A stretch of DNA of 64,000 nucleotides from contig NZ_VAHD01000001.1 of the NCBI RefSeq assembly GCF_005876985.1, positions 248,001 through 312,000 of the forward strand, given 5' to 3'. Positions 1 through 64,000 of this stretch are shown one piece after another. The notes beneath the pieces were generated by a model. The model did not search any database. It saw only the letters and a list, made by a program, of their open reading frames with translations, and was not told where the DNA came from. This stretch comes from Rhodoferax bucti (GTDB lineage: Bacteria > Pseudomonadota > Gammaproteobacteria > Burkholderiales > Burkholderiaceae_C). Position numbers and translations under genes: made by a program. Each line of letters starts with the position of its first letter. The stretch's first letter is position 1.

Positions 1-540
1 CGGGCCGCTGCGGCCGGCAAAGCGTTCGTCGGGCGCTGGCAGGTTCAGGAATTCGGCGCGCAAGGGGTTGCCCACCCATTCCGCCTTGGGCATGACTTTC
101 GGGAAGGCCGCAAACACGCGGTCGGCCACACCGGCCAGCACCTTGTTGGCCATGCCGGCTACCGAGTTCTGCTCATGCAGCACCAAAGGCTTGCCGCAGA
201 GCACGCCCATCATGCCGCCGGGGAAGGTGATGTAACCCCCCAGGCCCACCAGCACGTCAGGTTTCACGCGGCGCACCACTTGCAGGCTTTGCCAGAAGGC
301 GCGCAGCAGTTTGAACGGCAGCAGCGCCAGTGTCTTGATGCCCTTGCCGCGCACGCCACCAAACTCCACCAGCTCCAGCGGAATGCCGCGAGTCGGCACG
401 ATGCGGCTTTCCATGCTGCCCGGGGCGCCCAGCCAGTGCACGCGCCAGCCTTTGTCCCGCAGGGCTTGGGCTACGGCCAGCCCCGGGAAGATGTGGCCCC
501 CCGTACCGCCGGCCATGATGAGAGCGACTTTTTGCGTCAT
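1..540 (-). CDS. murG: MurG, N-terminal part (cut by left edge)
   Basis: UDP-GlcNAc:undecaprenyl-pyrophosphoryl-MurNAc-pentapeptide transferase, which converts lipid I to lipid II on the cytoplasmic face of the membrane. The first 180 residues are present. They open with [19 protein letters not shown], holding the GGTGGH acceptor/phosphate loop, and later contain the [12 protein letters not shown] stretch typical of MurG. The C-terminal donor-binding half lies beyond the left edge. The ATG shares four bases with the ftsW stop (ATGA), so it is translationally coupled and is the most distal visible gene of the dcw operon. The start is secure from this overlap and from the family N-terminus. Confidence 0.96.
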
Positions 541-1787
541 ACCCGCCCCCCATGCATCAACTGGCGGTTCTCGTAGTCCACACGCAAGACCACCGCGATG
601 GCGACGAGATTGATCAGGATGGCGGAGCCGCCATAGCTCATGAGTGGCAGGGTCAGGCCTTTGGTGGGCAATGCACCCAAATTCACGCCCATGTTGATGA
701 AGGCCTGAAAGCCCATCCACACGCCCACACCTTGGGCCACCAGACCGGCAAAGACGCGGTCCAGCGCAATGGCCTGGCGGCCGATGTGCATGATGCGGCG
801 TGTCATCCACAAAAACAGTCCGATCACGGCGATCACGCCGACCAGACCGAACTCCTCACCAATCACCGCGAGCAAAAAGTCGGTATGCGCTTCGGGCAGC
901 CAGTGCAGTTTTTCCACGCTACCGCCCAGTCCAACGCCAAAGATTTCACCCCGGCCGATGGCAATCAAGGAGTGCGAGAGCTGGTAGCCCTTGCCCATGG
1001 AGTACTTGTCGTTCCAGGGGTCCAGATACGCAAAGATGCGCTCACGGCGCCATTCCGAGAAAGCGATCATCAGCCCGAAGGCCACCACGATCACCGCCGC
1101 AATCAGGAAGAACATGCGGGCGTTCACGCCGCCCAAAAACAAAATGCCCATGGCGATCACGGCAATCACCATGAAGGCGCCCATGTCTGGCTCCGCCAGC
1201 AACAACAAGCCGATGACTGCCACGGCCACCGCCATGGGTGCCACGGCGCGGAAGAAGTGCTCTTTCACCTCCATCTTGCGGACCATGTAGTCGGACGCGT
1301 AGAGCAACACGGCAAACTTGGCCAGCTCGGAAGGCTGGAAGTTCATCACGCCCAGCGAGATCCAGCGCTTGGCGCCGTTCACACCGCGGCCAACGCCGAG
1401 CACCAGAATCAGCAACACCAGCGAAGCCACAAACAACCAGGGCGCCAAGCGCTCCCAGGTCTGCACGGGAATCTGGAATGCAATCAGCGCCGCCACAAAG
1501 GCCACCACCATGGACATGGCATGGCGGATCACGAAATGGGTGTGGCTGTAAAAAGTGAACTTGGGGTTGTCGGGCATCGCAATCGATGCGGAATACACCA
1601 TCACCAGGCCCCAGAGCAGCAAGGCCACGGTGACCCAGACCAGCGGCTGATCGAAGCCCTTGACCTGCGCCGGGGTCGTGCTGGCCGAGAACGAGCCCCG
1701 CCCGCCCAAGCGCACCGGCAGCGCGCCGGCCGCCTCGGCTTCCTTGGGTGCAAACCACCCGGCAAGGGCGCGGGGCATGAACTTCAT
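537..1787 (-). CDS. ftsW: FtsW, septal peptidoglycan glycosyltransferase
   Basis: SEDS-family membrane protein of 416 residues. It polymerises lipid II at the division septum together with its partner FtsI, which is encoded upstream in the same operon. About ten hydrophobic segments follow a roughly 45-residue cytoplasmic N-terminus. Family hallmarks visible are [25 protein letters not shown] and the C-terminal LPLMSYGGS. It overlaps murD upstream and murG downstream by ATGA junctions. The order murD-ftsW-murG is the classic dcw arrangement, which favours FtsW over the elongation paralogue RodA. Confidence 0.96.
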
Positions 1788-3652
1788 GGAAGTTGCTCCA
1801 GTTCCGTGCCGCTGGAGAGCGCCAGCTCTTTCACCGCGTCACAAAACACCTGCGCGCGGTGCTCGTAGTTCTTGAACATGTCGAAGCTGGCGCAGGCGGG
1901 GGACATCAGCACCGCATCGCCCGCGTGGGCTTTGGCGTTGGCCAGCGTCACGGCTGCGGCCATGCTGTCGGCATCCACCAAAGGAATGCCGGTGTGCTCC
2001 AGGGCCGCGCGGATCAGCGGGGCGTCCCGCCCGATCAGCACCACGGCCCGCACATAGCGCTCCACCGGTGCGGCCAAGGGGGCAAAGTCCTGCCCCTTGC
2101 CCTCGCCGCCCAGGATGACCACGATGCGGCGGTCCGCGCCCAAGCCCTGCAAAGCAGCCACGGTGGCGCCCACATTGGTGCCCTTGCTGTCGTCAAAGAA
2201 CTCCACGTCATTGAGGATGCCGATGGGCTCCACGCGGTGCGGCTCGCCACGGTACTCGCGCAGGCCATACAAGATAGGCGCCAGCGCACAGCCGGCGGAA
2301 GCGCACAGGGCCAAAGCCGCCAGAGCGTTGCTCGCGTTGTGGCGCCCACGGATGCGCAGGGCGTCAGCAGGCATCAGGCGCTGGATGTGGATTTCTTCCT
2401 CTTCGTCCTTGCGGCGCTTGCGGGTTTCGTCAGCTTCCAGCGCGCGCACCAGCCAGACCATACCGTTGACTTCCTCAATACCGAAGTCGCCGGGGCGTTG
2501 GGGCATGTCGGTGCCGAAGGAGATGTAGGCACGCTCTTGCGGTTTTTGCAGGCGCACACGCACCGGCTCCGGGCGCATGGCCATGACGGTAGCGTCTTCG
2601 CGGTTGAGCACCATCATGCCGCGCTGGCCAAAGATACGGGCCTTGGCACCGGCGTAGGCTTGCATGCTGCCGTGCCAGTCAAGATGGTCTTGCGTGACGT
2701 TGAGCACCACAGCAGCGGTCGGCTCGAAGCTGCCGGCCGCATCCAGCTGGAAGCTGGAAAGCTCTAGCACCCAGACTTCCGGCAAGGTATCCGCCTCGAG
2801 GTGCTGTGTCAGCGTGTCGAGCAGCGTGGGGCCGATGTTGCCGGCCACCGCAACGGTTTTGCCCGCATGGGCAATCAGTTGGCCCGTCAGCGAGGTGACG
2901 GTGGTTTTGCCATTGGTGCCCGTGATTGCGAGCACCGCAGGCTGGTAGCCCCGTACCGTGCGCAGCGCATCCAGCGCCATGGAATACAAGCTTAATTCGC
3001 CTCCAGCGCTCACACCGCTTGCGCGAGCAGCTATCAAAACAGGAGCAATCTCCTCAGGACTCAGCCCGGGTGACCGGTACACTCCGTGCAGTGCTTGGCC
3101 CTCGACCAGACTTGCGGCAAATGCGCCAGCAACAAAACGCACCTGCGGAAGCTCCCGCTGCAATACGGCCAGCTGGGGTGGCGCTTCGCGGGTATCAGCA
3201 ACGGTGACCTGGGCAGCACCTGTCAACACGCACCAGCGTGCCATCGCCAGGCCGGAAGCACCCAGCCCGAGAATCAATACGTTCTGGCCGGCCAAAGGAG
3301 CAAATACCTGCTCGGCCGCAGGCGCCTCCTCGGCTACCGTGTTGTCTTCCGCGACCGCTTGAGCAGCTTCCACCACCACGGCCTCGGCAGCCTCCGTTTT
3401 TTCCGCTTGGGTTTCCGCAAAAATGCGGGCCACAAATGCTGCGGCCTCCTGGGCGGCAGTCAGCGTAGTGGGCAGCGCCTTGGCAGCAGCCGGAGCACCA
3501 GCTCCCCCCTCGCCTGCGGTTGCAGGCACGGCATCCACGGCCGGCACCCCTGGCTGAACCTCGTCCGCCAAGGAGGCGTGTTGCACCACACCGGCGTCAT
3601 CGGCCGGTGTCTGCAGGGGTTCTGGCGGGAGGTGCTGCTCGGGGGTGTTCAT
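1784..3652 (-). CDS. murD: MurD with long acidic N-terminal extension
   Basis: UDP-MurNAc-L-alanine:D-glutamate ligase, a cytoplasmic ATP-dependent step of peptidoglycan precursor synthesis. The start ATG at 3652 overlaps the mraY stop (ATGA) and gives 622 residues. The core begins near residue 118 ([10 protein letters not shown]) and has the P-loop [10 protein letters not shown] and the late DDSKGTN motif. About 115 residues precede the core. They are rich in Ala, Glu and Pro and are absent from the usual roughly 440-residue enzyme. A second charged insert ([11 protein letters not shown]) lies in the middle domain. Residues 203-220 are encoded by a copy of the dispersed 54-bp repeat without obvious lengthening of the domain. 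Confidence 0.95.
2993..3046 (-). repeat. Dispersed 54-bp element, copy A (inside murD)
   Basis: Reads on the minus strand from GCTCCTGTTTTGATAGC, then TGCTCGCGCA, ten variable bases, and GCGCTGGAGGC. It encodes murD residues 203-220 in frame 0 of the element (starting at GCT), the same frame as copy B. The left 17-mer matches the reverse complement of the left 17-mer of copies D and E at 16 of 17 positions. Confidence 0.85.
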
Positions 3653-4827
3653 CGCAATTTCAGGGTGGACAGGCCAACCAAGCACAGCAACATGGTGATG
3701 ATCCAGAAGCGGACCACGACTTGGGTTTCTTTCCAACCGGACTTTTCAAAGTGGTGGTGCAGCGGTGCCATCTTGAGCAGGCGGCGGCCTTGGCCGTATT
3801 TCTTTTTGGTGTACTTGAACCAAGTGACCTGCAACATGACCGAGAGGGCCTCGGCCACAAAAATGCCGCCCATGATGGCCAACACGATTTCCTGGCGCAC
3901 GATCACGGCGATGGTGCCCAAAGCACCACCCAAGGCCAGTGCACCCACGTCACCCATGAAGACCTGTGCCGGATGGGTGTTGAACCACAAGAAGGCCAGC
4001 CCCGCACCGGCCATGGCGGAGCAGAAAATCAACAACTCGCCAGAGCCGGGGATATAGGGGAAGAACAGGTACTTGGAGAACACCGAACTGCCGGTCACAT
4101 AGGCAAACACGCCCAGCGCGGAACCCACCATCACCACCGGCATGATGGCCAGGCCATCCAAACCATCGGTCAGGTTCACCGCATTGCTGGAGCCCACAAT
4201 CACCAGGTAGGTCATGACCACAAAGCCCAACACCCCCAGGGGGTAGCTCACTTCTTTGATGAAGGGCAGCAACAGACCAGCTTTGGGCGGCAGGTTCACA
4301 TCAAACCCCGAGCGCACCCAGTTGAAGAACAGCTCCAGCACCCGCAGGTTGGAACTCTCGGAAATGCTGAACACCAGGTACAGCGCAGCCAGCAGGCCGA
4401 TGAGGCTTTGCCAGAAATACTTTTCGCGCGAGCGCATGCCCTCGGGGTCTTTGTGCACCACCTTGCGCCAATCATCCGCCCAGCCGATAGCGCCGAAGCC
4501 CAAGGTCACGATGAGCACGATCCAGACGAAGCGGTTGGACAGGTCGGCCCACAACAACGTGGAGGCGGCAATGCACAAGAGGATCAGCACGCCGCCCATG
4601 GTGGGCGTGCCGCTTTTGGCCAAATGGGTTTCCATGCCGTAGCCGCGAATGGGCTGACCGATCTTGAGGGCACGCAAACGGCGAATCACCGCGGGCCCCG
4701 CGACCAAGCCGATCAGCAAGGCCGTCAGTGCCGCCATCACCGCACGGAAGGTGAGGTACTGGAATACGCGAAACACCCCGAACTCGGGGGACAAACTTTG
4801 CAGCCATTGGGCCAGGCTTAGCAGCAT
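3649..4827 (-). CDS. mraY: MraY, phospho-MurNAc-pentapeptide translocase
   Basis: Polytopic membrane enzyme of 392 residues. It transfers phospho-MurNAc-pentapeptide from UDP to undecaprenyl phosphate, making lipid I. The sequence has about ten membrane spans and the family motifs GTPTMGG, the aspartate-rich WADDW and [10 protein letters not shown], and the C-terminal APLHHHFE with its His cluster. It overlaps murD (ATGA) and lies 18 bases after murF. Length and motifs are standard. Confidence 0.97.
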
Positions 4828-4845
4828 GAAAACTCTCCAAACAAT

Positions 4846-6258
4846 TTAGGCATGACCCGCCACCTCCTGCGCAGGGACGGCCGACAGGGCCGCAACCACA
4901 CGCTCCATGCGCATAAAGCGCGAGCCTTTGACCAGCACACTGGCAACGGTGGGGGCCAAGGCCAGGGCGGCGGCATTCAGCTCGGCCACCTCCTCAAAAT
5001 GGCGGGCACCCGGCATTTCCTGCGCGGCGTGCTTGCTGGACGCTCCGAGGGCCAACACATGCTCAATGCCGGCATCCCGCGCGTAGCGACCGGCCTCGGC
5101 ATGGAAGGCGGGCCCTTGCTCGCCCACTTCGCCCATATCCCCCAGCACCAGCAAGCGCGGGCCGGGCAAGTCCGCCAGCACATCAATGGCCGCGCGCATG
5201 GAATCGGGGTTGGCGTTGTAGGTGTCGTCCACCAAGGTGAAGTCGACTGCACCATGGCGCACTTGCATCGCGCGGCAGCGCCCCTTGACGGGCACGAACG
5301 CTTCCAGCCCCTGCACCACCGTGGCCGCAGGCACGCCAGCCGCCAAGGCACAGGCAGCGGCGGCCAAAGAGTTCTTCACGTTGTGGCGACCGGCAATCGC
5401 CAGGCGGTACTGCAAATCACCCTGCGGCGTGCCAGCCACGACGTGCCAGGCACCGTCATGCCAGCGGGCATCCCGCACCACACACACTGCACCCGCGTCT
5501 GCTGCCGTGAAGGTGGATACCGCACGGGCACCGGACACGGCACGCCACACGGCGACGTATTCGTCGTCGGCCGGGAATACCGCCACGCCATCCGCAGGCA
5601 GAGAAGCCAGCACACTACCGTTTTCGCGGGCCACCGCCTCAATGGTGTGCATGAATTCCAAGTGCTCGCGCTGGGCGTTGTTCACCAAGGCCACCGTGGG
5701 CTGGGCCATGGCAGCCAACACCGCAATTTCGCCGGGATGGTTCATGCCCAGCTCCACCACCGCGATGCGGTGCTGCGCCCGCATGCGCAAGAGCGTCAAG
5801 GGTACGCCGATGTCGTTGTTGAAATTGCCCACCGTGGCCAACGCCGCGCCCTGCGGGGCATAAGCGTGCAGGATGCTGGCCACCATCTGGGTCACCGTTG
5901 TTTTGCCATTGCTACCCGTCACCGCAATCACCGGAATGCGGAACTGGGCGCGCCACCCGGTAGCGAGTGTGGCAAGCGCCTGCTTGCTGTCCGCGACTTC
6001 CAGACGCGGAAGATCGGCCGGATACGCACTCGCGCTCAGGCCCGCATGGCACAACACCGCCGCGGCACCTTTGGCTCGCGCTTCATGCAGCATGTCATTG
6101 GCATCAAAGCGCTCCCCGCGCAGGGCCACGAACAAATCCCCCGGTTCAATCGTGCGGGTGTCGGTGTGCACGCGGGTTATCACCACACTGTCATCGCCGA
6201 CCAACACGGCATCCGGCAGCAGCGAACGTGCTTGCGCCAAGGTCATCAACAGGGTCAT
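4846..6258 (-). CDS. murF: MurF, D-Ala-D-Ala adding enzyme
   Basis: UDP-MurNAc-tripeptide:D-alanyl-D-alanine ligase of 470 residues, which completes the pentapeptide precursor in the cytoplasm. It contains the Mur-ligase P-loop ITGSNGKTTV in the central domain and the family signature DTYNANPDSMRAA. A small N-terminal uridine-nucleotide domain precedes the ATPase. The ATG overlaps the murE stop (ATGA). Nothing is unusual in length or motifs. Confidence 0.96.
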   Translation of the reverse strand: MTLLMTLAQARSLLPDAVLVGDDSVVITRVHTDTRTIEPGDLFVALRGERFDANDMLHEARAKGAAAVLCHAGLSASAYPADLPRLEVADSKQALATLATGWRAQFRIPVIAVTGSNGKTTVTQMVASILHAYAPQGAALATVGNFNNDIGVPLTLLRMRAQHRIAVVELGMNHPGEIAVLAAMAQPTVALVNNAQREHLEFMHTIEAVARENGSVLASLPADGVAVFPADDEYVAVWRAVSGARAVSTFTAADAGAVCVVRDARWHDGAWHVVAGTPQGDLQYRLAIAGRHNVKNSLAAAACALAAGVPAATVVQGLEAFVPVKGRCRAMQVRHGAVDFTLVDDTYNANPDSMRAAIDVLADLPGPRLLVLGDMGEVGEQGPAFHAEAGRYARDAGIEHVLALGASSKHAAQEMPGARHFEEVAELNAAALALAPTVASVLVKGSRFMRMERVVAALSAVPAQEVAGHA

Positions 6259-7754
6259 GGCTGCGCCTCCTGCGCAGAGCCGCGCAGTGCCAGCGCGGCA
6301 ACAGCCTGCGCTTTGTCGGAAAACGGTGTTTTGGTACCCGCAATTTCCTGTGTTTCTTCATGGCCTTTGCCAGCCAGCAGCACGACGTCCTGCGCCTCTG
6401 CGTTGCCAATGGCGTTTCGGATCGCCAGCGCGCGGTCCACCTGCACGGCCACATGGGGGCACTCCACCGTGCCCAACAGAATTTGGGCCACGATGGCCTC
6501 CGGCTTTTCGCTGCGGGGGTTGTCGCTGGTCACCACCACGCGGTCCGCCTGGGCGGCGGCTACAGCACCCATCAGAGGGCGCTTGCTCGCATCGCGATCG
6601 CCACCGCAACCGAACACACACCACAAACGGCCACCCCGCGCACGCGCGACAGGCTGCAATGCGCGCAGCGCATGCTCCAGGGCGTCTGGGGTATGGGCGT
6701 AATCCACAGCAACCAGCGGTGCGTCTTGCCCGCCGACACACTCCATGCGCCCCGGCACCGGCAGCAAATCTGCGCAGGCCTGCACGGCAGATGCCAGGTC
6801 GATGCCGACCGTACGCATAGCGGCAATCACCCCCAACAAATTGGAGACGTTGTAGCTACCAATGACGTGGGACTGCAAGCGCACTGCGTGCCCGGCCTCC
6901 ACCACCTCAAACGCCAAGCCCTGTGCGGCATGCGTCACATGGCGCGCCGTCAAGCGGGCATCTTTGCGCACCGAGACGGTCCACACATCCAGGGGCCCCG
7001 CTTGCAGCTCGGCGGCCAATTCGGCGCCTTTGTCATCATCCACATTCACCACAGCGGCGCGTAGCCCTTGCCATGCAAAGAGTGTGCGTTTGGCGTCCCA
7101 ATACGCGGTCATGCTGCCGTGGTAATCCAGATGGTCTTGGGTGAAGTTGGTGAAGATGGCGGTATGGATGGCGGTACCCGTCATGCGCAACTCTTCAATA
7201 CCAATGGAAGACGCTTCCATGGCACAGGCCTTCAGACCCTGGCTCACAAAAGCACGCAAGGTTTTTTGCAACAACACCGGATCCGGGGTCGTGAAACCGG
7301 TGGCCTTGAGCTGCGGCGGTTGCCCTACCCCCAGGGTGCCGATGACGCCGCAAGGCAACGCCCGCGCCCCCTGGACCTGGCTCAGGGCCTGCGCCAACCA
7401 CCAAGCGGTGCTGGTTTTGCCATTGGTCCCCGTGACAGCCATCACCGCCAACTCGCGGGAGGGCATGCCGTAAAACTCGGCAGCGATCGGACCGGAGCCT
7501 GCCTTGAGGTTGGCATACGCACCCACGCGCTCGCTAGCCCACGCATATGCCTCTGCACCCGCTTGCTCCACCAGACAGGCCGGTGCACCATGCTCCAACG
7601 CGGAGGCGACAAAGCGGCGTGGGTCCGTAGCCGCACCGGGCCAGGCAATGAATGCGTCCGTCTGACCGGCTTCGCGGCTGTCCGTCGTCAGGCCCTGCAC
7701 GCCACAGGCGCGCAACCAGGCCACGGCGTGCTCGGGAGTGGTGAATTCAGCCAT
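6255..7754 (-). CDS. murE: MurE, tripeptide synthetase
   Basis: UDP-MurNAc-L-Ala-D-Glu ligase of 499 residues that adds the third stem amino acid. The P-loop is VTGTNGKTST. The motif DNPRSE matches the DNPR pattern linked to meso-diaminopimelate specificity, as expected for a Gram-negative and consistent with dapF further along the window. The first base of its start codon is shared with the last base of the ftsI stop (TAATG). Confidence 0.96.
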   Translation of the reverse strand: MAEFTTPEHAVAWLRACGVQGLTTDSREAGQTDAFIAWPGAATDPRRFVASALEHGAPACLVEQAGAEAYAWASERVGAYANLKAGSGPIAAEFYGMPSRELAVMAVTGTNGKTSTAWWLAQALSQVQGARALPCGVIGTLGVGQPPQLKATGFTTPDPVLLQKTLRAFVSQGLKACAMEASSIGIEELRMTGTAIHTAIFTNFTQDHLDYHGSMTAYWDAKRTLFAWQGLRAAVVNVDDDKGAELAAELQAGPLDVWTVSVRKDARLTARHVTHAAQGLAFEVVEAGHAVRLQSHVIGSYNVSNLLGVIAAMRTVGIDLASAVQACADLLPVPGRMECVGGQDAPLVAVDYAHTPDALEHALRALQPVARARGGRLWCVFGCGGDRDASKRPLMGAVAAAQADRVVVTSDNPRSEKPEAIVAQILLGTVECPHVAVQVDRALAIRNAIGNAEAQDVVLLAGKGHEETQEIAGTKTPFSDKAQAVAALALRGSAQEAQP

Positions 7755-9499
7755 TAGAAGCTCTCCTCCACGGCACCGGCCACGATGTGAGGCTGCACCG
7801 CCATGTCCGGCTGCACACCGAGCATGCGCAAAGTCTGCTGCACGGTTTCGCTGAACACCGGAGCAGCGACCTCACCACCGAAGTATTTGCCAGCGCTGGG
7901 CTCGTCCAGCATCACACCCACAATGATGCGGGGTTGCTCGATAGGCGCCATGCCCACAAACCAGCTGCGGTACTTGCGGTTCCCGTCGGTGCCATAGCCC
8001 TTGCCGATTTGCTTGTACGCCGTGCCGGACTTGCCGCCCACCGAGTAGCCGATGGTTTGCGCCTTAGGAGCCGTACCCCCGGGGCCGGCCGCCATTTTCA
8101 GCATGTGACGAATCTTGGCCGCGGTTTGCTCGGAGAACACCTGTACGCCTACGGCCGGCTCGCTGCTCTTGAGCAAGGTGGCGGGGATGATCTGCCCCCC
8201 ATGGGAGAACACGGTGTACGAGCGCACCATCTGAAACAGGGAGGCCGACATGCCATACCCGTAAGAAATGGTGGCTTGCTCAATCGGGCGCCAGGATTTG
8301 TACGGGCGCAGGCGGCCGGAAACCACACCCGGAAACTCGATTTGCGGCTTCTGACCAAACCCGGCCTGCGAAAAGGTTTGCCACATCTCGCTAGCCGGCA
8401 TTTGCATGGCCAACTTGGTGGTGCCCACGTTGCTCGACACCTGAATCACCTGCTCCACCGTCAAGGCGCCATGGGGGTGGGAGTCACGGATAGTGGCCCC
8501 GGTGATGGTGACCGAGCCAGGGGCTGTGTCAATCACGGTGGTGGGCTTGGCACGACCGGTATCCAGCGCAATACCCACAGTGAAGGGTTTCATGACCGAG
8601 CCCGGCTCAAATGTGTCGGTCAACGCGCGGTTGCGCAGCTGTGCGCCGGTGAGGTTCTGGCGTTTGTCCGGCACGTAGCTGGGGTAGTTGGCCAAGGCCA
8701 GCACTTCGCCAGTAATCGCATCCAACACCACCACGCTGCCTGCTTTGGCCTTGTTGGTCACCACGGCATCGCGCAGCTTTTGGTACGCAAAAAACTGCAC
8801 CTTGCTGTCGATACTGAGCTGCAAATCACGGCCCGGCACAGGCGGAACGATTTCACCCACATCTTCTACCGCACGTCCGAGGCGGTCCTTGATTACATGG
8901 CGCATGCCGGGACGCCCCAGCAGCTCCTTGTTGAACATCAGCTCCACGCCTTCCTGTCCGTTGTCTTCCACATTGGTGAAGCCAACGATGTGTGCCGCCG
9001 CTTCGCCCTCGGGGTACTGGCGCTTGTATTCCTTGCGCTGGTAGATGCCCTTGATATTCAGTTCGGCAATCTTTTTGGCGATATCCGCATCCACCTGGCG
9101 CTTGATCCAGACGAAGGACTTGTCTTCATCCTGCAGCTTTTTGGAAACATCCGCCGCCGGCATATCCAACAGCTTGGCCAGTTGCGCCAACTGCCCTTTT
9201 TCCAACTCCACGTCTTCAGGAATCGCCCAAATACTGGGGGCAGGCACGCTGGAACCCAAAATCAGGCCATTGCGATCCAGAATACGGCCGCGGTTGGCAG
9301 GCAGATCGATCGTGCGGGCAAAACGCACCTCACCCTGACGCTGGAAAAAGTCATTGGCGTACACCTGAATGTAGGCGGCACGCGCTACCAAACCGGTAAA
9401 GCCCAAGGCAATCGCACCCACCACAAACTTGCTGCGCCAGACCGGCGTGCGGCTGGCCAGCAAAGGACTGGAGGTGTACTGAATGCCCCGGCGTGTCAC
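7754..9499 (-). CDS. ftsI: FtsI (PBP3), septal transpeptidase
   Basis: Class B penicillin-binding protein of 581 residues that cross-links septal peptidoglycan as FtsW's partner. A short cytoplasmic tail is followed by one membrane anchor at about residues 24-47, a pedestal domain, and the transpeptidase domain. The active-site motifs are SVMK (Ser301, Lys304), SSN (355-357) and KSGT (490-493). The ATG overlaps the ftsL stop (ATGA). It is of standard length. Confidence 0.96.
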   Translation of the reverse strand: MTRRGIQYTSSPLLASRTPVWRSKFVVGAIALGFTGLVARAAYIQVYANDFFQRQGEVRFARTIDLPANRGRILDRNGLILGSSVPAPSIWAIPEDVELEKGQLAQLAKLLDMPAADVSKKLQDEDKSFVWIKRQVDADIAKKIAELNIKGIYQRKEYKRQYPEGEAAAHIVGFTNVEDNGQEGVELMFNKELLGRPGMRHVIKDRLGRAVEDVGEIVPPVPGRDLQLSIDSKVQFFAYQKLRDAVVTNKAKAGSVVVLDAITGEVLALANYPSYVPDKRQNLTGAQLRNRALTDTFEPGSVMKPFTVGIALDTGRAKPTTVIDTAPGSVTITGATIRDSHPHGALTVEQVIQVSSNVGTTKLAMQMPASEMWQTFSQAGFGQKPQIEFPGVVSGRLRPYKSWRPIEQATISYGYGMSASLFQMVRSYTVFSHGGQIIPATLLKSSEPAVGVQVFSEQTAAKIRHMLKMAAGPGGTAPKAQTIGYSVGGKSGTAYKQIGKGYGTDGNRKYRSWFVGMAPIEQPRIIVGVMLDEPSAGKYFGGEVAAPVFSETVQQTLRMLGVQPDMAVQPHIVAGAVEESF

Positions 9500-9810
9500 T
9501 GGGCGCCTTTCTGGGCGGGCGCAACCGCAGGGGTTGGTGCAGCCGGTGCACTGTAGGTCACATAGCTGGTGATGGCGGGAGTCACCTGGCGCATTTGCAA
9601 CTTCTCCCGCGCGAGCTGCTCCACGCGCGCAGACGTGGCCTGCTCCCGCTTGGCCACTTGCAGGCGGCCGAACTCGGTTTCCAGGCGGCGGGCATCCGCG
9701 CGGGCTTTGTCCAGCTCAGTGAACACCCGGCGCGACTCGTACTGCACGCCCACCAAATAGAGCGCACTGGCCACCACGGCCAGCAGCAGTACCAGGTTGA
9801 TGCGCATCAT
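9496..9810 (-). CDS. ftsL: FtsL, divisome subunit
   Basis: Small bitopic protein of 104 residues. It has a membrane helix at about residues 3-25 ([19 protein letters not shown]) followed by a periplasmic coiled coil rich in Glu, Arg and Ala. FtsL forms the FtsQLB complex that activates FtsWI. The family is poorly conserved in sequence. The call rests on size, topology and position between rsmH and ftsI with ATGA overlaps on both sides. Confidence 0.92.
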
Positions 9811-10742
9811 GCCGGCATCCTTTGCGCCACGCGCAAGATGGCACTGCGGGAGCGCGGGTTGGCCGCCACCTCCTCTGCACTGGGCTTGATGCGCCCCAGC
9901 GCTTTGAGTTTCATGACCTTGGGCGCCGCGAAGGGTGCACGGCGGTCGTACTCTTCTTTGGAGTGCTTGGCAATGAACTGCTTGACGATGCGGTCTTCCA
10001 GCGAGTGGAAGCTGATCACGGCCAGCCGCCCACCGGGTTGCAGCACGTCCAGACTGGCCTCTAACGCTTGTTGCAGCTCTTCAAGCTCGGCGTTGATGAA
10101 AATCCGAAAAGCCTGAAATGTGCGCGTTGCAGGGTTCTGGCCCGGCTCGCGGGTTTTGACCGTGTCAGCCACGAGTTGGGCCAGCTCGGTGGTGGATGAA
10201 ATTGGGCCCCGTTCCTGTCTGCGAGCAACAATCGCCTTTGCAATTGACCCAGCAAACCGTTCTTCACCATATTCACGTATCACCTCCGCGATTTGATTGA
10301 TCTCGGCTGTTTCCAGCCACTGGGCCACACTCTCACCGCGCGTGGTGTCCATGCGCATGTCCAAAGGACCTTCAAAGCGGAAACTGAAACCCCGCTCAGG
10401 GCTGTCGATTTGCGGGGAACTCACACCCAGATCCATGAGCACTCCGCCCACGCTGCCCGCAGGCAACACACCGAGGTTGGAAAAACCTTCGTGCCGGATG
10501 GAAAAACGGGGGTCTGTGATGAGTGCCGCCTGGGCCACCGCCTCGGGATCACGATCAAAAGCGATCAGGCGGCCCGAAGTATCCAAGCGCGACAAAATGT
10601 GGCGCGAATGCCCCCCGCGCCCGAAGGTGGCATCCACATAGGTAGCTTGCGCCGCTGCGTCAAAAGGAGTGCCGCCATCACTGAACAAGGCATCTACCGC
10701 TTCGTTCAACAATACGGTGGTATGGGTCCGAGGAGCTTCCAC
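9807..10742 (-). CDS. rsmH: RsmH, 16S rRNA m4C1402 methyltransferase
   Basis: S-adenosylmethionine-dependent N4-methyltransferase (formerly MraW) of 311 residues, acting on C1402 of 16S rRNA. It opens with [13 protein letters not shown] and has the SAM-binding [13 protein letters not shown] motif, [12 protein letters not shown], and the C-terminal [12 protein letters not shown]. Its stop overlaps ftsL, and its start is nine bases after the mraZ stop. The position as second gene of the dcw operon is conserved in bacteria. Confidence 0.96.
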
Positions 10743-10751
10743 CGCGTGGCC

Positions 10752-11180
10752 TTAAAAAGAGAAATCCTTGAAGACGTCGGGCATTTCACCCTGCATCGCC
10801 TTCGCTTCTTGTTCGTCGTAGGTGGCTTTGTCCCACAGCTCAAAGTGGTTGCCCATGCCCAGCAGCATGGTGTCTTTGGCGATACCTGCCGCTTCGCGCA
10901 ACTCAGGAGAAATCAGCACACGGCCGGTGCCATCCATCTCCACATCCATGGCGTTACCCAGAAAAATCCGCTTCCACCACTGGGCGGACATGGGCAAGGC
11001 AGCAATGCGTTCGCGGAATTTTTCCCACTCGGGGCGGGGAAACACCATGAGGCACCCATGGGGGTGCTTGGTGATCGTCAATTGGCCAGCGGCTGTCGCG
11101 CTCAAGACGTCACGATGCCGCGTCGGCACCGACAGGCGACCCTTGGCATCAAGACTGAGAGACGAAGCCCCTTGGAACAC
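10752..11180 (-). CDS. mraZ: MraZ, transcriptional regulator of the dcw operon
   Basis: SpoVT/AbrB-fold DNA-binding protein with two repeats, each carrying a DxxGR motif (DAKGR near the N-terminus, DGTGR in the second half). I chose the GTG at 11180, which gives [15 protein letters not shown] and 142 residues, the usual MraZ length. An AGGG Shine-Dalgarno lies seven bases upstream, and the upstream extension is not conserved-looking. MraZ binds short direct repeats upstream of its own gene, and such an array is present at 11229-11262. It is the first gene of the operon that extends to murG and beyond. Confidence 0.94.
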
Positions 11181-11228
11181 AAAAACACCCTTTTTGGCTG
11201 TGGCAGCGCTGAAATAGCAATCGCGCGG

Positions 11229-11262
11229 CACTTTTCACCACTAAATTGCACTTTTTTGCACT
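11229..11262 (-). promoter_or_regulatory. MraZ operator: four AGTG boxes at exact 10-bp spacing
   Basis: On the minus strand AGTG occurs at four places, exactly ten bases apart (plus-strand CACT at 11229, 11239, 11249 and 11259). MraZ proteins are known to bind 10-bp-spaced direct repeats (TGGG boxes in enterobacteria, AAAGTG-type boxes in mycoplasmas). The array lies 49 bases before the mraZ start and overlaps the candidate -10 element, so it fits autorepression of the whole cluster. Confidence 0.75.
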
Positions 11263-11287
11263 GTATCAGCAAAACCCACGTTCGCAA
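11260..11287 (-). promoter_or_regulatory. Candidate sigma-70 promoter of mraZ/dcw operon
   Basis: Minus-strand -35 TTGCGA (11282-11287), a 16-base spacer, and -10 TACAGT (11260-11265). The -10 overlaps the most upstream AGTG box, so MraZ bound to the array would block RNA polymerase. No transcript data support it; the call is by motif only. Confidence 0.55.
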
Positions 11288-11319
11288 GAGGGGCTGCGCG
11301 AAAAATTTCCAATGAAATC

Positions 11320-11383
11320 AAGGACTTAGAAGCGTTTTTGAAGCTCAACGAACTTCAAAAATCGTTCTAAATTAAGGACTTAG
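11320..11383. repeat. Hairpin flanked by 10-bp direct repeats
   Basis: A perfect 9-bp inverted repeat (TTTTTGAAG at 11335-11343, CTTCAAAAA at 11353-11361, 9-base loop) sits between two identical copies of AAGGACTTAG (11320-11329 and 11374-11383). It lies between the 3' end of hslU and the mraZ promoter. The arms are AT-rich compared with the surroundings. It may be a weak bidirectional terminator, a protein-binding site or the scar of a small insertion; sequence alone does not decide. Confidence 0.5.
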
Positions 11384-11410
11384 CGAGGGCAGTGAAAGTG
11401 ATGCTTGAAG

Positions 11411-11434
11411 CGCCGACCGTTTATCCGGTCGGTG
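11411..11434 (-). terminator. Hairpin just after hslU
   Basis: CCGACCG (11413-11419) pairs perfectly with CGGTCGG (11426-11432) around a six-base loop and can extend by two more pairs. It begins six bases after the hslU stop in the transcribed direction. No good T-tract follows, so it is either an imperfect terminator or a 3'-end stabilising hairpin. Confidence 0.45.
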
Positions 11435-11439
11435 CGGTG

Positions 11440-12774
11440 CTACAGGATGTAGCGGGACAGGTCTTCGTCCTGGCTGAGAGCGGAAAGACGCTGGTCTACG
11501 TATTCCGCATCAATTCGCACCGTGGTGCCGGTCAAAGTGGCCGCATCAAAGCTCACTTCGTCCAGCAAACGCTCCATCACGGTGGACAAGCGACGGGCAC
11601 CGATATTTTCGGTGCGCTCGTTCACCTCAAATGCAATCTGCGCCAAGCGGGTCACCCCCTCGGGCGTGAAGTCCAGGGTGACGTTCTCTGTCGCCAGCAA
11701 CGCCTGGTATTGCTTCACCAAGGAGGCGTGGGTCTGAGTCAGAATGGCCTCGAAGTCTTTGACGGACAAGGACTGTAGCTCCACCCGGATCGGGAAGCGC
11801 CCCTGTAACTCAGGAATGAGGTCACTGGGTTTGCTCAAGTGGAAGGCCCCGGAGGCTACAAACAAGATGTGGTCCGTTTTGACCATGCCATATTTGGTGG
11901 TCACGGTGGTGCCCTCCACCAAAGGCAGCAAATCACGCTGCACGCCTTGCCGGGACACCTCGCCAGCCTGGCCCTCACTGCGGGACGTCACTTTGTCAAT
12001 CTCGTCAATGAACACAATGCCGTTTTGCTCCAGCGTATGGATGGCTTGCGCTTTGATGTCGTCTTCATTGACCAGCTTGGCGGCCTCTTCATCCACCAGA
12101 ATTTTCAAGGCCTCGTCAATCCGGAGCTTGCGGGACTGCTTTTTGCCCTGCCCCATCTGCCCGAACAGGCCACGGAGTTGCTCGGTCATTTCTTCCATGC
12201 CTGCGGGCCCCATCACCTCCAGATGTGGCGCGGCAACCGGTACATCGAGCTCAATTTCGCGGTCCGCCAACAAGCCTTCGCGCAACTTCTTGCGGAAGGT
12301 CTGCCGGGCTGTGCTCTCGGGGGCATCCGCCGAGGAGGCAATACCAAATTCGTTGCGTGGCGGGGGCACCAATACATCGAGCACCCGCTCTTCGGCTGCA
12401 TCTTCTGCGCGGGCACGGACTTTTTGCTTTTCAGCTTCTCGGGTCTGCTTGACCGCAATGTCTGCAAGGTCGCGGATGATGGTGTCTACATCTTTGCCGA
12501 CATAACCCACCTCGGTGAACTTGGTCGCCTCGACCTTGATGAAAGGTGCATCGGCCAAGCGCGCCAAACGGCGGGCGATTTCTGTCTTGCCGACACCGGT
12601 CGGCCCAATCATCAAAATATTCTTGGGCGTGATTTCAGTGCGCAGGCTGCCCTCCACCATCTGCCGGCGCCAGCGGTTACGCAGAGCAATGGCCACCGCG
12701 CGCTTGGCGTCGGCTTGTCCCACGATGTGTTTATCCAGCTCGGCAACGATGCCGTGAGGGGTCAAAGAGTGCAT
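11440..12774 (-). CDS. hslU: HslU, ATPase of the HslVU protease
   Basis: AAA+ unfoldase of 444 residues that feeds substrates to the HslV peptidase in the cytoplasm. It has the N-terminal ELDKHIVGQ motif, Walker [10 protein letters not shown], an intermediate I-domain, Walker B VFIDEIDK, a sensor region, and a C-terminal tail ending DLSRYIL that docks into HslV. It starts 24 bases after the hslV stop, as an hslVU operon. Heat-shock (sigma-32) control is usual for the pair, but I did not identify a clear sigma-32 promoter. Confidence 0.97.
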
Positions 12775-12798
12775 GCAGTGATCGGGCGTGTGCCGCGT

Positions 12799-13344
12799 TT
12801 ACAGAGTTTCAATGGTGTGGTGCATATTGGTATAGATGCACAGCTCGCCAGCGATCTCCAAGGAGCGCTTGACGATGTCCGCCGCCGGCAGGTCGGAATG
12901 GTGCAGCAGCGCCACCGCTGCAGCCTGGGCATACGCACCGCCCGAGCCGATGGTGACAATGCCGTTTTCCGGCTCCAGCACATCGCCGTTGCCGGTGATG
13001 ATGAGTGAGGCATCTTTGTCTGCCACTGCCAGCATGGCCTCCAATTTGCGCAGTACGCGGTCGGTCCGCCAGTCTTTGGTCAGCTCAATCGCAGCCCGCA
13101 CCAGATGGCCTTGGTGCTTTTCAAGCTTGGCTTCAAACCGCTCAAACAGCGTGAATGCATCAGCGGTGGCGCCGGCAAAACCGGCTAGCACCTTGCCGTG
13201 GTAGAGCTTGCGCACTTTGCGAGCAGTGCCCTTAACCACGATGTTGCCGAGGGTGACCTGCCCATCCCCACCAATGGCCACTTGATCACCCTGAGGCGTT
13301 TTGCGGCGCACGCTGATGATGGTGGTTCCGTGAAATTGTTCCAT
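12799..13344 (-). CDS. hslV: HslV, proteasome-like peptidase
   Basis: N-terminal nucleophile threonine peptidase of the HslVU complex. The start at 13344 gives MEQFHG followed by TTIISVRR, where Thr7 becomes the catalytic residue after propeptide removal; the total length is 181 residues. An in-frame ATG two codons upstream (13350) is also possible, and neither has a strong Shine-Dalgarno. Conserved GDGQVTLG and [13 protein letters not shown] are present. It is the first gene of the hslVU pair. Confidence 0.96.
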
Positions 13345-13407
13345 AGACATAAAGTAGATATGAGTCGCACGAATGCAAGTAACCCGGCGCGCAATCTGCG
13401 CCAAGTA

Positions 13408-15189
13408 TCAAAAAGCCCGGGGAACGATGCGGGCGTGCTCGTTGATGCCGATCACGTTGAAAAATGCGGCTACCAAGCGATGAACATCTTCGAACTGCAC
13501 CGTGCAACCCTGCGCCTGCTTTTGGGCCACCCAATTGAGAATGCTGCCAGCGGCAGAAAAGTCAACGCGCACCAGGTACCGGCATGACACAGACACGGTC
13601 TCAGCAATGGCGCTCGCACTGTCAATCGCCGCCAATACATCGGAGGCATCGCCCAAGACCTCACCGCGCAACTCTTGGCTACTCACGGTGACCGAATTCA
13701 AGGCCACTGGCACCGTGGCGCTGAAGTCTGCGGGCTTGGCGGATGGAGCAGCAGGACTCCAGGTGGTGTACGCACACTGTGCGGGCTCCCATGCTGGCGG
13801 GGACACCTCATAGGTCACGCAATAGTCCAAGGCCACCAACTCAAACTCGTCGAGCAACTGCATCGCACGCAATACATTCAGGCGTACGCCCCACCAAGCA
13901 GAATCTACCGTGCGATCGCCTGAGGGCGTCATGTCGCGCAAGGTAGTGAGCAATGCGTGCGAGCCAGAAAAGCTCAACGACACAGGCTCATTGCACAGGC
14001 TGGCGAACAAACCGGCCAACAGGGGCATGGACGGCGGGTCAATCTGCTGCAATGCATCCCAAGACAAGGCCCAGGGCATAGGCTCGCGAGACAGCACATC
14101 GCGCAACGCCTCCATATCGTCCACCCGCAGAACGGATGGGCAAGCCCACATGGCGGCTTGCTGGCGCACCGGTACGCCAGCAGACTCCCACATGAATGGC
14201 GCGGCTGCGGTCGTATCGCTCGCCACTTGTGCATCCAAACGGACCGGCTGCCACACTGGCACACGCCCGTTCCACAGATGGGCATAGTCCATGGTGGCAG
14301 CCTCAAAACGCGCCCGGTTTTGCGTAGCCCGGTAAAAGTCCATCAACGCGGCCGCCCAGTTCAAGGCCACTTCCGCATCCACCGAACCGGCCTGCAAGGC
14401 GTGTAGCAATCCCGATTCGGCGCCCGCATCGTCTCCATTGGCAAAGCGGATGGCGGCCTCTTCCAACTCTGGATCGGTGGCCACATCTGCCACATTCATG
14501 GCAAACAGCTTGGAGGTAGAAAAACTCAACTCGCTGTCGACCACCCCAAGCCCAGCCACAGGAGTCGGCGCCGCCGCACGAGGCACAGGCAAAGGTACGT
14601 GCGAAGACATGGGCAGCAAATCACTGCCCATCTCGGTGGGCGGGTATTCCGTAGCGGGACCAACCGGGCGCGCCACCGTCCCCATCGACAATCCGGCGGA
14701 CTCGGTCGCATCAAACGACGAAGGCAAGGAAATCGGCGACGTCGAGTCGCCTGATGGGGCTTGAACCGGCAGGGGCTTCTGTGCAGGCACAACAGGCGCG
14801 ACCACACCACCAGCGCCTTGCGCGGCGGCATCTTGTTTGCCTTTCCACCACTGCTTGGACATCTGCGCTTCGATCTCGTCGATCTTCTTCAGTGTCACGG
14901 CACGGCCATCCGGGTCGGTGGGAATGCTGGTCTGGAAAAACGAGGGGCGTGCCACGCCGGCGGTAACGGAAGGGTCTCGGTTACGCAGTTTGCGCAGCTG
15001 ATCGAACTCGCGCTTGCGGACAAAATCGTTCTGCCGCTTGCGTTCGATCATGGCCTTCAAGGCCTGTTTGTCATAGGCGCTGTCGGGCTCGGTTTCTACC
15101 CGCGACAACTCCGACCAGTCCTTGGTCGGATTGCGCACGAACATCGCCACCTTGGACAGTAAGCCGGGACGTTCGTCTTTGGTCGCCAT
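13408..15189 (-). CDS. STAS-domain protein of unknown function
   Basis: Large protein of 593 residues. The first roughly 110 residues are basic and helical (RKRQNDFVRKREFDQLRKLR), followed by a Pro/Ser-rich linker. A helical middle, and a C-terminal region of about 90 residues looks like an STAS/MlaB-type fold (LRGEVLGDASDVLAAID ... CRYLVRVDFSAAGSILNW ... VAAFFNVIGI). STAS domains often bind partner proteins or nucleotides. No catalytic motif or membrane segment is seen. It lies between hslV and dksA on the same strand, 31 bases after the dksA stop-side gap, so it may be cotranscribed with dksA. The role is unknown. ATG at 15189 is chosen because upstream codons read as low-complexity. Confidence 0.8.
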   Translation of the reverse strand: MATKDERPGLLSKVAMFVRNPTKDWSELSRVETEPDSAYDKQALKAMIERKRQNDFVRKREFDQLRKLRNRDPSVTAGVARPSFFQTSIPTDPDGRAVTLKKIDEIEAQMSKQWWKGKQDAAAQGAGGVVAPVVPAQKPLPVQAPSGDSTSPISLPSSFDATESAGLSMGTVARPVGPATEYPPTEMGSDLLPMSSHVPLPVPRAAAPTPVAGLGVVDSELSFSTSKLFAMNVADVATDPELEEAAIRFANGDDAGAESGLLHALQAGSVDAEVALNWAAALMDFYRATQNRARFEAATMDYAHLWNGRVPVWQPVRLDAQVASDTTAAAPFMWESAGVPVRQQAAMWACPSVLRVDDMEALRDVLSREPMPWALSWDALQQIDPPSMPLLAGLFASLCNEPVSLSFSGSHALLTTLRDMTPSGDRTVDSAWWGVRLNVLRAMQLLDEFELVALDYCVTYEVSPPAWEPAQCAYTTWSPAAPSAKPADFSATVPVALNSVTVSSQELRGEVLGDASDVLAAIDSASAIAETVSVSCRYLVRVDFSAAGSILNWVAQKQAQGCTVQFEDVHRLVAAFFNVIGINEHARIVPRAF

Positions 15190-15220
15190 AGAGCTTGAAC
15201 TAGCTGCGCTACGCGGAAAC

Positions 15221-16156
15221 TCAGTCCCCGAACATCTTCTGCTTGAGCTCGCGGCGTTGCTGGGCTTCGAGCGACAGCGTGGCCGTAGGGCGGGCCAACA
15301 AACGACCCACACCAATGGGCTCGCCGGTTTCATCGCAGTAACCGTAGTCACCGGCGTCAATACGGGCAATCGACTGCTCGATCTTTTTCAGCAACTTACG
15401 CTCGCGGTCGCGGGTGCGCAGCTCCAGGGCGTGCTCTTCTTCAATCGTGGCGCGGTCTGCGGGGTCGGGTACCACCGAGGTATCTTCACGCAAGTGCTCT
15501 GTGGTTTCGCCCGCGCTGGTCAGGATGTCGCGCTTCAAGGTAGACAGCTTCAAGCGGAAGGCAGCGAGCTGCACTTCGTTCATGTATTCAGCGTCTGGCA
15601 TGGCCAAGAGCTCGGCGTCCGTCAATTCGGCAACCGGCTTGCTCTTCCAGTTGTTGGCAAGTTTGGTGTCTTTTTTCACGATGGCAGGAATCACGGGGGC
15701 AATGAAAGGAGCGGAGGGAGTCTGGTTGTAACTGGCTTTAGCCGCCGTTGACGCCACCGATTGGGCCATGGACGGCACCGTCAATTGTGCCAAGCGGGAT
15801 GATGGGCGGCCGGGCTTGGCTGCAACCGTCGCTACCACAGGGGCTGCCACAGCCACAGGCGCTTCTTTGGGTGCCGCTGTCGGCTTCACAGCCACCTTGG
15901 CGGCAGCGGGCTTGCTTTTTACCGCAGCCACGGGGGCTGCAACGGCTTTTTCAGGCTTGGCAGCAGGCGCCGCAGGTTTGGAGATTGTTTTAGCGGGGGC
16001 AGTGGCCACAGTTTTGACAGCGGCTTTGCTGCTCGTTTTGGTTGATACGGTCGGCTTGGCGGCGGCGGTTACCGTTTTGGCAACCGCTTTCTCTGCCACT
16101 TTGGCTTTACTCGGAGCGGCTTTTGCCTTGCTCTCTTTCCCGGATTTCGCGTTCAC
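15221..16156 (-). CDS. dksA: DksA, single-cysteine type with Lys/Ala-rich N-terminal tail
   Basis: RNA-polymerase secondary-channel factor that works with ppGpp. The C-terminal roughly 125 residues are DksA: a coiled coil (LKRDILTSAGETTEHLRED ... DPADRATIEEEHALELRTRDRERK) and a globular end with GYCDETGEPIG and RLLARPTATLSLEAQ. Of the four classical zinc cysteines only Cys274 remains, the others being Thr, Leu and Ala, so zinc is probably not bound. About 185 residues of Lys/Ala/Pro-rich tail precede it. I prefer the GTG at 16156, which has AGGAGA seven bases upstream. An ATG at 16312 (363 residues, preceded by AGGGGGTG) is the alternative. Confidence 0.9.
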   Translation of the reverse strand: MNAKSGKESKAKAAPSKAKVAEKAVAKTVTAAAKPTVSTKTSSKAAVKTVATAPAKTISKPAAPAAKPEKAVAAPVAAVKSKPAAAKVAVKPTAAPKEAPVAVAAPVVATVAAKPGRPSSRLAQLTVPSMAQSVASTAAKASYNQTPSAPFIAPVIPAIVKKDTKLANNWKSKPVAELTDAELLAMPDAEYMNEVQLAAFRLKLSTLKRDILTSAGETTEHLREDTSVVPDPADRATIEEEHALELRTRDRERKLLKKIEQSIARIDAGDYGYCDETGEPIGVGRLLARPTATLSLEAQQRRELKQKMFGD

Positions 16157-16347
16157 TTCTTGTCTCCTGGCAGGTTGGGCCTGCGCATGGTCGCTGGTGG
16201 CTGCAGTCGCTTTGCGGCCTTTGGCAGGCGCGACAGAGCGGGTTTCTTCGGCGCGCGAGTGTACAGGCTTACCCGAGGGAAATCCCATTAGTTGCAAAAG
16301 CGAGACAAACATAGCACCCCCTACCGCGATCGGATCAACAGACCGGC

Positions 16348-17397
16348 TTAGACCAGGGACTGCTCCATACCCTGCAAGAAGATGTCTTTGGGCAAATCAA
16401 TCCCGATGAACACCATCTTGCTCATGCGCACCTCGCCCTCGCCCCATACAGGCCCCAAGTCGCTGCCCATCAACTGGTGCACGCCCTGGAAGATCACTTT
16501 GCGGTCGGTGCCTTGCATAAAAAGCACGCCTTTGTAGCGCAGCATGCGCGGACCATAGATATTGACGATGGCGCCCAGAAAATCTTCCAGCTTGGCCGGG
16601 TCAAACGGCCGCTCGGACTTGAAGACAAAGCTCTTCACATCGTCTTCATGATGGTGGTGGTGCCCGTGGGCCGCGTGGTCGTGGGCATGGGACGGGTGAT
16701 CGCAATGCTCACCATGCTCGTGGTCATGGTGGTGGTCGTCTTCTTTCAGGAAGTCCGGATCGATGTCGAGCTTGGCATTCAGGTTGAAGCCGCGCAGGTC
16801 AAACACCTCTTTGATCGCCACATCACCGAAATGCACCGCCTTTTGCGGCGCGCGCGGGTTCATGTGCTTGATGCGGTGCATCAGCGCATCCAACTCGTCC
16901 TTGGACACCAGGTCCGACTTGCTGATGAAAATCTGGTCCGCAAAACCAATCTGGCGACGCGCTTCCTGGCGGTCATTGAGCTGCTGCACCGCATGCTTGG
17001 CATCCACCAGCGTCAGGATGGAGTCCAGCAAATAAGTCTCCGCGATCTCGTCATCCATGAAGAAGGTCTGGGCCACCGGGCCGGGGTCGGCCACACCAGT
17101 GGTTTCGATCACGACCCGCTCAAAGTCCAGCTCACCCTTGCGTTTTTTCTCCGCCAAGTCTTTGAGCGTGGTGCGCAGGTCTTCGCGGATGGTGCAGCAC
17201 ACACAGCCATTGCTCATCTGGATTATTTGCTCGTTGGTGTCGCTCACCAGAATGTCGCTGTCGATGTTCTCTTCACCGAACTCATTTTCAATTACGGCGA
17301 TCTTCTGGCCGTGGGCCTCGGCCAGCACGCGCTTGAGCAAGGTGGTTTTACCGGAACCCAGAAAACCGGTCAGGATGGTGGCGGGAATCAAGCTCAT
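16348..17397 (-). CDS. COG0523 (CobW/ZNG1-like) metal-chaperone GTPase
   Basis: G3E-family P-loop GTPase of 349 residues. It has Walker A GFLGSGKTTL (11-20), the metal-site CxCC at Cys65-Cys67-Cys68, the guanine motif near SKSD, a histidine-rich loop at 221-251 with about fifteen His residues, and the C-terminal CobW domain. Members of this family hand zinc or other metals to client proteins. It lies directly upstream of dksA on the same strand, an association also known for zinc-responsive COG0523 genes and cysteine-poor DksA paralogues. The exact metal and client cannot be read from sequence. Confidence 0.93.
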   Translation of the reverse strand: MSLIPATILTGFLGSGKTTLLKRVLAEAHGQKIAVIENEFGEENIDSDILVSDTNEQIIQMSNGCVCCTIREDLRTTLKDLAEKKRKGELDFERVVIETTGVADPGPVAQTFFMDDEIAETYLLDSILTLVDAKHAVQQLNDRQEARRQIGFADQIFISKSDLVSKDELDALMHRIKHMNPRAPQKAVHFGDVAIKEVFDLRGFNLNAKLDIDPDFLKEDDHHHDHEHGEHCDHPSHAHDHAAHGHHHHHEDDVKSFVFKSERPFDPAKLEDFLGAIVNIYGPRMLRYKGVLFMQGTDRKVIFQGVHQLMGSDLGPVWGEGEVRMSKMVFIGIDLPKDIFLQGMEQSLV

Positions 17398-17478
17398 CGT
17401 TCAACTTCCAAAAATGGTGCAGTGCAAAAGAAGCAACTGGGGAGTGTAGTCAGCAATTCAAGGTTTTCAGTGACACCG

Positions 17479-18660
17479 CTAGCGGCGCATCACCACCAAG
17501 CCCTTGAGGTATTCGCCCTCGGGAAAGGCGATGGTCATCGGATGGTCCGGGGCGCCGCCCATGCGCTCGGTGATAAAGCCGTCCACCCCCGCATCCGAAC
17601 CCGCGCCGGCAATGATTTTGTGAAACAAGTCCGAGCTGATGCCACCGGAGCAGCTGTAGGTGAACAGCACGCCACCCGGCTCCAGCAACTTGAAGGCCAG
17701 GCGGTTGATGTCCTTGTAAGCCCGCGCCGCGCGCTCGGCGTGCGCCACCGTCGGCGCAAACTTGGGAGGATCCAGAATGATGGCGTCAAAGGTGCGCCCC
17801 TCGGCGGCGAAAGCGCGCAACGAGGCATTCACATCTGCATCCATGAAGGTGGTGCGCGCCGCATCAAAGCCATTCAGGGCGACGTTGGCCTTGGCTTTTT
17901 CGATAGCCGGGCCACTGGAATCGATCGAGGTCACGTGCCCGGCGCCGCCGGACAAAGCCGCCACCGAGAACCCGCCGGTGTAGCAGTAGCAGTTCAGCAC
18001 CCGCTGGAAACCGAGGCGGCGGGTGTACTGGGCAAATTTGTGCCGGCTGTCACGCTGGTCCAGATAAAAGCCGGTTTTGTGGCCTTCTGCGATGCTCAGG
18101 GCCAGTTTCCAGTCATGCTCGCGCAGCACCAGGTCCGTCGCCCCTTCGCCACGCAGCCAGCCGGTGGCCTCGGGCAAGCCCTCCAAGGCGCGGCTGCTGG
18201 CATCCGAGCGCTCGTACAGCTTGGTCAGCCCGGTGGCACTGAGCAAGGCATCCGCAATGGCGGGCTTCCACTTCTCCACACCGGCCGAGGTGAACTGCGC
18301 CACCAGCGTGTCACCGTAGCGGTCCACGATCAAACCGGGCAATCCATCCGACTCGCCGTGGATCAGGCGGACACCGTCGCTTTGTATGTCAAATCTGGCT
18401 CTGGCGCCTATAGCTTGTGCGCAAGCAGCTATAAAAAAGCTAGCATCAATGCGCTGCTTTTCATCAAAACTCCAGACACGCGCCCGGATCTTGGACTGAG
18501 GACTGAACGCCGCCCAACCCAGAAATGCCCCCTCGGCCGATTCGACGCGAACCGTCTCCCCGCTATCTCCGCCGCCTTTGGCGATGGCGGATTCAAAAAT
18601 CCAAGGGTGGCGGCGCAACAAGGAGCGCTCTTTACCGGCGCGCAATCGAATGGTTTTCAT
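17479..18660 (-). CDS. rlmI: RlmI-like 23S rRNA m5C methyltransferase
   Basis: Class I SAM-dependent RNA methyltransferase of 393 residues. An N-terminal PUA-type domain (RLRAGKERSLLRRHPWIFESAI) is followed by a Rossmann methyltransferase with VLNCYCYTGGFSVAA, ILDPPKFAP and FTYSCSGG. RlmI methylates C1962 of 23S rRNA in E. coli. ATG at 18660 matches the family start. Residues 73-90 are encoded by the dispersed 54-bp repeat (copy B). The segment between the two domains is about as long as in E. coli RlmI, so the repeat appears to replace rather than lengthen the native sequence. Confidence 0.9.
   Translation of the reverse strand: MKTIRLRAGKERSLLRRHPWIFESAIAKGGGDSGETVRVESAEGAFLGWAAFSPQSKIRARVWSFDEKQRIDASFFIAACAQAIGARARFDIQSDGVRLIHGESDGLPGLIVDRYGDTLVAQFTSAGVEKWKPAIADALLSATGLTKLYERSDASSRALEGLPEATGWLRGEGATDLVLREHDWKLALSIAEGHKTGFYLDQRDSRHKFAQYTRRLGFQRVLNCYCYTGGFSVAALSGGAGHVTSIDSSGPAIEKAKANVALNGFDAARTTFMDADVNASLRAFAAEGRTFDAIILDPPKFAPTVAHAERAARAYKDINRLAFKLLEPGGVLFTYSCSGGISSDLFHKIIAGAGSDAGVDGFITERMGGAPDHPMTIAFPEGEYLKGLVVMRR
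18391..18444 (-). repeat. Dispersed 54-bp element, copy B (inside rlmI-like gene)
   Basis: Minus-strand GCTAGCTTTTTTATAGC, then TGCTTGCGCA, ten variable bases, GCGCCAGAGCC. It is translated in the same element frame as copy A, giving IAACAQAIGAR against [11 protein letters not shown] in MurD. The stem pair 22/36 is T-A in this copy. Confidence 0.85.
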
Positions 18661-18723
18661 GGGGGCTATTGTCGCTTGGAGGTGCGGGCGGGTCTCGCTC
18701 TTAGACAGACTGGCCCGGAAAAC

Positions 18724-18754
18724 AAAAAAGGCCAGCAAACTGCTGACCTTTTTT
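18724..18754 (-). terminator. Rho-independent terminator after tRNA-Gly
   Basis: On the minus strand AGGTCAGCA and TGCTGGCCT form a nine-pair stem with one G-T wobble and a three-base loop, followed by TTTTTT. It begins 20 bases beyond the tRNA 3' end. Confidence 0.85.
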
Positions 18755-18774
18755 GAAACCCTTGAGGGTGAATT

Positions 18775-18850
18775 TGGAGCGGGAAAAGAGTCTCGAACTC
18801 TCGACCTCAACCTTGGCAAGGTTGCGCTCTACCAACTGAGCTATTCCCGC
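18775..18850 (-). tRNA. tRNA-Gly (anticodon GCC)
   Basis: 76 bases folding as a full cloverleaf. The acceptor GCGGGAA pairs with TTCCCGC, the D arm contains AGCTCAGTTGGTAGAGC, the anticodon arm is CAACC-TTGCCAA-GGTTG with anticodon GCC, and the T arm holds GTTCGAG. The CCA end is encoded. It has its own promoter upstream and a terminator downstream, so it is a monocistronic tRNA gene. Confidence 0.97.
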
Positions 18851-18864
18851 ATTACAAGCCTATG

Positions 18865-18893
18865 ATTATATACCGCGTTTTGGCGCCTTGCAA
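18865..18893 (-). promoter_or_regulatory. Promoter of tRNA-Gly
   Basis: Minus-strand -35 TTGCAA (18888-18893), a 17-base spacer, and a perfect -10 TATAAT (18865-18870) 14 bases before the mature tRNA 5' end. Spacing and match to sigma-70 consensus are near ideal. Confidence 0.8.
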
Positions 18894-18930
18894 GAAAGTG
18901 GCAACTTTTTTCAAAAAAGAATTGCACCCA

Positions 18931-19896
18931 TCACGGCGAGCGCTTGAGCTTGGCACGCGGATGGGCCGCGTCATAGGCTTTCGCGAGGTGCTGAAAATCC
19001 AGCCGGGTGTAGACCTGCGTGGTGGTGATGTTGGCGTGGCCCAGCAGCTCTTGCACACCGCGCAAGTCGCCACTGCTTTGCAGCACGTGGCTGGCAAACG
19101 AGTGACGCAACATGTGCGGATGCACCGGGACGCTCAGGCCCGCCAACTGGCTGCGGCGCTTGAGCCGCTGCCAGACGCTTTGCGGGGTCAGGCGGGTGCC
19201 GTTGCGGCCAGTGAACAGGGCTGCGGCAGCGGACGCATCGGCATCCCGCGTAGGGGCACCGGTGGCCGTACCCGAGGGGCCGCGCAGCTCCAGCCAACGC
19301 TGCAGCGCCTTGAGGGCGGTGGTGCCTACCGGCACGCTACGGCGCTTGGAGCCCTTACCCAATACATGGGCCTCGGAAGCTTGCAGGTCGATCCAGCCTT
19401 TGGCGTGTTTGCCAGCCACCACATCCAGCCCCACCAGCTCCCCGACACGCAGCCCGCTGCCGTAGAGCAGTTCGACGATGGCGGCATCGCGGGCTTCCAG
19501 CCAAGCGTTGTCATCACTCTCAAAGTCGGCAAACTGCACCGCGTCATCCACCGCCAACGCCTTGGGCAAGGGTTTGGGCGCCTTGGGCGAGCGCACATCC
19601 TGCACCGGGTTGCTAGCAACCAAACCCTCGCGGCCCAGCCAGGCATAAAAGCCGCGCCAGCCCGACAAAATGAGTGCGATGCCGCGCCCGCTACGCCCGG
19701 CGCTGTGCATCTGGGCGACCCAGCGGCGGATGTGGTGATTCTGTACATCCCTCAACACCACGTCGGCGCGCTCGGCTTGCGCACGGAGCTTGCCCAGATC
19801 CAGCGCGTACAGCGCCACCGTGCGCGCGGCCAAGCGCTTTTCAAAGCGGACGAACTCCAGGTATTTCTCAACCAGTGCCGAGTCGTCCGCGGTCAT
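18931..19896 (-). CDS. xerC: XerC, tyrosine recombinase
   Basis: Site-specific recombinase of 321 residues that resolves chromosome dimers at dif with XerD. An N-terminal SAM-like DNA-binding domain is followed by the catalytic domain with Arg150 (YGSGLRVGEL), His261 and Arg264 (HPHMLRHSFASH), His287 (LGHANITTTQ) and the nucleophile Tyr296 (VYTRLD). The neighbourhood of a DUF484 gene and dapF is the conserved proteobacterial xerC operon context, which separates it from phage integrases. Confidence 0.93.
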   Translation of the reverse strand: MTADDSALVEKYLEFVRFEKRLAARTVALYALDLGKLRAQAERADVVLRDVQNHHIRRWVAQMHSAGRSGRGIALILSGWRGFYAWLGREGLVASNPVQDVRSPKAPKPLPKALAVDDAVQFADFESDDNAWLEARDAAIVELLYGSGLRVGELVGLDVVAGKHAKGWIDLQASEAHVLGKGSKRRSVPVGTTALKALQRWLELRGPSGTATGAPTRDADASAAAALFTGRNGTRLTPQSVWQRLKRRSQLAGLSVPVHPHMLRHSFASHVLQSSGDLRGVQELLGHANITTTQVYTRLDFQHLAKAYDAAHPRAKLKRSP

Positions 19897-19913
19897 GGCG
19901 GTCAGAGAAAGGC

Positions 19914-20612
19914 TTAACGCAGGCGCGACAGCGCCGCGCTGGCAATCTCGCCGATGCGGGCCAGGAAGTCCGTCCCCATGCCGCTGTTGAAGCGCTGCGC
20001 GTCGCCCGAGGCCAGCACCAGCATGCCAAACGCGGGCGCCTGGCTGCCCGCCATGCCACTGCGCAGGGGAATCAGCGCCAGCGAGTTGACGGTGCCCGGC
20101 TCTTCCAGCCAGCTCACTGCTTCAAAGCCAGTGTTCAGGCCACAGAAAGGCTCATTCAGAGAAGTGGCGAATACCTTGGCATCTTCACTGACTTCCTGGG
20201 CCGCCGGCAGGGTTGCAAAACCCTCCGCCACGCCCCAGACACGCAGGCCCACTTGCGGCACGGCGAACTGGTCTTTGATTTCGCGCACGATCTCCACCGG
20301 CAACTCGGCGGGGTTGATGGTGAGAAACAGCGAGCGCGCCCAGCGCAGGATCTTGTCGGACAGCATCACGTTCTCGTTACCGTGGCGGATCATTTCCATG
20401 ATGCGCTGCTCCAGCAACTTGATCTTCTCGCGCAGCATTTCGGCCTGGCGCTCCTGCAAGCTCACTGCGCGGTGACTGTGCGGGCTGGTGAACTGCACCG
20501 TGGCCAACAGCTCGGCGTGGCGCTGAAAGAAGTCGGGGTTGTTCACCAAGTAGTTGGCGATGTCGTCTTCGGTGATGGGATTGCCCAAGGATTGGTTCAG
20601 AGGTGGAGTCAT
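19914..20612 (-). CDS. DUF484 family protein
   Basis: Cytoplasmic protein of 232 residues. The N-terminus has the family motif YLVNNPDFFQRHAELL and is followed by a helical region (LQERQAEMLREKIKLLEQRI) and a GAF-like domain. The family has no defined biochemical role but is almost always between dapF and xerC in proteobacteria, as here. I chose ATG at 20612, which matches the family N-terminus. An in-frame GTG at 20654 would overlap dapF by 26 bases. Confidence 0.88.
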   Translation of the reverse strand: MTPPLNQSLGNPITEDDIANYLVNNPDFFQRHAELLATVQFTSPHSHRAVSLQERQAEMLREKIKLLEQRIMEMIRHGNENVMLSDKILRWARSLFLTINPAELPVEIVREIKDQFAVPQVGLRVWGVAEGFATLPAAQEVSEDAKVFATSLNEPFCGLNTGFEAVSWLEEPGTVNSLALIPLRSGMAGSQAPAFGMLVLASGDAQRFNSGMGTDFLARIGEIASAALSRLR

Positions 20613-20628
20613 GGTCTGCGAGTTCAGG

Positions 20629-21498
20629 TTATTCGGGTAAATCAATTTCGCCACGGAAGACGGTGGTGGCGGGGCCGGTCATGAAAACAGAGGCGCCCAT
20701 GCCGTCCCAGGCAATGGTCAGCACCCCGCCACGGGTCTGCACATCCACACGTGCGTCCAGCAGGCCGAGACGGATACCGGCCACCACGGCCGCGCAGGCG
20801 CCCGTGCCACAGGCCAGCGTCTCGCCGACTCCGCGCTCGTACACCCGCAAGCGCACCTGGCTGCGGCTCACCACCTGCAGAAAGCCGACGTTCACCCCTT
20901 GGGTAAAGCGCGGGTTGGCCTGCACCTGCGGGCCCAACTCGGCGACGAGCGCAGCATCCACGTCCGCCACCAGCGTGACCGCATGAGGGTTGCCCATGGA
21001 TACCGTTGCTACCAAAAGAGGAGCTGCTTGCGCAGAATCCACGAGCGCCAGAGGCCAATTTCCCCATGATCCCATGGCTTGCAGACTCAGGCCACTGTCG
21101 TCAAAAGGAATGTCTGCCGGAGTGAATACCGGCCCGCCCATGTCCACCGTCACCCGGCCGTCGGAGGTAAGCAAGGGCTCGATCACGCCCTTCATGGTTT
21201 TGACGCGGATGCGGTCTTTGCCGGTCAGGCCCTGGTCGCGCACAAAGCGGGCGAAGCAGCGGGAGCCATTGCCGCACTGCTCGACCTCGTTGCCATCGGC
21301 GTTGTGAATCACGTATTCGAAGTCGATGCCCTCGGCGGGCGAGGGGCGCACCGTGAGAATCTGGTCGGCCCCCACGCCGAAGTGGCGATCGCCCAGAAAG
21401 CGGTAATGCGCAGGGGTCAGGCCCAAGCGACCCTTGGTTTCGTCGAGCACCACGAAGTCGTTGCCCGCGCCCTGCATTTTGGTGAACTGGATTCGCAT
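20629..21498 (-). CDS. dapF: DapF, diaminopimelate epimerase
   Basis: Converts LL- to meso-diaminopimelate for lysine and peptidoglycan synthesis. It has 289 residues, starting [17 protein letters not shown] as usual for the family. The catalytic cysteine pair is Cys75 (EQCGNGSR) and Cys230 (LACGTGAC). Two homologous halves are visible. Residues 146-164, just before the conserved VSMGNPHAV, are encoded by the dispersed 54-bp repeat in antisense orientation (copy C), in a part of the protein that varies among homologues. First gene of a dapF - DUF484 - xerC unit; the promoter must lie in the 37 bases shared with the divergent hydrolase gene. Confidence 0.96.
21008..21061 (+). repeat. Dispersed 54-bp element, copy C (inside dapF)
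   Basis: Plus-strand GCTACCAAAAGAGGAGC, then TGCTTGCGCA, ten variable bases, GCGCCAGAGGCCAATTT. It is antisense to dapF and read as ...[10 protein letters not shown], the same codon register as copies F, I and J. The stem pair 22/36 is a T-G wobble. Confidence 0.88.
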
Positions 21499-21535
21499 CC
21501 GTTCATTATCCCCGTTTGGCTGCACAATCCGCCGC

Positions 21536-22501
21536 ATGGCCCGACCCACCCACCTTCTGCCCGGCGAACTCTCGCCGGCCGCCGCCTCGCTCATTGATGC
21601 CTGGCAAACCGACAGACCCGTCCCCCTGATGCGCCATGTGCTGCGCCTCACCGCCCCCAACCCCGGCGTGATGACAGGCCCCGGCACCAACAGCTACCTG
21701 GTGGGCGAACCCGCCACGGGCTACACCGTCATCGACCCCGGCCCCGCCGACGCCGACCACCTGCAGCGCCTGTGGCAGGCGGCTGCGTTTGAAGACGGCA
21801 GTGGCGGCAACATCCTCCGCATTGTGTGCACCCATTCGCACCCGGACCATTCGCCCGGCGCTGCACCGCTACAGGCCCTCTGCCAAGGCGGCCCGCCGAT
21901 TCTGGGCTTGCCCTCAGCGCCCACCGCACGCGCCGCCAGCGCGTTCACCCCGGACCGACCGCTATCAAATCAGGAGCTGCTGGCGCATATGCTGCCTGCG
22001 CCAGATGTCGAAAACGCACTCCAACCTGTGCACACCCTGCAGGTGATTTACACCCCCGGCCATGCGGCCAACCACGTGTGCCTGCTGCTGGAAGAAGACG
22101 GTCTGCTCTTCAGCGGCGACCACATCTTGAACGGCAGCACCACGGTCATCGACCCACCGGACGGCAACATGCGGGACTATCTGGATTCGCTGGACGCACT
22201 GGCCGCTGCCTGCAGCGACTACCAGGTGCAATACATCCTGCCCGCCCACGGCCATGTGATTGACGGCGCGAACGAGGCCATTACCAAGCTCAAAGCGCAC
22301 CGCCTGGCGCGCGAAGCCAAAATTGCTACTGTCATGCAAGCCAACCCCCAAGGGGGCTTGGATGACTGGCTGCCCCTGGCCTACGACGACGTGGACCCGC
22401 GCATTTGGCCCGTGGCCAAACGCTCCCTGCTGGCCCATGTAGAACGCATTTACGCCTTGGACAATCCGGGCAAACCCAAAAACCAAGAAGGCCAAGCATG
22501 A
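21536..22501 (+). CDS. Metallo-beta-lactamase-fold hydrolase (LACTB2-like)
   Basis: Protein of 321 residues with the zinc motif [10 protein letters not shown], an upstream [10 protein letters not shown] strand, a later [11 protein letters not shown] and [12 protein letters not shown], and a C-terminal helical part with LPAHGHV. It is closest in layout to the LACTB2/glyoxalase-II-like group; a nuclease or a hydrolase role is possible and the substrate is unknown. ATG at 21536 starts 37 bases from divergent dapF. Residues 142-160 come from the dispersed repeat (copy [10 protein letters not shown]). The stop overlaps the next gene (ATGA). Confidence 0.88.
21961..22014 (+). repeat. Dispersed 54-bp element, copy D (inside hydrolase gene)
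   Basis: Plus-strand GCTATCAAATCAGGAGC, then TGCTGGCGCA, ten variable bases, GCGCCAGATGTCGAAAA. It is translated one base off GCT as [18 protein letters not shown], the same register as copy E (LSNQELPAQSIRALEVEN). The stem pair 22/36 is G-C here. Confidence 0.88.
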
Positions 22502-23586
22502 GCACATCCCCCACCAAGCCTCCGCGCCCGACGCTCACCAAGCCTATCAAACCCGCGCGCGCACCGGCACCCGCAAGAGCCCCGGCCTCTGCGCCTCTGC
22601 CGCAGCGGCCGGCTGGCGGGACCCGCACACCATCGCCCTCCCGCGCGCCTTCCGCAGTGCGAGGGCCTGGAGCCGCCTACCGCCCCAGCGCTCCCGGCGC
22701 AGCCCCTACTCCCGCGCCATCCACCAAGAAGCCGCGCTTGCGCAAACCACGCAAAGAGCCGGTTGCAGAGGCTCCCGCCGTCGCCCCCAGCTCGGGAGGC
22801 GAGCGCCTGTCCAAAAAGGTGATGCAACTCAAAGACTGTTCCCGCAAAGAAGCCGAGCAATACATTGAAGGCGGCTGGGTGCAGGTCAATGGTGTGGTGG
22901 TGGAAGAGCCCCAGCACCGGGTGAACTTTGAGTCCATCACCCTGGACCCCAACGCCAGCCTGATGGAACTCACGCCGGTGACCCTGCTGCTGAACAAACC
23001 GGCCGGCCACACCGACGGACTGGAGGAACTGCCACCTGCCCGCGCCGGAGCCCCGGCACGCCCTGGCGCCCCCGGACGCAAAGCTCCCCCGGCAAATGCC
23101 CGCGCGCTGCTGACCCCCGCCAACCATTGGGAAGGTGACCCGACTGACACCCGCGTGCTCAAGCGCCACTTCAATCACCTCGAAGCCGATGTGGAGCTGG
23201 AAAACGGCGCCACCGGCCTGGTGGTCTTCACCCAGGACTGGCGCACCACCCGCAAGCTCACCGAAGACATGTCCACCATGGAGCATGAGTTTCTGGTCGA
23301 GGTGAAGGGGGAAGTGGAGCCTGATGCCCTCAAGCCCATCGCCTACGCGCTCAAAGACGAGCGCCTGGATCTGCCGCAGGTGAAGGTGAGTGTGAACAGC
23401 ACCACGCCCGAGTCCAGCCGCTTGCGCTTCGCCATCAAGGGCTCACACCCCGGGCTGATTGCCTTTTTGTGCGAAAAAGCCGGGCTGCAGATTCTGGCGA
23501 TGAAGCGGATCCGCCTGGGCCGCGTCGCCTTGTCCGACCTGCCGGTCGGGCAATGGAGGTATCTGGCGGGGTGGGAAAAGTTCTGA
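22498..23586 (+). CDS. S4-domain pseudouridine synthase homologue with altered active site
   Basis: 362 residues. A low-complexity Pro/Ala/Arg-rich N-terminus of about 95 residues is followed by a basic patch, an S4 RNA-binding domain (ERLSKKVMQLKDCSRKEAEQYI ... WVQVNG) and an RsuA/RluF-type catalytic domain (LLLNKPAG at the start, HEFLVEV, LQILAMKRIRLG at the end). In RsuA/RluF the catalytic Asp lies in GRLDxxTxGL; the matching stretch here reads VELENGATGL, so Arg and Asp appear as Glu and Glu. It is probably RNA-binding; enzymatic activity is doubtful. The start overlaps the preceding stop (ATGA). Confidence 0.85.
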   Translation: MSTSPTKPPRPTLTKPIKPARAPAPARAPASAPLPQRPAGGTRTPSPSRAPSAVRGPGAAYRPSAPGAAPTPAPSTKKPRLRKPRKEPVAEAPAVAPSSGGERLSKKVMQLKDCSRKEAEQYIEGGWVQVNGVVVEEPQHRVNFESITLDPNASLMELTPVTLLLNKPAGHTDGLEELPPARAGAPARPGAPGRKAPPANARALLTPANHWEGDPTDTRVLKRHFNHLEADVELENGATGLVVFTQDWRTTRKLTEDMSTMEHEFLVEVKGEVEPDALKPIAYALKDERLDLPQVKVSVNSTTPESSRLRFAIKGSHPGLIAFLCEKAGLQILAMKRIRLGRVALSDLPVGQWRYLAGWEKF

Positions 23587-23595
23587 ACCCGCGGC

Positions 23596-24024
23596 TCAGC
23601 TGGTGATGTAGGTCTGGAGCTGGCTGATCGTTTGCTCGTGGTCTTTGATGATGTCGTCCATCAAATCACGGATCGAGATCATGCCCAGCACCTTGGCACC
23701 GTCCACCACCGGCAAGTGGCGGATTTTCTTTTGGCTCATCAAGGCCATGCAGTCCTGAGTATTGGCTTTGGGGCCCACCGTGAGCACCTGGGAGGTCATG
23801 ATGTCTTTGACCTTGGTGTCTTTGGAGGAGAGGCCTGCCAAGGCAATCTTGCGGGTGTAGTCGCGCTCGGAGAACACACCGATCAGCTTGCCACCCTCCA
23901 TCACCATGAGGGCGCCGACGTTGCATTCGGCCAGCATTTCCAGCGCTTGGTAGACGCTGTCTTCCGGGTTCAGGCTCCAGACCGAGCCCCCGTGTTTTTC
24001 CAACAGTTCAAGAATCGGTCGCAT
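23596..24024 (-). CDS. CBS-domain pair protein
   Basis: Small cytoplasmic protein of 142 residues made of two tandem CBS domains (VWSLNPEDSVYQALEMLAE ... VFSERDYTRKI, then VKDIMTSQVLTVGPKANTQ ... PVVDGAKVLGMISIRDLM). Such stand-alone pairs bind adenine nucleotides and are thought to act as energy or redox sensors. ATG at 24024 has GGGAGA eight bases upstream. It lies 53 bases downstream of the RNase P RNA on the same strand and is convergent with the S4 gene. Confidence 0.88.
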   Translation of the reverse strand: MRPILELLEKHGGSVWSLNPEDSVYQALEMLAECNVGALMVMEGGKLIGVFSERDYTRKIALAGLSSKDTKVKDIMTSQVLTVGPKANTQDCMALMSQKKIRHLPVVDGAKVLGMISIRDLMDDIIKDHEQTISQLQTYITS

Positions 24025-24077
24025 GGCTTCATCTCCCAATGACTGTGAAGACCCAACCATACAACAAATAAAGTGTG

Positions 24078-24416
24078 AAGCCCACCGATAAGCCGGATTC
24101 TGTGCATGGGGTTTCCCCCACGTGACCACCATTACTCTGGGCCGCTGGTCACCCAAACGGCTCGATGCTACCTACCCGCCAACTCCGGGGGCCCCGTCAA
24201 CGTTGGCCTACTTGGTATTGCTGCGCGTAGAGATTGCCCGTTTCACCCGAACTAAATCGGCTCGTCTCTGTTGCTCTAATCCTCACCTTAGGGCCATGCA
24301 CTTGCGTGCACAGCTTGTCAGTGGACAGTCGTTAACTGCTACGCTGCCCTATGCAGTCCGGACGTTCCTCCAGTGCTTGGTTTCCCAAATTGCACCAGCG
24401 GTGGTCTGGCGGGCTT
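24078..24416 (-). ncRNA. rnpB: RNase P RNA (class A)
   Basis: The catalytic RNA of RNase P, which matures tRNA 5' ends. On the minus strand the 5' AAGCCCGCC pairs with the 3' GGTGGGCTT (nine-pair P1 stem with one wobble), which sets the ends. The universally conserved GGAGGAACGTCCGGACTG core and the 3' ACAGAATCCGGCTTATCGG (CR-V/P4 strand) are both present, as is GGTGAAACGGG. The length of about 339 bases is normal for a betaproteobacterium. Exact ends may shift by a few bases. Confidence 0.94.
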
Positions 24417-24425
24417 CACCCCCAG

Positions 24426-24431
24426 ATTATC
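24426..24431 (-). promoter_or_regulatory. Possible -10 of rnpB
   Basis: Minus-strand GATAAT ten bases before the predicted 5' end of RNase P RNA. I do not see a convincing -35 at normal spacing, so this is a tentative element. Confidence 0.35.
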
Positions 24432-24534
24432 GCGCTTGCAGGGGGTGGAATATCGATATGCACAAACTGTCGCTAGCGATTCACCACTTTGCTTCAGAAT
24501 AATCAAGTTCTTACCCCTCTTTCGGAGACACACC

Positions 24535-25452
24535 ATGGCATTCGACAACGTCCTGCAAACCATCGGCAACACGCCCCACATCCGCATCAACAAGCTGTTC
24601 GGCAACAGCCACAAGGTGTACGTGAAGAGCGAACGCACCAACCCCGGCGGCTCCATCAAGGACCGCATTGCACTGGCCATGATCGAAGACGCGGAACGCA
24701 GCGGCGCGCTGCAGCCCGGCGCCACCATCATCGAGCCCACCTCGGGCAACACCGGCGTGGGCCTGGCCCTGGTCGCCGCGGTGAAGGGCTACAAGCTGAT
24801 CCTGGTCATGCCCGACAGCATGTCCATTGAGCGCCGCCGCCTGATGTTGGCCTACGGCGCCAGCTTCGACCTGACCCCGCGCGAAAAAGGCATGAAAGGC
24901 GCCATCGCCCGCGCCGAAGAACTCAAGGCCCAAACCCCCGGCGCCTGGATTCCCCAGCAGTTTGAAAACCCCGCCAACATCGATGTGCATGTGCGCACCA
25001 CCGCCCTCGAAATCGCCAACGACTTCCCCCAAGGCGTGGACTACATCATCACCGGCGTGGGCACCGGCGGGCACCTGAGCGGCGTGGCGCAAGTGCTCAA
25101 GGCCAAATGGCCACAACTCAAGGTGTTTGCGGTAGAGCCCTCAGCCTCGCCCGTGATCAGCGGCGGAGCGCCCTCGCCCCACCCCATCCAAGGCATTGGC
25201 GCCGGCTTCATCCCCAAGAACCTGAAAACCGATTTGCTGGATGGCGTGATTCAGGTGGAAGCCGAAGCGGCGCGTGAGTACGGCCGCCGTAGCGCGCGTG
25301 AGGAAGGTTTGCTGGTCGGCATCTCCAGCGGCGCCACGCTAGCGGCCATTGCCCAGAAGCTGCCCGAGATTCCCGCAGGCAGCACCGTGCTGGGCTTCAA
25401 CTACGACACCGGCGAGCGCTACCTGTCGGTCGAAGGCTACCTGCCCGCGTAA
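24535..25452 (+). CDS. cysK: Cysteine synthase (O-acetylserine sulfhydrylase)
   Basis: PLP-dependent fold-type II enzyme of 305 residues that makes L-cysteine from O-acetylserine and sulfide. Lys42 in NPGGSIKDR carries PLP, TSGNTG binds the phosphate, and GTGGHLSG plus SSGATLAA complete the site. ATG at 24535 has a GGAGA Shine-Dalgarno; upstream codons overlap rnpB antisense and were discarded. Length and motifs fit CysK better than the CysM isozyme, though the two are close. Confidence 0.94.
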
Positions 25453-25497
25453 GCCAGACACGTAAAATCATGGCTTGCTTGATAACCACGAGCCGCC

Positions 25498-27318
25498 ATG
25501 ATCCGCATCACCGAACTCAAACTCCCTCTCTCTGCCCTGCCCGTCGAAGAGCGCCGCGCTTCTGACGCACCTTCGGAAACCGAGGCCGACCGCGCGCCGG
25601 TGGCCCATCCGGTAGAGGCACTGAAGCGCTTGTGCGCACAGGCTTTGGGCATCGACGTCCACGCCATCGCGGACCTGCAGGTTTTCAAGCGCAGCTTTGA
25701 TGCCCGCAAAGTAGATTTGCTGGCGGTGTACATCGCAGACATCACCTTGACTGACGCCTCGCTGGAAAGCCGCCTGTTGGCCCAGCACGCCGACCACCCG
25801 CATATCGGGCCCACACCCGATATGGCCTACCGCTTTGTCGCGCAGGCCCCTGCCGATTTGCAGGAACGCCCGGTGGTGGTGGGCTTTGGCCCTTGCGGCA
25901 TGTTTGCGGCGCTGGTGCTGGCGCAGATGGGCTTCAAGCCCATCGTGCTGGAGCGCGGCAAAACGGTGCGCCAGCGCACCAAAGACACCTGGGGCCTGTG
26001 GCGCAAAAAGAACCTGAATCCCGAGAGCAACGTGCAGTTCGGCGAAGGCGGTGCCGGCACCTTCTCAGACGGCAAGCTGTACAGCCAGATCAAAGACCCG
26101 CGCTTTCTGGGCCGCAAGGTCATGCACGAGTTTGTGCAGCATGGCGCACCCTCGGAGATCTTGTACGAGGCGCACCCGCACATCGGCACCTTCAAACTGG
26201 TGAAGGTGGTGGAAGGTATCCGCGAGCAAATCATCGCGCTGGGCGGCGAGATCCGTTTTGAGCAGCGTGTCACGGACGTGGTGCTGGGCAAATCGCTATC
26301 AAATCAGGAGCTACCCGCGCAATCCATACGGGCGCTAGAGGTCGAAAACCTTATGAATGGAAGCCGCTACCAGCTACCGGCGAGCCACGTGATCATGGCG
26401 CTGGGCCACAGCTCGCGCGACACCTTTGCCATGCTCTACGAGCGTGGCGTGGCCATGCATGCCAAGCCGTTTTCGGTGGGTTTCCGCATCGAGCACCCGC
26501 AAAGCGTGATCGACCGTGCCCGCTGGGGTCGCCATGCGGGGCACCCGCTCTTGGGTGCGGCAGACTACAAACTAGTGCACCACGCGGCCAACGGGCGGGC
26601 GGTGTACAGCTTCTGCATGTGCCCGGGCGGCACGGTGGTGGCGGCCACCAGCGAGCCGGGGCGCGTAGTCACCAACGGCATGAGCCAGTACTCCCGCGCC
26701 GAGCGCAATGCCAACGCCGGCATGGTGGTGGGCATTGACCCACCCGACTACCCAGACGACCAAGCAGCAATGGTTCACGCCTTCGGCGAAGCGCAAGGCA
26801 AGCGCTATGCGGCAGAGGCCACCGCCATGAAGGCCCAAGACCCGAAAGCAGCACACCCCCTATCCGGCATTGCCCTGCAACGGCAACTGGAAAGCGGCGC
26901 CTACACCTTGGGTGGCAGCACCTACGAAGCACCCGGCCAGTTGGTAGGTGACTTCATTGCGGCCAAGCCCTCGAGCGAATTCGGCAGCGTCACGCCGTCG
27001 TACAAGCCGGGCGTGAAACTGGGCGACCTGGCCCCTGCCCTGCCCGCCTATGCGATTGACGCCATGCGCGAAGCGCTGCCGGTGTTCGGCCGCAAGATCA
27101 AGGGCTTTGACATGGCGGACGCGGTGCTCACGGGCGTGGAGACCCGCACCTCCAGCCCCATCAAAATCCCGCGCGGCGAAGACCTGCAGTGCACCAATGT
27201 GCGCGGCCTGTATCCGGCGGGCGAAGGCGCTTCTTACGCCGGCGGCATTCTGTCGGCGGGCGTGGACGGCATCAAAGTGGCCGAGGCGCTGGCGCTGGAC
27301 ATGCTCCAGCCACGTTAA
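25498..27318 (+). CDS. COG2509-type FAD-dependent oxidoreductase
   Basis: Flavoprotein of 606 residues. After about 110 N-terminal residues comes a dinucleotide-binding segment VVVGFGPCGMFAALVLAQMG, then GEGGAGTFSDGKLYS, a central substrate domain, and a closing FAD motif YPAGEGASYAGGILSAGVDG. This matches the large uncharacterised COG2509 dehydrogenases; no substrate is known. Residues 266-284 (LSNQELPAQSIRALEVEN) are encoded by the dispersed repeat, copy E. It begins 45 bases after cysK. Confidence 0.88.
   Translation: MIRITELKLPLSALPVEERRASDAPSETEADRAPVAHPVEALKRLCAQALGIDVHAIADLQVFKRSFDARKVDLLAVYIADITLTDASLESRLLAQHADHPHIGPTPDMAYRFVAQAPADLQERPVVVGFGPCGMFAALVLAQMGFKPIVLERGKTVRQRTKDTWGLWRKKNLNPESNVQFGEGGAGTFSDGKLYSQIKDPRFLGRKVMHEFVQHGAPSEILYEAHPHIGTFKLVKVVEGIREQIIALGGEIRFEQRVTDVVLGKSLSNQELPAQSIRALEVENLMNGSRYQLPASHVIMALGHSSRDTFAMLYERGVAMHAKPFSVGFRIEHPQSVIDRARWGRHAGHPLLGAADYKLVHHAANGRAVYSFCMCPGGTVVAATSEPGRVVTNGMSQYSRAERNANAGMVVGIDPPDYPDDQAAMVHAFGEAQGKRYAAEATAMKAQDPKAAHPLSGIALQRQLESGAYTLGGSTYEAPGQLVGDFIAAKPSSEFGSVTPSYKPGVKLGDLAPALPAYAIDAMREALPVFGRKIKGFDMADAVLTGVETRTSSPIKIPRGEDLQCTNVRGLYPAGEGASYAGGILSAGVDGIKVAEALALDMLQPR
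26295..26348 (+). repeat. Dispersed 54-bp element, copy E (inside flavoprotein gene)
   Basis: Plus-strand GCTATCAAATCAGGAGC (identical to copy D), then TACCCGCGCA, ten variable bases, GCGCTAGAGGTCGAAAA. Same reading register as copy D in an unrelated protein. The second hairpin has C-G at both 21/37 and 22/36, replacing T-A at 21/37 in most copies. Confidence 0.88.
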
Positions 27319-27334
27319 CCCCCGCCTTCACGGC

Positions 27335-28012
27335 TTAACGGAACACCTGGAACAAGGTCACGGCCTCGGGCTGCAGCGTTTGCAGCAGCCAGCCCACCAG
27401 GCCCGCCGCGATCACTAGGGCCAATCCGGCCACGCCTGTTTTGCGCAGCATCACTTCCCAATAGTCGTCCAGGCTACGGGGCGCCAACACCCGGCGGGCG
27501 ATGACGGCACCGATCACAAACTCCAGCACCACTTCTGCCAGAAAGCCGGCCAAGGCTTCAGTCGCCAAGAGCGGGAAGTAACCCAGCGCCAGCAAAGCGA
27601 ATGCAGCCAAGGCCAGCAGCATCACCACTGTGATCAAGGCGCTGAGGGGATCATCACCCCCCCAGCCGGCGCCAAAGTCCAGCCACTCGCCCCATCGGAA
27701 ACGCTTGCGAATGCGCTCTTCCTGCTCGGAATACGCCAAAGCATCGGCAGCATCCGCGTGCTGCAACTCCGCACGCGCCGCCTCGCGCGATTGGTTCCAC
27801 CAGCGGGCGTAGACCCAGCCGCCCGCCACAAACCCGATGAAATAAATCGCCCCGGCACCCACGGCGTAGCGCAAGGCCAGCGAATGCACGCCCGCAACAT
27901 GGAGCAGCGCAGCCGATGTTGCCAAGCCCACCGTAACGGCCCACGCCATCAACAACCAGCCGTGCAAGCGCAGGATGCCGCGGCTACCCGCCGCCAAACG
28001 GGCGAGCGACAT
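27335..28012 (-). CDS. Membrane protein of unknown function
   Basis: 225 residues with five or so hydrophobic segments (residues about 17-40, 46-67, 125-148, 155-175 and 190-210) and a polar cytoplasmic-looking stretch between the second and third (WNQSREAARAELQHADAADAL). I do not recognise the family. It overlaps nothing and ends the lysE-like pair: its start lies two bases after the LysE-family stop, so the two are probably cotranscribed. Confidence 0.75.
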   Translation of the reverse strand: MSLARLAAGSRGILRLHGWLLMAWAVTVGLATSAALLHVAGVHSLALRYAVGAGAIYFIGFVAGGWVYARWWNQSREAARAELQHADAADALAYSEQEERIRKRFRWGEWLDFGAGWGGDDPLSALITVVMLLALAAFALLALGYFPLLATEALAGFLAEVVLEFVIGAVIARRVLAPRSLDDYWEVMLRKTGVAGLALVIAAGLVGWLLQTLQPEAVTLFQVFR

Positions 28013-28014
28013 GC

Positions 28015-28644
28015 TCAGGCCGCCCGCTTGAACAGGGCCAACAACGTCCCCGCAGCCACAAACAGGGCGCCGAACACCCGGTTCATGGCCTTGAGGTGGG
28101 ACTCAGACTTGAGTGCCCGCAGCACCTTGGCCGCCAGCGCGGTGTAACCGCCCATGACGACCAGATCGGTAAAGCCCAGGGTGGCGGCGATGATCAGGTA
28201 CTGCGGCGCCAGCGGCTGTGCCAGGTTCAGGAACTGGGGCACCACCGCCAGCAGGAACACCGTGCCCTTGGGATTGAGCGCATTGATCACCCAGGCCCGG
28301 ACCATCATGGTGCGCACCGGCACTTGCACCTCAGCCTCCGTGAGGGTGGCCAAAGGCACCGCCGGTGCACGCCACTGCTGAATGCCCAGCCACACCAGGT
28401 AAGCCACCCCAGCCCACTTGATGACCAGAAACGCCGTGCCGCTGGCGGCCACCACCGCACCCAGCCCCACACCCACCACCACAATCTGGGTCCAGATGCC
28501 CAACACCAAACCCAGCGTCGTGATGTAGCCGCGCTGAAAGCCGTGGTTCAGCCCGGCGCTCATGGCGGCCACCGCGCCTGCCCCCGGCGAAATGCTGATA
28601 GCCCAGGAAGCAGCGAAGAAGGCGAGCCAAGTAGAGAGTTCCAT
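28015..28644 (-). CDS. LysE/RhtB-family amino-acid exporter
   Basis: Inner-membrane efflux protein of 209 residues with about six spans. The N-terminus WLAFFAASWAISISPGAGAV and the mid-protein RAWVINALNPKGTVFLLAVVPQF are the family signatures. The family exports lysine, homoserine, threonine or related metabolites; which one is not evident. ATG at 28644 was chosen from the family N-terminus, because upstream codons read through the htpX terminator. Confidence 0.88.
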   Translation of the reverse strand: MELSTWLAFFAASWAISISPGAGAVAAMSAGLNHGFQRGYITTLGLVLGIWTQIVVVGVGLGAVVAASGTAFLVIKWAGVAYLVWLGIQQWRAPAVPLATLTEAEVQVPVRTMMVRAWVINALNPKGTVFLLAVVPQFLNLAQPLAPQYLIIAATLGFTDLVVMGGYTALAAKVLRALKSESHLKAMNRVFGALFVAAGTLLALFKRAA

Positions 28645-28684
28645 ACAACAAGGGGCAAAAAAACAAAGTGTGTTTGTAGCACGC

Positions 28685-28726
28685 CGCAAAAGCAAAACCC
28701 CTTGGCGCGGGTAGCGGCAAGGGGTT
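28685..28726 (-). terminator. Terminator of htpX
   Basis: Minus strand: AACCCCTTG, a 13-base loop, CAAGGGGTT, then TTGCTTTTGC. Perfect nine-pair stem starting 36 bases after the htpX stop. Confidence 0.75.
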
Positions 28727-28761
28727 GGCGGAAGGCCTGGCATGCCAGGCTGCTGCCGGGT

Positions 28762-29643
28762 TTATTGGCCGCTGTTGGCCTGCAACGCAGCGATGCGCTC
28801 TTCGATGGGCGGGTGCGTAGAAAACAGCTGGCCAATGCCACCGGCTATGCCCATGGCAGCCACGCTCTTGGGCAACTCACCGGGCGTCATGCCGCCCAGG
28901 CGGGCCAAGGCATTCATCATGGGCTGCTTGCGGCCCATCAGCTGGGCAGCGCCCGCATCCGCGCGAAACTCGCGCTGGCGGCTAAACCAGGCCACGACCA
29001 TGGCGGCCGCAAAACCCAGCACGATGTCGAGCACGATGGTGGTCACGTAGTAGCCGATGCCGGGGCCGCTGCTTTCGCGGTCGTCGCCCTTGCGCAAAAA
29101 GCTGTCCACGGCATAGCCGACCACGCGGCTGATAAACACCACAAAGGTATTCATCACACCTTGGATCAGAGTCATGGTGACCATGTCGCCGTTGGCGATG
29201 TGGGCTACTTCGTGGCCGATCACCGCCTCAATTTCGTCACGGGTCATGCCGCGCAGCAAGCCGGTGGACACAGCCACCAAGGCGCTGTTCTTGAAGGCGC
29301 CAGTGGCAAACGCGTTGGGCTCGCCCTCAAAAATACCGACTTCGGGCATGCCGATGCCGGCCTTGTCGGCGAACTTGCGCACGGTGTCCACAATCCAGGC
29401 CTCGTCGGCGTTCTGGGGCTGCTCAATCACCTGCACGCCCGACGTCCACTTCGCCATGGGCTTGCTGATCAGCAGGGAGATGATGGCGCCGCCAAAGCCC
29501 ATGATGAGCGCAAAGCCCAGCAAGGCGCCCAGGTTCAGGCCGTTGGAGGTCAAAAACTTGTTCACGCCCAGCAGGCTGGCGACGATGCCCAGCACGGCCA
29601 CCACAAGCACGTTGGTCAATACAAACAGAAGAATGCGTTTCAT
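28762..29643 (-). CDS. htpX: HtpX, membrane zinc protease
   Basis: M48 metalloprotease of 293 residues involved in quality control of inner-membrane proteins. Two N-terminal membrane helices (about 4-24 and 34-55), the zinc motif HEVAH in [13 protein letters not shown], two further hydrophobic segments, and the downstream glutamate region [13 protein letters not shown]. The length equals E. coli HtpX. It forms its own unit with a terminator downstream. Confidence 0.95.
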
Positions 29644-29751
29644 AGTTGTCTCTCAGAAATACGCCCGTTCCGGGCCATCAAGGCGAATGGTAGGGGCGCA
29701 GGGGGCGAATTCAAGCACTTGCCGGCTTGAGCCCATGAAGTTTATGGCCTT

Positions 29752-30507
29752 TCAACCGGGGCCCACGGGCTGCCGCGGCGCCCGGAACACGCTGGCATCG
29801 GCATAAAACGCGGGCGCCTCGTTCTCCGGCCACCAGCCGGGCACGCCCAGCACCGGCAAATGGGCAAAGGGCTTGGCCGCCAGCATGGGCGCGCTCAGGG
29901 TGTCCGCCAGCCACGCATCCATGTCCGCTATCGAATTCGTAGCTGCTTGCGCACGGAATACGTGCGCTGTGATCGGTTTTCGTGGGGAAACCAGCTTCTC
30001 CAGCAGGGCATGGCCAAACAGCACCAGCGTGGCCTCGTGCCACAACGGGCGCAGGGGGCCGAACAGGGCCTGCCAGTCCTTGGCGGCCAGCGCATCCCAC
30101 AAGGCATCAGGCGCCATGAGCAGGGCGGCGTTTTCGTCAAACACCGTCAGCGCATCCCGCGCCGGGCCACGCACCGGCTGAATGCCGGTCTGGGCGATTT
30201 GCTCAGCCTGCAGCCGGTTGAGCTTTTTCTTGGCCAGCGGAAAGTGCATCCAGCACAAGCCGTTGAAAAAGTCATGCAAACCATCCCGCGTGGGCACGCA
30301 GCCCGTATCAAAAATATGCTGCTCGTAGGCGGCGCCAACAGGCAGCTCAGCTTGGGGAATGAAGTGCACAGGCGCCATATCCGCTGCATTCAGGGCCTGC
30401 GCCACCGTGTGCCCGGCCTCCACCTGCGCGGCCAGCCCCTGCCCCACACCGCGCCAGGGCGCGAGCCAGGGCGCGGACCAGTCGATGGCCTCTAGACCAA
30501 ACGCCAC
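29752..30507 (-). CDS. DUF3025 family protein
   Basis: 251 residues, cytoplasmic, with the recognisable block [26 protein letters not shown] of the DUF3025 family. Function unknown. The start is a GTG at 30507 that overlaps the end of pyrC by 16 bases, so it is translationally coupled to it. Residues 176-194 ([16 protein letters not shown] region) are encoded by the antisense of dispersed repeat copy F, near the C-terminus. Confidence 0.85.
29927..29980 (+). repeat. Dispersed 54-bp element, copy F (inside DUF3025 gene)
   Basis: Plus-strand GCTATCGAATTCGTAGC, then TGCTTGCGCA, ten variable bases, GCGCTGTGATCGGTTTT. It is antisense to the host gene and uses the same codon register as copies C, I and J. 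GCGCACG and CGTGCGC form a perfect seven-pair stem. Confidence 0.85.
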
Positions 30508-31538
30508 TGCAGTGCTTCGCCCGCGGCCAGGGGTTTAAGGCTGGCTTCGCCGAAGGCAAAGCTCTCGGGCGGCACCCAGCTTTCGCGCTGCAGGGTGATG
30601 GTGCCGGTGTTGCGCGGCAGGCCGTAGAAGTCCGCACCGTGGAAGCTGGCAAAGCCTTCAAGCTTGTCCAAAGCACCTGCGGCATCGAAGGCCTGGGCGT
30701 ACAGCTCCATGGCGGCGTGCGCTGTGTAGCAACCTGCACAGCCGGAGGCGTGCTCCTTGAGGTGGGTGGCGTGGGGCGCGCTGTCGGTGCCCAAGAAGAA
30801 CTTGGCACTGCCACCCGTGGCCGCCTGCACCAGGGCCTGGCGGTGGGTTTCGCGCTTCAAAACCGGCAGGCAGTAATAGTGCGGGCGGATGCCGCCGGTG
30901 AAGATGGCGTTGCGGTTGTAGAGCAGGTGGTGGGCGGTGATGCTGGCTGCGGTGAAGCGGTCGGCATCCAACACGTACTGCGCGGCTTCTTGGGTGGTGA
31001 TGTGCTCAAACACGATCTTCAGCTCGGGAAAGTCGCGACGCAACGGAATCAACTGCTGGTCGATGAACACGGCTTCGCGGTCGAACAAATCGATATCGCT
31101 GCTGGTCACCTCGCCGTGCACCAGCAGCAGCAAGCCGGCTTTTTGCATCGCTTCCAGCGTCTTATAGGTCTTGAACAAGTCGGTCACACCGGCGTCGCTG
31201 TTGGTGGTGGCGCCTGCGGGGTAGAGCTTGGCAGCGACCACACCGGCGTCCTTGGCGCGGGCAATTTCATCGGCGGGCAGGTTGTCGGTCAAGTACAGCG
31301 TCATCAGCGGCTCAAACTGCACGCCCACGGGCACGGCGGCCTGGATGCGTGCCTTGTAAGCCAGCGCCTGCTCGGCAGTAGTCACCGGCGGCTTGAGGTT
31401 GGGCATGATGATGGCGCGGCCGAACTGGGCGGCGGTGTGCGGCACCACGGTGTGCAGGGCAGCGCCGTCGCGCACATGCAGGTGCCAGTCGTCCGGGCGG
31501 GTGATCGTGAGTGTCTGGGGGGTAGCGGTGGAGGTCAT
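30492..31538 (-). CDS. pyrC: PyrC, dihydroorotase
   Basis: Zinc amidohydrolase of 348 residues for the third step of pyrimidine synthesis. The metal motif is DWHLHVRDG (His19, His21); [22 protein letters not shown] with the metal region, HGEVT and FEHIT, and GTDSAPH are the family blocks. This is the short class II type (E. coli-like). It is followed by the overlapping DUF3025 gene. Confidence 0.96.
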
Positions 31539-31592
31539 GGGCCCTATTGTCCCAAAACCGCCACGCCCCTCTTGCGCGGGGCCCGGCCGCTG

Positions 31593-32507
31593 TCAGAAGG
31601 GCACAAAATCGCTGGGATATTTCCAGAAATCGCGCAACAGGTAGCTCACCAGCAGGTTCAGCGCCTTGTCGTTGGGCGGAATCGGCTTGAGAAACCACTT
31701 GTCGTAAATCGGCTGAATCTCTTTGCTCACGATGAGGCGGCGCATTTCCTCATCGACCAGCTTTTTGAATTCCGCATCGTCCTTGGACAGCATGATGGCC
31801 AAGGGTTCGGTGGTCAGGAACTTGCCCACCACCTTCAAGGCCTCGGGCTTGGCACGGTTGGCGGCCAGGCCGAACAGCAGCACGTCGTCCATCACAAACG
31901 CGTCGGCCTCGCTTTTTTCCACCATGTCCACCGCCCTGGCGTGGTCAGGCGCTTCCAGAATGGTGATGTGCAGCAGGCGCTCGCGGTTGGCTTGCTCGGC
32001 CGCCTTGAGCGGGGTGGTGCCCTTAGTGGACACCAGCTTCTTGCCGTCCAGGTCCTCAAAGCGCTCGATCTTGCCGTCCGCACGCACCAGCATGCGCGCG
32101 CCGGTGATGAAGTGGGGAATGGTGAAGGCCACCTTCTGCCGGCGCTCGGCATTGTTGGTGATGGAGCCGCACTCCAGATCGGCCTTGCCTTCGGCCACCA
32201 TGGCAATGCGGTTGGCCGGCGTGACCTGCAAAAACTCGACCGCCATGTTTTTAGCACCGGTCTTTTTGCGCACCGCGTCGGCCAACTTCAGGCACAGATC
32301 GACGGCATAACCCACCGGTTTTTTGTCAGCGTCCAAGTAAGAGAAAGGAATGGACGATTCACGGTGCGCAATCACCAGCTTGCCGCCCGCACTCACTCGG
32401 TCCAACACACCGGCCGCGTGCGTGGCTCCTGTGGCACAGAGCAGCACGCCGGCTGCCAGCGATAAAAAAGCCACACGGCGAGGTGTGGCGGCACATGAGT
32501 GGTTCAT
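31593..32507 (-). CDS. Amino-acid ABC transporter periplasmic binding protein (GltI-like)
   Basis: Type 2 periplasmic binding protein of 304 residues. The signal peptide ends near AAGVLDR (residues 1-31). The mature part has GKLVIAHRESSIPFSYLDADKKPVGYAVDLC, EFLQVTPANRIAMVAEGKADLECGS and KSEADAFVMDD, as in glutamate/aspartate binding proteins. No permease or ATPase gene is adjacent, so it works with a transporter encoded elsewhere or is an orphan. The LysR gene upstream may control it. Confidence 0.9.
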   Translation of the reverse strand: MNHSCAATPRRVAFLSLAAGVLLCATGATHAAGVLDRVSAGGKLVIAHRESSIPFSYLDADKKPVGYAVDLCLKLADAVRKKTGAKNMAVEFLQVTPANRIAMVAEGKADLECGSITNNAERRQKVAFTIPHFITGARMLVRADGKIERFEDLDGKKLVSTKGTTPLKAAEQANRERLLHITILEAPDHARAVDMVEKSEADAFVMDDVLLFGLAANRAKPEALKVVGKFLTTEPLAIMLSKDDAEFKKLVDEEMRRLIVSKEIQPIYDKWFLKPIPPNDKALNLLVSYLLRDFWKYPSDFVPF

Positions 32508-32544
32508 AAGGTCTCCAACGACGGGACTTGTTTCAAGGCTTCAC

Positions 32545-32625
32545 TCTAGCGAGCCCTGTGCGTGCATTCCAATGCCAAATCAGGGCAACGGTATGCAAAA
32601 ACCTTATGCAACAACTATGCCGTGG
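32545..32625. promoter_or_regulatory. Repeated TATGC half-sites before binding-protein gene
   Basis: Upstream of the binding-protein gene lie GTATGCA, TTATGCA and CTATGC within about 30 bases (32590-32625), plus a GCATTCCAATGC dyad. Similar TTATGC sequences occur just upstream of the neighbouring LysR gene, so these are candidate LysR-type sites. Inference from motif recurrence only. Confidence 0.35.
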
Positions 32626-33592
32626 CGGCACTCTGGGGCTGCAAGTAGTCCCACAGCGCCTGGGCCGAACCTTTGGGGGTGCGGGTCTGTGCCCGCTGCG
32701 CCGCGCTCAAGCCCCGGCCCGCCTCGCGCACTGCCAGGCGCTCCCGGTAGGCACGGATTTCCATGGTGATTTGCAGCCCCTTCATGTGCTGCGGCAAAGC
32801 ACTCACGAGCTTCTTGGCCCGCAAATCTTTCTTGACCGCGCTGTAGGGCAAAAAGGCCACGCCATGGCCTTCAAGCGCCATGGCTTTGAGGCCTTCGGCC
32901 ATATCGGTTTCGTACACCCGGTCGAAATGGATGGGCACTTCGGCTTGCTTCAGGATCAACTCCACCATCTGGCCCAGGTACGCCCCGGGGGCATAGCCAA
33001 GGTAAGGCAGCGGTTGGCCCAGTTTGCCGGGCAGGCAAAACAAGGGGTTGCCATCGGCGTCAGGCTTGGAATAGGGCGCAATCACCTCCTCGCCCAAGCT
33101 CACCATTTCATAGCGGTCCGCGTCCAGCTGGTAAGGCTGGGAGGGGTGGTGGTAAGCAATCAGCAGGTCGCAGCTGCCTTCCACCAGGCGCATCACCGCG
33201 TCGTGCACATTGAGGGCAATGAGGCGACTCTTGAGCGGGCCGAACTTCTCACGCAGCTCAGACACCCACGCAGGAAAAAAGGTAAACGCCAGCGTGTGCG
33301 GCACTGCGAACTCCACCACGTCTTGCGCGGCGGTGGTGTGCCCCCGCAGCATGGCGCGCGTGCTTTGCAAGGCCTGCAGCACTTCCAGCGACTGGTCGTA
33401 CAGCGTCTCGCCGGCGGGTGTGAGGCGCGTGGGGTAGCTGCTGCGGTCTACGAGGTCGGTGCCGGCCCACGCTTCCAAGGACTGGATGCGCCGCGAGAAC
33501 GCGGGCTGGGTCACGTGGCGCAATTGCGCGGAGCGGCTGAAACTGCGGGTTTCAGCCAGAGACACGAAGTCTTCAAGCCATTTGGTTTCCAT
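32615..33592 (-). CDS. LysR-family transcriptional regulator
   Basis: 325 residues. N-terminal winged helix (WLEDFVSLAETRSFSRSAQLRHVTQPAFSRRIQSLE) and a type 2 periplasmic-binding-like effector domain. Residues after about 300 form a Ser/Gln/Ala-rich tail. It sits 107 bases upstream of the amino-acid binding protein on the same strand, which makes that gene a likely target. A perfect dyad lies three bases from its own start codon. Confidence 0.92.
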   Translation of the reverse strand: METKWLEDFVSLAETRSFSRSAQLRHVTQPAFSRRIQSLEAWAGTDLVDRSSYPTRLTPAGETLYDQSLEVLQALQSTRAMLRGHTTAAQDVVEFAVPHTLAFTFFPAWVSELREKFGPLKSRLIALNVHDAVMRLVEGSCDLLIAYHHPSQPYQLDADRYEMVSLGEEVIAPYSKPDADGNPLFCLPGKLGQPLPYLGYAPGAYLGQMVELILKQAEVPIHFDRVYETDMAEGLKAMALEGHGVAFLPYSAVKKDLRAKKLVSALPQHMKGLQITMEIRAYRERLAVREAGRGLSAAQRAQTRTPKGSAQALWDYLQPQSAATA

Positions 33593-33595
33593 GGG

Positions 33596-33610
33596 CGCGC
33601 ATTATGCGCG
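33596..33610. promoter_or_regulatory. Perfect 7-bp dyad at the LysR gene start
   Basis: CGCGCAT-T-ATGCGCG, immediately upstream of the LysR start codon at 33592. A good candidate for autoregulatory binding, and the ATGC core recurs in the region before the adjacent binding-protein gene. Confidence 0.45.
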
Positions 33611-33621
33611 GAATGCATGGT

Positions 33622-34179
33622 TTATGCAGATGGTGCGATTGACCTGACACCGCGGCGGGCCATCATGTCCTCGGCCATGGCCTGTACGGCAGCACCGGGC
33701 AACAAGGCCTGGGCGGCAGGGTAAGCCAGGCCCTCTTCGTGCACGATGTGCTGGCCATAGAGGGCGGCGAACGCATCCAGCACCTGCGTCTGCTGGGGGC
33801 TCAGGGTCAGGGTGCCGCTGGTGTCCTCGGCAATGGTTTGCAACACGGTGCGGGCCTGCGCCCAGCCGGTTTCCATGGCGCGGTGGTCTTGCATGAGCTG
33901 TTGCACCACGCTGCGCAGGGCAGCATCCGCACCCAGCATCAAGGGGGGAAACACGTGCAGCTCTTCGTCCTGGTGGTGCAAGGGCGCGGCCACGTCAAAG
34001 TAGCGCAGCACATCGCGGGCGGCCTGGCGGGCGTTGTCGTCGCAGCCCACGTCGTGCAGGTGTTGCTGCAGGCGTGCCATCAGGGCCAGGGTGCGCTGCA
34101 CGCGCTCGTGGCAGGCCTGCAGCATCTCAAACGGAGCCTCAAAGCCAGCCTGCGGTGCGGGGTGTGCCAGCAGGGCCAT
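33622..34179 (-). CDS. Hemerythrin/HHE-domain protein
   Basis: 185 residues, all-helical. Iron-ligand residues characteristic of HHE domains are visible: the first His in LQACHERVQ, HHQDEELHVFPPL, QDHRAMETGW, and QHIVHEEGLAYPAA. Such proteins bind a di-iron centre and sense or handle oxygen, NO or metal. ATG at 34179 lies one base after the stop of the preceding gene, so it is cotranscribed with the exporter and the unknown gene upstream. Confidence 0.88.
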   Translation of the reverse strand: MALLAHPAPQAGFEAPFEMLQACHERVQRTLALMARLQQHLHDVGCDDNARQAARDVLRYFDVAAPLHHQDEELHVFPPLMLGADAALRSVVQQLMQDHRAMETGWAQARTVLQTIAEDTSGTLTLSPQQTQVLDAFAALYGQHIVHEEGLAYPAAQALLPGAAVQAMAEDMMARRGVRSIAPSA

Positions 34180-34180
34180 A

Positions 34181-34792
34181 TCAGCGCCCCTGCCCGCGCA
34201 GCAGGGCTTCATAGTCGGCGCGGGTGGTGGCCGACACGCTTTGCAGCACCTGGGCATAGGGCGTGTTGTGCCGGGCCAGCAAGCGGGCCGAGGCCACCGC
34301 CTTGGAGCGGCAGTACCAATGGCAGGTGTGCTGCATCAAAAACAGCTCTGCGGACAAGGTGAACGCCCGGCGCTTGGGGCTCAGGCCCGCACGGTTTTGA
34401 ATAACAGCCGCGATGCCGCGCGCGTGGATAGCAAATGCCGCACGCACATCAAACCCCGCCGCCGGCCACCAACGGGCCGCAAAAGGCAGGGCCACAGGCA
34501 AGGTGCTGACCTGGGTGGCCGCCGCATCCTGCGTGGCGAACTCGGCGGCAAACGCGCTGAACTGCTCGCTCAGGGTTTGCTCCTGCACCTCCAAATAGCT
34601 CCAGACCTGGGCCTGGCGCTCCGCATCGTCCTCCCCCAAGGCGCGCAGGTAGCCGTCGGTGAGGCTTTCCATCAGTTTTTCAATGTCGTAGCGCGACAGG
34701 GCAGCGCCCAGCAAGGCGATGCGTTGGTGCTGGTCGTTGCGCTTGGCCCAAAAATACGCAGCCGCCAATGCCATCCAAATGATCAGTTCCAT
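34181..34792 (-). CDS. Unknown protein with N-terminal membrane anchor
   Basis: 203 residues. A hydrophobic N-terminus (MELIIWMALAAAYFWAKR) is followed by a helical, mainly polar body with a cluster HTCHWYCRSK near residue 155. Family not recognised. It lies three bases after the ABC exporter stop and one base before the hemerythrin gene, so the three are one operon and may share a metal- or redox-related role. Confidence 0.75.
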   Translation of the reverse strand: MELIIWMALAAAYFWAKRNDQHQRIALLGAALSRYDIEKLMESLTDGYLRALGEDDAERQAQVWSYLEVQEQTLSEQFSAFAAEFATQDAAATQVSTLPVALPFAARWWPAAGFDVRAAFAIHARGIAAVIQNRAGLSPKRRAFTLSAELFLMQHTCHWYCRSKAVASARLLARHNTPYAQVLQSVSATTRADYEALLRGQGR

Positions 34793-34795
34793 GGC

Positions 34796-36655
34796 TTATT
34801 CTCCGCTTTGCTGCAAGGCCCACATGGACGCGTAACGCCCTTGGGCCGCGAGCAATTCGGCATGGCTGCCGCGTTCGATGATGCGGCCCGCGTCCATGAC
34901 CAGAATCTCATGGGCATCGACCACCGTGGAGAGGCGGTGGGCAATCACCAGGGTGGTCTTGTTGCGCGACACGCCTTGCAACTCGGCCTGGATGGCGCGC
35001 TCGTTGGCACTGTCCAGCGCGCTGGTGGCTTCGTCAAAAATCATCACGGGCGGGTTCTTCAAGAGCGTGCGGGCAATCGCCACGCGCTGCTTCTCGCCGC
35101 CACTGAGCTTGAGGCCCCGCTCGCCCACCATGGTGTCGTAAGCCTTGGGCGCTGCGGCAATGAAGGCGTGGATGTGCGCGGCCTTGGCAGCCACCTCTAC
35201 CTCCGCGCGTGTGGCGCCGGGGCGGCCGTAGGCGATGTTGTATTCCACCGTGTCGTTGAACAACACCGTGTCCTGCGGCACGATGCCGATGGCTTGGCGC
35301 ACGCTGCTTTGCGTGACCTGCTTGATGTCTTGCCCTGCAATGGTGATGCGGCCCTGCTGCACGTCGTAAAAACGGAACAGCAGGCGCGCCAGCGTGGATT
35401 TGCCAGAGCCGCTGGGGCCGACCACGGCGACGGTCTTGCCGGCCGGAATCTCGAAGCTGATGCCATGCAGGATGGTGCGCGCCGTGGTGCCCGCAGCCGC
35501 AGCGCTGCCGGCCGGGTCGTAGCTGAAGGTGACATTCTCAAAACGCACGGCAGCATCGGCACCGCTGGCGGCCAGTTGCAAGGGCTTGGCGCCGGGTACA
35601 TCGGCAATCTCTCGCTCACGCTCCATCAGCGTGAACATCTTTTCCAGATCGGTCAGGCTCTGCTTGATCTCGCGGTAGATCACGCCCAAAAAGTTCAGCG
35701 GGATGTAGAGCTGGATCATGAAGGCGTTAACCATCACCAGATCACCCAGCGTCATGCGGCCGTCCACGACCCCCTGGGTGGCCCGCCACAGCATGGTGAC
35801 GAGCGCCGTGGCAATGATGAGTTGCTGTCCGGTGTTGAGCAGGGAGAGTGTGGTCTGGCTCTTGACGGCGGCGCGGCGGTAGCGCTCCAGGTTTTCGTCG
35901 TAGCGCTGCGCCTCGAACTCTTCGTTGTTGAAGTACTTCACCGTTTCGTAGTTCAGCAGCGAATCGATGGCGCGGCTGTGGGCCGTGCTGTCCATCTCGT
36001 TCATCTTCTTGCGGAACTGGGTGCGCCACTCGGTGACCGTGACGGTGAAAGCGATGTACACCACCAGCGCAATGCCGGTGATCCACGCAAACCAGACATC
36101 AAACTTGACCGCCAGCAGCGTGAGCACCAGCGTCACCTCGATCAAGGTGGGCACGATGCTGTAGAGCGAGTAGTTGATCAGCGAATGCACACCCCGTGTG
36201 CCGCGCTCGATGTCACGCGTCATGCCCCCGGTCTGGCGCTCCAGGTGAAAGCGCAGGCTCATGGCGTGCAAGTGCCGGAACACCTGCAGGCTGATCGAGC
36301 GCGCCGCACCCTCGGTGGCCTTGGCAAACACCAATTCGCGCAGCTCGCTGAACAGCGAAGTGCACAAGCGCAAGGCGCCGTAGCCCACCAGCAGAGCCAC
36401 CGGCACCACCAGCACGGCTGCGGCGCTGCCGGGCTTGATCGTCATCGCGTCCACCAGGTTTTTCAGCAGTAGCGGCACGCCCACGTTGGCGAGCTTGGCC
36501 CCCACCATGAAGGCCAGCGCGGCGATCACCCGCCACTTGTAGGCCCAGAGGTAGGGGAACAGGCGCTGCAGCGTGCCCCAATCGGAGTTGGAGGACGTGG
36601 ACGCAGCAGAAGCGTGCGCAGCAGGAGCTGTAGCGGGGAGACCGGAGGGGCGCAT
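34796..36655 (-). CDS. ATM1-type ABC exporter (permease-ATPase fusion)
   Basis: Half-transporter of 619 residues. A short Ala/Ser-rich start is followed by six membrane helices, then one nucleotide-binding domain with Walker A GPSGSGKST, the Q-loop, signature LSGGEKQRV and Walker B VMIFDEATSALD. The transmembrane part (NEMDSTAHSRAIDSLLNYETVKYFNNEEFEAQRY) is the ATM1/HMT1 signature of exporters of glutathione-metal or Fe-S-related cargo. ATG at 36655 chosen; a TTG three codons earlier exists. First gene of a unit with the unknown and hemerythrin genes. Confidence 0.92.
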   Translation of the reverse strand: MRPSGLPATAPAAHASAASTSSNSDWGTLQRLFPYLWAYKWRVIAALAFMVGAKLANVGVPLLLKNLVDAMTIKPGSAAAVLVVPVALLVGYGALRLCTSLFSELRELVFAKATEGAARSISLQVFRHLHAMSLRFHLERQTGGMTRDIERGTRGVHSLINYSLYSIVPTLIEVTLVLTLLAVKFDVWFAWITGIALVVYIAFTVTVTEWRTQFRKKMNEMDSTAHSRAIDSLLNYETVKYFNNEEFEAQRYDENLERYRRAAVKSQTTLSLLNTGQQLIIATALVTMLWRATQGVVDGRMTLGDLVMVNAFMIQLYIPLNFLGVIYREIKQSLTDLEKMFTLMEREREIADVPGAKPLQLAASGADAAVRFENVTFSYDPAGSAAAAGTTARTILHGISFEIPAGKTVAVVGPSGSGKSTLARLLFRFYDVQQGRITIAGQDIKQVTQSSVRQAIGIVPQDTVLFNDTVEYNIAYGRPGATRAEVEVAAKAAHIHAFIAAAPKAYDTMVGERGLKLSGGEKQRVAIARTLLKNPPVMIFDEATSALDSANERAIQAELQGVSRNKTTLVIAHRLSTVVDAHEILVMDAGRIIERGSHAELLAAQGRYASMWALQQSGE

Positions 36656-36695
36656 GGGGGACAATTCAGACTAGTTTCAGTTGAGGATTGTGCCC

Positions 36696-37112
36696 ATGTC
36701 TACCGTTTCCAGTGCTCCCCATGTCCAATTGCCCACCGACCAGGAGCTGGTGCTCAAGGTCATCCCCATGCCGGGGGACTGCAATGCCAATGGCGACATC
36801 TTCGGTGGCTGGGTGATGGCGCAGGTCGATCTGGCCGGCTCGGTACTGCCCGCGCGCTACACCCAGGGCCGCATGGCCACGGTGGCGGTGAATGAATTCA
36901 TCTTCAAGCAGCCGGTGCGGGTGGGCGACATTCTGAGTTTCTTCAGCAAGGTGAGCCGCATCGGGCGCACCTCCATCACCGTGAAGGTGGAGGTGTATGC
37001 CGAGCGCTACCGCTCACAGGGGCAGTACACCAAAGTCACCGAGGCGTCACTCACCTACGTGGCCATCGACGACCAGGGCCGCCCCCGCGCCATCCCCAAA
37101 GACACTGAATAG
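36696..37112 (+). CDS. Acyl-CoA thioesterase (YciA/BFIT hot-dog family)
   Basis: 138 residues with a single hot-dog domain: VIPMPGDCNANGDIFGGWVMAQVD (the acidic residue and GGW typical of YciA), TVAVNEFIFKQPVRVGD, and RSQGQYTKVTEASLTYVAID. Hydrolyses acyl-CoA in the cytoplasm. ATG at 36696 has GAGG upstream. It is divergent from the exporter, with starts 40 bases apart. A dispersed-repeat copy begins two bases after the stop. Confidence 0.9.
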   Translation: MSTVSSAPHVQLPTDQELVLKVIPMPGDCNANGDIFGGWVMAQVDLAGSVLPARYTQGRMATVAVNEFIFKQPVRVGDILSFFSKVSRIGRTSITVKVEVYAERYRSQGQYTKVTEASLTYVAIDDQGRPRAIPKDTE

Positions 37113-37113
37113 C

Positions 37114-37167
37114 GCTATTGATTTAATAGCTACTCGCGCATACTCCACATGCGCCAGAGGCCTAAAA
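37114..37167 (+). repeat. Dispersed 54-bp element, copy G (intergenic)
   Basis: GCTATTGATTTAATAGC, then TACTCGCGCA, ten variable bases, GCGCCAGAGGCC; starts directly after the thioesterase TAG. GCTATT/AATAGC is a perfect six-pair stem, and GCGCAT/ATGCGC is a second. It may end the thioesterase mRNA. Confidence 0.9.
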
Positions 37168-37190
37168 GTCTTAAAAAATGCGTAGCCTAT

Positions 37191-37216
37191 CCCCCGCCAA
37201 ACGGCAGGGGCTTTCT
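37191..37216 (+). terminator. Possible terminator after thioesterase
   Basis: CCCCGCC pairs with GGCAGGGG (one bulged A), four-base loop, followed by CTTTCT. Weak T-tract; lies between the repeat copy G and the livH promoter region. Confidence 0.45.
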
Positions 37217-37300
37217 AGGGGTCTACGAGATCAGTGGGAACCCTATCGGCAATTGGGGAACACACCGCTATAACCGGACTGCACTACCCAAGGAGACGAT

Positions 37301-38197
37301 GTGCAGTTCCTTCAATTGCTGATCAGCGGCGTGGCACAAGGGTGCATTTACGGCCTGATCGCGCTCGGTTTTGTATTGATCTACAAGGCCACCGAAACCG
37401 TGAGCTTCGCCCAAGGCGAGCTGATGATGCTGGGCGCCTTCGGCGGCCTGGTAGGCATGACCCTGCTGGGCATGCCCTACTGGATTGCTGTATCCAGCGC
37501 GATTTTGGGCATGGCCGTCTTCGGCGTGTTGCTGGAGCGCCTGGTGATACGCCCCATCCTGGGCCAGCCGGCGTTTTCCATCGTGATGCTCACCATCGGC
37601 ATCGGCTATGTGGCGCGCGGCCTGATCACCATGATTCCCGGTATCGGCACCGACACCAACGCCTTGGCCGTGCCCTACAAGGACGAAATTCTCAAATTCG
37701 GCGGCAACGAGATGGGCATAGGCGCCCTGGTGCTCAACGTGGAGCACTTGGTCATCATCGGCGCCACCGGCGTGCTGTGTGTGCTGTTGTTTGCCCTCTT
37801 CCGTTACACCAAGCTGGGCATTGCCATGCAGGCGGCTTCGCAAAACCAGCTGGCGGCGTACTACATGGGCATTCCGGTGCAGCGGCTCAACGGTTTGGCC
37901 TGGGGCCTGGCGGCCGCGGTAGCCGCCATTGCCGGCGTGCTGCTGGCGCCCATTACCTTTGTGCACGCCAACATGGGCTTTATCGGCCTCAAGGCCTTTC
38001 CGGCCGCCGTGGTGGGGGGCTTCGGCAGCCTGCCCGGCGCCATTGTGGGCGGGCTGGTGATCGGGCTGGTGGAGTCCTTCGCCGGCTTCTACCTGCCTGA
38101 TGGCTTCAAGGACACGGCCGCCTACGTGGTGGTGCTCGTGATGCTGATGGTCAAGCCCAACGGCCTGTTCGGCGAAAAATTGCGGAAGAAAGTCTGA
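37301..38197 (+). CDS. livH: LivH-type branched-chain/carboxylate ABC permease
   Basis: Inner-membrane permease of 298 residues with about eight spans. Family blocks: GVAQGCIYGLIALGFVLIYKAT, FAQGELMMLG, RYTKLGIAMQAASQNQLAAYYMGI and GGFGSLPGAIVGGL. Start is GTG at 37301 with AGGAGA close upstream. First gene of the tightly packed livHMGF - ligase - binding protein operon. Despite the Liv name, the ligase downstream suggests the substrate may be a carboxylic acid rather than an amino acid. Confidence 0.92.
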   Translation: MQFLQLLISGVAQGCIYGLIALGFVLIYKATETVSFAQGELMMLGAFGGLVGMTLLGMPYWIAVSSAILGMAVFGVLLERLVIRPILGQPAFSIVMLTIGIGYVARGLITMIPGIGTDTNALAVPYKDEILKFGGNEMGIGALVLNVEHLVIIGATGVLCVLLFALFRYTKLGIAMQAASQNQLAAYYMGIPVQRLNGLAWGLAAAVAAIAGVLLAPITFVHANMGFIGLKAFPAAVVGGFGSLPGAIVGGLVIGLVESFAGFYLPDGFKDTAAYVVVLVMLMVKPNGLFGEKLRKKV

Positions 38198-39273
38198 TGC
38201 GCTTTATTTTTAAGACCGATTACGCGCAGGACATCCACCTCGCCAAGCACGGTGGCCACGTGTTCTGGTACAGCGTGCTCTGCCTGCTGTTGGTGGCGGC
38301 CCCCTGGCTGCTCACCGAGTACAGCCTGGCGCAGTTGAACCTGGTGCTGATCTACGCCATTGCAGGCCTGGGGCTGATGCTGCTTGCCGGCTTTACCGGC
38401 CAGTTCTCGCTGGGGCATGCCGCCTTCCTGGGTGTTGGCGCCTATGCACAGGCTTACTTCACCAATGCCGGCGTTCCCTTTGTGGTGTCGCTGGCCCTCT
38501 CAGGCACCCTGTCAGCGCTCATGGGCATCGTCGTGGGCTTGCCAGCGCTGCGGCTCAAGGGCATTTATCTGGGTATGGCCACTTTGTCCTTCGGCTTCAT
38601 CATTGAAGAAGTGTTTGCCCGCTGGGAATCGGTCACTGGCGGAAACGCGGGTAAAGCGGTCGGCGTGATCAAAATGGCTGGTTACGAACTGGGCAGCGGC
38701 CAAGGCTTCTACTTCGTCTGCCTCACGGTAACCGTGTTGTGCACGCTGGGCATTCTGAACCTGCTGCGCTCCCCGACAGGCCGGGCTTTTGTGGCCATCC
38801 GCGACTCCGAAATTTCGGCGCAGAGCATGGGCATCCATCTGGCGTACTACAAGACACTCTCGTTCTCCATCTCAGCCGCATTGGCAGGCATGGCCGGGGC
38901 CTTGTATGCCCACAACCTGCGCTTCATCTCGCCCGACCAGTTCAACCTGCTGCAGTCGATTGACCTGTTGCTGATGATTGTGATCGGCGGCCTGGGCTCG
39001 GTGCACGGGGTGTTTCTGGGTGCCATCTTCCTCATCATCCTGCCGCAGGGCATTTCGGCCGGCAAAGAATTTTTACCCGAGTTCATCGGACAGGCGCCAG
39101 GCCTCAAGAGCGTGATTTATGGCTCTGTACTGATCGCCTTCGTGCTATTTGAGCCCATGGGCCTCTATGGCCGCTGGCTCAAGGTGCGCACCTATTTGCA
39201 GATGTTCCCGTTCTACCGCAAGGGCATGTTCAAGCGGCAGAAATCCTTCCAGAAATCGGACCGGTTGAAATGA
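38197..39273 (+). CDS. livM: LivM-type ABC permease
   Basis: 358 residues, about nine to ten spans, with the LivM signatures GLGLMLLAGFTGQFSLGHAAFLGVGAY, LRLKGIYLGMATLSFGF and GGLGSVHGVFLGA. It carries a longer C-terminal basic tail than LivH. The start codon shares one base with the livH stop (TGATG). Forms the heterodimeric channel with LivH. Confidence 0.93.
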   Translation: MRFIFKTDYAQDIHLAKHGGHVFWYSVLCLLLVAAPWLLTEYSLAQLNLVLIYAIAGLGLMLLAGFTGQFSLGHAAFLGVGAYAQAYFTNAGVPFVVSLALSGTLSALMGIVVGLPALRLKGIYLGMATLSFGFIIEEVFARWESVTGGNAGKAVGVIKMAGYELGSGQGFYFVCLTVTVLCTLGILNLLRSPTGRAFVAIRDSEISAQSMGIHLAYYKTLSFSISAALAGMAGALYAHNLRFISPDQFNLLQSIDLLLMIVIGGLGSVHGVFLGAIFLIILPQGISAGKEFLPEFIGQAPGLKSVIYGSVLIAFVLFEPMGLYGRWLKVRTYLQMFPFYRKGMFKRQKSFQKSDRLK

Positions 39274-40097
39274 ACTCCGACACACTTCTCTCGGCCAAAG
39301 ACCTGAGCGTGCGCTTCGGCGGCGTGCTGGCGGTCAACAAAGTCAGCTTCGATGTCAAGCAAGGCGAGGTCTTCACCCTCATCGGGCCCAATGGCGCCGG
39401 CAAGACCACTGTGTTCAACCTGATCAGCCGCATCTATACGCCTACCACCGGCAGCATCACGTACCTGGGCCCGCAAGGCCCGCTGCAGCTCACCGAGCAG
39501 GCCCCGCAAAACGTGGCCTCCTTGGGTATTGCACGCACCTTCCAGAACATCGAACTGTTTGAGCACGCCAGCGTGCTGCACAACCTGCTGATCGGCCGCC
39601 ACACACACCGCAAAACCTCCCTGTGGCAGGACCTGCTGTTCACCCCCGCCGTGCGCGAGGCCGAACTCCGGGCCCGAGAAAAAGCCGAAGAGGTGATTGA
39701 GTTCCTCGACCTACAGCACTACCGCGACTCGCTGGTCGCAGGCCTGCCCTATGGCGTGCGCAAGGTGGTAGAGATGGCGCGTGCTTTGTGCACCGAACCC
39801 AAGCTGCTGCTGCTCGACGAGCCGTCCAGCGGCTTGAATGTGGAAGAAACCGACGACATGGCTTTTTGGATCCAGGACATCAAAAACGAACTGGGCATCA
39901 CGGTGCTGATGGTGGAACATGACATGAGCCTGGTCTCCAAAGTCTCGGACCGGGTACTGGCCATGAACCAGGGCGAAGTGCTGGCCATGGGCAGCCCGCG
40001 CGAAGTACAAACCGACCCTGCCGTGGTGGAAGCCTATCTGGGGTCTATTGACGATGTGTCGTCCCTGCGCCGCCAACCTTCTGGGGAGGCCGCATGA
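39270..40097 (+). CDS. livG: LivG-type ABC ATPase
   Basis: 275 residues. Walker A GPNGAGKTT, the Q-loop ARTFQNIELF, signature-region YGVRKVVEMARAL (degenerate, as is usual for LivG), Walker B LLLLDEPSSGLN and the H-loop VEHDMSLV. Overlaps livM (ATGA) and livF (ATGA). Confidence 0.95.
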   Translation: MNSDTLLSAKDLSVRFGGVLAVNKVSFDVKQGEVFTLIGPNGAGKTTVFNLISRIYTPTTGSITYLGPQGPLQLTEQAPQNVASLGIARTFQNIELFEHASVLHNLLIGRHTHRKTSLWQDLLFTPAVREAELRAREKAEEVIEFLDLQHYRDSLVAGLPYGVRKVVEMARALCTEPKLLLLDEPSSGLNVEETDDMAFWIQDIKNELGITVLMVEHDMSLVSKVSDRVLAMNQGEVLAMGSPREVQTDPAVVEAYLGSIDDVSSLRRQPSGEAA

Positions 40098-40891
40098 GCA
40101 CCTTGCCGCCGCCCATCAGCGACCAGCCGGTGCTCAAGCTGCTCAATGTGGAGAGCTCCTACGGCCCCATCAAGGCCATCCGGGGCGTGAGCCTGCAAGT
40201 GCGTCGCGGCGAGATTGCCACCGTGTTGGGCTCCAACGGCGCAGGCAAGACCACCATTTTGAAAACCATCTCCGGCATCATCGATCCGCGCAAAGGCTCG
40301 GTGGAATTCAAGGGGCAGGACATCACAGCACGCGATCCGGCCTACATCGTGCAGGAAGGCCTGAGCCATGTGCCCGAAGGGCGCGAAGTGTTCCCTCTGC
40401 TCAGCGTGCATGACAACCTGCTCATGGGTGCCTTCACCCGCGCAGACCGCGATGGCGTCGCCAAGGATCTGGCTACCGTGTATGGCTACTTCCCCATACT
40501 GAAAGAACGCGCCGCGCAGGATGCCGGCTTGCTCTCTGGCGGACAGCAGCAAATGCTGGCGATCAGCCGTGCGCTCATGGCAGACCCCGACCTCATCCTG
40601 CTGGACGAGCCCAGCCTGGGTCTTAGCCCGAAGCTCACCAAAGAGATTTTTGAGATCGTGGTGCGCATCAACCGTGAGCGCGGCACCACCATCCTGCTGG
40701 TGGAGCAAAACGCCAACATGGCGCTCAACGCCTCGGACTACGGCTATGTGCTGGAGAACGGACGCATCGTCATGGAAGACACCTGCGCCAACTTGCGCGA
40801 GAAAGACGACATCAAAGAGTTTTACCTTGGCATGAAGGAGGACGGAGTGCGCGGGGAACGTCGTTGGAAAAAGAAGAAAACATGGAGGTAA
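40094..40891 (+). CDS. livF: LivF-type ABC ATPase
   Basis: 265 residues. Walker A GSNGAGKTT, signature LLSGGQQQMLAISRAL, Walker B LILLDEPSLGLS, H-loop region LVEQNANMAL. The last roughly 12 residues form a basic tail (GERRWKKKKTWR), longer than in most LivF proteins. The gene ends four bases before the ligase start. Confidence 0.95.
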   Translation: MSTLPPPISDQPVLKLLNVESSYGPIKAIRGVSLQVRRGEIATVLGSNGAGKTTILKTISGIIDPRKGSVEFKGQDITARDPAYIVQEGLSHVPEGREVFPLLSVHDNLLMGAFTRADRDGVAKDLATVYGYFPILKERAAQDAGLLSGGQQQMLAISRALMADPDLILLDEPSLGLSPKLTKEIFEIVVRINRERGTTILLVEQNANMALNASDYGYVLENGRIVMEDTCANLREKDDIKEFYLGMKEDGVRGERRWKKKKTWR

Positions 40892-40895
40892 CACG

Positions 40896-42752
40896 ATGAA
40901 CGGTCTCTGGGATACCCGCGACATCCAGCCCCGCACCGACATCGCCATGACCGGCGACACAGTGCCTGCCATGTTCTGGAACGCGGTGGCCGCCCGTGGC
41001 CCCGACATCTGGCTGCGCCAGAAACACCTGGGCCTGTGGCGCAGCTGGACCTGGAACCAAACCGCCGACGCGGTGCGCGAGATCGCCGGTGGGCTGATGA
41101 GCCTGGGCTTCCAGCAAGGGCACACCGCCTCCATCCTGGCCAACACCGTAGTCGAGTGGGTGTGGGCCGACTTGGCAGTGCTTTCCGCCGGTGGGGTATC
41201 CAACGGCATTTACCCCACCGATGCCCCCAGCCAGGTGCAGTACCTGTGCGAAGACTCCGGCACCCGTGTCCTGTTTGTGGAAGACGACGAGCAGCTCGAC
41301 AAGGCCCTGGAAGTGCGCGCAGAGTGCAGCGCCTTGCAACACATCATCGTGATGAACATGGACGGCCTGCGCGGGCTGGATGAGCCCGGCGTGATGGGCC
41401 TGGATGCCCTGCGTGCCCTGGGCCGCGCCTACAACGCCACCCACCCGCACGCGGTGCAGCAGCGTGTGCAGGCCTGCCGCCCCGATGATTTGGCCATCCT
41501 GGTCTACACCTCGGGCACCACCGGAAAACCCAAAGGCGCCATGCATTTGCACCGGGGGATTGTGTACACCGTGCGCGGCTTCAACACCCTGATTGCGCAA
41601 GATGCCAGCGACGAGCGCATGTGCTTTTTGCCCCTGTGCCACATTGCCGAGCGCATGGGCGGCGAGTACTTTGCGCTCTACACCGGTGCCAAGCTGAACT
41701 TTGTGGAGAACCCCGAAACCATCCCCGAGAACGTGCGCGAAATCGCGCCCACGGTGTTCACCGCCGTGCCCCGGGTGTGGGAAAAGTTTTACTCCAGCGT
41801 GATGATTGCGCTCAAGGAGTCCGGCAAGTTTCAACAGCTGGTGTACGGCTGGGGTATCGGCGTGGGCACCCGCATTGCCAACAAGGTGCTGGCCGGCGAA
41901 CCGGTGGGCGCGGGCTTGAAGCTCCAGTTCAAGCTGGCACAGGCCCTGGCGCTCAACAATGTGCGCAAGCTCATCGGCATCCACCGCTCGCGCTTCCTGA
42001 TCACCGGGGCCGCGCCCATCTCGCCGGACCTGGTGCGCTGGTACCTGGCGCTGGGCGTACCCATGCTGGAGGTGTGGGGCATGACCGAAACCTGCGGCGC
42101 CTCCACCGGCGTGCCCGCCCACAAAATCAAGCCCGGCTCCATTGGCCCCGCTGCAGCCTTCAACGAGGTCAAGCTGGACCCGGCCACCGGCGAGATTCTG
42201 GTGCGCGGCCAGAACGTGTTTGCCGGCTACCTCAACCTGCCCGAAAAGACGGCAGAAACCATCACCTCCGACGGCTGGCTGCACACCGGCGATGTGGGCG
42301 TGGTAGACGAGGACGGTTTCTTCCGCATCACCGACCGGATGAAGGACATCATCATCACCGCCGGTGGCAAAAACATCACGCCCAGCGAGCTCGAGAACGA
42401 CCTCAAATTCTCGCCCTACATCACCGACGCAGTGGTTATCGGCGACAAACGCCCCTACCTCACGGTGATCATCATGATCGACCAGGAAAACGTCGAAAAG
42501 TTTGCCCAGGATGCCGATGTGCCCTTCAGCAACTACGCATCACTCACACGTGCCCCCGAGGTGCAAGCCCTCATCCAGGCGGAGCTGGACCGGGTGAACA
42601 AAAAGTTTGCGCGCGTCGAGCAGATCAAAAAATTCTTCCTGCTGGAAAACCAGCTCACCGCGGAAGACGAGGAACTCACCCCCACCATGAAGCTCAAACG
42701 CAAACTGGTGGAAAAGAAATACGAAGCCCGCATAGAGGCCATGTACCGATAG
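40896..42752 (+). CDS. AMP-dependent acyl-CoA ligase
   Basis: Adenylate-forming enzyme of 618 residues. AMP-binding P-loop YTSGTTGKPKGAM, the A5-like EVWGMTETCG, GWLHTGDVG and the C-terminal hinge RMKDIIITAGGKNI are all present; overall closest to long-chain fatty acyl-CoA synthetases. A GGAGGT Shine-Dalgarno precedes the ATG. It probably activates the acid brought in by the surrounding Liv-type transporter. Confidence 0.93.
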   Translation: MNGLWDTRDIQPRTDIAMTGDTVPAMFWNAVAARGPDIWLRQKHLGLWRSWTWNQTADAVREIAGGLMSLGFQQGHTASILANTVVEWVWADLAVLSAGGVSNGIYPTDAPSQVQYLCEDSGTRVLFVEDDEQLDKALEVRAECSALQHIIVMNMDGLRGLDEPGVMGLDALRALGRAYNATHPHAVQQRVQACRPDDLAILVYTSGTTGKPKGAMHLHRGIVYTVRGFNTLIAQDASDERMCFLPLCHIAERMGGEYFALYTGAKLNFVENPETIPENVREIAPTVFTAVPRVWEKFYSSVMIALKESGKFQQLVYGWGIGVGTRIANKVLAGEPVGAGLKLQFKLAQALALNNVRKLIGIHRSRFLITGAAPISPDLVRWYLALGVPMLEVWGMTETCGASTGVPAHKIKPGSIGPAAAFNEVKLDPATGEILVRGQNVFAGYLNLPEKTAETITSDGWLHTGDVGVVDEDGFFRITDRMKDIIITAGGKNITPSELENDLKFSPYITDAVVIGDKRPYLTVIIMIDQENVEKFAQDADVPFSNYASLTRAPEVQALIQAELDRVNKKFARVEQIKKFFLLENQLTAEDEELTPTMKLKRKLVEKKYEARIEAMYR

Positions 42753-42799
42753 CAGCCCCCGCTGCCCCTTTGCAAGAAACCCAACGAGGAGACAACACC

Positions 42800-43975
42800 A
42801 TGAAACTGCGTACCGCCATCGCTCTGGGCACCCTGGCCCTGAGCGCGACCCTTGCCAGTGCCCAACAGGGCGTGAGCAAAGACGAAATTCTGCTGGGCTC
42901 CATCCAGGACTTGTCCGGCCCGCTGGCCGGTTTCGGCAAACAGGCCCGCGCCGGCATGCTGCTGGCCGTGGATGAGGTGAACGAACAAGGCGGCATCAAC
43001 GGCCGCAAGCTCAAGCTGCTGGTAGAAGACTCGGGCTACGACCCCAAGAAGGCGGTGCTCGCTGCGCAAAAACTGGTCAACCAGGACCAGATTTTCATGA
43101 TGGTGGGCCACATCGGCACCGCGCAAAACATGGCGGCCATGCCGGTGCAGTTTGAGAAGAACGTGATCAACTTCTTCCCCATCACCGCCGCGCGTGAAAT
43201 GTACGAGCCCTTCCACAAGCTCAAGTACTCGTTTGCCGCTCCATACTACGACCAGATGCGCCTGGCCGTGCCCAAGCTGGTGAAAGAAAAGAGCGCCAAA
43301 AAGGTCTGCACCCTGTACCAGGATGACGACTTCGGCCTCGAGGTGCTCAAGGGGGGTGAAGACGGCTTAAAGACCATCGGCATGGAATTCGCCGAGAAAA
43401 CCTCTTACAAGCGCGGCGCCACCGACTTCTCGTCACAAGTGTCCAAGCTCCAGGCCAGCGGGTGCGACTTTGTGGTGCTGGGCACCATCATCCGCGAAAC
43501 CATTGGCGCCATCGGCACCGCGCGCAAGCTGGGGTACAGCCCCACCTTCATCGGGTCGAGTGCGGCTTACACCGACCTGATCCACAAGATCGGTGGCAAG
43601 GCCATGGACGGGCTCTACGCCACCATGACGGTGCAAAACCCCTACACCGATGAACAGTCCCCCGGCATCCGCTTCTGGGCCAACAAGTACAAAACCAAGT
43701 TCAATGAAGACCCCACCGTGTTCTCGGTGTATGGCTACATGATCATCAACACCTTTGCCTCGGTGGCCAACAAAGCCGGCAAGAACCTCAGCACGGACAG
43801 CTACATCAAGGTCATGGACAACCTGACCATTCCCGCCGACATGTTTGGCGCACCGGTGCAAACGTTCTCGGCCACCAAGCGCCTGGGCAGCAGCGCCTCG
43901 CGCCTCTCGCAAATCAGCGATGGCAAGTGGAAGGTGATGTCGGAATATGTGAGCGACGCACCCGCGAAAAAATAA
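42800..43975 (+). CDS. Periplasmic binding protein for the Liv-type transporter
   Basis: 391 residues. Signal peptide of 21 residues cleaved after ATLASA, then a type 1 periplasmic-binding fold opening VSKDEILLGSIQDLSGPLAGFG and with NEQGGINGRKLKLLVEDSGYDPKKAV. ATG at 42800 has GAGGAGA upstream. It is the last gene of the operon and is followed by a strong terminator. Related proteins bind branched-chain amino acids, amides or aromatic/aliphatic acids; the ligand here is not resolved. Confidence 0.93.
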   Translation: MKLRTAIALGTLALSATLASAQQGVSKDEILLGSIQDLSGPLAGFGKQARAGMLLAVDEVNEQGGINGRKLKLLVEDSGYDPKKAVLAAQKLVNQDQIFMMVGHIGTAQNMAAMPVQFEKNVINFFPITAAREMYEPFHKLKYSFAAPYYDQMRLAVPKLVKEKSAKKVCTLYQDDDFGLEVLKGGEDGLKTIGMEFAEKTSYKRGATDFSSQVSKLQASGCDFVVLGTIIRETIGAIGTARKLGYSPTFIGSSAAYTDLIHKIGGKAMDGLYATMTVQNPYTDEQSPGIRFWANKYKTKFNEDPTVFSVYGYMIINTFASVANKAGKNLSTDSYIKVMDNLTIPADMFGAPVQTFSATKRLGSSASRLSQISDGKWKVMSEYVSDAPAKK

Positions 43976-43990
43976 GCGCCGCCTCTATGC

Positions 43991-44018
43991 AAAAAGCCAC
44001 GTCCGCGTGGCTTTTTTT
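43991..44018 (+). terminator. Strong rho-independent terminator
   Basis: AAAAAGCCACG, a four-base loop, CGTGGCTTTTTTT. It lies 15 bases after the binding-protein stop, ends the livHMGF-ligase operon, and is symmetric enough to work in both directions. Confidence 0.92.
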
Positions 44019-44066
44019 ACGCCACCCGACTTGAATGCGACATGTAAATTTGTCATAGTCATTCGC

Positions 44067-44819
44067 ATGATGTGCATGGACCGACGCTCCGCCCTGTCTT
44101 GGGCCGCTTTGACCCCCTTGGGCTCCATGAGCCTGGCACCGCAAGCCCGTGCCGCCGCCCCGTGGGTGTTGGACGTGATTGACGTGGCGCCCTATGGCGG
44201 GCTGTCACCTACCGGTGAGGTGATGGGGGTCATGGCCGACTTTGCCCAGGCCCTCGCCAAAGCCGCCGACCGCCCGATCGAGACCCGCCTGGTGCCGATT
44301 GCCCGGGCCATTCAGGACGTGAACCGCAACGCGGCTGACCTCTCCATCATGCTGCCGGTACCCGGCTTGGCACCGGATGTGAAGGCCATTGCGCGGCTGA
44401 CGCAGCTGGAAGTGGAAGTGCTGCCTCGCAAAGGCGTGGTGATGGACAGCAAAGCCTCGCTGCGCGGCCTACGCATTGCCAGCCTGAGTGCAGGCGCCGG
44501 CTACAGCATGATTGCCGACCTGGACGGCGTGATCCACCAGCGCACTAACACCCTCACCTCGATGATGCAGCTGCTGCGCAGCGGGCGGGTCGATGGGGTG
44601 GCTAGTGTGCGCCAGTCGCTGCGCTACGGTATGCGAGAAGAAGGCATGCGCGCCAGCGAATTCGGCACGCCCTATGTGCTGGGCCTGCTGGACTTGACGC
44701 TGTGGGGCTCGCCCGCCTTGCTGGATGCCGACCGCGCCGCCCTGGCCGATGCAGCCGGCAAAGTCACCCGCACCGGCGTAGCCGCCCGCATTGTGGCCAA
44801 ACACACCGCCACCGTCTAG
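44067..44819 (+). CDS. Secreted periplasmic-binding-like protein (type 2 fold)
   Basis: 250 residues from ATG at 44067 (44076 also possible). A twin-arginine-like start (MDRRSALSWAAL) and a signal region ending near ARAAAPW precede a mature domain with ADFAQALAKAADRPIETRLVPIARAIQDVNRNAADLSI, resembling the SBP_bac_3 fold. No transporter genes are adjacent, so it may be a sensor or an orphan binding protein. Stands alone between a terminator and repeat copy H. Confidence 0.75.
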   Translation: MMCMDRRSALSWAALTPLGSMSLAPQARAAAPWVLDVIDVAPYGGLSPTGEVMGVMADFAQALAKAADRPIETRLVPIARAIQDVNRNAADLSIMLPVPGLAPDVKAIARLTQLEVEVLPRKGVVMDSKASLRGLRIASLSAGAGYSMIADLDGVIHQRTNTLTSMMQLLRSGRVDGVASVRQSLRYGMREEGMRASEFGTPYVLGLLDLTLWGSPALLDADRAALADAAGKVTRTGVAARIVAKHTATV

Positions 44820-44829
44820 TTCAGCATCA

Positions 44830-44883
44830 AATCGCCTTCTAGCGCTCGCACAACAAGCGCGAGCAGCTATAAATTCAATAGCA
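44830..44883 (-). repeat. Dispersed 54-bp element, copy H (intergenic)
   Basis: Minus-strand GCTATTGAATTTATAGC, then TGCTCGCGCT, ten variable bases, GCGCTAGAAGG. Occupies nearly the whole 66-base gap between two convergent genes. GCTCGC/GCGAGC forms a perfect six-pair second stem. Confidence 0.9.
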
Positions 44884-44885
44884 CT

Positions 44886-45383
44886 TCAAGACACGATGTA
44901 AGCCGCAGACCCGGTGGACAGCAGCTTGCTATCCGCTCCCAAAAACTCCATGCGAGTAGACGCCACGCGCGAGCCCAAGCGCATCACCTCGGCATGCAGC
45001 TCGAACTGCTCGCCGATGCCCGGGCGCAGGTAATCAATCCGCAAATCGATGGTGCCCAACTTGGCAAAGCGGTGCAGGCGCTGCGAGGGCGCCTCGTCCA
45101 TGTGGCGCGCACCAATGGCAGCCATCACCGCCAAGCCACCCATGGCGTCCAGCCCCGCGCTGATCACGCCGCCATGGATGCGGTTGTAAGCGTAGTGCCC
45201 TACCAACTCGGGGCGCATGGCAATGCGGGCCGTGACTTTGGCCGGCGTGATGGACGTAATCTTCAAACCCAGCACCTGGTTGAACACAATGCTGGTCTCA
45301 AAGATGCGGGTCAGCCCTTCGATGAACTCCGGTTCAAACACGAGGGGCGCTGCCGCGTCTGCAGTGGGGGTAGTTTTAGGCAT
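44886..45383 (-). CDS. Hot-dog acyl-CoA thioesterase (PaaI-like)
   Basis: 165 residues with a single hot-dog fold: GLKITSITPAKVTARI, AYNRIHGGVISAGLDAMGGLAVMAA (the HGG catalytic region) and KLGTIDLRIDYLRPG. Last gene of a unit with the dehydrogenase, SDR and TetR genes; starts 9 bases after the dehydrogenase stop. Probably hydrolyses an intermediate acyl-CoA of that pathway. Confidence 0.88.
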   Translation of the reverse strand: MPKTTPTADAAAPLVFEPEFIEGLTRIFETSIVFNQVLGLKITSITPAKVTARIAMRPELVGHYAYNRIHGGVISAGLDAMGGLAVMAAIGARHMDEAPSQRLHRFAKLGTIDLRIDYLRPGIGEQFELHAEVMRLGSRVASTRMEFLGADSKLLSTGSAAYIVS

Positions 45384-45392
45384 GCTGCATTC

Positions 45393-46595
45393 TCACAGGC
45401 CGAGCTGACGGCTTGCCAACTCTTTCATGATTTCCTCGGCACCGCCGCCGATCATCATCACCTTCACTTCGCGGTAAATGCGCTCGCAGGCCGTGCCACG
45501 CATAAAGCCCATGCCACCCAGAATCTGTACGCCCTGGTCGGCACAGAACTGCATGGTCTGGGTCGCATGGTTTTTGAGCAGGCACACCTGCGCCACCCAC
45601 TCGGCCCCCTTGGCAGACCTGTCACCGCGGTCACCAGCGTCCGCCCGCGCGGCCACCGCATGCAGCCAGGCGCGGGTGGACTCGATGCGCATCTTCATGT
45701 CCATGAACTTGTGGCGGATCACCTGGTGGTCAATCAGCGCAGTGCCAAAGGTTTTGCGCTGCTGGGCCCAACTCAAGGCTTCGTCGTAACAGCACTCCGC
45801 GAAGCCCAGCGCCATGGCCGCCATGGACAGGCGCTCGCCATTGAAGTTGGTGAGGATGATCTTGAAGCCGGCCCCCTCCTCGCCCACGAGGTGGGTGGCC
45901 GGCACCCGCACGCCATCAAAGCGCAGCTGCGCGGTGTCTGAGCACAGCCAGCCCATTTTTTTCAGCGGGCTGCGCGACAGGCCGGGCGCATCGCCAGGCA
46001 CCATGAGCATGGAGATGCCCATGGGGCCTTTGTTCTTCAGGTCAGTCCGTACCGCCACCGTGATCCAGTCGGCGCGCATGCCGGAAGTGATGAAGGTTTT
46101 TTCCCCATCCACCACGTACTCGTCGCCCTCCAGGCGGGCCGTGGTTTTGAGTGCCGATACATCGGTGCCACCACCGGGCTCGGTAATCGCCAGCGCGGCA
46201 ATCTTGCGGCCGGCCAGCACATCGGGCACCACTAGCTGCTGCAAGGCCACAGAGCCATGGCGCAGCACCGGAGGCAAGCCGATGTTGAGGCTGAACAGAC
46301 TGGCCATCAGGCCGCCACTGCCCCCGCTGCGCGCGAGCGCAATCGTGAGCGCGTTGCGCAATGCCCAAGGGGCCGGTGTGCCACCCAAGTGCTCCGGGTA
46401 ACCCAGCCCCAGCCACCCCAGATCGGCGGCGCGCGGGTACAAGCTGCGGGGGAACTCGCCCGCCTCTTCCCAGTCCGCCAAATGCGGGGCTACCTCGGTC
46501 TGAATAAAGCGGCGTGCCGCGCCTTCCACGGCAGCCACATCCTCCGGCCCGAAGTCATGGGTCAACTCTTGCGCCGACTCAGGGAGCGCGCTCAT
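45393..46595 (-). CDS. Acyl-CoA dehydrogenase
   Basis: FAD-dependent enzyme of 400 residues that introduces the alpha-beta double bond into an acyl-CoA. N-terminal helical domain, central TEPGGGTDVSALKTTA flavin/substrate loop with YVVDGEKTFITSGMRAD, and C-terminal helical domain with QILGGMGFMRG. The usual catalytic-Glu loop YEGT reads MIGGGAEEI here, so the base may come from another helix as in several subfamilies. Overlaps the SDR gene (ATGA). Chain-length specificity is not evident. Confidence 0.92.
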   Translation of the reverse strand: MSALPESAQELTHDFGPEDVAAVEGAARRFIQTEVAPHLADWEEAGEFPRSLYPRAADLGWLGLGYPEHLGGTPAPWALRNALTIALARSGGSGGLMASLFSLNIGLPPVLRHGSVALQQLVVPDVLAGRKIAALAITEPGGGTDVSALKTTARLEGDEYVVDGEKTFITSGMRADWITVAVRTDLKNKGPMGISMLMVPGDAPGLSRSPLKKMGWLCSDTAQLRFDGVRVPATHLVGEEGAGFKIILTNFNGERLSMAAMALGFAECCYDEALSWAQQRKTFGTALIDHQVIRHKFMDMKMRIESTRAWLHAVAARADAGDRGDRSAKGAEWVAQVCLLKNHATQTMQFCADQGVQILGGMGFMRGTACERIYREVKVMMIGGGAEEIMKELASRQLGL

Positions 46596-47476
46596 GGCTG
46601 AAACACCTTGGGCGTGCTGGCGCGGTGAAAGCCGTTGAAAGGCGTGATGGCATCGCGGGCTTGCGCCTTGTCGTCCGCCACGCGCATCGGCCAGCCCATG
46701 CGCACTTGGGGACGCGCGCCATCAATGCGCAAGGTGGTGCCGCTGATGAACGCCGCCGCAGGGCTCAGCAAAAACACAATGCCAGCCGCGGTTTCGGCCT
46801 CGGTGCCGAAGCGGCCCAAGGGCACGGTCTTGGCCATTTCGCGCAACATGGGTGCCATCTCGGGCGGGTAGTGGTCCATGCCGCTGGAAGCAATGTAGCC
46901 CGGCGCTACGGCATTCACCCGCACACCGCGGCCGCCCCACTCCACTGCCGCCGTCTCGGTGAAGCTCACCATGCCGGCCCGCGCCGCGCCGCTGTGGCCC
47001 ATGCCGGGCATGGAACCCCACATGTCGGCCACGATGTTGACGATGGCGCCACCGTGCCGGCTCATGCTCAGGCTGAAGCACTCGCGCGCCATCAAGAAGC
47101 CGCCGGTCAGGTTGGTGTTGATGACCGCCTCCCAGCCCTTGGCGCTGATGGCTTCCAGCGGCGTCATGTACTGGCCGCCGGCGTTGTTCACCAGGCCGTC
47201 AATGCGGCCGTGCTGCGCCACGATGGCAGCCACGCAGGCCTTTACGGCGTCTTCATTGCGGATGTCGCACACATGCGGACTGGCCTTGCCGCCATCCTCT
47301 GCAATCTCGGCGACCACCTTGTCCAACTTCTCGAGCTTACGGCCGATGAGCGCCACGGTGGCGCCCAAGGCCGCCAGCTCATGGGCGGTGCAGCGGCCGA
47401 TGCCGGAGCCGCCTCCGGTAATCACCACCACTTTGCCGGCAAACAAGCCGGGCGCGAAGACAGAACCGTAATGCAT
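46592..47476 (-). CDS. Enoyl-CoA-reductase-like SDR lacking the YxxxK motif
   Basis: 294 residues, Rossmann-fold short-chain reductase with VVVITGGGSGIGRCTA and LVNNAGG. Where classical SDRs have YxxxK, this reads HSGAARAGMV, the pattern of peroxisomal trans-2-enoyl-CoA reductase/2,4-dienoyl-CoA reductase relatives. A role in reducing unsaturated acyl-CoAs fits the adjacent dehydrogenase. ATG at 47476 has AGGAGGTG close upstream and shares a base with the TetR stop (TGATG). Confidence 0.88.
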   Translation of the reverse strand: MHYGSVFAPGLFAGKVVVITGGGSGIGRCTAHELAALGATVALIGRKLEKLDKVVAEIAEDGGKASPHVCDIRNEDAVKACVAAIVAQHGRIDGLVNNAGGQYMTPLEAISAKGWEAVINTNLTGGFLMARECFSLSMSRHGGAIVNIVADMWGSMPGMGHSGAARAGMVSFTETAAVEWGGRGVRVNAVAPGYIASSGMDHYPPEMAPMLREMAKTVPLGRFGTEAETAAGIVFLLSPAAAFISGTTLRIDGARPQVRMGWPMRVADDKAQARDAITPFNGFHRASTPKVFQP

Positions 47477-48123
47477 CACACCTCCTGAATGAACATGGCG
47501 ACGGCGTGTTCGCCGAGCGCTTCTACCGTGGACCCTTTGGCGGGGTCGAACCATTGCACCGACCAGTTGAGCGCGCCCAGAATCAGCAGGCGCGCCACGC
47601 CCACCGGCGCCTTGAGCTGGCCGCTGTCCTGCAGGGCTTGCAGCACCGGCATCCACAGGGCCTCGTAGTCGGCAATCAGTTTGTGCAGCACCTTGCGCTG
47701 CGGGCGCTGCAAGGAGCGCCACTCGTACAGCATGACCGGCACAAAGTCGTTGCCGGGCCCGAGCAGAACCTCAAAGTGCGCATGGACGAGGCGGCGTAGT
47801 TTGTCGGCCGGACTCAGTGCGGCATAGGCCGCGTCACCCAGCACCCGCTGCTGGTTGGCCAGCGCCGAATGCATGCCCGCTTCCATGACGGCGAACAAGA
47901 GCGCGTCTTTGCTTTTGAAGTGGTAGAACGGCGAGCCGCTTTGCATGCCAGCCGCGTTGGCAATGTCGCGGGTGGTGGTCGCGGCGAACCCTTGGCGGCG
48001 GAAGAGCTGGGCTGCGGCCTTGAGCAGCTCGTGGCGGCGGTTGCCGTCATCACGTTCGTCTTCGGTTTTGCGGGGGCGGCCGCGCGGGCGTTTGGCCTCG
48101 GGCGGTGGAGTGTCAGGAATCAT
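47476..48123 (-). CDS. TetR-family repressor of the acyl-CoA cluster
   Basis: 215 residues. After a Lys/Arg-rich tail (KRPRGRPRKTEDER) comes the helix-turn-helix domain (LLKAAAQLFRRQGFAATTTRDIANAAGMQSGSPFYHFKSKDALL) and a C-terminal ligand domain. First gene of a unit with SDR, dehydrogenase and thioesterase, so it probably represses them and responds to an acyl-CoA. ATG at 48123 has AAGG seven bases upstream; a GTG two codons earlier lies too close to it. An operator-like palindrome is 25 bases upstream. Confidence 0.92.
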   Translation of the reverse strand: MIPDTPPPEAKRPRGRPRKTEDERDDGNRRHELLKAAAQLFRRQGFAATTTRDIANAAGMQSGSPFYHFKSKDALLFAVMEAGMHSALANQQRVLGDAAYAALSPADKLRRLVHAHFEVLLGPGNDFVPVMLYEWRSLQRPQRKVLHKLIADYEALWMPVLQALQDSGQLKAPVGVARLLILGALNWSVQWFDPAKGSTVEALGEHAVAMFIQEV

Positions 48124-48147
48124 GCCCACACCTTACCAAAGCCGAAT

Positions 48148-48177
48148 ATTTATAGCAAGCAAATGCTTGGCATAAAT
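48148..48177. promoter_or_regulatory. Palindromic operator for the adjacent TetR
   Basis: 30-base dyad: ATTTATAGCAAGCA, AA, TGCTTGGCATAAAT; the arms match at 12 of 14 positions. It lies between the TetR gene and the end of the upstream hydrolase gene, the expected place for autoregulation of the TetR-SDR-dehydrogenase-thioesterase unit. Confidence 0.72.
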
Positions 48178-48184
48178 AAGCCTC

Positions 48185-49348
48185 TTAAGGGTTTGCGTGA
48201 GGGCGGGCCGGCACCGCGCGGGTTTCACCCACGGCCATGACAGAAAAGTGAGGCTCCGGCACCTGATGCGCGCGCCGCGCCAGGGCCAGGTCGATAGGCG
48301 GCTGGTCTAGCGGCTCATCCGTCAGCGCGAACGTGCCCCAGTGCATGCCCACACTGCGCTTGGCACCCAGGTCCAGATGCATTTGCACGGCTTCGTCCGG
48401 GTTGATGTGCTGCTCGCGCATGAACCAGCGCGGCGCATAGGCCCCGATACGCAAGAGGGCGATGTCAAAACCACCTCCCAGTGCCTCAGTCTGGCGCGTG
48501 GCCAGGCGCAGGCGGGTGTCGGCAAAGTCTTTGCTGTAGCCCGTGTCGCCGCCGAAGTACCAGTGCAAATCCCGCCCCAACACGGCCCAGCCGCCCCACA
48601 AGGTGGTGCTGCGGTCGGCCACGCCGCGAGCCGACCAGTGTTGCACGGGCGTAAGCACAAAGTCCACGCCGCGCACCGTGTGCTGCTGCCACCAATCCAG
48701 CTCCACCACGCTGTCGACTCCCAGCGCCGTGAACCAGGGCTTAAGCCCCAGGGGCACCAAAAACAAGGTGCGCCCGCCCTCTGCCACGGCCTTCTGGTGC
48801 AGGGCGACGATGCTGGCGCGGTCCAGGTGGTCGTAATGGTTGTGCGAGATGATGACCACGTCCACCGGCGGCAGGGCCTCCAGCGCCACGCCGGGCGCCA
48901 CCACCCGCCGGGGACCGAAGAGCTGCACCGGCGAGGCACGCTCGCTGAAGATGGGGTCGGTCAGCACATTGAGTCCACCGGCCTGCATCAGCAGGCTGGC
49001 GTGTCCGATCCAAGTCAAAGCCGGCGCCGAGACCGACTGCCCCGCCTGGCTGTCGGCAGGCGTGCGTTGGTAGGCCTGCAGACGTGCCAAATCGGGGGCC
49101 ACCCGCGGCGTGGGCGTCTGGGCCGGCTTGGGCAAGCCTTCTCGCCACGACTCCCACTGCCAGCGCACCAGGTCGGTAAAAGGCTTGTTCACCTCACCCA
49201 CGTAGTGGTTGCGAAAGCCGTCCGGCGTGTGGTGCGGCTTGCTGGGGTCGTAGTAGGGGTTGGCTGCCGCCAGTATCGGGGCGCAAATCGCTATCAAAAC
49301 AATAGCTACTCGCACATACCTCACGAGCGCTAGAGGCCTATTTGGCAT
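48185..49348 (-). CDS. Exported metallo-beta-lactamase-fold hydrolase (COG2220)
   Basis: 387 residues from ATG at 49348, with AAGGA nine bases upstream. A signal peptide (RYVRVAIVLIAICAPILAAA) leads to a mature domain with WIGHASLLMQ, the zinc motif SHNHYDHLD, GGDTGYSKDF and MHWGTFAL, resembling UlaG/NAPE-phospholipase-D-like enzymes. Substrate unknown. Residues 2-20, including the basic n-region and most of the hydrophobic core, are encoded by antisense dispersed-repeat copy I. Confidence 0.87.
   Translation of the reverse strand: MPNRPLALVRYVRVAIVLIAICAPILAAANPYYDPSKPHHTPDGFRNHYVGEVNKPFTDLVRWQWESWREGLPKPAQTPTPRVAPDLARLQAYQRTPADSQAGQSVSAPALTWIGHASLLMQAGGLNVLTDPIFSERASPVQLFGPRRVVAPGVALEALPPVDVVIISHNHYDHLDRASIVALHQKAVAEGGRTLFLVPLGLKPWFTALGVDSVVELDWWQQHTVRGVDFVLTPVQHWSARGVADRSTTLWGGWAVLGRDLHWYFGGDTGYSKDFADTRLRLATRQTEALGGGFDIALLRIGAYAPRWFMREQHINPDEAVQMHLDLGAKRSVGMHWGTFALTDEPLDQPPIDLALARRAHQVPEPHFSVMAVGETRAVPARPHANP
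49290..49343 (+). repeat. Dispersed 54-bp element, copy I (signal-peptide region of hydrolase)
   Basis: GCTATCAAAACAATAGC, then TACTCGCACA, ten variable bases, GCGCTAGAGGCCTATTT. Similarity to copy H may run about ten bases further (GGCATCAAA). Antisense to the host gene in the same register as copies C, F and J. Confidence 0.9.
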
Positions 49349-49367
49349 CAAAAATGATCCTTAAACC

Positions 49368-49472
49368 TTGCTGAAGTCGGGTTTGCGCTTTTAGCGAAAA
49401 CGCAGGCTCGCACTTCGTGCGCATCCTTCGGATACCGCCTTCAGACTTTGCTGAAGTCGGGTTTGCGCTTTT
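49368..49472. repeat. 25-bp direct repeat, 80 bp apart, duplicating the end of a hydratase gene
   Basis: The 25 bases at 49368-49392 recur exactly at 49448-49472. Both copies read KRKPDFSKV plus a stop on the minus strand; the upstream one ends the functional enoyl-CoA hydratase, the other is a non-coding remnant. Between them lie two small hairpins (GCAC-TTC-GTGC and ATCC-TTC-GGAT). Confidence 0.8.
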
Positions 49473-50205
49473 CCATGAACGCCGTGAAGGCTTCCTGAGC
49501 GGCCGGCTCACCGAGCATGCGGCCGAAGCTCACGGCTTCTTCATCGATGCGGGCCAGCACCTGCTCCATCTGCCCTTTTTTGAGCAAACGCTTGGTTTCC
49601 ACCAGGGAGGCCAGCGGCTTGGCTGCCAGCTTGCGGGCTTGCGTCTGGGCAATGCCGTTGGCCTCGGTGGGCGGCACGATGCGGTTGGCAAGGCCCACTT
49701 CTAGCGCGGCTTCAGCCATGAAGGGCTCACCCAGGAGCAAGGCCTCGGCAGCGCGGTGGTAGCCCATCATCTGGGGCACTAGCAGGCTGGAGGCGGCTTC
49801 GGGGCACAGGCCCAGGTTCACGAAGGGCATGGAGAAGGCCGCGTTGTCGCCGGCATAGACCAGGTCGCAGTGGAAAAGCATGGTGCTGCCAATGCCCACC
49901 GCCGGGCCGCACACGGCGGCAATGAGTGGCTTGGGGAAGGCCGCCAGCGCCCGCAAAAAGCGGAACACCGGCGCGTCCTGCGCCTTGGGCGGAGCGCCCA
50001 AAAAGTCGCCGATGTCGTTGCCGGCGCTGAACACAGTGGCATCGCCCTGGAACACCACCACACGCACCGCCGCGTCGTCGCGCGCTGCATTCAACGCATC
50101 GGCGCAGGCGGCATACATGGCCTGGGTGAAGGAGTTTTTCTTTTCCACCCGGTTCAGGGTGATGGTGGTGACACCGGCGTCGGTGTGGATCAGGATGTCT
50201 TGCAT
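49441..50205 (-). CDS. Enoyl-CoA hydratase/isomerase family protein
   Basis: 254 residues, crotonase fold. The oxyanion-hole loop DATVFSAGNDIGDF and AAVCGPAVGIGSTML are present, then CPEAASSLLVPQMMG; the C-terminus is short (ending KRKPDFSKV). Residues at the two usual catalytic glutamates are Gly/Ser and Glu, so an isomerase-type or hydratase activity are both possible. Lies 33 bases after the TesB-like thioesterase. Its 3' end is partly duplicated downstream. Confidence 0.9.
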   Translation of the reverse strand: MQDILIHTDAGVTTITLNRVEKKNSFTQAMYAACADALNAARDDAAVRVVVFQGDATVFSAGNDIGDFLGAPPKAQDAPVFRFLRALAAFPKPLIAAVCGPAVGIGSTMLFHCDLVYAGDNAAFSMPFVNLGLCPEAASSLLVPQMMGYHRAAEALLLGEPFMAEAALEVGLANRIVPPTEANGIAQTQARKLAAKPLASLVETKRLLKKGQMEQVLARIDEEAVSFGRMLGEPAAQEAFTAFMEKRKPDFSKV

Positions 50206-50238
50206 GGTCGCTCGCTCAAATGGGAATGCGTGATTGGA

Positions 50239-51045
50239 TCACTGTTTGTAATAGACGATTTGGTGCGTGGTTACCAGCAGCACGCCCGCCTCGTTCCAGA
50301 GCTGGCTGCTCTGGTCAAAAAAACCGTTGCGAAACGCCTGGGCCTGGGCCTGCCCCAGCAAGTAGCCGGCGCCCGTCGCTGCCAGCTGCTCCGCGCTGGC
50401 GTGGAAGTACACCGTGAGCGACACGGTGCCCACTGGCACGTGGGTGGCCCGGCGGATGAACACGCGGGGGAAAAAGATGTCAGAGATGCAGGCCAGGGAG
50501 GCAAAGTCCAGCGGGCGCGGCGGGTTATCGCGCACCCAGATTTGCGAGAGGCTGCTGTGGCCCGTGCCGTCCCACACGGCCGGCAACTGGCCGGTCACGG
50601 GGCGCTGCTCATACCGCTTCACAAACTCCATGGGCGCCACCACCTGCGGCAGCGGCACCTCGGCAGGCGGCGGGCACAGGGGCATGGGCTCTTCGTCCAC
50701 ACCCCAGGTTTCGCGGCGCACGGCCGTCACTGCGGTGCCGGTCATGACAATCGCATCGCCCTGCTGGATCTCAATGGTCCAGTGCTGGGTCGACCGGTTG
50801 GTGCGGGCCGCACGCGCCATGACGGTGAAGGGGCCGTCGGCCAGCGCCGCGCAAAAATTTACCGTCAGTGACACCGGGTCGCCCAATCGCTCGGGGTGCT
50901 GCAGCACTCCGTTCAGGGCTTGTGCCGCCGTGATGCCGCCAAACGGCCCCACCATATTGGCGTAGGCCGGGTGGGTGTGGCCTGTGCAACTGCCATCGGG
51001 CTGCGCCTGCAGCGCAATGGCTTCATCAAAAACGTGGGTACTCAT
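50239..51045 (-). CDS. TesB-like double hot-dog acyl-CoA thioesterase
   Basis: 268 residues made of two hot-dog repeats (first with NMVGPFGGITAAQALNGVL, second with SDIFFPRVFIRR and VPVGTVSLTVYFHAS), as in acyl-CoA thioesterase II. Cytoplasmic hydrolysis of acyl-CoA. Separated from the thiolase upstream by a terminator, so it is probably expressed from its own short promoter or by read-through. Confidence 0.87.
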   Translation of the reverse strand: MSTHVFDEAIALQAQPDGSCTGHTHPAYANMVGPFGGITAAQALNGVLQHPERLGDPVSLTVNFCAALADGPFTVMARAARTNRSTQHWTIEIQQGDAIVMTGTAVTAVRRETWGVDEEPMPLCPPPAEVPLPQVVAPMEFVKRYEQRPVTGQLPAVWDGTGHSSLSQIWVRDNPPRPLDFASLACISDIFFPRVFIRRATHVPVGTVSLTVYFHASAEQLAATGAGYLLGQAQAQAFRNGFFDQSSQLWNEAGVLLVTTHQIVYYKQ

Positions 51046-51085
51046 TCAAGCGATCTCCAGATGGCTGCGGAGCATACCGCCCCAT

Positions 51086-51111
51086 GCAAAAGGCCACCCG
51101 AAGGTGGCCTT
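51086..51111 (-). terminator. Terminator after thiolase
   Basis: Minus strand: AAGGCCACC, TTCG loop, GGTGGCCTT, then TTTG. Nine-pair perfect stem closed by a stable C-TTCG-G tetraloop, 13 bases after the thiolase stop. Confidence 0.82.
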
Positions 51112-51124
51112 GGTGTGACGCGCT

Positions 51125-52318
51125 TTAGACGCGTTCAAAGATGCCGGCAGCGCCCTGCCCGGTGCCTACGCACATGGTGACCATGCCGTACTTCAGGTTA
51201 TGGCGGCGCATGGCGTGCACCACGGTGGCTGCACGGATGGCACCGGTAGCGCCGAGCGGGTGACCCAGCGCAATCGCGCCACCCATGGGGTTGACCTTGG
51301 ACGGGTCCAGACCCAGGGTGTTGATCACGGCCAGCGACTGGGCGGCAAACGCTTCGTTCAGCTCGAACCAGTCGATGTCGGAGTGCTGCAGACCGGCGTA
51401 GCGCAGGGCGGCAGGGATGGCTTCAATGGGGCCGATACCCATGATTTCGGGTGGCACGCCACGGGCCGCAAAGCTCACAAAACGGGCCAAGGGGGTCAGG
51501 CCGAACTGCTTGACGGCTTTTTCGCTGGCCAGAATCAAAGCGCCTGCGCCATCGCTGGTCTGCGAGCTATTACCGGCAGTCACGCTGCCGCGAGCAGCGA
51601 ACACGGGCTTGAGCTTGGCCAGGCCTTCGATGGAGGTATCTGGGCGTGGGCCTTCGTCGAGGTTCACGGTGCGAGTGCGGGTGGACACTTCGCCGGTTGC
51701 CAGGTTGGGAGTGCGCTCGATCACATCGATGGGCGTGATCTCGTCGGTGAACTCGCCGGCTTGCTGGGCCTTGATGGCACGCAAGTGGGATTCAAGGGCG
51801 AAGGCGTCTTGCATTTCGCGTGTCACCTTCCACTGCTGGGCGACCTTTTCTGCGGTCAGACCCATGCCGTAGGCGATGCCGACGTTTTCGTCGCGGGCAA
51901 ACACTTCGGGGTTGAACGAGGGCTTGCCGCCGCCCATGGGCACCATGCTCATGGACTCGGCACCACCGGCGATCAGCACATCGGCCTCGCCCACACGGAT
52001 GCGGTCCGCTGCCATCTGGATAGCGGAGATGCCGGAGGCACAGAAGCGGTTGACGGTGATACCGCCCACGGGGTGGTCAAACGCCAGACCCACGGCCACG
52101 CGGGCCATGTTCATGCCCTGCTCGCCCTCGGGGAAAGAGCAGCCGATGATGGCGTCTTCAATCGCCTTGGGGTCCAGGGTGGGGACTTGCAACATGGCGC
52201 TGCGCAGGGCAGACACCAGCAACTCGTCAGGGCGGGTGTTGCGGAAATAGCCGCGGCCGGAACGCCCGATGGGCGTACGCGTGGCGGCAACGATGTAAGC
52301 GTCTTGGACTTGTTTCAT
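51125..52318 (-). CDS. Acetyl-CoA acyltransferase (thiolase)
   Basis: 397 residues. Nucleophile Cys93 (NRFCASGISAIQ), His353 (LGHPLGATGA) and Cys383 (MCVGTGQGAAG) form the thiolase active site. Catalyses the last, thiolytic step of beta-oxidation, complementing the FadB-like fusion upstream. Its ATG overlaps the DUF4442 stop (ATGA). Similarity is to FadA-type degradative thiolases. Confidence 0.94.
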   Translation of the reverse strand: MKQVQDAYIVAATRTPIGRSGRGYFRNTRPDELLVSALRSAMLQVPTLDPKAIEDAIIGCSFPEGEQGMNMARVAVGLAFDHPVGGITVNRFCASGISAIQMAADRIRVGEADVLIAGGAESMSMVPMGGGKPSFNPEVFARDENVGIAYGMGLTAEKVAQQWKVTREMQDAFALESHLRAIKAQQAGEFTDEITPIDVIERTPNLATGEVSTRTRTVNLDEGPRPDTSIEGLAKLKPVFAARGSVTAGNSSQTSDGAGALILASEKAVKQFGLTPLARFVSFAARGVPPEIMGIGPIEAIPAALRYAGLQHSDIDWFELNEAFAAQSLAVINTLGLDPSKVNPMGGAIALGHPLGATGAIRAATVVHAMRRHNLKYGMVTMCVGTGQGAAGIFERV

Positions 52319-52851
52319 GAGGAAACTCCTTTATTTTTCGGGGTGGGTATCCACGCCCAGATGAATTCACATTGAATGGGCTGTTCGCCCGATTCGTCGC
52401 TGACCAGTACCGGCACGCTGACCTCGCCCTTGTCGCTTTGCTGCATGAGCTGGCGCTGCGCATCCGACAAGGTGGCCACTGCGCGCATGGCGCCCTGGGC
52501 ACGTCGTTTGAAGTCGATGCGCATGGTCTTAGCCAGGGGCAGGCAGTCGTCCCGCACATTCATGCCCACCACCATGCCGGTAGCCGTTTCAGCCAGCAAT
52601 GCCATGGCAGCGGCATGCACACCCTGAATGTGGTTTTGCACGCGGCGCGCATTGGCCACGGCAATCTCCACACGTTCAGACGCCATGTGCGCAAAGTCCA
52701 GACCTGCGGTGCCGGTGAACGGCACTGCACGACCCATGACCTTGTTGCGCAGCCAGGGGCGCAGGACCGCAGGCACGCGGTCCAGCTTGGCGACCGAGCG
52801 TGCCAAGCGGTTGGGCCGGGCAGTCAATGCGTGGGCAGCGAGCGTCGTCAT
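52315..52851 (-). CDS. DUF4442/hot-dog thioesterase-like protein
   Basis: 178 residues. The core VNARRVQNHIQGVHAAAMALLAETATGMVVGMNV resembles the helix-and-strand of DUF4442 hot-dog proteins, which are related to acyl-CoA thioesterases. Placed between the FadB-like fusion (8 bases) and thiolase (ATGA overlap), an accessory thioesterase role in beta-oxidation is likely but unproven. Confidence 0.82.
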   Translation of the reverse strand: MTTLAAHALTARPNRLARSVAKLDRVPAVLRPWLRNKVMGRAVPFTGTAGLDFAHMASERVEIAVANARRVQNHIQGVHAAAMALLAETATGMVVGMNVRDDCLPLAKTMRIDFKRRAQGAMRAVATLSDAQRQLMQQSDKGEVSVPVLVSDESGEQPIQCEFIWAWIPTPKNKGVSS

Positions 52852-52859
52852 GGCGCCAA

Positions 52860-55289
52860 TCAGTTACGCACCGGCTTGCCGGTGGACATCATGCCCATGA
52901 TGCGTTCTTGCGTCTTGGGGTGGGTCAGCAGGCTGCAGAAGGCCTTGCGTTCCATGGCCATGAGGTATTCCTCCGTTACCAGGGTGCCGGCATCCACTTG
53001 GCCGCCACACACCACCTCTGCAATCAGCAAACCGATGTGGAAATCGTGCGCGCTGATGAAGCCGCCGTCGCGCATGTTGACCAGCTGGGCACGGATGGTG
53101 GCAATGCCACTGCGGCCAGCCACGGGGAAGCTGCGCTTGTGCGGTGCACGGTAGCCGGAGGTGTACAAAGCCTTGGCCTCGTTGATGGCCACAAACAAGA
53201 GCTCGTCTTTATGGGCCACCACCACGTCGCTCTCCAGCAGGTAGCCCAGCTTGCGGCTTTCGAGCGCGCTGGTGCCCACCTTGGCCATGGCCGCCGCGGT
53301 GAAGCCTTCGGTCAGGAAAGGCAGCACGTCCTTGGAGGTGGACAGCGCCATGTTTTCAGCCGCACGGCGCGCGATGTAGGTCAGGCCGCCAGCGCCGGGC
53401 ACCAGGCCCACGCCGACTTCCACCAAACCGATGTAGCTTTCCATCGCCGCCACGCGCTTGCTGGAGTAGACCGCCAGTTCGCAACCACCACCCAGCGCCA
53501 AACCGCGGATGGCGGAAATGACGGGCACGTTGGAGTAACGCAGTTTGAGCATGGCGTTTTGCAGCTCGGCTTCTGCGCCTTCGATGGCTTTGGCGCCACC
53601 GATCATGAAGGCGGGCATCATGCCTTGCAGGTCGGCACCAGCAGAGAACATCTCGTCCGGCGACCAGATGACCAAGCCCTGGTATTCCTTCTCGGCCAGC
53701 TCCTGGGCTTGCAACAGGCCTTCGATCACACCGCCACCGATGGCATGCATCTTGGTCTTGATGCTGGCAATCAGCACTCGGCTACCGGAGGGGCCATCCT
53801 GGTCCGTGTCCAGCGTCCACAGGCGGATGGACTCGTCTTCAAACACCGTCTTGCCAGCGGTCTCGGCCTTGGGCGCGTTGGAACCCAACACGCTCTCGGG
53901 GAAGTGCTGGCGCTCGTACACGGGCAGCTTGCGCACCGGTACAAAGGTGCCTGTGGTGGGGTTCCAGGAGCCTGCAGCGGTGTGTACGCCACCGGCGTCG
54001 GCCACCGGGCCTTTGAACACCCACTCGGGCAGCGGCGCTTTGCACAGGGCTTTGCCGGCGTCGATGTCTTCCTGAACCATCTTCGCCACTTCGAGCCAGC
54101 CGGCTTCTTGCCAGAGCTCAAACGGGCCTTGCTTCATGCCGAAGCCCCAGCGCATGCAGAAGTCCACATCGCGGGCGTTGTCGGCGATGGACGCCAGGTG
54201 AATGGCGGCGTAGTGGAAGCTGTTGCGCAGGATAGCCCACAGGAACTGACCCTGCTTGCCTTCGGCATTGCGCAAGAGACGCAGGCGCTCTGCGGCTGGC
54301 TTCTTGAGCATGCGGGCGTAGACCTCGTCGGCCTTTTCGCCGCCGGCCACGTATTCCTTGCTTTCGCCATCGAAGCGCAGCACATCGCGGCCGACTTTCT
54401 TGAAGAAGCCGGCTTTGGACTTCTGACCCAGGTTGCCCATCTCCAACAGGGTCTTCAGCACCACGGGGGTGGCAAAGCTCTCGTAGAAGGGATCAGTTTC
54501 GATGCTGAGTGTGTCCTGCAACGTCTTGATGACGTGGGCCATGGTGTCCAGGCCGACCACGTCCGCAGTGCGGAAGGTGCCGGAGGATGCGCGGCCCAGC
54601 TTCTTGCCGGTCAGGTCATCGACCACGTCGTAGGTCAGGCCGAAGTTTTCCACTTCCTTCATGGTCGTCAACATGCCGGCGATGCCGACGCGGTTGGCAA
54701 TGAAGTTGGGGGAGTCTTTGGCACGCACCACGCCCTTGCCCAAAGCGCTGGTCACGAAGCCTTCGAGCGCATCGAGGTAGTGGGCTTCGGTGGTGGGGGT
54801 GTTGATCAACTCCACCAGCGCCATGTAGCGGGGCGGGTTGAAGAAGTGGATACCGCAAAAGCGGGGCTTGATTTCTTCCGGCAGCGCTTCCGACAATTTG
54901 GTGATCGACAAGCCCGAGGTGTTGGACGCAACAATCGTGTTGGCACCAATGAAGGGGGCGATCTTTTTGTAGAGGTCCAGCTTCCAGTCCATGCGCTCTG
55001 CAATGGCCTCGATGATGAGGTCGCACTCGCGCAGCTGCTCCAGATGCTCTTCGTAGTTGGCCTGACCGATCAAGCCAGCATCGTCCACGACACCCAGGGG
55101 CGCGGGCTTGAGCTTCTTGAGGTTGTCGATGGCTTTGGTGACGATGCCATTCTTGGGGCCTTCTTTGGCGGGCAAATCGAACAGCACCACAGGCACTTTG
55201 ACGTTGACGAGGTGGGCGGCAATTTGCGCACCCATCACGCCTGCGCCGAGCACGGCGACTTTTTTCACTTGAAATTTGGACATGGCCAT
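52860..55289 (-). CDS. 3-hydroxyacyl-CoA dehydrogenase/enoyl-CoA hydratase fusion (FadN-type order)
   Basis: 809 residues. The NAD-binding dehydrogenase comes first (VAVLGAGVMGAQIAAHL; catalytic His in GIHFFNPPRYMALVE), followed by the dehydrogenase helical domain and a C-terminal crotonase domain (EMFSAGADLQ, ALGGGCELAVYS, GLVEVGVGLVPGAGG). This order is that of FadN-like proteins and opposite to E. coli FadB. Carries the two middle steps of fatty-acid oxidation. ATG at 55289; the internal ATG at 55283 is an alternative. Confidence 0.93.
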   Translation of the reverse strand: MAMSKFQVKKVAVLGAGVMGAQIAAHLVNVKVPVVLFDLPAKEGPKNGIVTKAIDNLKKLKPAPLGVVDDAGLIGQANYEEHLEQLRECDLIIEAIAERMDWKLDLYKKIAPFIGANTIVASNTSGLSITKLSEALPEEIKPRFCGIHFFNPPRYMALVELINTPTTEAHYLDALEGFVTSALGKGVVRAKDSPNFIANRVGIAGMLTTMKEVENFGLTYDVVDDLTGKKLGRASSGTFRTADVVGLDTMAHVIKTLQDTLSIETDPFYESFATPVVLKTLLEMGNLGQKSKAGFFKKVGRDVLRFDGESKEYVAGGEKADEVYARMLKKPAAERLRLLRNAEGKQGQFLWAILRNSFHYAAIHLASIADNARDVDFCMRWGFGMKQGPFELWQEAGWLEVAKMVQEDIDAGKALCKAPLPEWVFKGPVADAGGVHTAAGSWNPTTGTFVPVRKLPVYERQHFPESVLGSNAPKAETAGKTVFEDESIRLWTLDTDQDGPSGSRVLIASIKTKMHAIGGGVIEGLLQAQELAEKEYQGLVIWSPDEMFSAGADLQGMMPAFMIGGAKAIEGAEAELQNAMLKLRYSNVPVISAIRGLALGGGCELAVYSSKRVAAMESYIGLVEVGVGLVPGAGGLTYIARRAAENMALSTSKDVLPFLTEGFTAAAMAKVGTSALESRKLGYLLESDVVVAHKDELLFVAINEAKALYTSGYRAPHKRSFPVAGRSGIATIRAQLVNMRDGGFISAHDFHIGLLIAEVVCGGQVDAGTLVTEEYLMAMERKAFCSLLTHPKTQERIMGMMSTGKPVRN

Positions 55290-55334
55290 TCTTTAGCTGG
55301 AGGGCCGCCCTGGAGCGGCCCGTGGTTCATGGGG

Positions 55335-55778
55335 TTACTGGACGCGAATCCAGGTCTGCGTGCGACCGAACAAGGGCGCGCCAACGTAGCCGCGCACTTC
55401 GAGCTTTTTGCCACCTTCGATCGGGGTGAGCTGCACTTTGTAGACCTTGCCGGTGGAGGGTTCGACGATGGTGCCGCCGTCCCACAGGTTGTCGCGGGTG
55501 TCGGACTTTTTGAGGCCGCGCATCAGTTCCAGACCGGCGATGGGCTGGTCTTTGCGGTCGTCCTTGCACTCCACACACTTGTCATCCGGCTTGGACTTGG
55601 GGTCCAGCACTTTTTCGATCTTTCCGCTCACCACACCCGCGGTCTCCACGATGCGGATTTCGGACTTGGCGCTGCCGTCCTTGTCGTCGATGGTTTTCCA
55701 CAAGCCCACAGGGTTCATTTGAGCCATGGCTGCCGAGGTGCAGCAGGCCAATGCGATTGCCAGAGTCGTACGCAACAT
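55335..55778 (-). CDS. DUF2147 secreted protein
   Basis: 147 residues. Signal peptide ending near AAMA-QM, then the DUF2147 pattern NPVGLWKTIDDKDGSAKSEIRI and DNLWDGGTIVEPSTGKVY with a CxxC (CVEC) insertion. Periplasmic, function unknown. Sits between the dehydrogenase and the FadN-like gene in an otherwise cytoplasmic lipid-oxidation operon, a pairing seen in related bacteria. Confidence 0.88.
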   Translation of the reverse strand: MLRTTLAIALACCTSAAMAQMNPVGLWKTIDDKDGSAKSEIRIVETAGVVSGKIEKVLDPKSKPDDKCVECKDDRKDQPIAGLELMRGLKKSDTRDNLWDGGTIVEPSTGKVYKVQLTPIEGGKKLEVRGYVGAPLFGRTQTWIRVQ

Positions 55779-55833
55779 GGTTGTCTCCTTGAGTGCGATG
55801 ATGAAAGGGTCGAAACAGACTAACGCGGAATCG

Positions 55834-57630
55834 TTACGCCAATGCGGCGTCGGTGTCCATCAACACCTTGGAGCCGGTACGGGCCGTGCGCATCAGGGTC
55901 GCGGTCTCGGGGAAGAGCTTGGCGAAGTAGAAGCGTGCGGTTTGCAGCTTGGCGGTGTAGAAGGGATCGGTGTTGCCGGCCGCAATTTCACGCAAGGCCA
56001 CCTGGGCCATGCGGGCGAAGAAGTAGCCGAACACCAGGTGGCCGGCGACGCGCAGGTAGTCCACCGCAGCAGCGCCCACCTCATCCGGGTTCTGGAAGCC
56101 CTTGAAGCCGATTTCGGTGGTGAACTTGGTCATCTGGTCGCCCAGAATCGCTACCGGGGTGATGAACTCGGACATCTTCTCGTTCACGCCCTCTTCTTCC
56201 ACCAGCTTGCCGATGAGCTTGCCGAATTTCTTGAGCGTGGCGCCGTTGTTGCCCAGCACCTTGCGGCCCAGCAAGTCCAGCGACTGGATGGTGTTGGTGC
56301 CTTCGTAGATCATGTTGATGCGGTTGTCGCGCACAAACTGCTCCATGCCCCATTCCTTGATGAAGCCGTGACCGCCGAAGACCTGCATGCAGGCATTGGT
56401 GGCGATGTGGCCGTTGTCGGTCAGGAAAGCCTTGGCAATCGGGGTCAGCAAGGCGAGCATTTCGCCTGCGTCTTTGCGCACCTTTTCATCGGGGTGGTTG
56501 TGTTCTTTTTCCAGCAGCATGGAGCAGTAGACCTGCAGCGCACGGCCGCCATCGGCGTAGGCGCGTGCGGTCATCAGCATCTTGCGCACATCGGGGTGCA
56601 CGATGATGGGGTCAGCGGCCTTGTCCTTGGCTTTGGTGCCGGAGAGGCTGCGCATCTGGATGCGGTCTTTGGCGTAAGCCAGTGCGTTCTGGAAAGCGAC
56701 TTCGGTCAGGCCCAAAGACTGGTTGCCCACGCCCAGACGTGCGGCGTTCATCATCACGAACATGCCTTGCATGCCCTTGTGGGGTTGGCCGACCATGGTG
56801 CCCACGGCGCCGTCCAACACCATCTGGCAAGTGGCGTTGCCGTGGATGCCCATCTTGTGCTCCAAACCACCGCAGTAAATGCCGTTGCGCTCACCGAGCG
56901 AACCATCCGCATTCACCAGGACCTTGGGCACAATGAACAGGCTGATGCCCTTGATGCCGGGAGGCGCATCGGGCAAGCGGGCCAACACCAGGTGAATGAT
57001 GTTGTCGGTCATGTCGTGTTCACCGGCGCTGATGAAAATCTTGTTGCCGGTGATCTTGTAGGTGCCGTCCGCCTGGGGTTCGGCCTTGGTGCGCATCAGG
57101 CCCAAGTCGGTACCGCAATGGGGTTCGGTCAGGCACATGGAGCCGGTCCACTCGCCGCTGGTCATCTTGGGCAGGTAGGTGGCCTTTTGCTCGGGCGTGC
57201 CGTGGGTTTCCAGCGCGGCGTAAGCGCCGTGGGTCAGGCCGGGGTACATGGTCCAGGCCTGGTTGGCGCTGTTAAGCATTTCGTAAAACATGCCGTTGAC
57301 CACATAGGGCAGGCCCTGACCGCCAAACTCGGGGTCGCAGGCCAGAGCGGCCCAACCACCGTCGATGTACTGGCGATAGGCTTCTTTGAAGCCCTTGGGG
57401 GTGGTGACCTGGTGGGTGGCTTGGTCGATGGTGCAGCCCTCTTCGTCGCCGCTGATGTTCAAGGGAAACGCCACTTCGGCCGCGAACTTGCCGCCCTCTT
57501 CCAGCACGGCGTTGATGGTGTCCACATCGATGTCAGCGTGCTTGGGAATTTGCTTCAAGTCATCCGCGACCTTGAGCACTTCGTGCATCACAAACTGCAT
57601 GTCGCGCAAGGGAGGGGTGTAAGTAGGCAT
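55834..57630 (-). CDS. Large acyl-CoA dehydrogenase (FadE-like, extended C-terminus)
   Basis: 598 residues. Central acyl-CoA dehydrogenase domain with MCLTEPHCGTDLGLMRTKAE and KIFISAGEHDM, the catalytic-Glu loop YEGTNTIQSLDLLGRK, and an additional roughly 120-residue C-terminal domain of the type found in enzymes for longer or bulky acyl-CoAs. First enzyme of beta-oxidation in this operon; starts 44 bases after the TetR gene. Confidence 0.93.
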   Translation of the reverse strand: MPTYTPPLRDMQFVMHEVLKVADDLKQIPKHADIDVDTINAVLEEGGKFAAEVAFPLNISGDEEGCTIDQATHQVTTPKGFKEAYRQYIDGGWAALACDPEFGGQGLPYVVNGMFYEMLNSANQAWTMYPGLTHGAYAALETHGTPEQKATYLPKMTSGEWTGSMCLTEPHCGTDLGLMRTKAEPQADGTYKITGNKIFISAGEHDMTDNIIHLVLARLPDAPPGIKGISLFIVPKVLVNADGSLGERNGIYCGGLEHKMGIHGNATCQMVLDGAVGTMVGQPHKGMQGMFVMMNAARLGVGNQSLGLTEVAFQNALAYAKDRIQMRSLSGTKAKDKAADPIIVHPDVRKMLMTARAYADGGRALQVYCSMLLEKEHNHPDEKVRKDAGEMLALLTPIAKAFLTDNGHIATNACMQVFGGHGFIKEWGMEQFVRDNRINMIYEGTNTIQSLDLLGRKVLGNNGATLKKFGKLIGKLVEEEGVNEKMSEFITPVAILGDQMTKFTTEIGFKGFQNPDEVGAAAVDYLRVAGHLVFGYFFARMAQVALREIAAGNTDPFYTAKLQTARFYFAKLFPETATLMRTARTGSKVLMDTDAALA

Positions 57631-57674
57631 GGGGAGTTCTCCTGAATAACGGGGGTGATAGTGGGGTAGAGGGC

Positions 57675-58349
57675 TTACACGGCCGCAGTGGCGTAGCGCG
57701 CAAGAATGTTGGCAAATCCCCGGTTGGCACGCTCGATGGAGCCGGGGTTTTGGAGGAATCGGGCTTCGTAGTGCAGAGCCAGAATGAGGCCGTGAATTTC
57801 AAACGCCATTTGCTGCTCGTCGGCATCCGGGCGTAAATGGCCGCATTGCTTGGCGAGCACCACTGCGCGGTACAGCGCACCCAGCCAGGTTTGCACCGAT
57901 GAAGCCAGTGCATCGCGCACCGGGCCGGGTCGGTCGTCAAACTCGACCGCGCCACTGATGAAGATGCAGCCGGACTGGATTTCCACCGCAACACGCTTCA
58001 TCCAGTTGCCAAACAGGGCCTCCACGCGCGGCAAGCCGCGGTCAGCGTGCAGCGCGGGGTAAAACACCTCTTGCTCGAAGCGATTGAAGTATTCGCGGAT
58101 GACGGAAATCTGCATCTCCTCCCGCGAGCCGAAGTGCGCAAACACACCGGACTTGCTCATCTGGGTGACTTCGGCCAGCGCGCCGATGCTCAAGCCTTCC
58201 AGACCGATTTGGGTGGCCAAGCCCAGAGCGGCCTCCACGATGGCCGCCTTGGTCTGCTGGCCTTTTTGCATGGCGCGACGGGCGGGCGCACGCTTGGTGC
58301 CGGACTCGGCAACTGCGCCTTCTACAGCGGTTTCAGCAACAGGAGACAT
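57675..58349 (-). CDS. TetR-family regulator of the beta-oxidation operon
   Basis: 224 residues with HTH domain IVEAALGLATQIGLEGLSIGALAEVTQMSKSGVFAHFGSREEMQ and a ligand-binding C-terminus (TetR_C_11-like). First gene of the operon TetR - dehydrogenase - DUF2147 - FadN-like - DUF4442 - thiolase, so it is the likely acyl-CoA-responsive repressor, comparable in role to FadP of betaproteobacteria; identity with FadP is not shown. An imperfect dyad lies just upstream. Confidence 0.92.
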   Translation of the reverse strand: MSPVAETAVEGAVAESGTKRAPARRAMQKGQQTKAAIVEAALGLATQIGLEGLSIGALAEVTQMSKSGVFAHFGSREEMQISVIREYFNRFEQEVFYPALHADRGLPRVEALFGNWMKRVAVEIQSGCIFISGAVEFDDRPGPVRDALASSVQTWLGALYRAVVLAKQCGHLRPDADEQQMAFEIHGLILALHYEARFLQNPGSIERANRGFANILARYATAAV

Positions 58350-58367
58350 AGACGAAATACCATCAAA

Positions 58368-58387
58368 AATAGAACGACCGTGCTATT
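58368..58387. promoter_or_regulatory. Operator-like dyad upstream of the beta-oxidation TetR
   Basis: AATAGAACGA CCGTGCTATT: the two arms match at 8 of 10 positions. Centred about 29 bases before the TetR start codon. No second copy was seen before the other genes of the operon, consistent with one promoter for all. Confidence 0.6.
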
Positions 58388-58411
58388 CTGCAGCATTTCG
58401 TGGGACCGTGT

Positions 58412-58442
58412 GAAGTCCAAACCCCCTCTAGAGGCCGACTTC
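58412..58442 (-). terminator. Hairpin after slmA
   Basis: GAAGTC and GACTTC enclose a CCTCTAGAGG palindrome, 17 bases beyond the slmA stop. No T-run; may stabilise the transcript end. Confidence 0.35.
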
Positions 58443-58458
58443 TAAGGAAAACTAGGGT

Positions 58459-59127
58459 TTACCCGAGGATGAGCGCGAGGGCGCCATCCAAATGCTCGGA
58501 GGGCAAGCGCTTGAAACCGGAGCGTGCAAAACGCTGCAAGCGGCCGGCCACAAAGGCCACCACGGCAGCGGCCTGCACCTGCACGTCCGGCGCGCCCTCG
58601 GTGGCAGGGGCCAACAGCGCGGCATCGCGCAAGCACTGCTTGAGGGTGGCTTCCACCTTGTCAAACAAGGCATTCATGCGCTGCTGCAGGCGCTCGTTTT
58701 CCAGCACCAGTGCGTCGCCCACCATCACCCGGGCCATGCCGGGGTTCTTCTCGGCGAACTGCACCAGCATGCCGGCAATGCGCCGTGCCTGGCGGGCGCC
58801 GGTGGCCGGGCCGGCGTCGGCGGCCTCTTTCTCGATGATCTGGTTGATCAGCGAAAACACGGTTTGCTCGATGAAGTCGATGAGCCCCTCAAACATCTGG
58901 GCCTTGCTGGCGAAGTGGCGGTACAACGCCGCCTCGCTCACCTCCAGACGCGCGGCCAGTGCTGCGGTGGTGATGCGCTCGCCCCCGGGCTGCTCCAGCA
59001 TGGTGGCCAGCATCTGCAGGATCTGCACCCGGCGTTCACCCGGCTTGGGCCGCTTGCGCACTGGCGCCTCTGCCGTGGCGGTAGCGGAGGTGTTGGCGTC
59101 AGTATCGGCAGCTGGAGAGTCAGACAT
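58459..59127 (-). CDS. slmA: SlmA, nucleoid occlusion factor
   Basis: TetR-fold protein of 222 residues that blocks FtsZ assembly over the nucleoid when bound to chromosomal sites. After an acidic/Ala-Thr-rich start (30 residues) comes RRVQILQMLATMLEQPGGERITTAALAARLEVSEAALYRHFASKAQMFEGLIDFIEQTVF, which is distinctive for SlmA; the dimerisation domain follows. Neighbouring argB supports this, as slmA is often near it in betaproteobacteria. ATG at 59127 chosen. Confidence 0.9.
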   Translation of the reverse strand: MSDSPAADTDANTSATATAEAPVRKRPKPGERRVQILQMLATMLEQPGGERITTAALAARLEVSEAALYRHFASKAQMFEGLIDFIEQTVFSLINQIIEKEAADAGPATGARQARRIAGMLVQFAEKNPGMARVMVGDALVLENERLQQRMNALFDKVEATLKQCLRDAALLAPATEGAPDVQVQAAAVVAFVAGRLQRFARSGFKRLPSEHLDGALALILG

Positions 59128-59193
59128 GGCGTTCTCAGCAGTGAGGTTGAAAGTTAGTGGCCACTCAAATTTTCGCACACAGCCGTTGGGGGC

Positions 59194-60615
59194 TTACGAG
59201 ACCGGGCCAGGTGGAAACTTGAGCCCGACACACAGGCCGCGCCCGTTGCTTCCGGGCTTGAGCTCCAACTGCGTGTGGTGGATATGGGCGATCTCGTTGG
59301 CAATGGCCAGCCCCAGGCCATTGCCTTCTACTGCCGTGCCAGGCACGCGGTAAAAGCGCTCCAGCACCCGGTGCTGCTCTGGCTCGGGCACACCGGGGCC
59401 ATCATCCTCCACCTCCAAAAACGCATGCCGGCCCTGCCCGCAGCGGATGGTGACATGGCCGCCCGCCGGGGTGTATTTGATGGCGTTGTCCACCAGGTTG
59501 ACCAACAGCTCGCGCAGCAGCCACTCCTGCCCGCTGATGTGTACTGGGCAGGCGTCCAGCCCCAGGTCAATCTGCTTGTCCATCGCCGCATCCAGCTGCG
59601 ACTCCAGCACCGCCTCACAAAGTTGCTGTAAATCGATGCGCTGCAGCGGCTGCACATTGGCGCTGCGCGCATCTGCCCGCGAGAGGGCCAACAACTGGTT
59701 GGCCAGCTGCGAGGTGCGGCGCGCCGCTTGCCGCAGGCGCAACACCTGATCCGCTCCTAAAGTAATAGCTGCTGGCGCATGATTTACGGGCGCTAGCGTG
59801 CTTTTTTTATCTGAAACCTGGGCATCAACCACCTGCGCCCACGCCTCCACCTGCGCCTGCAAACCTGCCAAAGGCGTGCGCAGCTGGTGGGCCGCATCCG
59901 CCACGAAGCGGGCCTGGCTCTCGGCTTGCGCGTTCACCATGCCAAACAGGCGGTTGAGCGACAGCACCAAGGGCCGTACCTCGTCCGGCGAGGCATCCGG
60001 GTCCAACGCAGACAGATCGCGCGGCGAGCGCCGCTCCACCGCGTCCCGCAACTCCAGCAAGGGGCGCAAACCGGTTTGCACCGCCCACTTCACCGCAAAA
60101 AAACCTGCCAGCGCCAGCAGCAGATTGGGCAACAACACGCTGAGCAGCAAACGCCGCAACCACTGCTGCCGGTAGTCGGACCCGTCCGCCAAACGGAGCA
60201 CCAGCTCCCCGGCCACGGTGTGCACCCGCTGGGCGACGATGCGGTAGGTGACGCCGCCGAACTCCTCGCTGCTGAACACCGGGTCCTGGGTGGTAGGCAG
60301 CGGGCCGGTGAGCCACTCCGCCCCCATGCGCAGGGTGTCATCCATGTTGGCGATGGAAAACGCCGACAAGCCCGCGCGACCGCTTAAAAACTCTTCGACC
60401 GGGGGGGCCGTCAACAGCACCAGTGGCGCAGTGGGCGTAGCGCCTCGGGCCACCACCGAATCCGCCAACAAGGGCACGAGGCCGAGCAGTTGGCGGTCTT
60501 GCTGCAGCGCAGCGCTGTCGGCCGAACGGTAGTCAAACCAGGCATTGAGCATGGCCAGCAACACCAAGGGGAGTAGCAACAGCAGCAATAGGCGCCGCTG
60601 CAGTCCGGTGAACAT
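59194..60615 (-). CDS. Sensor histidine kinase with repeat inserted in the DHp domain
   Basis: 473 residues. Two membrane helices (about 5-27 and 154-177) enclose a sensor domain; then HAMP-like segment, H-box with His243 (FVADAAHQLRTPLAG), and the ATPase domain with N-box NLVDNAIKYTP, DDGPGVP and GNGLGLAIA. It resembles QseC/TctE kinases. Residues 270-288 (KKSTLAPVNHAPAAITLGA) come from dispersed-repeat copy J and lie in the loop between the two DHp helices. Paired with the response regulator 16 bases upstream. Confidence 0.92.
   Translation of the reverse strand: MFTGLQRRLLLLLLLPLVLLAMLNAWFDYRSADSAALQQDRQLLGLVPLLADSVVARGATPTAPLVLLTAPPVEEFLSGRAGLSAFSIANMDDTLRMGAEWLTGPLPTTQDPVFSSEEFGGVTYRIVAQRVHTVAGELVLRLADGSDYRQQWLRRLLLSVLLPNLLLALAGFFAVKWAVQTGLRPLLELRDAVERRSPRDLSALDPDASPDEVRPLVLSLNRLFGMVNAQAESQARFVADAAHQLRTPLAGLQAQVEAWAQVVDAQVSDKKSTLAPVNHAPAAITLGADQVLRLRQAARRTSQLANQLLALSRADARSANVQPLQRIDLQQLCEAVLESQLDAAMDKQIDLGLDACPVHISGQEWLLRELLVNLVDNAIKYTPAGGHVTIRCGQGRHAFLEVEDDGPGVPEPEQHRVLERFYRVPGTAVEGNGLGLAIANEIAHIHHTQLELKPGSNGRGLCVGLKFPPGPVS
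59753..59806 (+). repeat. Dispersed 54-bp element, copy J (inside histidine kinase)
   Basis: GCTCCTAAAGTAATAGC, then TGCTGGCGCA, ten variable bases, GCGCTAGCGTGCTTTTT. Antisense to the kinase gene, same register as copies C, F and I. GCTGGCGC/GCGCTAGC can form eight pairs with one wobble. Confidence 0.85.
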
Positions 60616-60631
60616 GCCGGAACCCACCGCC

Positions 60632-61318
60632 CTAACCCGCGACCAGTTCCAGGCGGTAACCGAAGCCCCGGATGGAGCGCAGCGCAATGCCGTGCGGCTC
60701 CAGCTTGCTGCGCAGGCGGGAGATGTAGACCTCGACCGCGTTGGGCGTGATTTCCTTGTCCCAGCCGGTGAGGGCCTGGAGCAATTTGTCTTTGTTGGCG
60801 GGCTTGGGGGCTTGGAGCAGCAGGTATTCCATCACCGTCCACTCCCGGGGTCCCAACTCCAAAGGATGGGCGACCTGCCCCGCGCCACGGATGCAGGCAA
60901 TGCGCTGCGCGGTATCCAGCTCCAGCGCCCCGAAACTGAGCACCGACGAGGTCGCTGCCTGCGAGCGCCGCAACAGGGCGCGCAGACGGGCCAACAACTC
61001 CGGCAGCTCAAAGGGTTTGACCATATAGTCGTCCGCGCCCATGTCCAGGCCCTGCACCCGGTCCTGCAAGGCATCGCGCGCGGTAAGGATGAGCACCGGC
61101 ATGGTCTGCCCTTCTTTGCGCAGCGCCTGGGTCAGCGCCAGGCCGTTCATGTGGGGTAAACCGATGTCGATGACGGCAATATCGAAGGACTCGGTCTGGG
61201 TCACATCCAGCGCCCGCTCAGCGCTGCCGACCCAGTCCACCGCGTAACCGGCATCTGTCAGCCCGAGTTTGATACCGCTGGCGACCAGCACATCATCTTC
61301 CACCAGCAGGAGTCGCAT
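60632..61318 (-). CDS. OmpR-family response regulator
   Basis: 228 residues. Receiver domain with acidic pocket (EDD) and phospho-acceptor Asp51 (AVIDIGLP), conserved Thr and Lys (TARDA, MVKPFE), and an OmpR winged-helix effector (GPREWTVMEYLLLQAPKPANKDKLLQALTGWDKEITPNAVEVYISRLRSKLEPHG). Works with the downstream kinase; its stop precedes the kinase ATG by 16 bases. Targets unknown; QseB/TctD/PmrA-like by sequence. Confidence 0.93.
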   Translation of the reverse strand: MRLLLVEDDVLVASGIKLGLTDAGYAVDWVGSAERALDVTQTESFDIAVIDIGLPHMNGLALTQALRKEGQTMPVLILTARDALQDRVQGLDMGADDYMVKPFELPELLARLRALLRRSQAATSSVLSFGALELDTAQRIACIRGAGQVAHPLELGPREWTVMEYLLLQAPKPANKDKLLQALTGWDKEITPNAVEVYISRLRSKLEPHGIALRSIRGFGYRLELVAG

Positions 61319-61320
61319 GA

Positions 61321-61374
61321 AATCCCTCGTTAGCGCTTGATTTGTATGCGCAAGCAGCTATCAAATCAATAGCA
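61321..61374 (-). repeat. Dispersed 54-bp element, copy K (intergenic)
   Basis: Minus-strand GCTATTGATTTGATAGC, then TGCTTGCGCA, ten variable bases, GCGCTAACGAGGGATTT. Fills the gap between the response regulator and argB. Left 17-mer is 16/17 identical to the reverse complement of copy I; pair 22/36 is T-A. Confidence 0.88.
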
Positions 61375-61378
61375 GATA

Positions 61379-63233
<1,855 letters not shown>

Positions 63234-63274
63234 AGTATTTCCCAGCTTACTAACGGAGTCAGCTTAACGGCGAC

Positions 63275-64000
63275 TCAATACCTGTTTCCGAGCACCAGGC
63301 GATCTGCCTCGGCTTCTTGTTCCATGTGGACCCAGTCCACGATCTCATCGCTTGGGGTGTAACCGGAAACCAGTTGCACGATCAAGGCGCGAATGACGCC
63401 CACATCGTTCACGCTCAGCGCCAATTCCAGCGTGCGCAACTTGGACTCCAAATCTGCCCAGGCCATGAAGTCCTCGTGGGCTTTCATGATGCGGGGGTGC
63501 GAGGTCGGCTTGGGGTTGTCGCCAATCAGCAGTTCTTCGTAAAGCTTTTCACCGGGGCGCAGGCCGGTGATTTCGATCTCGATGTCGCCATTCGGGTGCT
63601 GCTCGTCCCGCACAGTCAGGCCGGACAACTCGACCATGCGCCGGGCCAAGTTGATGATCTTGACCGACTCGCCCATGTCCAGCACAAACACCTCTCCGCC
63701 TTTGGCCATGGCCCCGGCCTGGATCACCAACTGTGCCGCTTCGGGGATGGTCATGAAGTAACGGGTGATCTCTGGGTGGGTCAAGGTGATGGGCCCACCG
63801 TCCCGAATTTGCTGGCGGAACTTGGGCACCACCGAGCCCGATGACCCCAACACGTTGCCAAAACGCACCATGCTGAACTTGGTGCCCGGTTGGGCCGCGG
63901 CCAATGCCTGCAGGGCCATTTCCGCCAGGCGCTTGCTGGCCCCCATGATGTTGGTTGGGCGCACGGCCTTGTCGGTGCTGATGAGCACAAAGTCGGCCAC
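63275..64000 (-). CDS. Polysaccharide biosynthesis dehydratase/epimerase, C-terminal part (cut by right edge)
   Basis: The last 241 residues are present; the gene's 5' end lies outside. Seen are [24 protein letters not shown] (the SDR active-site YxxxK-equivalent region), [14 protein letters not shown], and [12 protein letters not shown], which mark the large CapD/WbpM/FlaA1 group of nucleotide-sugar 4,6-dehydratases. WbpM-type proteins carry an N-terminal membrane part that would be beyond the edge. The wzz-like gene downstream makes this an O-antigen or capsule locus. Confidence 0.9.

Follow-up and report, generated by a model that had tools for sequence, protein, structure and literature searches.

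The predicted signal peptide of an MBL-fold hydrolase in the 64-kb window (the whole stretch of 64,000 nucleotides analysed here) is written for the most part by a copy of a dispersed repeat read in antisense, and eight other genes of the same genome have predicted signal peptides made by the same repeat. The explanation that we favour, with a probability of about 70%, is an old insertion of the element at the 5' end of a gene whose product was already exported, the signal peptide being rewritten by start-codon capture and export not being newly gained.

The hydrolase gene (48185..49348, minus strand) encodes 387 aa with an MBL domain (PF12706, E 2.4e-34) and an H-N-H-x-D-H motif that is invariant in the 16 rows of the orthologue alignment. 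Its closest solved relative is NAPE-PLD (PDB 4qn9, E 4.2e-74), and it is a NAPE-PLD-like MBL protein with a predicted activity. The repeat at its start, copy I, is a near-consensus member of the dispersed family. Its 55-nt core (49289..49343, plus strand) reaches 64.8 bits (E 7.1e-16 in 464 kb) with covariance model R1, which was trained on the 11 window copies, copy I among them, and the antisense of this core gives residues 3-20 of the protein, NRPLALVRYVRVAIVLIA. Column conservation over 190 copies adds a conserved tail (columns 56-66, 49344..49354, plus strand, the end being approximate) that holds the antisense start codon, an ATG at columns 58-60 (49346..49348, minus strand) found in the same alignment column in G001, G011, and G014. 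Since conservation reaches approximately column 66, the ATG lies inside the element, and the residues 2-20 attributed to the repeat by the sequence-only reading become residues 1-20. Apart from this extent, its description of an antisense strand encoding the basic region and most of the hydrophobic core stands, and so does its placement of the Shine-Dalgarno AAGGA (49358..49362, minus strand, 9 nt from the ATG) outside the element, the tail of which ends at about 49354. The predicted Sec signal peptide, delimited by a home-made rule and the orthologue alignment, comprises residues 1-29 (49262..49348, minus strand) with cleavage at AAA/NPYY, the AAA standing before N. The rule accepted this N-terminus for its basic n-region, nine core residues with a mean Kyte-Doolittle value of 3.53, and A-A-A before N; it is a good predicted Sec signal peptide, from which export and cleavage are predicted as well.

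Upstream of the hydrolase there is also a tandem duplicate (49365-49392 and 49445-49472, 96% of 28 nt, with a 52-nt spacer). The duplicated 28 nt correspond to the 3' end of the gene at 49441-50205 (minus strand), which we take to be enoyl-CoA-hydratase-like, and the repeats stand between that gene and the hydrolase; G001 (L082) has further copies of this 3'-end duplication.

With a position matrix trained on 67 copies from 464 kb, we found 199 copies of at least 15 bits in a 1.204-Mb sample (the window, L111-L130, and L149-L185) that contains those 464 kb and represents a third of the window's own genome, G000. Not a single copy appeared, even at 8 bits, on the reversed or on the complemented sequence, so the match of copy I is not a chance one. 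By extrapolation, the whole genome would contain about 600 copies, and a covariance model search of it gave at least 150 matches (best 150 of 4134 candidates scored). The 73 matches in the 464 kb nearly all cover the full model span with unchanged length, and in the 190 aligned copies the conserved span goes from about column -1 to column 66, i.e., about 66 nt. Relative to the 1045 genes of our home-made calls, the 199 copies divide into 91 intergenic ones, 78 within genes, 23 across 3' ends, and seven across 5' ends, which corresponds to 8.6 copies per 10 kb between genes versus 0.8 in genes. Two frames, with 32 copies each, account for 64 of the 78 gene-internal copies: sense frame +1 and antisense frame +1, the latter being that of the hydrolase; the translation of these copies is predicted. 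In a family-wide sample of 60 genomes, including this one, 11 had matches at E ≤1e-10.

The window contains 11 full-length copies, copy I included. The others are found in called ORFs of 623 aa (2993..3047, minus strand), 394 aa (18391..18445, minus), 290 aa (21007..21061, plus, in antisense frame +1, that of the signal peptide), 322 aa (21960..22014, plus), 607 aa (26294..26348, plus), 252 aa (29926..29980, plus, antisense frame +1), and 474 aa (59752..59806, plus, antisense frame +1), in intergenic positions (37113..37167, plus, and 44829..44883, minus), and in a gap between two called genes that the copy nearly fills, 1 and 4 nt away from them (61320..61374, minus). The sense-oriented copies at 61320-61374 and 2993-3047 have a GAGG shortly upstream of an ATG, where the element may supply the Shine-Dalgarno, and several of the 23 copies at gene 3' ends seem to give the stop codon within the first 17 columns of the element. 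In addition, a copy near G000:C3 298150 forms the N-terminus of a cytosolic-looking protein of 458 aa, presumably the GTPase CysN, and in a more distant relative a near-consensus copy of 65.5 bits immediately follows the hydrolase gene (L018 3549-3603).

The insertion in the hydrolase gene is old: five congeners, six genomes with our own, carry it at an identical offset, +5 nt relative to aligned residue 1. Matrix scores at this locus are 52.4 bits in G001, 45.0 in G011, 56.1 in G014, 34.8 in G062, and 14.6 in G032, where the copy is degenerate, while the remaining 12 of the 17 hydrolase loci score between -39.6 and -57.8 bits (maximum of 498 null windows, -11.9). In the hydrolase tree (30 rows, first 39 residues left out), a 14-row clade has G032 as its first branch, and G002, without the element, is the sister of four close species. 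The five element-bearing hydrolases as a single clade are rejected (AU p 0.006; with G032, p 0.017), so that losses or separate gains are needed. Given the identical offset, we read this as a single old gain followed by losses in G002 and the seven-row clade, the history that fits the offset best; separate gains would also agree with the tree taken by itself. Synteny points to little recent movement of the element: the corresponding stretches of G001, G011, and G014 hold 34 copies, and 25 of the 26 with both flanks alignable lie at a window copy, which argues against recent mobility. The other one, from G011, maps near window position 34877, where the window is empty of the element, and the remaining eight copies lack one or both flanks; no usable empty site was found among these three genomes, leaving the insertion, its length, and any deletion unseen.

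The genomes cover a wide range of element loads (E 1e-6, among the best 150 candidates scored per genome), from at least 150 in G001, 149 in G014 and in G040, 141 in G011, 125 in G002, and 101 in G062, to 25 in G012, nine in G032, two in G083, one in G036, and none in G054, G056, G075, G085, and G092, although the element-poor clade includes several incomplete genomes (68–80%) and loads elsewhere may be underestimated by a model trained on the window. Where the family is nearly gone (nine matches in G032, zero to two in each member of the seven-row clade), the hydrolase copy is degenerate or absent, and the recognisable copies of G001, G011, G014, and G062 are in genomes with loads of 101–150 (among the best 150 scored). 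Load is not the whole story, since G002 and G040 are element-rich and yet have no hydrolase copy.

Together with the hydrolase, nine genes of the 1.204-Mb sample have predicted signal peptides made by the element. A dihaem cytochrome c (DHC, PF09626), a TraB/GumN protein (PF01963), and a small gene of 81 codons use it in the antisense frame, and a cupredoxin (copper-binding, PF00127), an M14 peptidase (PF00246), an SLT protein (PF01464), an MltB-type transglycosylase (SLT_2, PF13406), and a small lipoprotein in the sense frame; Pfam domains were found in six of these eight and in neither of the two small ones. An ABC_trans_aux lipoprotein (C1b 185565) is a probable tenth case, and another candidate (C1b 39307) passes the rule and was dropped since the called gene starts downstream. 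For six of the eight genes we checked relatives (23 + 15 loci), and for five of the six the element is kept in other species, with at least 15 bits at or near the same start in 3/8 loci for the cupredoxin, 3/7 for DHC, 5/6 for M14, 4/5 for SLT, and 5/8 for the MltB-type gene. No in-frame element was found at the four TraB/GumN relative loci; a TraB match with 31% identity, L211 in G014, was not counted; its element, close to the aligned start, is in a frame interrupted by a stop.

It could be asked what keeps the element in such places. One answer, which agrees with our explanation on the event and differs on the cause, is that signal peptides accept nearly any hydrophobic stretch, so that the element survives there and adds nothing special, and this passive tolerance is a strong contender at somewhat less than even odds. 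The density of copies in the first 75 nt of called genes (1.15 per 10 kb, nine copies) is indeed hardly above that of gene interiors (0.86), and in their variable columns copy I and the intergenic copies diverge at the same pace (identity 0.57 vs 0.55). Nor is N-terminal enrichment firmly shown: predicted signal peptides occur with 9 of 16 N-terminal elements versus 188 of 1045 genes (p 6e-4), a comparison biased by the choice of starts, and with called starts only the figure is 4 of 16 (p 0.15); the nine positives include the dropped C1b 39307 and the probable C1b 185565 and do not include the M14 and MltB-type cases, which came from the gene-start survey. Against tolerance, the signal-peptide copies are more hydrophobic than internal ones in both the antisense (4 vs 30 copies, p 0.004) and the sense frame (5 vs 31 copies, p 0.012), which is partly circular, the cases having been picked as signal-like.

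Orthologous pairs show where the element itself is conserved. Identity in conserved versus variable columns is 0.92 versus 0.75 in 16 pairs of internal copies (flanks 0.74, 0.76), 0.83 versus 0.55 in six intergenic pairs (flanks 0.45, 0.46), and 0.91 versus 0.57 in three pairs of copy I (flanks 0.76, 0.33). Over these 25 pairs, the conserved columns change less than both the variable columns and the flank mean, with the reservation that the columns were defined on these very copies and that gene conversion between copies could mimic constraint. This slowness is common to all three classes of copy (signal-peptide, internal, and intergenic), which suggests a constraint on the element besides its coding role. 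The slower change in the 25 pairs and the pattern of loads lead us to suggest, tentatively and with a little less conviction than we grant to tolerance, that the element could be a functional DNA site of fixed length (e.g., a protein-bound, chromosome-organising one), selected at orthologous places whether these lie between genes, in proteins, or in signal peptides.

Other identities of the element were considered. A hairpin RNA was rejected: pairing in a two-stem model is high (90.1% of cells in 11 copies, 88.9% in 73 copies), but covariation is not above that of shuffles. We found no covarying stem, the strongest column dependences being between near neighbours and the farther pairs being weak with no clear excess of pairing, and at the gathering threshold Rfam recognised in the window only RNase P and a tRNA. 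As to features of a MITE, 8 of 20 terminal consensus positions match, and over all boundaries tried direct repeats reach at best 13% of copies at 2 nt and 6% at 3 nt. All 11 genomes examined, element-rich and element-poor alike, have a PF01797 gene, and neither its distribution nor the terminal-repeat comparison established a link with a transposase.

That export preceded the element is suggested by the hydrolases without it. The orthologue alignment contains the best 15 complete sequences of the 50 congeneric genomes with a hydrolase match, besides our own, leaving out G059 (split by contig ends), 34 weaker or partial matches, and second paralogues (e.g., in G014 and G040). All ten element-free congeneric orthologues have, by eye, a hydrophobic N-terminus at the same place, with A-x-A or a near form before the conserved Asn or, in G012, a lipobox; the strict home-made rule is passed by five of the ten, by 6 of 14 further relatives from other genomes (11 of 24 element-free sequences in total), and by five of the six element-bearing hydrolases, the exception being the N-terminus of G032. 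The sequence-only reading had proposed that a formerly cytosolic protein acquired export from the repeat, to be judged by whether orthologues lacking the element have an equivalent signal peptide. They largely do, completely so by eye and by half under the rule, and the proposal is not supported. Similarly, in the six other genes checked, 16 of the 17 element-free homologue loci seem by eye to encode a signal peptide, in some cases a weak one (MltB-type in G083), with at least one such homologue for each gene and a distant TraB match in G011 as the exception.

A gain of export by a cytosolic hydrolase, with the signal peptides of element-free relatives being eroded descendants of the same insertion, is in our view unlikely, given these homologues of six other genes and nearby outgroups that look exported: G040 (signal peptide by rule), L003, L006 and G012 (lipobox by rule). 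In its favour, the element is present in the earliest-branching G032, which would make erosion possible in G002 and the seven-row clade, and some relatives outside the clade appear cytosolic (L004 and L008, which are close, and L010, L012, L016, L019, and L028, farther away). The two close ones would allow a de novo gain deeper in the tree. Among 25 more distant relatives inspected by eye, many have a lipobox or signal-like start and others begin at or beyond the conserved NPYY region, so predicted export varies across the wide hydrolase family and seems general in this clade. Slightly less probable still is a misassigned start, with translation from a GTG within the element (residue 9 or 12) and the ATG unused: our home-made gene caller favoured a start at element position +28, but G001, G011, and G014 have retained the ATG in the same position, the Shine-Dalgarno fits it, and even from the GTG the element would encode the hydrophobic core.

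In the old insertion with start-codon capture that we prefer, the element of about 66 nt would have entered the 5' end of a gene most likely already encoding an exported hydrolase. Its antisense is open and would provide basic residues followed by a run rich in Ala, Val, Ile, and Leu, so it could take over the n-region and the hydrophobic core. The ATG in the element tail, served by the Shine-Dalgarno just outside, would then have excluded the original 5' coding segment from translation, and the earlier c-region, A-x-A cleavage site included, would have been retained. Signal-like N-termini are of similar length with the element (28–29 residues) and without it (mostly 25), which suggests that the start codon was moved rather than some 20 residues added. 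The same kind of event would have taken place in at least eight other probably exported proteins of the genome, with the element in both orientations.

The closest precedents, within the text of these papers available to us, are the Rickettsia palindromic elements and the Yersinia RU-2 element in YPO1552. The former share with our element its dispersal between and inside protein genes, where it is read in frame (PMC2229807), as would be the case here for 78 of 199 copies by predicted translation, but they measure 105–146 bp with long stem-loops and terminal inverted repeats (PMC2229807), as against about 66 nt and no covarying stem. For YPO1552 with its RU-2/YPAL element, homologues in other genera are described with predicted signal peptides unrelated to the repeat (Delihas, 2007, PMC2759123). 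RU-2/YPAL is a 168-bp element at few loci, many of them small ORFs (PMC2759123), in contrast to an element of about 66 nt found here in nine genes within a third of one genome; of the eight besides the hydrolase, six belong to known protein families, and in five of six checked the element is kept in other species. REP elements with RAYT are also short, palindrome-bearing, and of high copy number, and a PF01797 gene is present here; unlike in that system, this gene also occurs in genomes with zero to two element matches (among the best 150 scored), and 78 of 199 copies are inside called genes. A survey of statistical motif pairs from 2017 (PMC5217627) gives for Polaromonas naphthalenivorans the pair ATAGCT(N)22CAAAAG, with 125 copies, 18 of them in genes, and the highest number of motif pairs (140) for Rhodoferax ferrireducens; its relevant text makes no link to signal peptides. 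In our own comparison ATAGCT and the C after 22 bases would match columns 14-19 and 42 of the element, the exact Polaromonas pattern occurring in 0/215 loci, and it is probable that the spaced motifs of the survey represent the present family or a closely related one. In the parts of the literature searched, six literal fragments of the element gave matches in an integron and a fungal study, which we took as chance.

As far as the open-licence literature shows, the description of this family and its repeated, conserved use as predicted signal peptides seem to be new. If the element is a DNA site, these signal peptides would be written in a doubly constrained code, and where the family decays in a lineage the site would be lost from the signal peptide while export stays. 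Signal peptides change quickly in evolution, and it is seldom possible to trace where one came from. In the present case the replaced part can be recognised by the repeat in nine genes of one genome sample, and related species show the element intact, degenerate, or absent, so that the replacement of a targeting signal by repetitive DNA can be followed stepwise. One short element would give start codons, probable stop codons, internal peptides, and predicted export signals within a single genome.
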